Origin: Oscillospiraceae bacterium
GTDB lineage: Bacteria > Bacillota > Clostridia > Oscillospirales > Oscillospiraceae
DNA: 42,716 bases
NCBI GenBank assembly: GCA_015067465.1
Contig: SVMK01000009.1
Coordinates: 1 to 42,716, forward strand
Direction of reading: 5' to 3'
The number at the start of each line of letters is the position of its first letter. Within the stretch, counting starts at the first letter, position 1. The notes under the pieces are model-generated. The model was not told the origin of the DNA and did no database searches. It saw only the letters and a program-made list of their open reading frames with translations. Of this stretch, positions 1-42,716 are shown in pieces. A program made the translations under genes and the position numbers.

Positions 1-63
1 TTTATGGCTGCAGTTATTATCTGGGTAATATATGATAGGAAAGAAAAAGCACGCATTACATGA
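1..63 (+). CDS. C-terminal fragment of a membrane protein (possibly MFS transporter), 5' end outside window
   Basis: Frame 1 is open from base 1 to TGA at 61-63: FMAAVIIWVIYDRKEKARIT*, a hydrophobic helix plus a basic cytoplasmic tail typical of the last TM of a transporter. Confidence 0.45.
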   Translation, partial: FMAAVIIWVIYDRKEKARIT

Positions 64-295
64 ATCTACCAAGAACTTTCTAAGTTATGAATGGGAAATC
101 ACTGTGAAATTTCAGTTTGGTTAAGAGATGCATCCCGGTGCCAAAACGGTGCCAAGCAATGATGCAAATAAAAATAGACCATATAAAACCAATGAAAATA
201 TGCAGATTTTAGCAACAAAAAGCATAGAAAATATATCGAAAAACGCTATTCATATAGCTTTAGAGAGGAAGAAACACGGAAAGGATACAGCGACA

Positions 296-2278
296 ATGGG
301 AAGCAAGTATGTGCATGTGTTTGCCCCGGCGGAGATCCGCGGCGTGAAATATAAAAACAGGATCGGCATGGCGCCCACATCGCCGAAATTCACGGATCCC
401 ATGGGCTTTATCACCACGGAGCATATTGAATATTTCCGCCCCATCGCCCGCGGCGGCGTGGGCGCAATCACGCTTGGAAACTGCACGGTGGATATTGTCA
501 ATTTTCAGGATGAACCGCGACAGGTGGCGCTGGATAATGACCACTATATTCCCGGTCTTGCCCGGATGGTGGACATGTTTGAGCAATACGGCGTGGTGGG
601 ACAGTGCGAGATCAACCACGCAGGGCTGGACTCCAGTTGGGATCTCAACCATGTTCCGGGGCTGGGGCCGAGCGCGCAGATGATGCCCAATGAGCTGATG
701 CGTGCTGCGGCGAAAGGCCGTCCGGCGGTGCCGGCAGAGGCAATGAGCACAGCGCAGATCAAGCAGGTGCAGCAGCAGTATATAGACGCTGCATTTCGCT
801 GCAAGCGGGCGGGAATGCGCTCGTGCTTCCTGCATGCAGGCCACACCAACCTGATCGGGCAGTTTTCCAGTCCGCTGTATAACCATCGCCGGGATGAATA
901 CGGCGGCAGTCTGGAAAACCGCGCCCGCTTCTGTATGGAGATTCTCAGCGGAATCCGGGAAAAATGCGGCGAGGACTTCGTGATAGAAATGCGCATTTCC
1001 GCCGATGAGATGCACCCCGACGGAATGCATTTTGAGGAGACCAAACAGTATCTGCAGATGATGGACGGTATGTTTGATATCGTCAATGTGTCGGCGGGTA
1101 TGCATACGGATATCAACTATTTCAAATACTGGTCGCCCCATATGTTTATGGGGAAGATGGTGAATGTGGGCTATGCCGCGGAGTTGAAAAAAATCCTTCG
1201 CAGCAAAGTCAGCGCTGTGGCGGGCATTGCCAATCTGGACGATGCGGAAAAAATCCTGAGCGAGGGCTGGGCGGACTTTGTGCTGATGGCACGCGGCCTG
1301 ATGGCGGACCCCGAGATGCCGAGAAAATACGCATTCAACCGCGCAGAGGAAGTTCGCCCCTGCATCCGCTGCAATTTCTGCGGCAGAAGAGTGCGCGAAA
1401 CAAAAACGGTTGCCTGCGCTGTGAATCCCAAACTGGGACGCGAACTTGAGCTGGACCACGGCGAAGTGCCGCTTGCCCGCAACCGGAAGAAAGTTCTTGT
1501 GGTGGGGGCGGGACCCGGCGGAATGCAGGCTGCCATGACGGCAAGGGAGCGCGGCCATGAGGTGATCGTATGCGAAAGCGCCGAGTGTGTCGGCGGCAAC
1601 CTCGTCACTGCCGCTGCCATGCACCTCAAAACGGATCTGCCCCGTTTCCGCGACTGGATGATACGCGAGTTTCTCGCCTGCGGCGCCGAAATACGCACGA
1701 ACACCGAAGTTACCCCGGAGCTTGTGGCGCAGATTGCGCCGGACGCGATGGTGATTGCCGTTGGTGCCCGTCCGGTGATTCCTCCGGTGCAGGGGGCGGA
1801 ACTGCCGCATGTTCACTGGTGCGGCGATGCGGATATGGGCAGATGCGAAGTCGGCGATGCGGTTGCCGTGATCGGCGGCGGCTCTGTGGGGATTGAGGGC
1901 GCGGCGGCGCTTGCGGCGAAAGGCAAGCGGGTGACGGTGCTGGAAATGAACCCGAAGCTGCCGCGAGGTGTTGTCCGCGCCGATGCGGAACTTTGCGGCA
2001 TCATTGAAAATGCAGGCGGCAGCGTGAAAACCGGAAGAAAGCTGCTGGCAATATACGAAGATCATGTTGTGTGCGAAAATGTTGAAAGCGGCGAAACCGA
2101 AAAAATTGCCTGCGACACCGTTTTGATGGCGTGCGGACTTCAGCGAAGAAGCGACACGGTGGAAGCCCTGTGCCGCTGCATCCCCGAAACGGAAGTTTAT
2201 ATCATCGGCGACTGCCGCGCACCGCGCATGATCGGCGACGCCATCCGCGAGGGCTTTGATGCGGCTTTGAGCATATAA
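296..2278 (+). CDS. NADH:flavin oxidoreductase / 2-enoate reductase family (old yellow enzyme N-domain, Cys cluster, C-terminal FAD/NAD domain)
   Basis: MGSKYVHVFAPAEIRGVKYKNRIGMAPTSP..., Fe-S type Cys cluster RPCIRCNFCGRRVRETKTVAC, dinucleotide fold VLVVGAGPGGMQAA and VAVIGGGSVGIEGA. ATG at 296 follows GGAAAGGA; the longer track start at 128 has no similar support. Confidence 0.9.
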   Translation: MGSKYVHVFAPAEIRGVKYKNRIGMAPTSPKFTDPMGFITTEHIEYFRPIARGGVGAITLGNCTVDIVNFQDEPRQVALDNDHYIPGLARMVDMFEQYGVVGQCEINHAGLDSSWDLNHVPGLGPSAQMMPNELMRAAAKGRPAVPAEAMSTAQIKQVQQQYIDAAFRCKRAGMRSCFLHAGHTNLIGQFSSPLYNHRRDEYGGSLENRARFCMEILSGIREKCGEDFVIEMRISADEMHPDGMHFEETKQYLQMMDGMFDIVNVSAGMHTDINYFKYWSPHMFMGKMVNVGYAAELKKILRSKVSAVAGIANLDDAEKILSEGWADFVLMARGLMADPEMPRKYAFNRAEEVRPCIRCNFCGRRVRETKTVACAVNPKLGRELELDHGEVPLARNRKKVLVVGAGPGGMQAAMTARERGHEVIVCESAECVGGNLVTAAAMHLKTDLPRFRDWMIREFLACGAEIRTNTEVTPELVAQIAPDAMVIAVGARPVIPPVQGAELPHVHWCGDADMGRCEVGDAVAVIGGGSVGIEGAAALAAKGKRVTVLEMNPKLPRGVVRADAELCGIIENAGGSVKTGRKLLAIYEDHVVCENVESGETEKIACDTVLMACGLQRRSDTVEALCRCIPETEVYIIGDCRAPRMIGDAIREGFDAALSI

Positions 2279-2295
2279 GCAAGGAGGACGAAGCT

Positions 2296-3846
2296 ATGTC
2301 CAATATGGATCCCCGCTGGGGCGACTGGGCGGAAAAGCCCGGGCCGATTGCGGAAACTGAAATCGTATCCCGCAGCAAATGCGATGTGCTCATCCTCGGC
2401 GCCGGCATATCCGGCATGGCCTGCGCCCTGCGCGCAGCGCAGAAGGGCCTGAAAGTTGCGGTGATGGAAAAAAACGCCAAATGGTCCGCACGCGGCGGAA
2501 ACATCGGCGTTTCCGGCTCGGCGTATATGAAATCTCTGGGCTATGAAAACGACATTCCCGCCATGGTGCGCGAATGGATCAAGCGCTGCGGAAACCGCTG
2601 CGATGAGCAGCTGGTATGGCTATATTTCAACAAAAGCCCCGAAGCGATGGACTGGCTGCTGGATATTGTTACCGCGCCGGAATACGGCGCCCGACCGGAA
2701 CTGCAGGCGTGCATTTACAAAGGCGAAACCTACCGGGAGAATTTCGGCTCTCACCGGCTTTTTGACGGCCCGATGGCGAAAAAGGGATTGCGCCCCGGCG
2801 CAGCGGATGCGGTTTACGCCATGTACTGCGAGGCACTCAAACTGGGCGCGGAGTTTATGTTCAACTGTTCTGCCTGCAGCCTGCTGCAGGAGAACGGGCG
2901 CGTGGTTGGCGCAGTGGGAAAAACCGCGGAGGGGTATGTTTCGGTCAAAAGCGCAACGGGCGTGGTGATTGCCACGGGTGATATCGGCGGCAACGACGAA
3001 ATGTGCGCAGATCTCGCCCCCCTTGCAAACCGCTGCCCGAAAATTTATTCTCCCGCAGGCTGCAATACGGGCGACGGACACCGGCTCGGACTTTGGGCAG
3101 GCGGTGTGCTTGAAAACGGTCCGTTTCCGCTGATGCTCCATCCGCAGGCGTATTTCTTTGCGAATTTCTGTTTCCTTTTTGTGGACAGAAAGGGGCGGAG
3201 ATTTATGAACGAGGACAACTATATTCAGGGCAAGTGCAACCTGCTTTTGAGCCGGGGCGAGAGCTATGCGTGGTCGATCATCGATTCCGCGTGGCCGGAA
3301 AAGGTGCCGGCGACGCTGCCCTACGGCGGCGGTATTTTCTGGGATATTGACCACGGCCCGGACGACTGCGAGTTTCCGACCGAAAAATTCAGCGGCATGC
3401 TGGAACGTGGCCTCCGGGCGGGAACCGTTGTTTGCGCGGACAGCCTTAAAGAGCTTGCAGAGAAAATGGGCGTGCCTGCCTGGGACTTTGAAGCCGCCGT
3501 GCAGCGCTATCGGGCCATGGTGGCCTCCGGGCGGGATGAAGACTTCGGAAAGCGTTCCGAACTGCTCATCGACATTGACAAACCGCCCTATTATGCCCTG
3601 AAATTCGGCCCGGCGGTTTTGGCTGTGGTGGGCGGCCTGCGCGTGGATGCGGGAATGCATGTGCTGGATGAAAACTCCGATCAGATAGCCGGCCTGTATG
3701 CAATCGGCAATGCCGCCGGTGGGCGCTACGGTGTGGATTATCCCATGCTGATTCCCGGCAACAGCCACGGAACCGCTTTGACCTTCGGGTATCTTCTGGG
3801 CGGATATCTTGCCGAAGCAAAGAATGCATCATCCCGGGCGCTATAA
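2296..3846 (+). CDS. FAD-dependent oxidoreductase (fumarate reductase flavoprotein / ketosteroid dehydrogenase-like)
   Basis: N-terminal CDVLILGAGISGMACALRAAQKGLKVAVMEK FAD motif, C-terminal GLYAIGNAAGGRYGVDYPM; AAGGAGG RBS; 17 bp after the previous gene. Confidence 0.88.
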   Translation: MSNMDPRWGDWAEKPGPIAETEIVSRSKCDVLILGAGISGMACALRAAQKGLKVAVMEKNAKWSARGGNIGVSGSAYMKSLGYENDIPAMVREWIKRCGNRCDEQLVWLYFNKSPEAMDWLLDIVTAPEYGARPELQACIYKGETYRENFGSHRLFDGPMAKKGLRPGAADAVYAMYCEALKLGAEFMFNCSACSLLQENGRVVGAVGKTAEGYVSVKSATGVVIATGDIGGNDEMCADLAPLANRCPKIYSPAGCNTGDGHRLGLWAGGVLENGPFPLMLHPQAYFFANFCFLFVDRKGRRFMNEDNYIQGKCNLLLSRGESYAWSIIDSAWPEKVPATLPYGGGIFWDIDHGPDDCEFPTEKFSGMLERGLRAGTVVCADSLKELAEKMGVPAWDFEAAVQRYRAMVASGRDEDFGKRSELLIDIDKPPYYALKFGPAVLAVVGGLRVDAGMHVLDENSDQIAGLYAIGNAAGGRYGVDYPMLIPGNSHGTALTFGYLLGGYLAEAKNASSRAL

Positions 3847-3857
3847 CAAATCATAAG

Positions 3858-3897
3858 AAAAGCTCCTCTGAAACCAAACGTTTCAGAGGAGCTTTTT
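3858..3897 (+). terminator. Intrinsic terminator
   Basis: AAAAGCTCCTCTGAAAC-caaac-GTTTCAGAGGAGCTTTT, perfect 17-bp stem, U-tract. Confidence 0.9.
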
Positions 3898-4040
3898 GCG
3901 TGCGGAGGCAGCGTCTGCGGCGGAATTTGACAGCATTTCGGCGGCGGTGCGGGGTATGATGGAAGCAACCCGCGGGGAACCTGCCGCGCCGCAGCTTCTC
4001 CGACGGAAGACACGCAAAAGCATGAGGAAACTGTGCAGTT

Positions 4041-5405
4041 ATGAAAAAACCGGTAGTGGATTACAGGGAATTTCGCCTGTCGCGCCTGAATCAGCCGCGC
4101 TTTTCGCATCTGAAGCTGTTGGGGGGCTGGCTGTTTTATATTGCGGCGTATATTCTGACGGAAAATCTGATTCCGGCTGCGGCGTGCCGCACGGTGCATT
4201 GCGCGCTGGACGATCTGATCCCGTTTTGCGAAATATTTGTGATACCGTATGTGTTCTGGTACGGGTGGATTGTGTGGGCGCTGGTGTATTTTGCGCTGTA
4301 TCATATCGAAAGCTTCAAAAATTTGCAGAAATACATTATCGTCACGCAAATCGTGGCCGTAGCGGTGTATGTTTTGATTCCGAACCGGCAGGATCTGCGT
4401 CCCGGGGCGTTTCCGCGCGACAATGTGTTTTCCGCGGCGGTGGCGCTGATATATGCTGTGGACACAAACACCGGCGTTTGCCCCTCGCTCCACTGCGCGT
4501 ATTCGATCGCGATTGCGTCGGCGTGGATGCGGACCCGGGCGGCGGGGCGCGCTGCAAAGGCGGCGGCTGTGGTTTCGGCAGGGCTGATTTGCGCTTCCAC
4601 CGTGCTCATCAAGCAGCACTCCGTGCTGGACTTTTTTGCAGCCGCTGCGGTGTGCGTGCTGGCTGAAGCGCTGGTTTACGGCAGGGCGGATCGCGTCGGA
4701 AAAAAGCGAAGGACAGTTTTTGGATATGTTTGCGCATTACGAGACAAAATAAAACAACAGCGCTCGCGCCGCGCCCTGCCGCGAAAAAAGACGGCAGCGG
4801 CTCCGGCGGCGCGACGACAGAGGAGATTTGTGATGCACGACATTTTCAGATTCAAAAAAGAACAGATATTCACAATACCCAATTTGCTCAGCGCGGTTCG
4901 GCTGGGGCTGATTCCGCTGATTATTCGGCTTTACTGTGTTCGCAAAAACTACCCCGTGGCCGCGCTGGTGATTGTTGTTTCCGGCGTGACCGACATACTC
5001 GATGGGATGATTGCCCGCAAATGGCACATGGTGTCGGATTTTGGCAAACTGCTTGATCCGCTTGCGGACAAGCTGACACAGCTGGGTGTGCTGATTTGTC
5101 TGCTGCGGCGTTATCCGCTGATGTATGCGCTGGCGGCGCTGTTTGCGGTGAAAGAGCTTACCGTGGCGGCGGTTGGGTATTTTCTGGTGCGAAAGGAAAA
5201 TGCCATCGGCGGCGCGCAATGGTACGGCAAGGTGAACACAGCGGTGTTTTACGGCGTGAGTGTGCTGCTGGTTCTGATTCCGGATATGCCGCAGCTTGCG
5301 GCAATCCTGCTCATCGGGGGCAGCGGCGCGGTGATGCTGGGCGCTTTTGTGATGTATCTCGGCGCGTTTGTGCCGCGGCTGCTGGAGAAAAAGAAACAGG
5401 CATAA
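4041..5405 (+). CDS. PAP2-superfamily phosphatase domain fused to CDP-alcohol phosphatidyltransferase (PgsA-like)
   Basis: N-half PAP2 motifs CPSLHCAYS and KQHSVLDFFA; C-half complete CDP-alcohol transferase motif DILDGMIARKWHMVSDFGKLLDPLAD; one uninterrupted frame, with an internal ATG at 4833 that has its own SD. Confidence 0.85.
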   Translation: MKKPVVDYREFRLSRLNQPRFSHLKLLGGWLFYIAAYILTENLIPAAACRTVHCALDDLIPFCEIFVIPYVFWYGWIVWALVYFALYHIESFKNLQKYIIVTQIVAVAVYVLIPNRQDLRPGAFPRDNVFSAAVALIYAVDTNTGVCPSLHCAYSIAIASAWMRTRAAGRAAKAAAVVSAGLICASTVLIKQHSVLDFFAAAAVCVLAEALVYGRADRVGKKRRTVFGYVCALRDKIKQQRSRRALPRKKTAAAPAARRQRRFVMHDIFRFKKEQIFTIPNLLSAVRLGLIPLIIRLYCVRKNYPVAALVIVVSGVTDILDGMIARKWHMVSDFGKLLDPLADKLTQLGVLICLLRRYPLMYALAALFAVKELTVAAVGYFLVRKENAIGGAQWYGKVNTAVFYGVSVLLVLIPDMPQLAAILLIGGSGAVMLGAFVMYLGAFVPRLLEKKKQA

Positions 5406-5410
5406 TTCAA

Positions 5411-5450
5411 TCCGGGCGGCACCGAAGCTTCTGCTTGGGTGCCGCCCGGA
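5411..5450. terminator. Candidate bidirectional terminator between convergent genes
   Basis: TCCGGGCGGCACC ... GGTGCCGCCCGGA, 13-bp perfect stem, weak T-tracts. Confidence 0.6.
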
Positions 5451-5455
5451 TGCTG

Positions 5456-6295
5456 TCAGTTTTTGAAAAATGCCACGGCAATGGCGCCGGGGCCCACATG
5501 GGTGCCGATGGCGCTGCCGATCGTGGTGTAGCGGATTTCGTCGAGGTTGTTTTCCCAGAGGTGTTTGCTGTCTTCGATGTATTTCAGCAGCAAAACGTCT
5601 GTGAGACCGGTGTAGCCGAGCAGAACGGGCATGCTGAAGTCTGCACCGCCGGCTTTTTCAATTTCCTGCACCAGCAGGTTGTTGCCCATTTTGGAACCGC
5701 GTGCTTTGCCGAGAATTTCGATCACGCCGTCGGTGACGCAGATGACGGGCTTGATGTTGAGAACGCCGCCGGCAAATGCAACCGTTTTGGAGATGCGCCC
5801 GCCCTTTTTCAGGTATTCGAGCGTGTCGATCAGGGCGACGATCACAACTCTGGTTTTCTCGACTTCCAGCTTCTCGGCAATGGCCTTTGCGTCCATACCC
5901 TCGTCTGCAAGCTTCAGCGCCAGTTCGGCGAGAACGGCGCTGCCGATCGCGGCACTGGCACTGTCCACAACATAGACATTGTCATAGTCCGCCGCGGCGA
6001 TCACGGCGCTCTGATAGGTGCCGGAAAGCTTGGAGGAAATGGTGATCACAACGGCGCTTTCGCCGGCCTGCTTTGCCTTTTCGAATTCGTCTGCGAATGC
6101 GCCGGGAGTGGCCTGACTGGTGGTGGGGAGAACGTCGCTCTCCACAAGTTTTTCGTAGAAATCCTTGTGGGTGATGGTAACACCGTCGATATATTCCGTG
6201 TCGCCGAAACGAACGGTGAGCGGAACGATATGAACGCGGCTGCGAAGTTCGGGCATGATATCGGAGCTGGAGTCTACAATAATTCTTGTTTTCAT
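5456..6295 (-). CDS. DegV family (fatty-acid-binding) protein
   Basis: MKTRIIVDSSSDIMPEL...VPLTVRFGDTEYIDGVTITHKDFYEKL...TSQATPGAFADEF, DegV signature. Confidence 0.92.
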   Translation of the reverse strand: MKTRIIVDSSSDIMPELRSRVHIVPLTVRFGDTEYIDGVTITHKDFYEKLVESDVLPTTSQATPGAFADEFEKAKQAGESAVVITISSKLSGTYQSAVIAAADYDNVYVVDSASAAIGSAVLAELALKLADEGMDAKAIAEKLEVEKTRVVIVALIDTLEYLKKGGRISKTVAFAGGVLNIKPVICVTDGVIEILGKARGSKMGNNLLVQEIEKAGGADFSMPVLLGYTGLTDVLLLKYIEDSKHLWENNLDEIRYTTIGSAIGTHVGPGAIAVAFFKN

Positions 6296-6372
6296 AAATA
6301 CCAATCCTTGTTTCAGTTATTTTTACAGCCTAACAACATGCGTGCAGCGGAACATGCGGGGGACGGTTCGGG

Positions 6373-7755
6373 TTATTTCAGGAACATATGCAGCAGCTTT
6401 TCATACAGCTTGCTGGTGTAGGGCTGATAGCGCATCGGCAGGTCGATCCAGGTTTTCTTGTCCACAACGGATTTGTGGTGCGAGAAAGCGTCGAAACCGT
6501 CTTTGCCGTGATAGCTGCCCATGCCGCTTTCGCCCACGCCGCCGAAGCCCATTTCACTGGTGGCGAGATGGATGACAACGTCGTTCACGCAGCCGCCGCC
6601 GTAGGACAGCTCACCGGTCACTTTGCGGATGTGTTCGCGATTGCCGGAAAACAGATAAAGCGCCAGGGGCTTATCCTTATCTTTCAGCTGCGCGATCATC
6701 TCGTCAAAGCTGTCGTAGCTCAGGATGGGAAGAATGGGGCCGAAGATTTCTTCGCCCATCACCGCATCGTCTTCCGTGACGCGGTCCATCACGGTGGGCG
6801 CGATCTGATTTGTGGCGGCGTTGACATTGCCGCCGACAACGGTTTTGCTGCTGTCGATCAAACCGCACAGACGGTTGAAATGCTTTTCGTTGATGATTTT
6901 TCCGTAGTTTTTGTTTTCAAGCGGGTTGTCGCCGTATTGCAGGCGGATCTGCTTTTTCACTTCGGCAACGAAAGCGTCGTGCACCGAGCGTTCGCAGAGC
7001 ACATAGTCGGGCGCAACGCAGGTTTGACCGCAGTTGAGATATTTTCCGAAGACAATTCGCTTTGCGGCCAGCGGGATGTTGGCGCTTGCTTCCACGATGC
7101 AGGGGCTTTTGCCGCCCAGTTCCAGTACGGCGGGGGTGAGATGCTCGGCTGTGCGGCGGAGAACTTCCTTGCCGACGGCCTGACTGCCCGTGAAGAACAC
7201 AAAGTCAAACTTCTGGTCCAGCAGGGCGGTGTTTTCCGCTCTGCCGCCGGTGACAACGGCGACATATTCCGGCGCAAAGCACTCCGTGAGGATCTTTTCT
7301 ATGATTTTGCTTGTGGCGGGGGAATAGGCGCTGGGCTTGACGATGGCGGTGTTGCCTGCGGAGATGGCGGCAGCAAGCGGATCAATCGTCAGCAGAAAAG
7401 GATAGTTCCACGGGCTCATGATGAGCGTGTTGCCGTAAGGCACGGGAACTTTGTAGCTGTGGGAGGCAAACTGCGCCAACGGTGTGTAAACGGTTTCACG
7501 TTTTGCGAATTTTCTGGTATGGCGGATCATGTAGGAAAGCTCGGAGAGCACAAGGCCGCTTTCGCACATGAAGCCTTCATAATCGCTTTTGCCAAGGTCG
7601 GCTGTCAGCGCGGCGTTGACTTCGGCTTCGTATTTTTTTACGGTGGCATACAGCTTTTTCAGCTGCGCGATACGAAACGCAACAGAAACGGTTGCGCCGG
7701 TTTTATAATAGCTTCGCTGCTGCTCCAGCAGCGTTTGAATTTCGGTGCTCGTCAT
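6373..7755 (-). CDS. NAD(P)-dependent aldehyde dehydrogenase family protein
   Basis: MSPWNYPFLLTIDPLAAAISAGNTAIVKPS, VLELGGKSPCIV, KYLNCGQTCVAPDYVL active-site Cys; overlaps upstream ADH stop by ATGA. Confidence 0.93.
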   Translation of the reverse strand: MTSTEIQTLLEQQRSYYKTGATVSVAFRIAQLKKLYATVKKYEAEVNAALTADLGKSDYEGFMCESGLVLSELSYMIRHTRKFAKRETVYTPLAQFASHSYKVPVPYGNTLIMSPWNYPFLLTIDPLAAAISAGNTAIVKPSAYSPATSKIIEKILTECFAPEYVAVVTGGRAENTALLDQKFDFVFFTGSQAVGKEVLRRTAEHLTPAVLELGGKSPCIVEASANIPLAAKRIVFGKYLNCGQTCVAPDYVLCERSVHDAFVAEVKKQIRLQYGDNPLENKNYGKIINEKHFNRLCGLIDSSKTVVGGNVNAATNQIAPTVMDRVTEDDAVMGEEIFGPILPILSYDSFDEMIAQLKDKDKPLALYLFSGNREHIRKVTGELSYGGGCVNDVVIHLATSEMGFGGVGESGMGSYHGKDGFDAFSHHKSVVDKKTWIDLPMRYQPYTSKLYEKLLHMFLK

Positions 7756-8966
7756 GCTTCACTGCCCCAATCTGCAATTTCGTAATAAAAGCGCTCCAGC
7801 TCTGCCTGCGTCATGAGTTTGGGCACGGGATAGAGCGGATTTCCTTCTTTTTCGGCGTGGCGCGACATAACGGGAATGTCCTCGCGGCGGATGCCCGAGA
7901 GCTTTTCCGGGATGTTCATGCTTGCGTTGAGCGCTTTCACGGCGGCGATGAATTTTTCAGCGCCCACGGCGTAAGGCTCATCGGCAGCGCATACGCCGGC
8001 GGCAACGCCCAGCTCAGCGAGCTTTTTGTGCGCGGCTGTGCCGTAAGCGGACAGGACGTAAGGCATGATCACGGCGTTTGCAAGACCGTGGGGCGTGCCG
8101 TATTGACCGCTGAGCGAATGCGCCACGGCATGGATATAGCCGACATAGGACTTGGAAAACGCAACGCCTGCTTTGTAGGCGGCGAGCAGCATGCAGGATC
8201 TCGCTTCGTGGTTGCTGCCGTTGCTGTAGGCGGTGCGGATATTCCGGAAAATGAGTGAGGTGGCCTCCAGTGCAAGGCGCCGGGTTTCCGCCGTGGTGGT
8301 GCCGCCGATATAGGCTTCCACGGCGTGCGTAAGCGCGTCCATGCCGGTGGTGGCGGTGAGATGCTGCGGCAGGGAATAGGTCAGCGCAGCGTCCAAAACG
8401 GCGTAGTGCGGGATCAGTGGGAAGCTCATGAGCGCATATTTGTGCTGCTTCTCCGGATCGGTTACGACGGCGGCAAGCGTGGTTTCGCTGCCGGTGCCCG
8501 CGGTTGTGGGAATGGCGATCAGCGTGGGCAGACGGCGCAAAACGCGCAAAATGCCTTTCATCTGACCAAGCTGCTTTTTGGGGTAGGCGATTCTTGCGCC
8601 TACGGCTTTCGCGCAGTCCATGGAGGAACCGCCGCCGATGGCGATCAAGCAGCTGCAGCTGTGTTCGTAATACATTGCCAGCGCCTGTGCAACGTTGTCC
8701 ACGGTGGGGTTGGGCTGCGTTTGGTCATACACGGCGTAGTGCACGCCGCTGCTTTTCAATGCTTCTTCCAGCGGGGCAACAAGCCCTGCGTTTACAATGC
8801 CGCTGTCGGTTACGATGAGCGCGGAACGGATGCCGCTGCGCGCTGCCACGCTGCCGATTTCTGCGCAGGAACGGATGATTTCCGGTTCGCGGTAAGGCAG
8901 AAGGGGAAGTGCGATGCGAAATGCCGCCTGAAAAGCGCGGCAGTATGCTTTTTTAAATATGTTCAT
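7752..8966 (-). CDS. Iron-containing alcohol dehydrogenase
   Basis: AIGGGSSMDCAKAVG, IPTTAGTGSETT, GMDALTHAVEAYIG, SLSGQYGTPHGLANAVIMPYVL. Confidence 0.95.
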   Translation of the reverse strand: MNIFKKAYCRAFQAAFRIALPLLPYREPEIIRSCAEIGSVAARSGIRSALIVTDSGIVNAGLVAPLEEALKSSGVHYAVYDQTQPNPTVDNVAQALAMYYEHSCSCLIAIGGGSSMDCAKAVGARIAYPKKQLGQMKGILRVLRRLPTLIAIPTTAGTGSETTLAAVVTDPEKQHKYALMSFPLIPHYAVLDAALTYSLPQHLTATTGMDALTHAVEAYIGGTTTAETRRLALEATSLIFRNIRTAYSNGSNHEARSCMLLAAYKAGVAFSKSYVGYIHAVAHSLSGQYGTPHGLANAVIMPYVLSAYGTAAHKKLAELGVAAGVCAADEPYAVGAEKFIAAVKALNASMNIPEKLSGIRREDIPVMSRHAEKEGNPLYPVPKLMTQAELERFYYEIADWGSEA

Positions 8967-8974
8967 GGCTGGGG

Positions 8975-9421
8975 TCAGAGTCCTTCCGTAGTGAGTTTTC
9001 GCAGATTGGCGCAGATCATATCCAGCGCCTTGTAAAAATTGGCGCGTTCTTCGTCGGTCAGGCCTTTTCCGCCGTTTTCAACGGCAATCTTTGCGCTTTC
9101 GTTGATGCGCTCGGCAAGCGCTCTGCCTGCTTCGGTCAGCTTCAGCGGGGTGCGGTAGTTGCGCCGGTTTTCCGTGCATTTTTCAATCAGCCCGTGCTGC
9201 TCCAGCTGCGAAACGGTGCGGGAAACGTCGGATTTGTCGCGCGAGCAGATTTCGGCCAGCTTCACCGCGGTGACTCCCTCGGGATGCTGATACAGCGTGG
9301 TGAAATAAACGGCGTGCGGCCCTTTCAGTCCGTGCTGCTCCATCACATCGCTGGCGATCTTGTGCCAATAGCGCGAAATTTCGGAGATTGTAAAGGAAAA
9401 TCTTTCAAAACGATCAATCAT
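8975..9421 (-). CDS. MarR family transcriptional regulator
   Basis: Winged-helix: GLKGPHAVYFTTLYQHPEGVTAVKLAEICSRDKSDVSRTVSQLEQHGLIEK. Confidence 0.9.
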   Translation of the reverse strand: MIDRFERFSFTISEISRYWHKIASDVMEQHGLKGPHAVYFTTLYQHPEGVTAVKLAEICSRDKSDVSRTVSQLEQHGLIEKCTENRRNYRTPLKLTEAGRALAERINESAKIAVENGGKGLTDEERANFYKALDMICANLRKLTTEGL

Positions 9422-9463
9422 ACAGCGGCTCCTTCCAAAACATGTTGCAATTTCAACTTCAAC

Positions 9464-9492
9464 ATTATAGTCAAGGGTTGTTGAGATGTCAA
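9464..9492 (-). promoter_or_regulatory. Consensus sigma-A promoter of marR-adh-aldh
   Basis: Minus strand TTGACA (9492-9487) - 17 nt - TATAAT (9469-9464), consensus at all 12 positions. Confidence 0.88.
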
Positions 9493-9495
9493 CAA
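9478..9495. promoter_or_regulatory. Candidate MarR operator overlapping the -35 box
   Basis: Perfect inverted repeat TTGTTGA-gatg-TCAACAA (18 bp). Confidence 0.65.
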
Positions 9496-9634
9496 ATAAT
9501 ATAAAAGCGGAGCATGTTGTATTGGGTGCAATGGTTGTTGCCCTGCCTTTGAAGGAAAATATGATAAAATCGGCTCAAAAAATTGACCGGACAGAAGCAT
9601 GAAGCGTGTTATAGGCAGAAGGGAGGTTGAGCCA

Positions 9635-10123
9635 ATGGAAACTACATCGGCGTGGCCGGCTGATGATATTGAAACCGTTATGAACACATACGGCAATATG
9701 CTGTACAGACTATGCGTTGTGATGCTCAAAAACGAAAGCGATGCGGAAGACGCCGTTCAGGAAACGATGATTAAATTTTACAGGAAAGCACCGGCATTTC
9801 GGGATCGGGAGCATGAAAAGGCGTGGCTTATTCGCGTTGCAACCAATCAATGCCGCGATTTGCTGCGGTTTCGGGCGCGGCATCCGCAAGCCGGGGAGGA
9901 AGCGTTTGCGGCAATGCCGTGGGATCTGTCCGATGGCGGAATCATGGATGCACTGACGACACTGCCGGAAAAATACAGGCTCGTGCTGACGCTTTACTAT
10001 CTTGAGGATTACCGGATTGCGGATATTGCAAAAATCATCAACAGGACATCCTCGGCCGTTAAAATGCGACTGCAGAAAGGCCGGAGATTGCTGGAAAAAG
10101 TCTACCGGGAGGAGTATCTGTAA
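9635..10123 (+). CDS. RNA polymerase sigma factor, sigma-70/ECF family
   Basis: NTYGNMLYRLCVVMLKNESDAEDAVQETMIKFYRK (region 2) and LPEKYRLVLTLYYLEDYRIADIAKIINRTSSAVKMRLQKGRRLL (region 4); GGGAGGT RBS before ATG 9635. Confidence 0.92.
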   Translation: METTSAWPADDIETVMNTYGNMLYRLCVVMLKNESDAEDAVQETMIKFYRKAPAFRDREHEKAWLIRVATNQCRDLLRFRARHPQAGEEAFAAMPWDLSDGGIMDALTTLPEKYRLVLTLYYLEDYRIADIAKIINRTSSAVKMRLQKGRRLLEKVYREEYL

Positions 10124-10124
10124 C

Positions 10125-10745
10125 ATGGACTACACAAAGCTGAAAGCCGCAGCGGCGGCCATCACCATGCCTGAGGAAATGAAGCATCGCATCGTAAGAA
10201 ACTGCAAAACACAAATCTCGGAATTAAGAAAGGAAACCGCTGTGAAAACACGAAAGAATACCGCTTTTTTCAAAAAGCCCGCCGTTATATTTGCGGCGCT
10301 GGCAATCAGCCTGTCCCTGTCAGTGGGCGCATTGGCGCAAACCGACGTGCTGCAGGGATTTTTCAAGGATATAATCAATGGGCGCGGTGCCGTTACAGGA
10401 ACGGCTTATGAACAGGCAAGCGAAGAAATCGGCATGAGCGCTGCCGTGAACGGCGACACCTTGACGGTGCAGGCCGTTTTTTCCGAACCGCAGGCGGCGC
10501 CGTATCGCGATGCCGAACGCTTGGGGATTGAAGAATACCGGATTACGGACGCAAGCGGCAAGTGTGTGAAAGCCGGCGCGGCAGAGGGGGTGACCGTCGT
10601 TGACGGGCAGGCTGCGATTACCGTTCGGCTGGACGACATTGCCGACGGCAGCTACACACTGCTTGTAACGGCCTTTGTGTCCGAAAAGAAAGCCGACCAA
10701 CCCCTGAAAATTTCCGGCAACTGGGAATGCGCCTTTACGAAATAA
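10125..10745 (+). CDS. Membrane-anchored probable anti-sigma partner protein
   Basis: MDYTKLKAAAAAITMPEEMKHRI..., single TM (PAVIFAALAISLSLSVGALA), extracytoplasmic C-domain; starts 1 nt after the sigma stop. Confidence 0.65.
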   Translation: MDYTKLKAAAAAITMPEEMKHRIVRNCKTQISELRKETAVKTRKNTAFFKKPAVIFAALAISLSLSVGALAQTDVLQGFFKDIINGRGAVTGTAYEQASEEIGMSAAVNGDTLTVQAVFSEPQAAPYRDAERLGIEEYRITDASGKCVKAGAAEGVTVVDGQAAITVRLDDIADGSYTLLVTAFVSEKKADQPLKISGNWECAFTK

Positions 10746-10780
10746 GTGCCCCCGGGCGCAGACGAATGAACAAAAAAACA

Positions 10781-10816
10781 ACTCCCTTCGCCCGTGCGGC
10801 GCAGGGAGTCACTTTT
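10781..10816 (+). terminator. Intrinsic terminator
   Basis: ACTCCCT ... AGGGAGT with inner CGCC/GGCG pairing, followed by CACTTTTTG. Confidence 0.65.
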
Positions 10817-10953
10817 TGTACTGCCAAGAAAAAACAAACGGAAGCGACACACGATGTATGCTCGCATCGTGCATCGTTTCCGCAAATGAAAGGGAGAACA
10901 GATTGAATGCGCCAAAAGCAGCTGCGCTGCGCGGCTTTCGGCAGGAAAAACGC

Positions 10954-11646
10954 TTATTTAATGATGCTGATGATGTCGCCGCCGACTGTGTTGCCGGGGA
11001 CATTTTTTTGTGTGCGCAGGGGGAGAATGCCGGCGCTGTTTGCCATGGTGCGCGCGGCGGCAGGGTCCAAAACACCGTTGCGGGCCTTCAGAAGAAACAC
11101 CGTGCCGAGGCAGGCTGTGCCGAGCTGCTGGGCGAGGTTGGTTTCGGAAAAGTCGCAGTAGCCGTTTGCAACGGAAACAATGATGCCGGAAGCATAGGTG
11201 AGCATGTGCTGAAAAAGCTCCGCCGCGTCCTCGGCGGTCAGGCTGAACTGTGTGCGGATATCCGGCAGGAGCTGGTCCGTCAGTTCGGCGTATTCTTTCA
11301 TCATTTCGGCTGCGCGGGTGGCGTAGAGCGGATGGCTTGCGAACAGAAGACGATAAAGATGCGGCTCTTCCACGGCAAAACGCACATAACGCAGGCCGAA
11401 TTCCTTGAATGCGGGCGTGAAGTCCAGACAGCAGCGAAGATAATCCAGACAAACATGCTTTGCCTTATCGTAAACAGCCCTTTTCAGCTCGTCCATATTG
11501 CTGAAAAAGGTAAAAATCGGGCTTGTGGTTGCGCCCAACCTTGCGCCGAGCGTGCGCGCGGCAACAGAGTCGATGCCGGTTTCGCGCGTGATCTCAAAAG
11601 CGGCATTTACGATCTCGGCTCTGGTGAATTTCGGTTTGGGCGGCAT
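10954..11646 (-). CDS. TetR/AcrR family transcriptional regulator
   Basis: FTRAEIVNAAFEITRETGIDSVAARTLGARLGATTSPIFTFFSNMDELKRAVYDKAK. Confidence 0.9.
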   Translation of the reverse strand: MPPKPKFTRAEIVNAAFEITRETGIDSVAARTLGARLGATTSPIFTFFSNMDELKRAVYDKAKHVCLDYLRCCLDFTPAFKEFGLRYVRFAVEEPHLYRLLFASHPLYATRAAEMMKEYAELTDQLLPDIRTQFSLTAEDAAELFQHMLTYASGIIVSVANGYCDFSETNLAQQLGTACLGTVFLLKARNGVLDPAAARTMANSAGILPLRTQKNVPGNTVGGDIISIIK

Positions 11647-11670
11647 GACGGCTCCTCCTGCGGCAATGTT

Positions 11671-11694
11671 GCGTAACGCGCGTTTCGTAACGCA
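11671..11694. promoter_or_regulatory. Candidate TetR operator
   Basis: GCGTAACGC and CGTAACGCA copies with 15-bp periodicity, each an odd palindrome, at the predicted +1 of the tetR promoter. Confidence 0.5.
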
Positions 11695-11700
11695 TGTTTC

Positions 11701-11729
11701 AGTATAAACGCATACATATTAAATGTCAA
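11701..11729 (-). promoter_or_regulatory. tetR promoter
   Basis: Minus strand TTGACA (11729-11724) - 17 nt - TATACT (11706-11701). Confidence 0.8.
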
Positions 11730-11751
11730 CAGTATTTTGCGTAATCGGACG

Positions 11752-11780
11752 GTGACAGACGGAGCGGAGTGTGATATAAT
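11752..11780 (+). promoter_or_regulatory. Promoter of fumarase/malic enzyme operon
   Basis: GTGACA (11752-11757) - 17 nt - TATAAT (11775-11780). Confidence 0.78.
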
Positions 11781-11827
11781 TAAACATTATTGCCTGCGCG
11801 GGCGGGCGGAAAGGCGAACAAGGTTTT

Positions 11828-12679
11828 ATGAGCATCAGAGAAGTCGCTGCATCGCAGATCACGGAAACGGTTGAAAAGCTGTGCATGGAAGCGAACTATT
11901 ATCTCCCGGAGGACACCTATACGGCGTTGGAGCGTGCGCGCGCGGCAGAGGCTTCGCCGCTGTGCCGGGAGATTATCGGCGATATTCTGAAAAATGCGGA
12001 TATTGCCCGGGAAAAGCAGATGCCCATTTGTCAGGACACCGGCATCGCGGTGCTGTTTGTTGAACTGGGGCAGGATGTTCACATTGTGGGAGGAGACTTC
12101 CGCAAAGCGGTGGATGAGGGCGTTGCACGCGGCTACCGCAACGGTTATCTGCGTAAGAGCACGCAGGACCATGTGCTCACCGAACGCGTAAACCGCGGCG
12201 ATAACACGCCCGCGGTTTGCCATATTGAGATTGTGCCCGGCACCGATATCCGCATCACCATCTGCCCGAAGGGCGGCGGCTCGGAGAATATGTCCGCGCT
12301 TGGCATGCTGACCCCGTCGCAGGGGCGCGAGGGCGTGAAGCGGTTTATTGTCGAAACGGTGTCCCGCGCCGGAGGGAACCCCTGTCCGCCGATTATTGTC
12401 GGCTGTGCGGCGGGCGGAACGGCGGAGCAGGCGATGCTGCTGGCGAAAAAGGCGCTGTGCCGTCCGGTGGGGCAGCCGAACCCCGACGGTGAGGTTGCCG
12501 CGTTTGAGCGTGAGGTGCTGGATGAGGTGAACCGACTCGGCATCGGCGCGCAGGGCTTTGGCGGCACGCAAACGGCGCTGGCCGTGCATATGCTTACGCA
12601 TCCTGTGCATTTGGCAAGTCTGCCGGTTGCGGTGAATTTGCAGTGCCATGCGGCGCGCCACCGCACGGCGGTGATCTGA
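11828..12679 (+). CDS. Class I fumarate hydratase, alpha subunit
   Basis: LPICQDTG-type motif (KQMPICQDTGIAVLFVELGQ), CPKGGGSENMSALGMLTP, PPIIVGCAAGGTAEQAMLLAKKAL. Confidence 0.95.
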   Translation: MSIREVAASQITETVEKLCMEANYYLPEDTYTALERARAAEASPLCREIIGDILKNADIAREKQMPICQDTGIAVLFVELGQDVHIVGGDFRKAVDEGVARGYRNGYLRKSTQDHVLTERVNRGDNTPAVCHIEIVPGTDIRITICPKGGGSENMSALGMLTPSQGREGVKRFIVETVSRAGGNPCPPIIVGCAAGGTAEQAMLLAKKALCRPVGQPNPDGEVAAFEREVLDEVNRLGIGAQGFGGTQTALAVHMLTHPVHLASLPVAVNLQCHAARHRTAVI

Positions 12680-12697
12680 CGTGAAGGGGGAGCGTAT

Positions 12698-13249
12698 ATG
12701 GCACGATACATTCAACTTCCGCTGACGGATGACGTGATACGCACGCTGCACGCGGGCGACCGCGTTTTTTTGAGCGGGACTATCTACACCGGGCGCGACG
12801 AGGCACACCATTACCTTTGCCGTATGCTTGACCGCGGCGAGCCGCTGCCGATTGCGCTGCGCGGCGCGGTGATCTATTATGTCGGACCGTGTCCGGCAAA
12901 GCCCGGCACCGTGATCGGCTCGGCGGGACCCACCACCAGCGGACGCATGGATGCCTATGCCGTGCGCCTGATGGAACTGGGCCTGAAGGGCATGATCGGC
13001 AAGGGCCAGCGAAAGCGTGAGGTTGTGGACGCCATGGTGAAAAACACGGCGGTGTATTTCGCGGCGATCGGCGGCGCGGGCGCGCTTCTGGCCGGCGCAA
13101 TTGCCGAAGCGGAGGTGGTTGCTTTCCCGGAACTGGGTGCGGAGGCGATCTACCGGCTGCGTGTTGAAAATTTTCCCGTAACGGTGATCAACGATTGCTA
13201 CGGCCGCGACCTTTACAGCGAGGGGCGCACACAATACGAACAGAAATGA
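12698..13249 (+). CDS. Class I fumarate hydratase, beta subunit
   Basis: LSGTIYTGRDEAHHYL, VGPCPAKPGTVIGSAGPTTSGRMDAYA, GLKGMIGKGQR. Confidence 0.95.
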   Translation: MARYIQLPLTDDVIRTLHAGDRVFLSGTIYTGRDEAHHYLCRMLDRGEPLPIALRGAVIYYVGPCPAKPGTVIGSAGPTTSGRMDAYAVRLMELGLKGMIGKGQRKREVVDAMVKNTAVYFAAIGGAGALLAGAIAEAEVVAFPELGAEAIYRLRVENFPVTVINDCYGRDLYSEGRTQYEQK

Positions 13250-13280
13250 CGTTTTATATAACAAAGGAGCGAAACGTTTT

Positions 13281-14456
13281 ATGGCACTGAGAGATGAAGC
13301 ACTGAAGCTGCACAGCGATTGCAGAGGAAAGATCGGCACCTATGCCAAGGCGCCCGTGCGCGATGCGGAAAGTCTGGCGCTGGCCTACACGCCCGGCGTT
13401 GCCGAACCGTGCAAAGAGATTGCGCAGAACAAAAACGCAGTGTATGATTATACGTTCAAAGGCAACATGGTTGCCGTTGTGTCCGACGGCACGGCCGTGC
13501 TCGGCCTTGGCGATATCGGACCGGAAGCGGGTTTGCCGGTAATGGAAGGCAAATGCGTGCTCTTTAAGGAATTCGGCGGCGTGGATGCATTCCCCATCTG
13601 CGTGGACAGCAAGGACCCGGATGAAATCGTCCGCTTTTGCCGGATGCTTGCGCCTACGGTGGGCGGCATCAACCTGGAAGACATTTCCGCGCCGCGCTGC
13701 TTTGAAATCGAACGCAGACTGAAAGAGACGCTGGATATTCCCGTGTTTCACGATGACCAGCACGGCACGGCAATCATTGTTGTTGCGGGGCTGATGAACG
13801 CGCTGAAGATTGTCGGAAAAAAGTTTGAGGATATTGTGGTTGTGATCAACGGCGCCGGCGCTGCCGGCACGGCGATCGGGAAGATGATTCTCAACCTCGG
13901 CGTGCGCGATATGCTGCTGCTCGACAGCAAGGGGATTCTCTATGAAGGCCGCGCCGAAGGCATGAACTGGGCGAAAGAAGAGATGGCGCGCGTGACAAAC
14001 CGTTCCCGCCGCAGCGGCGATTTGGCCGAAGCGCTCAAAGGCGCGGATGTGTTTATCGGTGTTTCGCAGCCGGGGATCGTAACGGAGGAAATGGTGCGCA
14101 GCATGAACCGCGATGCGATCGTGTTTGCGCTGGCAAACCCGGTTCCGGAAATTATGCCGGATGCCGCGAAAAGAGGCGGCGCCCGCGTTGTCGGCACCGG
14201 ACGCAGTGATTTCCCCAATCAGGTGAACAATGTTCTCGCATTTCCGGGCCTGTTTCGCGGTGCGTTTGATGTGCGGGCAAGCACGATCAACGAGGAGATG
14301 AAGCTCGCTGCCGCCAACGCGCTGGCGGGACTGATCTCCGAGGAAGAACTGTGCGAGGATTATATTATCCCGGCTGCGTTTGACGAACGTGTGCGGCCCG
14401 CTGTGGCGGCTGCGGTTGCGAAAGCGGCTGTGGATACGGGCGTAAACCGCATATGA
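13281..14456 (+). CDS. NAD(P)-dependent malic enzyme
   Basis: LAYTPGVAEPCKEIAQN, VSDGTAVLGLGDIGPEAGLPVMEGK, VFHDDQHGTAIIVVAGLMNALK, NQVNNVLAFPGLFRGA. Confidence 0.96.
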   Translation: MALRDEALKLHSDCRGKIGTYAKAPVRDAESLALAYTPGVAEPCKEIAQNKNAVYDYTFKGNMVAVVSDGTAVLGLGDIGPEAGLPVMEGKCVLFKEFGGVDAFPICVDSKDPDEIVRFCRMLAPTVGGINLEDISAPRCFEIERRLKETLDIPVFHDDQHGTAIIVVAGLMNALKIVGKKFEDIVVVINGAGAAGTAIGKMILNLGVRDMLLLDSKGILYEGRAEGMNWAKEEMARVTNRSRRSGDLAEALKGADVFIGVSQPGIVTEEMVRSMNRDAIVFALANPVPEIMPDAAKRGGARVVGTGRSDFPNQVNNVLAFPGLFRGAFDVRASTINEEMKLAAANALAGLISEEELCEDYIIPAAFDERVRPAVAAAVAKAAVDTGVNRI

Positions 14457-14493
14457 GCGCGGCGCACCGGAGAAAACTTTACAATATTTAAGT

Positions 14494-14537
14494 AAACAGC
14501 TTTCGGATCGGAATATTATTTCCGGACGAAAGCTGTT
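14494..14537 (+). terminator. Intrinsic terminator
   Basis: AAACAGCTTTCG ... CGAAAGCTGTTT, 12-bp stem followed by TTTTG. Confidence 0.8.
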
Positions 14538-14661
14538 TTGCATATGTGTGTGGTCGCGCGGCTGGGCCGAACTGCATTGGGAAAGGCCGTTTGTCGGTAC
14601 GGTTATGGCGAAATAGACAAAAACAGACGAGAAAAACACAATAAATACAACGTTTTCGCTG

Positions 14662-14690
14662 TTGACTTTGGGGGTTTAAAGTATTATGGT
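14662..14690 (+). promoter_or_regulatory. Promoter of attenuator leader / ABC transporter operon
   Basis: TTGACT (14662-14667) - 17 nt - TATGGT (14685-14690). Confidence 0.6.
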
Positions 14691-14739
14691 TTAAATGCGA
14701 TTAGAAACGCGAACATTTTTGAGGGAAGGAGCCTGCACG

Positions 14740-14850
14740 ATGCGTACGAAGCTGATGCTGAACAACAACCAGTTTTATTGCTATTTTACGACCCGTTTTG
14801 CGGGCCGCTTTTGTGCTGCAAAAGATCGATTTAGTCACTTGGAAACATGA
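14740..14850 (+). CDS. 36-aa Phe/Tyr-rich leader peptide (not in ORF track)
   Basis: MRTKLMLNNNQFYCYFTTRFAGRFCAAKDRFSHLET*; GGGAAGGAG SD 8-9 nt upstream of ATG. Confidence 0.72.
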   Translation: MRTKLMLNNNQFYCYFTTRFAGRFCAAKDRFSHLET

Positions 14851-14896
14851 GAGCAATTCAACTGGAGAATTCCGATTTGATGCTGTTTCGTCCAAG
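14838..14896 (+). promoter_or_regulatory. Candidate antiterminator structure
   Basis: CTTGGAAACA (14838-14847) pairs with TGTTT-cgt-CCAAG (14884-14896), 10 bp with a 3-nt bulge; mutually exclusive with the terminator. Confidence 0.6.
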
Positions 14897-14915
14897 ATGA
14901 CGGAACGGCTTTTTT
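14882..14915 (+). terminator. Leader attenuator terminator upstream of ABC transporter
   Basis: GCTGTTTCGTC-caagat-GACGGAACGGC, 11 bp including 2 G-U, then TTTTTT, 60 bp before the ABC gene. Confidence 0.82.
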
Positions 14916-14975
14916 GTTTTCCAAATAACCAATTCAATCGAAAAACTATGAAAATACGTTAAAGGAGTATTTACC

Positions 14976-15968
14976 ATGAAAATCAAGACGAAAGTTATGA
15001 GTATTGTTCTTGCCGCTGCAATGTGCCTGAGCCTGTGTGCGTGCGGCGCTTCCAAGCCCACTGCCGAAGCCGGCAAAAATGACGATGGCGTTAAGTACAC
15101 CGTCGGCGTGTGCCAGCTGGTTCAGCACAGCGCGCTGGACGCAGCCACCCAGGGATTTGTGGATGCGCTGAATGAGGCGCTGCCCGGACAGGTTGAAATT
15201 GAGGTCAAGAATGCCTCCGGCGAGCCCAACAACTGCACCACCATCGTCAACGGCTTTGTTTCTTCCGGCGTGGATCTGATTATGGCAAACGCCACCCCCG
15301 CGCTGCAGGCTGCTGTTGCCGCCACTGCAGACATCCCCATCCTCGGGACCTCCGTTACCGCCTACGGCGTTGCGCTGGACATGGAAGACTTCAACGGCGT
15401 TTGCGGCGGCAATGTTTCCGGTACCTCTGACCTCGCTGACCTTGACGCACAGGCTGAGATGATTCCCGCGTGGTGCCCCGATGCCAAGAATGTCGGCCTG
15501 CTGTTCTGCTCTGCCGAAGCAAACTCCCGCTACCAGATCGATGTTGTCAAAGCAAAGCTGAACGAGATGGGCCTGAACTGCACCGAGTATGCTTTCACCG
15601 ACACCAACGACGTTGCCTCCGTCACCCAGGCTGCTGCCGACAACAGTGACGTGATCTACATCCCCACCGACAACACCGCCGCCGCCAACACCGAAGCCAT
15701 TGCCAACGTTGTCATTCCCGCAGGCGTTCCCGTGATTGCAGGCGAAGAAGGCATCTGCAGCGGCTGCGGCATTGCAGCCCTTGCCATCAGCTACTACGAC
15801 CTTGGCCGCACCACCGGTGAAATGGCCGCCAAGATTCTGACCGGCGAAGCCAATATCTCCGAAACCGCCGTTGCTTACACCACTGCAACATCCAAATATA
15901 ATGCTGCTATCTGCGAGCAGCTCGGCATCACCCCGCTGGAGGGCTATGTTGCCATCGAGCAGGAATAA
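14976..15968 (+). CDS. ABC transporter substrate-binding lipoprotein, TrpX-like (PF04392-type)
   Basis: Lipobox SLCACG; YTVGVCQLVQHSALDAATQGFVDALNE..., MANATPALQAAVAATADIPILGTSVTAYGVAL, GLLFCSAEANSRYQIDVVKAKL. Confidence 0.9.
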   Translation: MKIKTKVMSIVLAAAMCLSLCACGASKPTAEAGKNDDGVKYTVGVCQLVQHSALDAATQGFVDALNEALPGQVEIEVKNASGEPNNCTTIVNGFVSSGVDLIMANATPALQAAVAATADIPILGTSVTAYGVALDMEDFNGVCGGNVSGTSDLADLDAQAEMIPAWCPDAKNVGLLFCSAEANSRYQIDVVKAKLNEMGLNCTEYAFTDTNDVASVTQAAADNSDVIYIPTDNTAAANTEAIANVVIPAGVPVIAGEEGICSGCGIAALAISYYDLGRTTGEMAAKILTGEANISETAVAYTTATSKYNAAICEQLGITPLEGYVAIEQE

Positions 15969-15978
15969 TGCACAGGCA

Positions 15979-16007
15979 CGAACCCGGGCATGTTGTGTCC
16001 GGGTTCG
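15979..16007 (+). other. Intercistronic stem-loop between binding protein and permease genes
   Basis: CGAACCCGG-gcatgttgtgt-CCGGGTTCG, 9-bp perfect stem, no U-tract. Confidence 0.65.
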
Positions 16008-16052
16008 GAAAGCAAATCCCCGCAGTGGGAATTCTACGGAGGATGAAAGCAC

Positions 16053-17000
16053 ATGAGTTTTCTGACATCATTTTTCAACGCCATGCCCGGTGCGGTTGCA
16101 CAAGGCCTGATTTGGGGCCTGATGGCAATCGGCGTATATATTACCTTCCGCATCCTCGATGTTGCGGACCTGACCGTTGACGGCTCAATCGCCACGGGCG
16201 GTGCGGTTTGTGTTATGCTCATCCGCATGGGCGTGAATCCTTGGGTGGCGGTGCTTTGCGCATTCTGCGCCGGACTGCTTGCCGGTTTGGTTACCGGATT
16301 GTTCCACACCCGCTGCGGCATTCCCGCAATTTTGTCCGGAATTCTGACGCAGCTGGCGCTGTATTCAATCAATCTTCGCATTATGGGCAGCAAGGCCAAC
16401 CAGGCGGTTGGCGTTGATAAGTACGATCTTCTGGTATCGCAGCGCTATGTCCGAGCGCTGAATCTGGACAATCCGCTGCCGCTGCTGCTGATTGCGGTGA
16501 TTGTGCTTGTTGGCGCACTGTACTGGTTTTTCGGAACGGAGCGCGGCTGCTCTATCCGTGCCACGGGTGCAAACCCCAATATGGCACGTGCGCAGGGCAT
16601 CAACACCAACCGCAATGTTGTGCTCGGACTGATGCTTTCCAACGGTCTTGTCGCGCTGTCCGGCGCGCTGCTGAGTCAGTATCAGGGTGCTGCCGATATC
16701 AACATGGGCCGCGGCGCAATCGTGATCGGTCTTGCGGCTGTGATCATCGGCGAAGTTCTGCTTGGCAAGGTGTTTCATAATTTCGCGCTCAAGCTCGCGT
16801 CTGTTGCCATTGGCGCCGTGATTTACTATATCGTGCTGCAGATTGTGCTGCAGCTCGGCCTCAACACCAATGACCTGAAGCTGATCACCGCAATTATTGT
16901 TGCCGTGTTCCTCGCCGTGCCTTATCTGCGCGCGCAGCACGGCGGAACCAAACACAAAAAACAGGGAAAGGAGCAAGAGGCAAATGCTGGAGCTGCGTAA
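16053..17000 (+). CDS. ABC transporter permease, TrpY-like
   Basis: AVAQGLIWGLMAIGVYITFRILDVADLTVDGSIATGGAVCV; multi-TM; GGAGG RBS. Confidence 0.92.
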   Translation: MSFLTSFFNAMPGAVAQGLIWGLMAIGVYITFRILDVADLTVDGSIATGGAVCVMLIRMGVNPWVAVLCAFCAGLLAGLVTGLFHTRCGIPAILSGILTQLALYSINLRIMGSKANQAVGVDKYDLLVSQRYVRALNLDNPLPLLLIAVIVLVGALYWFFGTERGCSIRATGANPNMARAQGINTNRNVVLGLMLSNGLVALSGALLSQYQGAADINMGRGAIVIGLAAVIIGEVLLGKVFHNFALKLASVAIGAVIYYIVLQIVLQLGLNTNDLKLITAIIVAVFLAVPYLRAQHGGTKHKKQGKEQEANAGAA

Positions 17001-17778
17001 TATTTCCAAAACTTTCCACCCCGGCACAGTGCACGAAAAGCGTGCCCTGCAGCATATGAACCTCCATCTTGCCCCCGGAGATTTCGTTACTGTGATCGGA
17101 AGCAACGGTGCGGGAAAGTCCACCCTTTTGAACGCTGTTGCAGGCGTTTGGCAGGTGGATGAAGGGCAGATTCTCATTGACGGCAAGGATGTTACGACGC
17201 TGCCGGAGTATCGCCGCGCCGAGTTTATCGGCCGTGTTTTCCAGGATCCCATGATGGGCACGGCGCCCAGCATGCTGATTGAGGAAAATCTGGCGCTTGC
17301 AATGCGCCGCGGTCGAAAACGCGGCTTGAAATGGGGCATCACCGCCGCTGAGCGCGAGATGTACCGCGAAAAGCTGGCAAATCTGGGACTCGGCCTTGAA
17401 AATCGCATGTCTGACAAGGTTGGCCTGCTTTCCGGCGGCCAGCGTCAGGCACTGACGCTTTTGATGGCGTCTTTGCAGCAGCCGAAGCTGCTTCTGCTCG
17501 ATGAGCACACTGCCGCGCTCGACCCGGCAACTGCCGCCAAAGTGCTTACACTCAGCGACAGCATCGTGCAGGAATCCAATCTCACCGCGCTGATGATTAC
17601 CCACAACATGCGCGATGCAATCGAGCACGGTAACCGCCTTGTGATGATGCATCTTGGCAAGGTGATTCTCGATATCTCCGGAGAGGAGAAAAAGAAACTG
17701 ACAAAAAGCGAACTGCTTGACCGCTTTGCAGCGCTTTCCGGCGTTCAGGAAGAAAGCGACGCGGTGCTGCTCGCGTGA
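16984..17778 (+). CDS. ABC transporter ATP-binding protein, TrpZ-like
   Basis: Walker A GSNGAGKST, signature LSGGQRQ, Walker B LLLLDEHTAALD; ATG 16984 after AAAGGAG; overlaps the permease end. Confidence 0.95.
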   Translation: MLELRNISKTFHPGTVHEKRALQHMNLHLAPGDFVTVIGSNGAGKSTLLNAVAGVWQVDEGQILIDGKDVTTLPEYRRAEFIGRVFQDPMMGTAPSMLIEENLALAMRRGRKRGLKWGITAAEREMYREKLANLGLGLENRMSDKVGLLSGGQRQALTLLMASLQQPKLLLLDEHTAALDPATAAKVLTLSDSIVQESNLTALMITHNMRDAIEHGNRLVMMHLGKVILDISGEEKKKLTKSELLDRFAALSGVQEESDAVLLA

Positions 17779-17829
17779 TGTTGTGCTTCGGATATCTTAA
17801 TTCCGGGGCAAACTGATTCATAACGAATA

Positions 17830-17868
17830 ACGGCGTCCGGTTCCTGCGAAACCGGGCGCCGTTTTTTT
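17830..17868 (+). terminator. Intrinsic terminator of ABC operon
   Basis: ACGGCGTCCGGTT ... ACCGGGCGCCGT then TTTTTTTT. Confidence 0.85.
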
Positions 17869-17898
17869 TGCGCTTTTGCGGATATCGGATGAAGCAAG

Positions 17899-17933
17899 AA
17901 AAAACCTCCCGCGGCAATACTTGCCGCGGGAGG
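17899..17933 (-). terminator. Intrinsic terminator of the MCP gene
   Basis: CCTCCCGCGGCAA-tac-TTGCCGCGGGAGG, 13-bp perfect stem; A-run on + strand gives U-tract on - strand. Confidence 0.85.
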
Positions 17934-17996
17934 CGCTGTATATTTTCGGGAAATTCCGCGTAAAGCCGTTTTCCGTCAATGCGAAGCGCTTTTCGA

Positions 17997-19934
17997 TTAT
18001 TCGTTTACGCGGAATCGTTCCACCTGCGTGAGCAGGAGTGCGGACTGACCGGAAAGCTCCTGGCAGGATGCGGCAATTTCTTCCGCCGTTGCGGAGTTTT
18101 GCTGAATAACATCGGAGATATCCGAGATGCCGGCTGTGACCTGATGCACAGCGTCCGCCTGTTCGGTGGAGGCATCGGTGATCTTGTCGATCAGATCGCG
18201 CGTTTTTTCGGTGATGTTGGAAACGTCTGCCATCGACTCGACGGTTTTTTCCACCATCTCGCTGCCGCGTTCCACGGCGGCGATGGTTTCGCTGATAATG
18301 GCAGCGGTCTGCGCAGTGGCGGCATTACTCTTGTTGGCCAGGTTTCTGACCTCATCGGCAACAACGGCGAAGCCCTTGCCGGCTTCACCGGCGCGCGCAG
18401 CCTCAACAGCGGCGTTCAGCGCCAGAATGTTGGTCTGGAAGGAGATGTCTTCAATGGCCTTGATGATTTCTTCGATCTGTGCGGACTTGATCTTGATATC
18501 GTTCATGGCCTCGCGCATGTTGTCCATATATTCAGCCTGAATATGCACCTTACTGCAGGCATCGGTGGCATATTCGTCTGCCTGAACGGCATTTTCCGCA
18601 TTCAGGCGGATCTTGTCGGAAATATCGCTGATGGTTTCGGACAGATTCTGAACCGCGGCTGCCTGACGGGTGGTGCCTTCTGCCAGATTCTGAGATGCGT
18701 TTGCGATCTGGGAAGAACCGGAGGAAACCTCGGAAGCGGAATCGTTCAGCTTGCCGACCACCTCGCCCAGCGAACCCTGAATGGTGCGGAACGCGGTGTT
18801 GATTGCTTCAAAGTTGCCCTGATACTGAATCTCAGCATCACGCGTGAAGTCGCCCATTGCCATGGCATCCATGACATTGGTGATGTCCGTGATGTAGCCG
18901 GAGAGGAATTCTTTGGTTTCTTCCAGCGATTTTACCATTTCGCCGATTTCATTCTTGGGCAGAGCAACCAAATCTGCCTCGTCGTTCAGGATGCCGCGCG
19001 ACATGGTGTCGGTAAGGGACTTCGCGGCGAGAACGGGCGCGATAATATTGCGCTTGGTGAAAATCGTGATGCAAACAACCGCAAAGAAGCACACCAGCAG
19101 GCCAACAACGGCACTGATGATGATGGTGGTGAACACGGTTGCATCGCTTTCGGCGGCGGCAAAGCCTGCAAACAGCGCGCCGACAACGTTTTTGTTGGCA
19201 TCCTGAATCGGCTCATACATGACATAGTAAGGCGTGCCGAGAATTTCGGCGCGGCCGTGATAGTCCTGCGCTTTGCCGATAACAATGTTGCGGATTTCGT
19301 CGCTCATGGTGGTGCCCACCACGCGGTCGCCGTTTTCGTCGACAATGGTGGTTTTCAGTCGAACATTGTTTGCAAATACGGTCACTTCCGCGTCGACGAG
19401 GCTCTTGATGCTGTCAATATAGCTGCCTGCGGCGAAGTCGACACCCACGACGATGTTGCCGGAACCGGCAACGGGCGTGACGGCTATATAATATAATGTA
19501 GTGCCGCTTGTGCCGAGGACGTAGTCCTTGGCGGCGGTTTTGGGAACAGGGATATCCGCGACGTCGAGCGTATCGCTGCTTTTCCAGACGAGCTGTCCGG
19601 TTGTGTTGTAAAACAGCGCGAACACTTCCTCCGGGTCGCGGCAGTTGCTGCTGAATACGCTGGAAAGACGGGAAGTATCTTCCGCACGCATTGCGCCGGT
19701 CACCTGAGCGTTGGTAGAAAACTGCGTGCTGAGCGATACGGCTTCTTCGCAAAGCTCCTCAATGCGGTGTTCAAACACCTTGACACCGACTTCGGAGCTC
19801 ATGGAGAGATCCTCCTTACTCATGGCAACAACTCGCAGCGAGTTGATGAGGATGACAACGGCAACAGCAACCACGATGAATATGCTGATAACCGAAATCA
19901 GTGTTCTTCCGATTTTACCTACTTTTTTTAACAT
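17997..19934 (-). CDS. Methyl-accepting chemotaxis protein with periplasmic Cache-like sensor
   Basis: Two TMs, HAMP-like linker, signaling tip [53 protein letters not shown] 19934 ([12 protein letters not shown]) with AAAGGGTGGG. Confidence 0.93.
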
Positions 19935-20047
19935 GATGCCCACCCTTTCCGCGGTACACATTATTTCGCTGCGCAGGCACTGCGCATTTGTGCGATAAAA
20001 TGCCCTTGCGCGATGCAATACAAAGGCACTTTTAATATACAATAATA

Positions 20048-20074
20048 TTATCGTTGTTCTTTGTCTGTACTTTA
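20048..20074 (-). promoter_or_regulatory. Candidate sigma-28/sigma-D promoter of the MCP gene
   Basis: Minus strand TAAAGTAC - N11 - AACGATAA vs consensus TAAAGTTT-N11-GCCGATAA. Confidence 0.6.
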
Positions 20075-20152
20075 TCAAAAAATGAAAAATATGTTTAAAA
20101 TGACCAAGAATTTTTTAAAATCTTTGAAGTTGAATGTGATATGCATCCAAAA

Positions 20153-20229
20153 AACGGCTTGAAACGCCGTTTGACCAAAAAAAGAGAAAAAAGCAGACCG
20201 TGCACCCTTTCCGGGAACACGGTCTGCTT
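20153..20229 (-). terminator. Two tandem hairpins downstream of the HD-GYP/GGDEF gene
   Basis: AAGCAGACCGTG/CACGGTCTGCTT (20191-20202/20218-20229) with A-run on + strand, then AACGGC/GCCGTT (20153-20158/20166-20171). Confidence 0.75.
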
Positions 20230-20293
20230 GCGGTGCGTCATGGTATTTTCGCGGGAAAAAACGACCCGGTACGGCGGGCGAAGGCAGTGCGCA

Positions 20294-23200
20294 TCAATGA
20301 AACTGTTTGCGCTTGAGACGCTTGTTGACATACATCGAAATGTCCGCACGCTTAAATACCTGGCTGACGCTTTCGTCGGCGGCGGGGTCATAAATGCTGT
20401 AGCCAAACGCGAGGGAGGCGCGGCCGCTTTTTACGTCAAGAATCTTTTCCGCGCGCGCGATCTCGGTTTCCAACTCGGCAATCAGCTTATCGCGGAGCAC
20501 ATAGTCCTTGCCGGTGACGATCACAACAAATTCATCGCCGCCGATGCGGTAAACATTGCTGCGCTTGAACACCTCGCAGATGATCTGGCTGCAGTTGCGG
20601 ATGTAGATGTCGCCGATATCGTGACCAAAGGTATCGTTGACGTTTTTAAGGTTGTTGATATCGCATTCCACAATGGCGAACAGCGGACGGTGGCCCAAAC
20701 GGATTTCTTCCGTGAGCTGCTCGACGGCGTCGGTGTAGGCGGTGATGTTTTTCAGTCCGGTCAGGGGATCTTTGCTGGCTTTGCGCTCGGCGGTGGAGAG
20801 TTTTTGCTGCAGCGATTCCGTCTGGCTGCGGAGATAGTTCATCAGGATGCGGTTGAGCGAGGAAACGGACAGAGGCTTTGTGAGATAAGCGCTCATGCCG
20901 CTGTCGTTGCATTTGCGGATGCTGGACTCGTCCGTGCTGGCGGACAGGGCGATGATGGGCACATCTTCCAGCCAGGGGATGCCGGTGGCGCGTATGCGCT
21001 CCGTTGCTTCCGCGCCGTCCATCTCGTCCATGAACAGGTCCATCAAAATCACGTCGAAAATGCGCTCATCGCTGCTGAGAAGCAGCTGCAGCGCTGCGTC
21101 ACCGCTGGGAGCTTCCGACACAAGTGCGCCTTCGCTCTCGAGAATTTCGCGCGTGAGCTTGAGAGAAACGGGGTCGTCTTCCACAACGAGAATGTGAGCG
21201 TCCACAAGGCTTTCTCTGCCGCGCACGACCGAATGGAGCGGGCCGTAGTGGCGGTCCGGAGCACTGGCGTGCAGCTCAAAGGCTGCACGGCAGCGGGTGA
21301 AGCAGGCGAGCAGTTTTTCGGAAAAGATGCCGCACTCGCCGTTTACGATCATGTTGTAGGTGCGCTCGAAAGAGTAGGCGTCGTGGTAAGCGCGGTTGGA
21401 AATCAGCGCATCGTAGCAGTCTGCAATGGAAACAATCTGCGCTGCGATGGGGATTTCGTCGCCTTTCAGACCGTCGGGATAGCCGCGGCCGTCCCAGCGC
21501 TCATGGTGCCAGCGGCAGATGTCCTGACTGGTTTTCAGATATGCGTGGCTCCAGTCCTTCGGCGCTTTTTTCAAAAGCTCGCAGCCTTTGATGCAGTGGG
21601 TTTTGATCTCTTCGTATTCCGCGTTGGTGAGCCGCCCGGGCTTGAGGAGCACAGCGTCGGGGATTGCGATTTTGCCAACGTCGTGCAGCGCCGAGGCGGA
21701 AGCGATGAGCTCCACATCTTCTTTCGAGAGATTGTATTCCGGCAGGTCTTTCATCACCTGCTCGGCGAGAATATGGGTGAAGCCCTTGATGCGGCGGCAG
21801 TGATCGCCGCAGTTTTCGTCGCGGCTTTCAACGATGTCGCCGATGAGCTCAACAATGCCTTCATTGATGCGGGAAAGCTCGCGGTTTTTTTCCTGCAGCT
21901 CATTGGTTCGCATGGAAATTGTGAGTTCGAGTTCCTCGCGCTGGTGCGCTTCTTTTTGCTTGGCGTCGCTCACATCGGTGATGCCGATGATGATGTGGTT
22001 GGGCGAATCGTCAACGGCGGCGTATTTGTTTTGCAAATACATGACCTGACCGTCGATCACGGCCCGGTAATCCACAAAATAGGTATGGCTTGCGGAAAGG
22101 CGGCGAATGATGCGCTCATGCCCTGTGCGCAGCAGGTAATAGTCGCGGTCCTTTTCGTAAACGATGCGGTTGGCAAAGGCCAGGTTGTTGTCGCGGTATT
22201 CGCCGTCGGCGCAGTCCGGCATTCCTGCGCTGAGCAAGATGTCGGATTGTTTGAACAGGCGCTGTTTGCCGCGCTCAAAATCGACATAGATCAGGGCAAG
22301 ATAATCGTCCGTCAGACAGTTGATAACGGCGTTTTGCTGTGCCTTCTCTATCTCGGCGCGCTGCGCTTCGGATATGTTCATAACGTCGATGGTATAGCGC
22401 GGGGTGCCGCTGGGGGTTGTGGACTTGATGGCGCGGTGGCAGTACCAGCCGTAGGTGTCGCCGTCAAGCATGCGCAGGTTGATGCTGACAACGGACTGCT
22501 TGGTGAGATTGCGGGCCATATTTTCGCTGGAGTAAAACTCCGTTGCGCGCTTGCGGTCGTCGGGATGGATGATGCGGTCGATGTTATCAAGCGCATCGGC
22601 GAAGAAATCGTTGCTGCGGAGCGCGTTGCGGAGCACTTTATCGCGAAATGCGGTGTTGGATGTGTGCATTTCGTATTCGCCGGTCAGGGGGTTGACGAAA
22701 TACACCACCTCAAATTCGTTGCGCAGCATGAGCATCTGCTGGGCGGTTTTCTTCCAGGCTTCGTGTTCGCGCGTTTTTACAAGCAGATCGGCATGCTCCT
22801 GCGTGACGTCAAAGAGGAAGATCGTGAGGCAGGAAAGCATGAATCCGCTGGAATAAAACGGCATGTTCATGAAAAAATATTGGCCCACGCCGGTGATCAG
22901 CGGGATGACGGAGAATAAAATGACGATACGCAGGTGCTTTTTTTTCTCCGCATCGGCTTCGCGCAGATACAGCCACGCGGTAAACAATCCGAAAATGAGA
23001 AAATGGACGATCTGCAGAGAAAAGCTGTGGGGGTAAAGACGGTTGGGAACATAAACGTTGTCCGCCGTTACGGAAAAAACGGCACCGGTGCGTGCGTTGT
23101 AAACGAGCAGCACGGCCTGCATCGAGAGAAAGATGCATTGCGCGAACAAGATGGCGCGGGAACGGAAATAGTTCGTTCCGAGATATTTCGTAAGGCAGCG

Positions 23201-23476
23201 TGTCCAGACAAATGCGCCCAGCGTTGCCGTGAGGGAAAAGCCGTATGCGGCAATGATGTGCGCTGCGAGGCCGAGATTGAGCGTGGGCGAGGCGATCAGG
23301 CCCCAAAAAGCATCGGCGACACAAAAGATCAGGGAGAAATAGAGCAGATGTAAAAATCCGCTTTGCCGCACGCGCTCATGCGAAGTTGCCAGCACGCGGT
23401 TCCAGACCAAAACAAGAACCAGCGCGCAGCAAAGGGCACATTCGGTATATAAAAGGTTGATATCGGTGTGTATCAT
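20294..23476 (-). CDS. 7TM - PAS - HD-GYP - REC - GGDEF cyclic-di-GMP signaling protein
   Basis: HDVGKIAIPDAVLLKPG and WHHERWDGRGYPDGL; REC ILVVEDDPVSLKLTREIL...VILMDLFMDEMDG; RIGGDEFVVI; ATG 23476 preceded by AGAGGTG. Confidence 0.93.
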   Translation of the reverse strand: MIHTDINLLYTECALCCALVLVLVWNRVLATSHERVRQSGFLHLLYFSLIFCVADAFWGLIASPTLNLGLAAHIIAAYGFSLTATLGAFVWTRCLTKYLGTNYFRSRAILFAQCIFLSMQAVLLVYNARTGAVFSVTADNVYVPNRLYPHSFSLQIVHFLIFGLFTAWLYLREADAEKKKHLRIVILFSVIPLITGVGQYFFMNMPFYSSGFMLSCLTIFLFDVTQEHADLLVKTREHEAWKKTAQQMLMLRNEFEVVYFVNPLTGEYEMHTSNTAFRDKVLRNALRSNDFFADALDNIDRIIHPDDRKRATEFYSSENMARNLTKQSVVSINLRMLDGDTYGWYCHRAIKSTTPSGTPRYTIDVMNISEAQRAEIEKAQQNAVINCLTDDYLALIYVDFERGKQRLFKQSDILLSAGMPDCADGEYRDNNLAFANRIVYEKDRDYYLLRTGHERIIRRLSASHTYFVDYRAVIDGQVMYLQNKYAAVDDSPNHIIIGITDVSDAKQKEAHQREELELTISMRTNELQEKNRELSRINEGIVELIGDIVESRDENCGDHCRRIKGFTHILAEQVMKDLPEYNLSKEDVELIASASALHDVGKIAIPDAVLLKPGRLTNAEYEEIKTHCIKGCELLKKAPKDWSHAYLKTSQDICRWHHERWDGRGYPDGLKGDEIPIAAQIVSIADCYDALISNRAYHDAYSFERTYNMIVNGECGIFSEKLLACFTRCRAAFELHASAPDRHYGPLHSVVRGRESLVDAHILVVEDDPVSLKLTREILESEGALVSEAPSGDAALQLLLSSDERIFDVILMDLFMDEMDGAEATERIRATGIPWLEDVPIIALSASTDESSIRKCNDSGMSAYLTKPLSVSSLNRILMNYLRSQTESLQQKLSTAERKASKDPLTGLKNITAYTDAVEQLTEEIRLGHRPLFAIVECDINNLKNVNDTFGHDIGDIYIRNCSQIICEVFKRSNVYRIGGDEFVVIVTGKDYVLRDKLIAELETEIARAEKILDVKSGRASLAFGYSIYDPAADESVSQVFKRADISMYVNKRLKRKQFH

Positions 23477-23554
23477 TTTATTCACCTCTGTTAATGCCCC
23501 GCCGTTCAGACGGGGACAGGCCCGGAATGTTGCTTATCTTTGAACCGTCACCGA

Positions 23555-23959
23555 TCAGTTTTCATGGCAGCCCGCACAGGAGGGATGGCTGCCGCAGGCG
23601 TGGCCGCAGCTGTGGCCTTCGCCGCCGTGGTTTTTGCAGTGAATGTCGGGGTCATAGCTGAGCGTTCCCGCAAGCAGGGCCGCAACAGCTTCATCGGCGC
23701 TGCCGGTTACGCCGCCGTAGAGCAAAACGCCGGCTTCCTCCAGCGCGGCGCGCGCACTGCCGCCGATGCCGCCGCAGATGAGCATGTTGACATGCAGGCT
23801 GCCGAGAAAGGCCGCGAGCGCCTCATGACCGCAGTTGAGCGCTTCGATTTCCATGGTGGAGATGACGCGCCCGTCCTTTGCTTCGTAGAGCTTGAAACGA
23901 TCGGTTTGACCGAAATGCTGAAAAATGTTTCCGTTATCGTAACTGACTGCAATTCGCAT
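23555..23959 (-). CDS. NifX/NifB-type dinitrogenase iron-molybdenum cofactor-binding domain protein with His/Cys-rich tail
   Basis: MRIAVSYDNGNIFQHFGQTDRFKLYEAKDGRVISTMEIEALNCGHEALAAFLGSLHVNMLICGGIGGSARAALEEAGVLLYGG; tail HCKNHGGEGHSCGHACGSHPSCAGCHEN. Confidence 0.88.
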   Translation of the reverse strand: MRIAVSYDNGNIFQHFGQTDRFKLYEAKDGRVISTMEIEALNCGHEALAAFLGSLHVNMLICGGIGGSARAALEEAGVLLYGGVTGSADEAVAALLAGTLSYDPDIHCKNHGGEGHSCGHACGSHPSCAGCHEN

Positions 23960-24011
23960 GGGAAGTCTCCTTTTGCCGTGTCGAAAAAACGTGATAAATA
24001 AAATTTTAATT

Positions 24012-24048
24012 ATTATAGCACATTAAATATGAAAATGTCACATTAAAT
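24012..24048 (-). promoter_or_regulatory. Promoter with tandem direct repeats upstream of NifX-like gene
   Basis: Minus strand TATAAT (24017-24012) and two ATTTAATGTG copies (plus-strand CACATTAAAT at 24019-24028 and 24039-24048) with 20-bp spacing. Confidence 0.5.
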
Positions 24049-24172
24049 TAGGAATATTTTTCAAAAAATTGTATATGATTGCTTTATCTGCCATGCGTTG
24101 GGCGCGATGATGCCGGCGGGGCAGAAAATCCAAACGTGCCGTGCTGCGGTGCGGCGCAGAGAGGAGCAATAT

Positions 24173-24772
24173 TTGAAACGGAATTTTGTGAAACGGAGCG
24201 TGATTTTGCTGGCGGCGGTGCTGCTGCTTGCAGCGCCGGCGGCGGCTGATTATGATCCGAACGCGGACTATATGGCGCAAATGCTGCAGGCGGCCTGCGA
24301 GGGCGACTATTCCGCCGGCGTTCGGGCGCAGCAGCAGCGTGCGGAAAAGCTGACGGCGGAGGGGCTGAGCTATCCTGCGGTGGACTTTGAAGAGCTGATG
24401 CTGCTGTCCAAGATCATCTATGCCGAAGCGGGCAGCGTATGGCTGGATGAAAACTGGAAAATGGCGGTTGGGGAGGTTGTGCTCAATCGCATGGCGTCAC
24501 CGGAGTTTCCGAACACCATGCGCGAGGTTTTGGAGCAGCCGGGACAGTATTACGGGAAAAACAGCCGCTATTTCGCCGGAATCAAACCCTCGGCGGCCTG
24601 CGTGGACGCCGCGCGGCGCCTGTTGGAGGGGGAACGTGTGCTCAACGAGCCGGCGGTTGTATTTCAGTCAAACTATCGGCTGGGCAGCGGCGTGTTTCTG
24701 GAACTGCGCGACAGCGCCCTCGGCAGCACGTATCTGTGCTGGTCGAGCCACAGAGAGCTGTATGCGTCATAG
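24173..24772 (+). CDS. Cell wall hydrolase, SleB-type, secreted
   Basis: Signal-like KRNFVKRSVILLAAVLLLAAPAAA; LLSKIIYAEAGSVWLDENWKMAVGEVVLNRMASPEFPNTMREVL...QYYGKNSRYF; TTG start at 24173 after GAGGAG. Confidence 0.85.
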   Translation: MKRNFVKRSVILLAAVLLLAAPAAADYDPNADYMAQMLQAACEGDYSAGVRAQQQRAEKLTAEGLSYPAVDFEELMLLSKIIYAEAGSVWLDENWKMAVGEVVLNRMASPEFPNTMREVLEQPGQYYGKNSRYFAGIKPSAACVDAARRLLEGERVLNEPAVVFQSNYRLGSGVFLELRDSALGSTYLCWSSHRELYAS

Positions 24773-24797
24773 CGAAGGGCAAAGCATCCGGTGAATA

Positions 24798-24827
24798 AAA
24801 AATCGGGCTCGAAAGAGTCCGATTTTT
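24798..24827 (+). terminator. Intrinsic terminator
   Basis: AAATCGGgCTC-gaaa-GAGtCCGATTTTTT. Confidence 0.8.
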
Positions 24828-24831
24828 TGTG

Positions 24832-24860
24832 TTTTCAAGTGCTGTACGACGTGATATAAT
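24832..24860 (+). promoter_or_regulatory. Promoter of the RluA-like/RlmD-like pair
   Basis: TTTTCA (24832-24837) - 17 nt - TATAAT (24855-24860). Confidence 0.6.
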
Positions 24861-24867
24861 GCTTGGC

Positions 24868-25506
24868 ATGGAAATATTACGCTGTGACAATTCAATCGTG
24901 CTGTGCGTCAAGCCCGCAGGCGTTCTGTCCACGGATGAACCGGGGGGAATGCCGTCGCTGGTGCGCGAAGCGCTGGGGGATGTGCATGCCGATGTCAGAA
25001 CGGTGCATCGCCTTGACCGGGTTGTGAGCGGTCTGATGCTGCTTGCCCGTTCGCCCGCGGCAGCTTCCGCGCTGGGCAGACAGGTGATGGAGCACCGCTT
25101 CGAAAAAGAGTATCTGGCGGTGGTGCACGGCAAGCCGGGGGCAGAGCGCGGAACGTTTACGGATCTGCTGCTGCGCAGCAAGCCCGAGCGCAAAACCTAT
25201 GTGGTGAACGAGCCGCAGAAAGGTGCGCAGGAAGCTGTGCTGGATTATGCTGTGCTTGGTCAAACGGAGGAACTGAGCCTTGTGCGCATTACGCTGCGCA
25301 CGGGACGGACCCACCAGATCCGATGCCAGTTTTCGTTCCGCGGTATGCCGCTTGTGGGCGACAGAAAATACAGCACGCTGCCGGACGATTGCCCCATTGC
25401 GCTGTGGTCTTACCGCATTGCGTTTGACCATCCGGAGCGCGGCGAACGCATTGATACGTGCCTGCGGCCGATGAATATTTATCCATGGACGGAATTCGAA
25501 ATTTGA
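24868..25506 (+). CDS. RluA family pseudouridine synthase
   Basis: VLCVKPAGVLSTDEPG, VHRLDRVVSGLMLLARS, LRTGRTHQIRCQFSFRGMPLVGDRKY; alternative ATG at 24859. Confidence 0.93.
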   Translation: MEILRCDNSIVLCVKPAGVLSTDEPGGMPSLVREALGDVHADVRTVHRLDRVVSGLMLLARSPAAASALGRQVMEHRFEKEYLAVVHGKPGAERGTFTDLLLRSKPERKTYVVNEPQKGAQEAVLDYAVLGQTEELSLVRITLRTGRTHQIRCQFSFRGMPLVGDRKYSTLPDDCPIALWSYRIAFDHPERGERIDTCLRPMNIYPWTEFEI

Positions 25507-25516
25507 GGATATATTT

Positions 25517-26674
25517 ATGGAATATGTGATGGACCATACGCCCTGCCCGCAGCTGAAAAAGTGCGGCGGCTGCCAGATGCAGCACATCCCTTATGTCAGA
25601 CAGCTGGAGATCAAGCAGGGAAAAGTGAACGCGCTGATGGGAAAATTTTGCCGCGTTGAACCAATTATCGGCATGGACGAGCCGTATCACTACCGCAACA
25701 AGGTGCAGGCTGCTTTCGGCACGGATGCCCGCGGCAAGGTGATTTCCGGCGTTTATCAGTCTTCCAGTCACCGCATTGTCTGCGTGGACGACTGCATGCT
25801 CGAGGACAAAACCGCCGACCGCATCATCGTGGATATCCGCAGAATGCTGCCGCAGTTTAAGCTCAGCGCATATGACGAGCGGCGCGGCACCGGCTGGCTG
25901 CGCCACGTTTTGGTCAAGCGCAGCTTTTCCACAGGCGAGGTGATGGTTGTGCTTGTTGCGGCAACCCCGATTTTCAAGCTGCAAAAGCCGTTTTTGGCAG
26001 AGCTGCTGCGCCGGCATCCCGAGATCACAACGGTGCTTTTGAATGTGAACAACAAGGCCACTTCACTGGTGCTTGGTAAACAGGAAAAAGTGCTGCACGG
26101 CAAGGGTTACATAGAAGATGTGCTGTGCGGCCAGCGCTTTCGCATCTCGGCGAAAAGCTTTTATCAGATCAACCCCGTTCAGACGGAAAAACTCTACGGA
26201 ACCGCGATTGCGTTTGCCGGGCTGACAGGCAGCGAAAAGGTGCTGGACGCATATTGCGGCACCGGCACGATCGGACTCGCCGCAAGCCGCTTCGCCGGTG
26301 AGGTTGCCGGCGTTGAACTCAATGCCGACGCGGTGCGCGATGCGATCGCAAACGCAAAGTGCAACGGGGTGAAAAACTGCTGGTTCACCTGTGCGGATGC
26401 GGGGCGGTTTATGACCGAAATGGCGGCACAGGGCGAGAACTGCGATGTTGTGTTTATGGATCCGCCGCGCGCCGGAAGTGACAGGGCGTTTCTTTCCGCG
26501 CTGCTGCACATGGCGCCGAAGCGCGTTGTGTATGTTTCCTGCAATCCGGAAACGCTGGCGCGCGATGTTGCCGTGCTGACAGACGGCGGCTACCGCGTGA
26601 AGCGTGTGCAGCCCGTGGATATGTTCCCACACACAGAGCATGTCGAGTGCGTGGTTCTGCTGAGCAGAACATAA
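25517..26674 (+). CDS. 23S rRNA (uracil-5-)-methyltransferase, RlmD/RumA type
   Basis: Fe-S CPQLKKCGGC motif; KVLDAYCGTGTIGLAAS; VVFMDPPRAGSD; VVYVSCNPETLARD; MFPHTEHVECVVLL. Confidence 0.95.
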   Translation: MEYVMDHTPCPQLKKCGGCQMQHIPYVRQLEIKQGKVNALMGKFCRVEPIIGMDEPYHYRNKVQAAFGTDARGKVISGVYQSSSHRIVCVDDCMLEDKTADRIIVDIRRMLPQFKLSAYDERRGTGWLRHVLVKRSFSTGEVMVVLVAATPIFKLQKPFLAELLRRHPEITTVLLNVNNKATSLVLGKQEKVLHGKGYIEDVLCGQRFRISAKSFYQINPVQTEKLYGTAIAFAGLTGSEKVLDAYCGTGTIGLAASRFAGEVAGVELNADAVRDAIANAKCNGVKNCWFTCADAGRFMTEMAAQGENCDVVFMDPPRAGSDRAFLSALLHMAPKRVVYVSCNPETLARDVAVLTDGGYRVKRVQPVDMFPHTEHVECVVLLSRT

Positions 26675-26711
26675 ATATCAAAAAATTCAAAATTAATTGC
26701 ATAAAAATGCA

Positions 26712-26745
26712 AAACCACCCATTCCGCAGAATGGGTGGTTTTTTT
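26712..26745. terminator. Bidirectional terminator between convergent genes
   Basis: AAAACCACCCATTC-cgca-GAATGGGTGGTTTTTTT. Confidence 0.9.
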
Positions 26746-26777
26746 GGTTTAAGCGGTCAACAAACCGTGGACCGGCC

Positions 26778-27830
26778 TCAGGATTTTTTGCTGTTTTTGC
26801 GGGAGAGGACGATGCTTTGAATCAGCAGGAAGATGCAGATCATAGCGGCAACGGTGATGTTGGTCCACCATGCTTCGTCCAGACCGAGCGAGGAAACGAT
26901 GTTTTTGATTGTGCTCAGCGACAAAACGCCGAAGAACGTGCCCACAATATTGCCGACGCCGCCGGTCAGCATGGTGCCGCCGATGATCGAAGAGGCGATG
27001 GCGTTCATCTCCGCGCCGCTGGCGTGGGACGGAGAACCGGAACCGACGTGCATGAAGTAAACAAAGCCGCCGATGCCCGCGAGCAGGCTGCAGATGATGT
27101 GGGAGAGGAACTTGGTGCGCTTAACGTTGATGCCGAGCATGTTTGCGCTCTGGGCGTTGCCGCCGACGGCGTAGAAGCCGCGGCCGAGCTTGCTGCGGCG
27201 CAGCACGATAAACAGCACCACAACGATTACGAGAGCCACGATCACGCCGATTTCGATGTAGGCGGGGACGTAGATGCCTTTCTTGGTCACGGAACCCATG
27301 CCCGGGACATAGATGCGGGTGGATTTCAGCGCCTGGAACTGCTCGTTTGCAACGTTGAACTGCGTTGCATTGACGATGGTGGTCATGCCCTTGGCGAAGA
27401 ACATGCCGGCGAGGGTGACGATAAAGGGCTGAATCTCGAGATAGGCAACGAGATAACCCTGCACCACGCCGAACGCAAGGCCGATGGCAAGCGCGAGGCA
27501 GGCTGCGGTGACAACATTGCCGCCGTTATGGTCCAGATGCACGGCGCAGCTCATGCAAACGAGCGCCGTGAGCGTGCCGACGGAAATGTCAATGCCGCCG
27601 GAGATCATGACAATGCTCATGCCGCAGGACAGGATGATGAGTGCGGCGTTTTCGTTGAGGATGTTGAAGAAGGTCTGGGGCTTGAGGAAGCCGGACTTGA
27701 GGAATACCACCGCGCAGGTGTACATCACGAAAAATACGACGATCGTGATGAGCAGCAGCAGGTTGGTGTCGGACATGCCGACGCGATTCTGCTTCAGGCG
27801 GGGAGCGTTTTCTTTAGGCTGCATCCGCAC
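26778..27830 (-). CDS. Sugar ABC transporter permease (YjfF/RbsC family)
   Basis: FFNILNENAALIILSCGMSIVMISGGIDISVGTL...GVVQGYLVAYLEIQPFIVTLAGMFFAKG. Confidence 0.92.
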   Translation of the reverse strand: MRMQPKENAPRLKQNRVGMSDTNLLLLITIVVFFVMYTCAVVFLKSGFLKPQTFFNILNENAALIILSCGMSIVMISGGIDISVGTLTALVCMSCAVHLDHNGGNVVTAACLALAIGLAFGVVQGYLVAYLEIQPFIVTLAGMFFAKGMTTIVNATQFNVANEQFQALKSTRIYVPGMGSVTKKGIYVPAYIEIGVIVALVIVVVLFIVLRRSKLGRGFYAVGGNAQSANMLGINVKRTKFLSHIICSLLAGIGGFVYFMHVGSGSPSHASGAEMNAIASSIIGGTMLTGGVGNIVGTFFGVLSLSTIKNIVSSLGLDEAWWTNITVAAMICIFLLIQSIVLSRKNSKKS

Positions 27831-28941
27831 TCGCCTCCTTTACGTCCTTCTTCGGGGCAATCTTCTTCCACAGCACGGACAGCTTTGCACGCACGGTCGG
27901 GGCGCTGAGCACAACAAGGACAATCACGACGATGGCCTTGTAGGCGGGGAGCGCGGTGGAAGTGACGTTCAGCTTGTAGAGCGTGGTGGTGAGGAACTGG
28001 ATCACATATGCGCCGAAGATCGAAGCACCCATGTTAAATTTGCCGCCGCTGAGCGCGTTTCCGCCCAGTGCAACAGCCAGGATCGCGTCCATTTCGATGT
28101 CCTTTGCGACAACGGAATAGTTGATCGTGGAGAAGCGCGTGACCTTGATGAAGCCGGCAACGCCGACGCAGATACCGAGGATCATGTAGGAAATGAGCTT
28201 GATCACTTCGGGGTTGATGCCGTTGAGGCGGGAGGAGTGGGCGTTGATGCCCGCTGCCTGCGCATAGAGGCCGAGGTTGGTGAACTTCAGCACAAGCGCT
28301 ATGATGATCATACACGCCAAGGCGATGAAGATCGGCGTGGGCACGGGGATGCCGGGGATAAAGTTTCCGTAGTAGCCGAAAGTGGGATCGCTGATGATAG
28401 GCAGCTCGTTGTTGTTGATCCATGCGGCGATTGAACGGCCCGCAGTGTAGAGAATGAGGGTTGCAACCATCGGCTGAATGCGGAAATACGCAACGAGAAT
28501 GCCGTTGAAGCCGCCGAAGAGCATGGCTACGAAGCAGCAGGCAAGGAATGCCACGATGATCGGAGCCTGAAGAACTTCGGGACGGGAGTTGGTGCCGCAA
28601 AGCACGCGCAGCAGCACGCTGCCGGCGATGGCGATGGCGGAACCGACGGAAATATCCTGACCGCCGGAAGAAGCGGTGACCAAAGTCATGCCGATGGCAA
28701 GAATGGCCAGCTCGGAGGCGTTGTCCAGGATGGTGATGAGATAGCCGGAGAAAACGGGGTTTCCGGCGCTGTTGGTAGAGAGGGTGATCTTGAAAAACGA
28801 AGGATCCATGATCAGGTTAAACAGCACCAGAATCAGAAGCGCGGCGATGGGGATGAAGATCTGCTGGCGCACAATGCGCAGCAGGAAACTGCCGACCCCG
28901 CCGTTGGTGGTTTTCAGTTTTTCGCTCATGTCACGCTTCAC
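27814..28941 (-). CDS. Sugar ABC transporter permease (YtfT/RbsC family)
   Basis: LAILAIGMTLVTASSGGQDISVGSAIAIAGSVLLRVL...GGFNGILVAYFRIQPMVATLILYTAGRSIA; overlaps next gene. Confidence 0.92.
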   Translation of the reverse strand: MKRDMSEKLKTTNGGVGSFLLRIVRQQIFIPIAALLILVLFNLIMDPSFFKITLSTNSAGNPVFSGYLITILDNASELAILAIGMTLVTASSGGQDISVGSAIAIAGSVLLRVLCGTNSRPEVLQAPIIVAFLACCFVAMLFGGFNGILVAYFRIQPMVATLILYTAGRSIAAWINNNELPIISDPTFGYYGNFIPGIPVPTPIFIALACMIIIALVLKFTNLGLYAQAAGINAHSSRLNGINPEVIKLISYMILGICVGVAGFIKVTRFSTINYSVVAKDIEMDAILAVALGGNALSGGKFNMGASIFGAYVIQFLTTTLYKLNVTSTALPAYKAIVVIVLVVLSAPTVRAKLSVLWKKIAPKKDVKEASADAA

Positions 28942-30442
28942 CTCCCGCGATTGTTGCCATAATGTTGTTCTGGGTCAGTTCCTTGCCGGAAAGCTCGCCG
29001 ACCACCTTGCGGTCACGCATAACAACAAGTCTGGAGCAGGTGCGCAGCATCTCGTCTGTTTCCGAGGAGATGAACGTCACGCTTTTGCCCTCGGCTGCCA
29101 GCTTGAGCACCAGTTTCTGGATTTCAACCTTGGTACCGATGTCGATGCCGCGGGTCGGTTCGTCCAGAATGAGGTAAACAGGGTTGGTGAGCAGCCAGCG
29201 GGCCAGAATAACCTTTTGCTGGTTGCCGCCGGAGAGGGACTTGATGGGTGTGTCGGAAGAACTGGTTTTGATGTCAAGCAGCTTGATGTATTCGTCTGCG
29301 AATTTTTCCGCCTGCGCTCTGGAGAAAGGACGGAAGAAGCCTTTCATAACCTGCAGGGCGAGAATGATATTCTCGCGCACGGAGAGATCGCCGACGATAC
29401 CGTCGCGCTTGCGGTCTTCGGGCAGATAGCTGATGCCGTTGCGCATGGCGTCGATCGGCTTGGAGATGCGGATCTTTTTGCCGTTCATGGTAACGGTGCC
29501 GCCCAGAACGCGATCCGCACCGTAGATGGCACGGACACATTCGCTTCGGCCGGAACCGAGAAGTCCGGTGAAGCCGTTTACTTCGCCCTTGTCTATGTAG
29601 AAATCAAAGGGCTTGATGCCGGCGGTGCTGTGGAGCTGCTGCACTTCAAGCAGCGGCTCATCCTTGCGGCCGGCGGAAATTTCATCTTCAGGGTTTTTGA
29701 TGCTGCTGAGATCGTCCAGCTCTTTGCCGAGCATCTTGGAAACGAGCTGCAGACGAGGAAGATCCTGCACCGCGTATTCGCCGACGAGCTGACCGTCGCG
29801 CAAAACGGTGATTCTGTCGCTCACCTCGTAGACCTGATCGAGGAAGTGGGTGACGAACAAAATCGCAACACCCTTTGCCTTCAGGTCGCGCATGAGCTTG
29901 AAGAGCTTCTCAACCTCGTGTTCATCGAGAGAAGAGGTGGGCTCGTCCAGGATCAAAACCTTGCATTCCATGTCAACGGCGCGCGCAATGGCGATCATCT
30001 GCTGAACTGCGATGGAGCAGCTGTCGAGCTGCTGGTTTGCCTTTGCGGGAATGCCGAGGGAATCAAGCAGTTTGCTTGCATCGGCGTTCATTTTCTTCCA
30101 GCTGACTGCGCCGCGGCCTCTGCCGATATACATATTTTCAGCAACGGTCAGGTTGGGGCAGAGGCTGATCTCCTGATAAACCGTGCTGATGCCCTGGTTC
30201 TGTGCGTCCTGCGGCGAGCGGATGGAAACCGCGCCGGGGATGCCCTTGAGCATAATCTGGCCTTCGTCTTTCTGATAAACGCCGGTCAGAACCTTAATCA
30301 AAGTGGATTTTCCTGCGCCGTTTTCGCCCATCAGCGCATGGATTTCGCCCTCACGCAAGGTGAGGTCAACATTTTGAAGCGCTTTCACGCCCGGGAAAAA
30401 TTTGCAAATGCCACGCATTTCAAGCACAATGCCCTCCTGCAT
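28931..30442 (-). CDS. Sugar ABC transporter ATP-binding protein, duplicated ABC domain (YtfR/RbsA family)
   Basis: GENGAGKSTLIKVLTGVYQKDEG; LDEPTSSLDEHEVEKLF; LLGSGRSECVRAIYG; LSGGNQQKVILARWL; ATG 30442 after GAGGAGG. Confidence 0.95.
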   Translation of the reverse strand: MQEGIVLEMRGICKFFPGVKALQNVDLTLREGEIHALMGENGAGKSTLIKVLTGVYQKDEGQIMLKGIPGAVSIRSPQDAQNQGISTVYQEISLCPNLTVAENMYIGRGRGAVSWKKMNADASKLLDSLGIPAKANQQLDSCSIAVQQMIAIARAVDMECKVLILDEPTSSLDEHEVEKLFKLMRDLKAKGVAILFVTHFLDQVYEVSDRITVLRDGQLVGEYAVQDLPRLQLVSKMLGKELDDLSSIKNPEDEISAGRKDEPLLEVQQLHSTAGIKPFDFYIDKGEVNGFTGLLGSGRSECVRAIYGADRVLGGTVTMNGKKIRISKPIDAMRNGISYLPEDRKRDGIVGDLSVRENIILALQVMKGFFRPFSRAQAEKFADEYIKLLDIKTSSSDTPIKSLSGGNQQKVILARWLLTNPVYLILDEPTRGIDIGTKVEIQKLVLKLAAEGKSVTFISSETDEMLRTCSRLVVMRDRKVVGELSGKELTQNNIMATIAGGEA

Positions 30443-30519
30443 GGTTAACCGCCTCCTCTGTAAGCCGCCGGAAAAAAGACGCGGCTTTAAATGGGAAAAT
30501 GCCGGATGATATAAGAACA

Positions 30520-30570
30520 CACGCGATGCGCTCTGTTCGGGCAGCAGCCCGAACAGAAGTGCACCGCGTG
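30520..30570 (-). other. Long intercistronic stem-loop between binding-protein and ATPase genes
   Basis: Plus strand CACGCGATGCGCTCTGTTCGGGC-agca-GCCCGAACAGAAGTGCACCGCGTG, about 23-bp imperfect stem, no U-tract. Confidence 0.75.
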
Positions 30571-30610
30571 CTCTGTCTCACCTGACGGGCAAGTGAGTTT
30601 GTGTCAGGAA

Positions 30611-31660
30611 TTAGATGCCGTAGTTGTCAACGTCTTCCTGGGTGATGGTGGTAGCGTCGAAGCCCTTCTCGGTCATGATGACGACCTTGTCGGCGGGAGC
30701 GATGCCATTCTCAAGATCCTTGATGATGGTGTCGATGTAGGAAGCCTGGAAGGGGTTGCACTGACCGTCGTAGTTCCAGTTGCCGGCCAGCAGCTCTTCG
30801 AGTGCCCAGTGGTTGCAGTCGAAGCCCATGATGATGACGTCGCCGTCAACACCGTGAGAGATGTTTGCCTTGTCGAGAGCAGCGACAGCGCCCTTGGCCA
30901 TGTCGTCGTTCTCAGCGTAAACAACGTTGAATTCCTTGCCGGAGTCGATGACAGCCTGAACGATCTGCTCAGCGGTCTCAGCGTTCCACTCAGCGGTCTG
31001 CTGGGTCACGAGGTTCCAGTTGTCCTTGGCAGCGACCATCTCGTCGACAGCGCCGGTACGGCCGATCTGAGCTGCGGAGCCCATAACGCCCTGGATGTGA
31101 ACGATGTTGTAAACGTCGAGGTTCTGGGACTCGAGCCATGCAACAGCGGTGTTGCCTTCCTGAGCCATGTCAGAAACGATGGAAGCCTCATACAGGCTGG
31201 GATCTGCATCGATGGTGCGGTCGAACAGGATGACCTTGATGCCGGCAGCCTGAGCGTCCTGGAGAACGCTGTCCCAACCGGCGGTGCCGGCTGCGGAGAG
31301 CAGCAGGTAGTCAACTTCGTCCTGGATGAACTTCTGAGCAGCAGCGATCTGCTCGTCGTTCTTCAGGCTGTATGCGAAGGATGCTTCGTAGCCGTTGGCC
31401 TCGGTGAAGGTGGCCTTCATATCCTTGTCATTGGCGGTGCGGTAGCCGGACTCGTTGGGGTCGTTGTTGATGATGCCGACCTTGATCAGAGTGGCTTCGG
31501 GCTCTGCGGGAGCAGCGGGCTCGGCAGGAGCTGCGGGAGCTGCGGGCTCAGCAGGAGCTGCAGGTGCTGCGGGAGCAGCGGGGGTTTCGGTCTTGCCGCC
31601 GCAGGCGCAGAGTGCAAGAACCATGCAAAGAGCGAGCAGGAGTGCAAAGAACTTTTTCAT
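30611..31660 (-). CDS. Sugar ABC transporter substrate-binding lipoprotein (YtfQ-like) with Ala/Pro/Glu-rich linker
   Basis: MKKFFALLLALCMVLALCACGGKTETPAAPAAPAAPAEPAAPAAPAEPAAPAEPEATLIKVGIINNDPNESGYRTAND...; GAGGGAAG RBS. Confidence 0.92.
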   Translation of the reverse strand: MKKFFALLLALCMVLALCACGGKTETPAAPAAPAAPAEPAAPAAPAEPAAPAEPEATLIKVGIINNDPNESGYRTANDKDMKATFTEANGYEASFAYSLKNDEQIAAAQKFIQDEVDYLLLSAAGTAGWDSVLQDAQAAGIKVILFDRTIDADPSLYEASIVSDMAQEGNTAVAWLESQNLDVYNIVHIQGVMGSAAQIGRTGAVDEMVAAKDNWNLVTQQTAEWNAETAEQIVQAVIDSGKEFNVVYAENDDMAKGAVAALDKANISHGVDGDVIIMGFDCNHWALEELLAGNWNYDGQCNPFQASYIDTIIKDLENGIAPADKVVIMTEKGFDATTITQEDVDNYGI

Positions 31661-31711
31661 TTTTTCTTCCCTCACAATTAAATTTTAGGTGAATCGGTCA
31701 CCCATGTTTGC

Positions 31712-31741
31712 ATTATTAACATGTATGCCCGAAACCGTCAA
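31712..31741 (-). promoter_or_regulatory. Promoter of the sugar ABC operon
   Basis: Minus strand TTGACG (31741-31736) - 17 nt - TAATAAT (31718-31712). Confidence 0.78.
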
Positions 31742-31753
31742 CGCCTGAAAAAC

Positions 31754-31792
31754 AACAGCGTAAAAAAATCAACAAACAGCGTAAAAAAATCA
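31754..31792 (-). repeat. Two identical 18-bp direct repeats, 21-bp period; candidate activator binding sites
   Basis: AACAGCGTAAAAAAATCA at 31754-31771 and 31775-31792, 12 bp upstream of the -35 box. Confidence 0.8.
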
Positions 31793-31809
31793 TAAAAACA
31801 CTGTTTTTA

Positions 31810-32814
31810 TCAGTACGGACGTTCGGACAAGTCGGTTTCGGAGATGCGGCGGTAGGAAAACCACGTTTCGTCAACATAAACGAGTTTTTCCGGTGTTTCG
31901 CCCGCCTCCAGCTGGCGGATCAGGTTGGCAACGCGCGGGCCGTGCATGGGATTGCATTCAACGCAGAGATTGATATTGCCGGCAAGGCACTCCTCCAGCG
32001 CGGCATGCACGGCATCGAAGGTGATGATGATAATATCGCCGTCCGGGCCGTAGGTGAGCCCGGCTTCGTCCAGCGCCTGCATTGCGCCGAAGGTCATGTT
32101 GTCGTTTTCGCTGTAAATGACGTTGAAGCTCTCTCCGGTTTCCAGAAAATCGCGAACCACCTCATAGCCGCATGCTTCGGTAAATTCGCCCTGCAGCCGC
32201 GCTGCGATCGACCAGAGCGGATGGGAGGCCACGGCGGAATTGAGCGCGTGGGTGCGCAGAATCTGCGCGGTTGCACCGTCGGTGCCCTGAATGTGGAGGA
32301 TGCGGATATTCTCGTTTTGCATGCGCTTGAGGGAAATCTCGTTTTCAAGCCACTGCACGGCGGTGCGGCCTTCTTTCAAAAAGTCCGACCCGACCCAGCT
32401 GACATACAGCGATTCATCCTCCACCTGGATCTGGCGATCCACGATGATGACGGGCAATCCCGCATCCTTCGCTTCCTGCAAAACGCTGTCCCAGCCCGTT
32501 TCTGCAATCGGAGCGAGCACGATATAGTCCACGCCCTGCTGGATAAAATTGCGTATGGCGAGAAATTGGTTTTCCTGCTTCTGCTTTGCGTTGTCAAACA
32601 GCAGGTCGAAGCCGTTTTCTTCCGAGAGCGCGTCGAGCATGGACTGCGTGTTGGCAATGCGCCAGTCAGACTCCGAGCCGAGCTGGGAAAATCCGACCAC
32701 GATCAGATCTTTTTCCGGCGGCTCGGGTTCGGACTTGACGGCGCAGCCGCAGGAGGCTGCCAGAAGCGTGCACGTCACGAGCAGCGACGCAATATTTTTT
32801 ATCGTTTGTTTCAT
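31810..32814 (-). CDS. Second YtfQ-like substrate-binding lipoprotein, encoded with the two-component system
   Basis: MKQTIKNIASLLVTCTLLAASCGCAVKSEPEPPEKDLIVVGFSQLGSESDWRIANTQSM...; ATG overlaps HK stop (ATGA); the longer ORF to 33162 lies over the HK. Confidence 0.9.
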   Translation of the reverse strand: MKQTIKNIASLLVTCTLLAASCGCAVKSEPEPPEKDLIVVGFSQLGSESDWRIANTQSMLDALSEENGFDLLFDNAKQKQENQFLAIRNFIQQGVDYIVLAPIAETGWDSVLQEAKDAGLPVIIVDRQIQVEDESLYVSWVGSDFLKEGRTAVQWLENEISLKRMQNENIRILHIQGTDGATAQILRTHALNSAVASHPLWSIAARLQGEFTEACGYEVVRDFLETGESFNVIYSENDNMTFGAMQALDEAGLTYGPDGDIIIITFDAVHAALEECLAGNINLCVECNPMHGPRVANLIRQLEAGETPEKLVYVDETWFSYRRISETDLSERPY

Positions 32815-34241
32815 TTGGCAGATCCCTCCGCGGTGTTGTCGAGCGGGATGATGATGGTGATCGTCATGCCGTCGTCGGGTGTGCTGTCGATGGTGAAAGT
32901 GCAGCGCTCGCCATACATCAGGCGCAGCCGCTTGTAGGCGGCGATCAGACCGAAGCCGGACGCGTCCTCCTGCAGCGAAGCACGGATTTCGGCAAGCTTT
33001 TCGGGGGTGAGTCCGGCACCGGTGTCCTGCACGCGGATGCAGGCGCAATCGCCTTCCTGCGATGCGGTAACCGCGATGCGGCCGCCGCCACGCTTGGGCT
33101 TGATGCCGTGGTAAATTGCATTTTCCACCAGCGGCTGCAGCGTCATTTTCGGGATGCAGCAAACATCCAGCGCGGGATCAATGGAGATCTCGTAGCGCAG
33201 AATGTCCTTATAGCGCACCTGCTGAATTTCCAGATAGCTGCGCACGTGCTGGGCTTCCTCACGCAGGGTGATGATGTCCTTGCCGTTGCTGAGGAAGGAG
33301 CGGAAGTAGGTGGAAAGGCTGGAAACCATCTCCTGTGCCTGTTCGTTTTTGCCCGTTTCGATGAGCCAGATGATGGTGTCGAGCGTGTTGTAGAGAAAAT
33401 GCGGGTTGATCTGCGCCTGCAGCAGGGCAAGCTCGGTTTCGCGCAGCTTCTGCTGCTCGCGTTCGTTGAGCTCCATCTGCGCGCTGAGCTTGCTGACCAT
33501 TTGCTCAATGCCGTCGCTGAGCGTTTGCAGCTTTTCGTCGTCGGCTTCAATGGGCGGCTGCGCGGCGAGATCACCGCGTCCGATCTCGCCGACACGCACG
33601 CACAGCGCGTCGATCGGCTCGGCAATGTTGCGTGCAAGGCGCGAAGCGTTCGCCGTGAGGAGGGTGACCAGCAAAATGACAAGCAGGATCGTGACCGAAA
33701 GATCCACGATCATCCATGTCTGCAAACTGGCCTCAAGCTCCGCCATTTCACCCGCTTCATAATACAAATATGTATAAATGTAGCGCTCTATGAGTTGGGT
33801 GATGATATAAACATTCGATTCCAGCTGACTCATACGCGCATCGTAGCCTTCGGTACGCTCGATTTCGCGGATGCAGCTGTCGAGATTGTCGCAAAGGCTC
33901 AGGATATTGTCGATCACCTTGAGACTGTCGCGGTTTTGGGTGCTTTCGCGCAGCGTCATGGCCAGCTGCCGTGCCGTTTCCACTTCTTCCAGCGGCAAAA
34001 CATCGCTGCTGCCGGTGACGAAATAGTACATCTTCAGGTCAACTTCGTCTTTGAAATTCCGGTTGAAAGTGGAGGCCACCGTGATGTTGCGGCTGGCCTT
34101 GGAGTTCTGCACGCTGAACTGAACGAAAAACAGCAGCAGAAACGCGGCAAGCACACACATGGGCATGATCGTCCATACCGTCATGCGCCAGAGCTTGCCG
34201 TCAATTGTTTTTTTGTTTTTATGAAAGGGAAGAATCCTCAT
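32811..34241 (-). CDS. Sensor histidine kinase, YesM/LytS-like (HisKA_7TM-independent, His_kinase domain)
   Basis: HAMP-like region; QAQINPHFLYNTLDTIIWLIETGKNEQAQEMVSSLSTYFRSFLSNGKDIITLREEAQHVRSYLEIQQVRYKD; PLVENAIYHGIKPKRGGGRI; VQDTGAGL. Confidence 0.95.
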   Translation of the reverse strand: MRILPFHKNKKTIDGKLWRMTVWTIMPMCVLAAFLLLFFVQFSVQNSKASRNITVASTFNRNFKDEVDLKMYYFVTGSSDVLPLEEVETARQLAMTLRESTQNRDSLKVIDNILSLCDNLDSCIREIERTEGYDARMSQLESNVYIITQLIERYIYTYLYYEAGEMAELEASLQTWMIVDLSVTILLVILLVTLLTANASRLARNIAEPIDALCVRVGEIGRGDLAAQPPIEADDEKLQTLSDGIEQMVSKLSAQMELNEREQQKLRETELALLQAQINPHFLYNTLDTIIWLIETGKNEQAQEMVSSLSTYFRSFLSNGKDIITLREEAQHVRSYLEIQQVRYKDILRYEISIDPALDVCCIPKMTLQPLVENAIYHGIKPKRGGGRIAVTASQEGDCACIRVQDTGAGLTPEKLAEIRASLQEDASGFGLIAAYKRLRLMYGERCTFTIDSTPDDGMTITIIIPLDNTAEGSAK

Positions 34242-35833
34242 TTATCTGTCTCTCCGGCACGGTATTCCTTCGGGGTGCAGCCCTGCGTTTTTTTGAACAC
34301 AAAGCTGAAATAGCGCGGATCCTTGTAGCCCACGGCTGTGGCAATCTCGCCGGAGCGCATATTGCTGTGGCGCAGCAGCTGGCGGGCTTTTTCCATGCGT
34401 TTTTGTGCGAGATATTCCACGAACGACAGGCCGGCGCGCTGACTGAAAACGGCGCTGAGATAGTTTGCGCTGACATTGATGGCCTTGGCAAGGGAGTTGA
34501 GGGAGATGTTTTCGTCGGCGAAATGCTCGTCAACGTAGGCCAGCGCGCGGTCGGCAAGGTCGCCGGTTTGCTTCTGCGAAAGCTCATCGCGCATATCCAT
34601 GGCAAGGCGCAGGGCGCTGCGAATGTAATCGCGCATCTCCCCGGCGGAGATTTCGGGCTCCATCGGCGGCAGCGCGGCAAGGAATGCGTCGCGGTCCGCG
34701 CCCAGCTCCTGCAATACGAGCGCGGCGTTGATGCGAACGTTCAGGAGCAGATAATGGCGAAACGGCGCGTTGCCTGCTGCGCTGCGCAAACTTTCGGTGT
34801 ATTCCGAAACGAAAGAATCCACCTCATCGGAAAGTCCGGTTTTCAGAAAATTCCGGATGATGAGCGGGTCTAAGCTGTCCACATCCGGGGCGTCGATGCT
34901 TTGGGGCGGCTCATGTGCGCCGCGGCGTGCGGCCTCCTCGGTGAGGATATGGGTTTCCGGCATCAGGTGACGGTGGGCGAGCAGACGTCCGGTTTCGGCA
35001 AAGCTTTGCGGCAGCGCGGAAAGGCTGAACACAGGGCGGCCGGCGGCGGCGTACCACAGCAGGGAAAAGCCCGCGCTCTCGCAGATGAAGCCGATGATAT
35101 CAAGGCACTGCTGCGTCAGCGCCTCCAGACGGTTGGGAGCGCCCTTGATGAGCACGGCGTGGCTGAATATGCCGGTGCGGAACAGAAGATGGCAGTCCTC
35201 CTGCGCAAGCCGGTGGAGCAGCTCGTCCTGCAGTGTGTCCACGGGCTCGGAGTAGGATGAGGGGGCGGTTTGCGGCTGCAGGGTGAACAGAACAAGCGCA
35301 TAGCCGCGCGCCGCGATGTCGATATGGAGCGCCTCGGCCTCGCTGAGCAGATCCGCCTGCGGCGAGGCTGCGTTTACCAGCTTTTCAAAAAAAGCGTTGC
35401 GCTCGATTTCCAGCGCTTCCAGCGCATATTTCAGCGAATAGCTTTTCTGCTCGCGCGCTTCCTCAATGTGGCGGCGGGTGCGCTCCAGCGCGGCAACCAT
35501 ATCCGCTTTCATGATGGGCTTGAGCAGATACTGGTCCACATGCAGCTCAATGGCCTGGCGGGCATATTCAAAATCGTCGTAGCCGCTGAGAATGATGATG
35601 TGCGTGTCCGGCAGCTCACGGCTGACAATGCGGCTGAGCTCCAGACCGTCCATAAACGGCATTTTGATATCAGTGATCAAAACGTCGGGACGAATCTCCA
35701 GCAGCTGCGGCAGCGCCATTTCACCGTCCGTTGCTTCGCCTGCGAATATATAGCCGCAGTCACTCCAGGGAATGCTGTCGCGCAAACCCTCACGCACAAC
35801 GCTCTCGTCCTCTGTCAGAAAAACCTTCAGCAT
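34238..35833 (-). CDS. Response regulator with AraC-type DNA-binding domain (YesN family)
   Basis: MLKVFLTEDESVVREGLRDSIPWSDCGYIFAGEATDGEMALPQLLEIRPDVLITDIKMPFMDGLEL; C-term ISLNSLAKAINVSANYLSAVFSQRAGLSFVEYLAQKRMEKARQLL...YKDPRYFSFVFKKTQGCTPKEYR; ATGA overlap with HK. Confidence 0.96.
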   Translation of the reverse strand: MLKVFLTEDESVVREGLRDSIPWSDCGYIFAGEATDGEMALPQLLEIRPDVLITDIKMPFMDGLELSRIVSRELPDTHIIILSGYDDFEYARQAIELHVDQYLLKPIMKADMVAALERTRRHIEEAREQKSYSLKYALEALEIERNAFFEKLVNAASPQADLLSEAEALHIDIAARGYALVLFTLQPQTAPSSYSEPVDTLQDELLHRLAQEDCHLLFRTGIFSHAVLIKGAPNRLEALTQQCLDIIGFICESAGFSLLWYAAAGRPVFSLSALPQSFAETGRLLAHRHLMPETHILTEEAARRGAHEPPQSIDAPDVDSLDPLIIRNFLKTGLSDEVDSFVSEYTESLRSAAGNAPFRHYLLLNVRINAALVLQELGADRDAFLAALPPMEPEISAGEMRDYIRSALRLAMDMRDELSQKQTGDLADRALAYVDEHFADENISLNSLAKAINVSANYLSAVFSQRAGLSFVEYLAQKRMEKARQLLRHSNMRSGEIATAVGYKDPRYFSFVFKKTQGCTPKEYRAGETDK

Positions 35834-35869
35834 GAAAATCACCTCTTGCCGACAAAATCCGTATCTTTC

Positions 35870-35898
35870 AGTATAGCGTGAAACAGTTCAAAACGCAA
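35870..35898 (-). promoter_or_regulatory. Candidate promoter of RR-HK-binding-protein operon
   Basis: Minus strand TTGCGT (35898-35893) - 17 nt - TATACT (35875-35870). Confidence 0.5.
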
Positions 35899-35940
35899 TC
35901 GTTTCCCCTGCGCTGCTGCACGAAAAAACATCGATATGCT

Positions 35941-35968
35941 TTGAAATTTTCGGGACATGTGGTATGAT
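35941..35968 (+). promoter_or_regulatory. Candidate promoter of NUDIX-RluA-TrmO operon
   Basis: TTGAAA - 16 nt - TATGAT. Confidence 0.5.
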
Positions 35969-36047
35969 GAAAATATGCCGTGCGCAGGCACGGCGTGAAC
36001 AAACGAAAGGGAAACGCGGTCCGGCCGGTATCGGCTGCGGCCGAAAG

Positions 36048-36524
36048 ATGAACGCCATGCTGCAAAGCACGCTGTGCTATATCGAGCGCGGGGAGGAGTG
36101 GCTGCTGCTCCACCGTGTGAAAAAAGAAAATGACGCCAACCGCGATAAATGGATCGGCTTGGGCGGAAAATTCGAGGACGGGGAAAGTCCGGAGGAATGC
36201 ATGCTGCGCGAAGTGCGCGAGGAAACGGGACTGCAGCTGACCGCCTGGCGCTACCGCGGCATTGTCACATTCGTGTCCGACCGCTGGGAAACGGAATATA
36301 TGCATCTGTTCACCGCGGATGCCTTTGAGGGCGAAGTGGGCGAATGCAGCGAAGGCGTTCTGGAATGGGTGCGCAAGGCTGATTTTGCTGCGCTGCCGCA
36401 ATGGGAGGGCGACCGTATTTTCCTGCGGCTGCTGGAAGAAAATGCGCCGTTTTTCTCTTTGAAGCTGCGTTATGAGGGCGAACGCCTTGCCTATGCCGCG
36501 CTCAACGGTGCGCAGATCGTATGA
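36048..36524 (+). CDS. NUDIX hydrolase (MutT-like)
   Basis: Nudix box GKFEDGESPEECMLREVREETGL; start codon uncertain (36048 or upstream in-frame). Confidence 0.9.
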   Translation: MNAMLQSTLCYIERGEEWLLLHRVKKENDANRDKWIGLGGKFEDGESPEECMLREVREETGLQLTAWRYRGIVTFVSDRWETEYMHLFTADAFEGEVGECSEGVLEWVRKADFAALPQWEGDRIFLRLLEENAPFFSLKLRYEGERLAYAALNGAQIV

Positions 36525-37405
36525 GAACGCTGGAACTGACGGTTTCGCCCGCGCAGGAGGGGCGGCGCGTGAAAAGCCTGCTGCATCACTGCCTGCATAT
36601 TCCGGAGGGGATGATTGCCGCGGTGAAGCTGCGGGAAACCGGCATCACCCGCAACGGGCTGCGCTGCCGCACGGTGGATACGGTTTGCGCCGGCGACGTG
36701 ATACGCGTTGAGGTGGGGGATCTGCCGGCGGAAACGGGAATTGTGCCGATGCCGTATCCGCTGGATATTCTTTTCGAGGACGAAGATGTGCTTGTGGTGA
36801 ACAAGCCTGCCGGTATGGCAACCCACGGTCGGGCGGAGCGCGGGGATATCACCCTCGCCAATGCGCTGGCTGCGTATTGGGGAACCGATCGGGCGTTTCA
36901 CCCGGTTACAAGGCTGGACCGGGGAACGAGCGGCGTGCTGGTTGCAGCCAAAAGCGGCTATGCGCACGAACGGCTGCGCCGGATTTTGCACACGGATGAA
37001 TTTGTGCGGGAATATCTTGCACTGGCGGAGGGAACGCTGCGCGAACCCTGCGGCAGCATCACGCTGCCGATCAAAAAGGATGAAACTGCGAAAAACAGAT
37101 TTTGCACCGCGCCGGACGGCATGAGTGCACGCACGGACTACACGCTGGTGGAAACGCGCGGGGGCTTGAGCCTTGTGCGGCTGCGGCTGCACACGGGGCG
37201 GACGCACCAGATCCGCGTGCATCTTGCCGCGCTCGGCTGTCCGCTTGCGGGCGACCGGGTTTACGGAGCGGCTTCGACGCGCATTGACCGCCCTGCGCTG
37301 CACAGTGCGCAGCTGCGGCTCATGCAGCCGATCACGGGACAAGCGCTGGAGATTTCGGCGCCGCTGCCGGAGGATATGGAGGAACTATGGAAACATACGA
37401 AATGA
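36521..37405 (+). CDS. RluA/RluD family pseudouridine synthase
   Basis: VLVVNKPAGMATHGRAERGD, FHPVTRLDRGTSGVLVAAKS, LRLHTGRTHQIRVHLAALGCPLAGDRVYG; ATGA overlap with NUDIX. Confidence 0.95.
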   Translation: MRTLELTVSPAQEGRRVKSLLHHCLHIPEGMIAAVKLRETGITRNGLRCRTVDTVCAGDVIRVEVGDLPAETGIVPMPYPLDILFEDEDVLVVNKPAGMATHGRAERGDITLANALAAYWGTDRAFHPVTRLDRGTSGVLVAAKSGYAHERLRRILHTDEFVREYLALAEGTLREPCGSITLPIKKDETAKNRFCTAPDGMSARTDYTLVETRGGLSLVRLRLHTGRTHQIRVHLAALGCPLAGDRVYGAASTRIDRPALHSAQLRLMQPITGQALEISAPLPEDMEELWKHTK

Positions 37406-38070
37406 AAGTGATCGCGCGCATACGCAGCGATTTTAAAACCAAGTTCGGCATTCCGCGCCAGAGTGGACTGGTGGAAGAACTCACGGCCACGGTGGTGTTT
37501 GAGCCCGCTTACCGCAACGCTGACGCGCTGCGCGGTTTGGAGGGATTTTCCTACCTGTGGCTGATCTGGGGTTTTTCCGAGGCTGTGCGCGAGGACTGGT
37601 CTCCCACGGTGCGTCCGCCGCGTCTGGGCGGCAATGTACGCATGGGCGTTTTTGCAACGCGCTCGCCGTTTCGTCCGAACCCGATCGGCTTATCAAGCGT
37701 GAAGCTGCTCGGCGTGCGCGCAACGGAAGATTGCGGAACGGTGATCGACGTTGCGGGTGCCGATTTGATGGACGGCACGCCGATTTTTGACATCAAACCC
37801 TACACGCCGTATGTGGACAGCCACCCCGATGCACTCGGCGGATTCGCGGCGGGACGGCCCGACACCATGCCGGTGGATTTTCCCGCGCAGCTGCTTGAGC
37901 GGATCCCGCAGGAAAAGCGCGCTGCGTTGTGCGGCGTGCTCGCGCAGGACCCGCGTCCGCGCTATCAGGAGGATGCATCGCGCGTTTACGGGCTGGATTT
38001 CGGCGGATACAATATTAAATTCCGCGTGGCGGACGGGAGAGTGACCGTTATAGACGTGGAAGCGGAATAA
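37387..38070 (+). CDS. TsaA/TrmO-like tRNA N6-methyltransferase
   Basis: VIARIRSDFKTKFGIPRQSGLVEEL, VRMGVFATRSPFRPNPIGLSSVKLLG, GTPIFDIKPYTPYVDS. Confidence 0.93.
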   Translation: METYEMKVIARIRSDFKTKFGIPRQSGLVEELTATVVFEPAYRNADALRGLEGFSYLWLIWGFSEAVREDWSPTVRPPRLGGNVRMGVFATRSPFRPNPIGLSSVKLLGVRATEDCGTVIDVAGADLMDGTPIFDIKPYTPYVDSHPDALGGFAAGRPDTMPVDFPAQLLERIPQEKRAALCGVLAQDPRPRYQEDASRVYGLDFGGYNIKFRVADGRVTVIDVEAE

Positions 38071-38078
38071 AAAAACAT

Positions 38079-38120
38079 AAAAAAGCACAGAGCGCTTTCG
38101 AAAGCGTTCTGTGCTTTTTT
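38079..38120. terminator. Bidirectional terminator between convergent genes
   Basis: AAAAAGCACAGAgCGCTTTCGAAAGCGtTCTGTGCTTTTTT. Confidence 0.9.
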
Positions 38121-38138
38121 ATATCCGATGTGCAGGCT

Positions 38139-39260
38139 TTAGCTGTCGAGAACGGCGGAGGCGTTTTTGAGTTCGTCAATGATGGCGATGCGCTGGGGGC
38201 AAACCTTTTCGCAGGCGGAGCAGCCGATGCAGTCGGCAGCCTTTCCGCGGCGGCGTGTGGCGAAGCCGTAGGAGTTTTTTGCCGGGGTGACGTTGCCGTA
38301 AACCTTGTAGAGATTGTAGGCTTCAAAAACGCCGGGAATGTTGATTTTCTGCGGGCAGCCCTTGGTGCAGTAGCCGCAGGCGGTGCAGGGCACGGTGGGG
38401 AGAGAGCGGAGATAGCCGAGCGTTTCCGCGAGGGCAGTGCGTTCATCGTCACGCAGCGGCTCGAAATTTTTCATAAAGCCGGTATTGTCTTTCACCTGCT
38501 CAACCGTACTCATGCCGCTGAGAACGGTGACGAGACCTTCCAGAGAAGCGGCATAGCGCACAGCCCAGGAAGCCTCCGACATTTCGGGACGCAGCGCTTT
38601 CAGCGGCGCTGTGGCTTCCGGCGGCAGGATAGAGAGCGAACCGCCCTTTACGGGCTCCATGATGATCACGGGTTTGCCGTGTTTTCTGGCAACTTCGTAG
38701 CATTTGCGCGACTGAACGCGGGGGTCCTCCCAGTCGGCATAGTTGATCTGCAGCTGAACAAATTCCGCCTCGGGATGCGCGGTAAGGATTTCGTCAAGCG
38801 CCTCGGCGCTGTCATGCATGGAGAAGCCGAGATGGCGGATCAGGCCCTCTTCCTTGCGCCGGCGCAGGAAGTCCCAGATGCCGTATTCGTCGAATTTCTG
38901 TGTGCGGCCGGGGCCGAGGTTGTGCAGCAGATAAAAATCGAAGTAGCCCGCGCCGGTGCGCTCAAGCGAGGTGTAAAACATCTGCTCGGCATCGGCCTTG
39001 TCTTTTGCCATCCATGCGGGCAGCTTGGTGGCAAGGAAAAAGCTGTCTCTCGGGTGACGGTCCACCAGAGCGAGCTTGGCTGCGCGTTCGCTGGCGCCTT
39101 CGTTGTAGCCGTAAGCCGTGTCGAAATAATTGAAGCCTGCTTCGAGAAACAGGTCTACCATTTCCTTGACCTGCTCAATGTCGATTTCGCTGCCGAGCAT
39201 GGGCAGGCGCATGAGGCCGAACCCCAGCTTGGGAATGCTTTCGCCGAGATATTTGTCCAT
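38139..39260 (-). CDS. Aldo/keto reductase with C-terminal 4Fe-4S ferredoxin-type domain
   Basis: LGFGLMRLPMLGSEIDIEQVKEMVDLFLEAGFNYFDTAYGYNEGASE; CTACGYCTKGCPQKINIP and CIGCSACEKVCPQRI. Confidence 0.95.
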   Translation of the reverse strand: MDKYLGESIPKLGFGLMRLPMLGSEIDIEQVKEMVDLFLEAGFNYFDTAYGYNEGASERAAKLALVDRHPRDSFFLATKLPAWMAKDKADAEQMFYTSLERTGAGYFDFYLLHNLGPGRTQKFDEYGIWDFLRRRKEEGLIRHLGFSMHDSAEALDEILTAHPEAEFVQLQINYADWEDPRVQSRKCYEVARKHGKPVIIMEPVKGGSLSILPPEATAPLKALRPEMSEASWAVRYAASLEGLVTVLSGMSTVEQVKDNTGFMKNFEPLRDDERTALAETLGYLRSLPTVPCTACGYCTKGCPQKINIPGVFEAYNLYKVYGNVTPAKNSYGFATRRRGKAADCIGCSACEKVCPQRIAIIDELKNASAVLDS

Positions 39261-39384
39261 GTTGCGTTTGCTCCTTTCCGCTGTGGCGGGCAGCGCGTTG
39301 TGCGCCGCGCGTCCGTGAAGAATAAAGGGTAATGTGTTTCCGGGTTCATCTTAGCACGGCGCGCAGAACTTGTAAATCAAAAGA

Positions 39385-39413
39385 TTGACCGCTTGCCGGG
39401 GCGGCGCTATAAT
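39385..39413 (+). promoter_or_regulatory. Promoter of the RlmI-like/RlmA-like pair
   Basis: TTGACC - 17 nt - TATAAT. Confidence 0.82.
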
Positions 39414-39447
39414 ATACTGCAATCTAAGCGAGACCGGAGGAACGGCA

Positions 39448-40662
39448 ATGGAGCGACCCTTTACAAAAATTATCATTACGCCGAAAGGCGAGCGCAAGCT
39501 GCGCGGCGGCCACCCGTGGGTGTTTGACGCGGAAGTGAGCGAGGTTTGCGGCGGATACGAAAACGGCGATATTGTTGACGTTTATTCGCAGAAAAATCGC
39601 TATCTCGGCTCCGGCTTTATCAACGACAACTCCAAAATCCGCGTTCGTCTGATTTCGCGCAATGCAAACGATCGCTTTGACGCTGCCTTCTGGCGGCGCG
39701 CGCTGAAATATGCCGTCGATTATCGCCGCAGCGTGATGGGCGAGGAGGATTTTGCCTGCTGCCGCCTGATTTTCGGCGAAGCGGACCGATTTCCCGGTCT
39801 GACTGTGGACCGATTCGGCAGCGTGCTTGTCACCGAAACGCTTTCGCTCGGTATTGAGCGGCGCAAGAATGAAATCTTCCCCGCACTGGTTGATGTTTTG
39901 CGTGAGTGCGGCGCGGAGATCACCGCCGTTTATGAGCGCAACGATGCTGCCATCCGCCTGAAAGAGGGTCTGGAGCAGAACAAGGGATTTTTTATGGGCG
40001 AGGGCAGCGGACATGTTGAAATTTGTGAAAACGGCATCTACTACGATGCGGATTATGTAAACGGGCAGAAGACTGGTTTTTTCCTTGACCAGAAATACAA
40101 CCGCATGGCTGTTCGCCGCATCGCAGCGGGCAGGCACGTGCTGGATTGCTTTACCCACACCGGCTCGTTCGGCTTCAATGCCGTGATGGGCGGCGCTGCA
40201 CATGTGACGAGCGTGGATATCTCGGCAGACGCGATTGCCCAAACGGAGAAAAACGCGCTGCGTAACGGCTTCGCGGACAAAATGGATTTTGTCTGCGCCA
40301 ATGTGTTTGAACTGCTGACGGATATGGCAGCGCGCGGCGCGAAGGCGGAATACGACTTTATCATTCTCGATCCGCCGGCTTTTACAAAATCCAGTGCTAC
40401 CGTGAAAAATGCCTACCGCGGCTATAAGGAGATCAATCTGAAGGCCATGAAGCTGCTGCCCCGCGGCGGCTATCTCGCAACCTGTTCGTGTTCGCATTTT
40501 ATGACGGATGAAATGTTTCGCGAAATGCTGCGCGACGCGGCGGCGGACGCGGAGGTTTCGCTGCGGCAGATTGCGGCGCGGCAGCAGGGACCGGATCATC
40601 CGATCCTGTGGAATGTTCCGGAAACCGATTACCTGAAGTTTTATATTTTCCAGGTGGTGTGA
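39448..40662 (+). CDS. Class I SAM-dependent rRNA methyltransferase with N-terminal PUA domain (RlmI-like)
   Basis: RKLRGGHPWVFDAEVSEV (PUA), KTGFFLDQKYNR, VLDCFTHTGSFGFNAVMGGAAHVTSVDIS, FIILDPPAFTKS, LATCSCSHFM; GGAGG before ATG 39448. Confidence 0.95.
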   Translation: MERPFTKIIITPKGERKLRGGHPWVFDAEVSEVCGGYENGDIVDVYSQKNRYLGSGFINDNSKIRVRLISRNANDRFDAAFWRRALKYAVDYRRSVMGEEDFACCRLIFGEADRFPGLTVDRFGSVLVTETLSLGIERRKNEIFPALVDVLRECGAEITAVYERNDAAIRLKEGLEQNKGFFMGEGSGHVEICENGIYYDADYVNGQKTGFFLDQKYNRMAVRRIAAGRHVLDCFTHTGSFGFNAVMGGAAHVTSVDISADAIAQTEKNALRNGFADKMDFVCANVFELLTDMAARGAKAEYDFIILDPPAFTKSSATVKNAYRGYKEINLKAMKLLPRGGYLATCSCSHFMTDEMFREMLRDAAADAEVSLRQIAARQQGPDHPILWNVPETDYLKFYIFQVV

Positions 40663-40667
40663 ACGCT

Positions 40668-41489
40668 ATGCTGAATCTGACCTGCCCTGTTTGCGGCGGC
40701 GAGCTGATGCGCGCCGAGCGGACGCTCCGCTGCGCGAAGGGACATTGTTACGATATTGCAAAACAAAATTATGTAAACTTGAGGATGCGCAGCCAGTCGT
40801 CGAAAAAGCGCCACGGCGACGATCAGCTCATGGTGCGTGCGCGGCAGCGCTTTCTGGACGCGGGCTGGTATGCGCCGCTGCGCGACGCGCTTTGTGCGCT
40901 GGCTGCGGAGTATGCCGGGGGCGGTGAGCTTCTGGATGCCGGCTGCGGCGAGGGATACTATACCTCGGCGGTGCGCGCGGCGCTGACTGCGGCGGGGAAA
41001 GACGGCGATGCGGTCGGCATTGATATTTCCCGCACGGCGCTGATTGCTGCGGCGAAGCGCGACACCTCGCTCAAACTGGCGGTTGCCGGCGTGAACGCGC
41101 TGCCGGTGCCGGATGCGTCGGCGGACGTGGTGCTGAACATTTTTGCGCCGAACGACGATGCGGAGTTTGCGCGCGTTTTGCGCCCTGGCGGGCTGCTGCT
41201 GAAAGCCGTGCCGCTGGAGCGGCATTTATTCGGACTGAAAGCGGCGGTTTACGACAAGCCCTATCTCAATCCCGCGCCGGACTATGCACCGGAGGGCTTC
41301 GCGCTGCTGGAACGCCGCGATGTTGTCGGGGAAATTACGGTTGCGCCGCAGGAGATGATCGAGGCGCTGTTTATGATGACGCCCTACTACTACAAAACGG
41401 GCGCTGCCGACCAGGCCAAACTGCGCGAGCTGCGCAGCCTTACAACGGAGATTGCCTTTGGCGTGCTGGCCTTCCGGCGCGACAAATAG
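40668..41489 (+). CDS. RlmA-type rRNA (guanine) methyltransferase
   Basis: N-terminal zinc site LTCPVCGGELMRAERTLRCAKGHCYDIAKQNYVNL, ELLDAGCGEGYYTSAV, VLNIFAPNDDAEFARVLRPGG. Confidence 0.92.
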   Translation: MLNLTCPVCGGELMRAERTLRCAKGHCYDIAKQNYVNLRMRSQSSKKRHGDDQLMVRARQRFLDAGWYAPLRDALCALAAEYAGGGELLDAGCGEGYYTSAVRAALTAAGKDGDAVGIDISRTALIAAAKRDTSLKLAVAGVNALPVPDASADVVLNIFAPNDDAEFARVLRPGGLLLKAVPLERHLFGLKAAVYDKPYLNPAPDYAPEGFALLERRDVVGEITVAPQEMIEALFMMTPYYYKTGAADQAKLRELRSLTTEIAFGVLAFRRDK

Positions 41490-41522
41490 ACCTTGCTTTT
41501 TTCGGCACGCTCGGGTAAAATA

Positions 41523-41550
41523 GCATGGCGCAGCCGCGGCTGCGCCATGC
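41523..41550. repeat. Perfect 28-nt GC-rich palindrome after the RlmA-like gene
   Basis: GCATGGCGCAGCCG|CGGCTGCGCCATGC. Confidence 0.85.
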
Positions 41551-41587
41551 GTTTGCCCGCAGCGGCGAACACAAAAAAACTGCATAG

Positions 41588-41664
41588 GCCCACGTAGCTC
41601 AGCCGGATAGAGCGGCCGCCTCCTAAGCGGCAGGCCAGAGGTTCGAATCCTCCCGTGGGTGCCA
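41588..41664 (+). tRNA. tRNA-Arg (anticodon CCT), CCA encoded
   Basis: GCCCACGTAGCTCAGCCGGATAGAGCGGCCGCCTCCTAAGCGGCAGGCCAGAGGTTCGAATCCTCCCGTGGGTGCCA; acceptor GCCCACG/CGTGGGT, anticodon stem GCCGC/GCGGC with loop CTCCTAA, GTTCGAATC T-loop. Confidence 0.95.
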
Positions 41665-41665
41665 T

Positions 41666-41693
41666 CGGAGCAAGCGACGCAAAGCTTGCTCCG
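41666..41693 (+). terminator. Terminator-like hairpin downstream of tRNA-Arg
   Basis: CGGAGCAAGC-gacgcaaa-GCTTGCTCCG then CTTTGCTTT. Confidence 0.6.
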
Positions 41694-41872
41694 CTTTGCT
41701 TTATACGGCGGACAGGGCTGCGCGGACTGTGAAGTGATTTCCGCGGGATTTTTACTGCCGCGCCGTGCGGATTTTTGCGGAGAAAATGCGGAACAGGACC
41801 GGGTTTTGTGCAAAACTTCCGCAAAAATGCGTTTTTGCCGGCAGAAAACGGCAGAACGACAAGCGGAAACTC

Positions 41873-41901
41873 TTGCCAACAGGCAATGAGGATGCTATAA
41901 T
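41873..41901 (+). promoter_or_regulatory. Promoter of typA
   Basis: TTGCCA (41873-41878) - 17 nt - TATAAT (41896-41901). Confidence 0.78.
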
Positions 41902-41962
41902 TACCTTTCGTGAAAAATACCGAATGCGGCGGATGCCGCTGCAAGAGAAAGGGTTTGATCCT

Positions 41963-42716
41963 TTGAAAAATATCAGAAATGTTGCGATTATTGCCCACGT
42001 TGACCACGGCAAGACCACGTTGGTTGACGAGATGCTGAAGCAGGGCGGCGTTTACCGCGAAAATCAGGAAACGGTTGATCGCGTGATGGACTCCGGCGAC
42101 CTCGAACGTGAGCGCGGCATCACCATCATGGCAAAAAACACCGCCGTGACTTACAAAGACGCAAAAATCAACATTGTGGACACGCCGGGCCACGCCGACT
42201 TCGGCGGCGAAGTGGAGCGCATCCTCAAGATGGTCAACGGCGTTATTCTGCTCGTTGACGCTGCCGAGGGCCCCATGCCGCAAACCCGCTTTGTGCTGTC
42301 CCGTGCGCTGGAGCTGGGCCATCGCGTGATCGTTGTTGTCAACAAGATCGACCGTCCCGACCAGCGCATCCACGAAGTTGTGGACGAGGTTCTGGAACTG
42401 CTGATGGATCTGGACGCCACCGACGAGCAGCTGGACAGCCCCATGCTGTTTTGCTCCGGCAGACAGGGTACGGCAAGCTATTCCCCCGAAACTGCGGGCA
42501 CCGACCTGATTCCGCTGTTCGACACGATTATGGACTATATCCCCGCGCCCGAGCAGAACACCGAGCCGCCGTTTCAGATGCTTGTGTCCGCCATCGACTA
42601 CAACGAGTATGTCGGGCGCATTGCGATCGGCCGTATTGAGCGCGGCATGATCCGCCAGAACGACGAGATCGAAGTTTGCAACTATCACGACACCGACTCC
42701 GCACCGCAGAAAGCGA
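41963..42716 (+). CDS. typA: Translational GTPase TypA/BipA, 3' end outside window (absent from ORF track)
   Basis: (L/M)[87 protein letters not shown]...VNKIDRP; probable TTG start after GAGAAAGGG; in-frame ATG at 41933 is an alternative. Confidence 0.93.

Follow-up and report, generated by a model that had tools for sequence, protein, structure and literature searches.

A predicted tandem operator of a YesN-type response regulator upstream of a sugar importer operon, and its motif in related loci

Described three-component systems and the gene cluster

YesN-type regulators abound in gut Clostridia, but to our knowledge their operator sequences are rarely known. In the AraPST-AraEGH system of Geobacillus stearothermophilus, AraT is said to bind the araE promoter region, a result credited to Shulami and co-workers in 2011, and the PDB entries 6swf, 6swb, 6swi and 6swj are presumably structures from this system. 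Its second binding protein is used for transport in a two-SBP arrangement, and C. beijerinckii, G. stearothermophilus and R. cellulolyticum each have an established three-component system with two such proteins (PMC10384115). The XylFII-LytS-YesN system of Clostridium beijerinckii, which occurs together with the importer XylFGH, is cited in PMC7017829 and PMC10384115. Furthermore, sugar or polysaccharide genes of Ruminiclostridium cellulolyticum are under AraC-type response regulators, as described for CuaDSR-CuaABC (PMC10384115) and XydS/R (PMC3572039).

The locus described here belongs to an already known kind of system, as represented by AraPST, XylFII-LytS-YesN and CuaDSR. On the minus strand of the window (the whole stretch of DNA analyzed, 42.7 kb), the genes for a YesN-type response regulator, a kinase and the sugar-binding lipoprotein SBP2 are followed by the repeats and a promoter, and then by the genes for SBP1, an ATPase and two permeases (Table 1). 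An AraC-type response regulator with a receiver, an adjoining LytS/YesM-type kinase and an extra sugar-binding lipoprotein, i.e., the elements of the three-component layout, are all present. With AraPST-AraEGH the locus has in common a sugar-binding lipoprotein, a kinase and an AraC-type response regulator beside a CUT2 importer, whereas the sequence identity is low. The XylFII-LytS-YesN system has the same layout of a sensing binding protein, a LytS-type kinase, a YesN-type regulator and an importer with its own SBP, but its sensor is of the xylose type, whereas both binding proteins are closest to YtfQ here. CuaR is explicitly of the YesN/AraC type with the receiver-central-HTH layout found here (PMC10384115); the substrates and transporters of CuaDSR-CuaABC and XydS/R differ.

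Table 1. Features of the locus with their positions in the window
Feature	Position	Strand	Sequence or basis
YesN-type response regulator (receiver, central region, AraC-type HTH), presumed repeat binder	34238-35842	minus	Pfam/PDB matches
LytS/YesM-type histidine kinase	32811-34241	minus	His_kinase PF06580 and HATPase_c; PDB 6swj
SBP2, second sugar-binding lipoprotein, presumed sensing subunit	31810-32814	minus	Peripla_BP_4; resembles YtfQ structures
Distal repeat copy	31775-31792	minus	TGATTTTTTTACGCTGTT, 18 nt
Proximal repeat copy	31754-31771	minus	TGATTTTTTTACGCTGTT, 18 nt
Proximal copy read on the plus strand	31757-31773	plus	AGCGTAAAAAAATCAAC; matches the conserved motif in full
Predicted sigma-A promoter of the importer operon	31712-31741	minus	TTGACG 31741-31736, N17, TAATAA(T) 31718-31712
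Short hairpin where the transcript is predicted to begin	31686-31704	minus	TGGGTGACCGATTCACCTA; not clearly a terminator
SBP1, importer substrate-binding lipoprotein	30611-31657	minus	Peripla_BP_4; YtfQ-like, below equivalog cut-off
Importer ATP-binding protein, YtfR-like	28931-30445	minus	
Importer permease 1, YtfT-like	27814-28941	minus	
Importer permease 2, YjfF-like	26778-27830	minus	

The YesN-type response regulator of the adjacent operon and the sugar ABC operon downstream, both named in the first-pass annotation, were confirmed with Pfam and NCBIfam, as was the kinase. The domains Response_reg, HTH_18 and HTH_AraC of the regulator all scored above cut-off, and its best PDB sequence matches were two-component response regulators; its PDB matches include 6swf/6swb/6swi, 3lsg and AraC 2k9s. 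The kinase gene overlaps the regulator gene. SBP2 is encoded besides SBP1, and both are Peripla_BP_4 proteins with a lipoprotein signal recognized by eye. For all four importer proteins, the galactofuranose models YtfQ, YtfR, YtfT and YjfF were the best ones. All four scores lie below the curated equivalog cut-offs, so galactofuranose is a possible rather than an assigned substrate of the importer.

A second importer is encoded on the plus strand (14976-17000) by genes for an ABC_sub_bind substrate-binding protein and, following it, a BPD_transp_2 permease. In two congeners (G001 and G002, each about 85% complete), no regulator, SBP2 or SBP1 was found at the thresholds used, and for this reason the regulator-SBP cluster may have been gained recently in this genome or lost in the congeners.

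The repeat pair and its promoter

The gap between the sensor binding-protein gene SBP2 and the importer gene SBP1 comprises 152 bp. On its minus strand, two copies of an 18-nt sequence are located which are identical in 18 of 18 nt and follow each other with a period of 21. The first-pass annotation had described this direct repeat pair and, 12 bp from the proximal copy, the promoter TTGACG-N17-TAATAAT. Both were found exactly at the positions given in Table 1, and a consensus scan calls the same promoter, with a predicted transcription start at about 31705. The two sites thus point in the same direction and keep the helical phase upstream of a predicted sigma-A promoter.

An exact repeat of 18 nt was obtained in 0 of 20,000 first-order Markov shuffles of the intergenic sequence, for which the maximum was 15 nt. 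Allowing up to three mismatches, the 18-mer occurs nowhere in the window except at the two copies (expected number of occurrences, 0.06). In the 1.82-Mb assembly, which is 85% complete, no other place with two or fewer mismatches was detected and one further place has three. Besides the repeat pair, the window has close direct repeats of at least 17 nt only as a codon repeat within the gene for SBP1 and as a pair separated by 113 bp. The former consists of Ala/Pro/Glu codons with a 9-bp period (31494-31582) and encodes a linker of this protein. A possible third, degenerate copy at about 31796-31812 was seen by eye and left out of the counts.

A chance or neutral tandem duplication without function is highly improbable as the origin of the pair. 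Such an event is suggested by the perfect identity of the copies and by the fact that the exact pair is not common to the relatives, and the duplication may for these two reasons be recent; against it stand the shuffles, none of which gave such a repeat, and the match of the unit, where it would be expected, to a motif derived independently (described below).

T-tracts were also considered as a terminator, but a terminator scan calls none at the repeats and just the weak hairpin past the start site. Hairpins with different letters were seen by eye in similar places, right after the predicted start, in the relatives L011, L012, L017 and L024, and the z-scores from shuffles were weak. A divergent GntR/LacI-hybrid (AraR-like) gene was read in the SBP2-SBP1 gap of L011, L012, L183 and L184; L017 and others are likewise listed with it. 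An Rfam scan of 30400-36200 identified no RNA family, and a search of plasmid DNA resulted in nothing beyond distant conserved coding pieces.

A motif shared with related loci

A regulator-based genome scan resulted in 80 loci, further loci were fetched from whole genomes, and in 58 relatives the region upstream of an importer could be used. The motif was grown from four seeds in two of these 58 relatives, with the window excluded, and reads (A/T)TCGTAAAAAAA(C/T)AAAC. As many of the loci are related, locus counts do not represent independent events. The first-pass annotation had made conservation upstream of orthologous operons the test of its proposal, and the motif was found there in dozens of loci with the same regulator adjoining. 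Within the 42.7-kb window, the proximal repeat is the top match of the relatives-only motif with 19.0 bits, followed by a match with 13.3 bits.

As a guard against circularity, each of the two gene-order groups was used to train a model that was then applied to the other group; group A has the order RR-kinase-SBP2. Of the 25 B loci, 8 contained matches of at least 14 bits to the A model, where shuffles predict 0.4; of the 32 A loci, 17 contained such matches to the B model, where 0.1 is predicted. The window site is ranked first by the A model (20.4 bits) and third in the window by the B model (12.4 bits). Across whole loci, almost all matches of at least 14 bits are located within the gap upstream of the importer. 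Where no importer follows the sensor genes, no site of this strength is found there, L044 excepted.

The comparison with the relatives changes the outline of the site. The pair as such is real, but the conserved unit is CGTAAAAAAA(T/C)(C/A)AAC on the plus strand and not the 18-mer proposed initially. The two copies are identical over 18 nt, but the full conserved core is present in the proximal copy only. In the distal copy the core is intact, but the conserved terminal AAC is replaced by ATA, due to which it is predicted to be the weaker half-site (about 7.3 bits with the relatives-only motif).

A motif search elsewhere in the genome, as recommended in the first-pass annotation, was carried out and returned the window site as the only exact one. 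A looser form of the motif matches as often genome-wide as its backward control. Taken together, these two results give no sign of a wider regulon. As far as the literature searched shows, the motif is apparently new for this regulator subfamily.

In a separate search with SBP1, importer operons were gathered irrespective of the regulator. Seven of them, all orthologous (L099, L101, L102, L103, L105, L108, L112), have no such YesN-type regulator in the fetched upstream DNA, and none of these contains a site of at least 12 bits. In the importer operons with regulator from the same search (L104, L106, L109, L117, L113) the motif is present, four of these five also being in the training set; untrained positives with regulator are L184 (same genome as L113), L186, L187, L189 and L191. 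For L100, the sensor genes end at a contig edge and are located on a different contig. No strong match was found in L098/L183 (G232), whose regulator is 54% identical and the closest with an adjoining orthologous importer, and the match in L181 is weak. With the exception of L183 and L181, the site is both conserved and linked to the regulator, as in a tandem operator of the AraC family. The HTH domain of the window's regulator (about residues 424-534) shares 57-71% identity with its counterparts in the motif-bearing relatives, and both recognition segments hardly differ.

It is very improbable that the repeats are bound by another regulator co-conserved with the importer, e.g., a GntR/LacI-hybrid (AraR-like) repressor, even though in many loci a gene for such a repressor lies in the same intergenic region as the motif, between sensor gene and importer. 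Since the motif is kept where the gap holds no repressor gene (L024, L028, L072, L078-L080 and the window), the repressor is not the common factor. In addition, half-sites of the ATTTGTA(T/C) type, present in many loci between the motif and the -35 region, look like the repressor's own site and are absent from the window, and only distant matches to GntR-type HTH domains were detected in the host genome.

The two T7 tracts, which are 21 bp apart and located just upstream of the -35 region, where an UP element or an intrinsic curvature would be expected, could also stimulate the promoter as phased T-tracts, as an UP element or as bent DNA, i.e., without a regulator. This is very improbable, as the CG and AAC outside the A-tract are conserved in the relatives, the motif tracks the regulator and not the importer, and the motif of the relatives is located 115-240 bp before the start, beyond the reach of an UP element.

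The repeats had been proposed as a candidate site of the adjacent YesN-type regulator. This assignment is upheld by the conservation of the motif with the regulator and its absence from the seven regulator-less operons, while the unit, the spacing and the orientation were corrected in detail. Judging from sequence comparison, the repeats very probably serve as operator for the YesN-type response regulator whose gene lies a short way upstream; this regulator most likely acts as an activator of the importer operon.

Proposed mechanism and comparison with described operators

In the mechanism that we infer, SBP2 would bind a sugar from outside the cell, which is probably a furanose or a pentose of the arabinose type, and the sugar-loaded SBP2 would act on the LytS-type kinase. 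The kinase would phosphorylate the YesN-type regulator, and the phosphorylated regulator would bind both sites, which lie on the same face of the DNA at a distance of two helical turns, via its AraC-type DNA-binding domains. Contact of the bound regulator with RNA polymerase at the adjoining TTGACG promoter would then switch the importer operon on. In one close relative (L178 in G163), whose regulator is 55% identical, a gene for an FGGY sugar kinase and araD, which scored above its cut-off, come after the same three sensor genes in place of an importer. These two genes suggest an L-arabinose-type sugar as the signal of the sensor system.

The arrangement of the sites differs from that in the relatives. 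There, 82 of 83 sites are on the coding strand, whereas the pair of the window is on the opposite strand. In 24 loci of relatives with a recognizable promoter, the nearest site edge is located 114-243 bp before the predicted start, and the sites of the main group of relatives keep to -149 and -181 with hardly a base of deviation. In the window the site edge is at about -50 from the predicted start, which is about 100 bp closer, so that the pair shares neither orientation nor position with the orthologous loci. The exact 21-bp pair is present here, but the typical spacing in the relatives is 32 bp (the commonest, with 13 pairs); spacings of 19-21, 31-33 and about 40 bp were also seen. As 19-21, 32 and about 40 bp occur, the spacings of the relatives approximate whole numbers of helical turns. 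In L017, L029 and L034 (75 bp) and in L024 (97 bp), a third motif copy was observed upstream of the pair, close to a whole number of turns.

The usual layout has no room in the window, because the gap comprises only 152 bp, without repressor gene or ATTTGT sites. Chances are about even that in this lineage the operator was flipped and moved by about 100 bp next to the -35 region with loss of the repressor gene and its sites from the gap, a remote activator site having been turned into a promoter-proximal reverse one for the same regulator family.

The motif (A/T)TCGTAAAAAAA(C/T)AAAC, which is conserved in dozens of loci of the Oscillospiraceae and Lachnospiraceae type and goes with one regulator subfamily, provides a concrete operator prediction, by which the control of sugar importers becomes testable in mostly uncultured bacteria. 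The flipped layout offers a natural comparison of the weight of orientation and distance for an AraC-type response regulator.

Among the described regulators, XydR was analyzed in mobility shift assays with promoter fragments, and direct repeats were noted near predicted promoters (PMC3572039). For AraC-type two-component regulators of Caldicellulosiruptor bescii, the parts of PMC8579813 available to us report tandem-repeat sites upstream of promoters, and the regulators are inferred to be activators. Within the same parts, GxgRS with the CUT2 importer GxgABC resembles the locus described here in its tandem repeats, a predicted activator and one local importer target, whereas a flipped, promoter-proximal arrangement is not described in them. 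As far as the literature searched shows, this form of the motif is apparently undescribed.

Class I sites of MarA, SoxS and RamA in enterics, which are in reverse orientation and located 53-73 bp upstream of the start, similar to the position of the pair in the window, can activate, and forward and reverse sites coexist in one regulon (PMC10268841). The flip is therefore not an argument against activation, and since both orientations occur in the AraC family, it bears on the variant and not on the membership in this family. MarA, SoxS and RamA are small regulators without receiver which use single sites, whereas tandem sites and a response regulator are found here.
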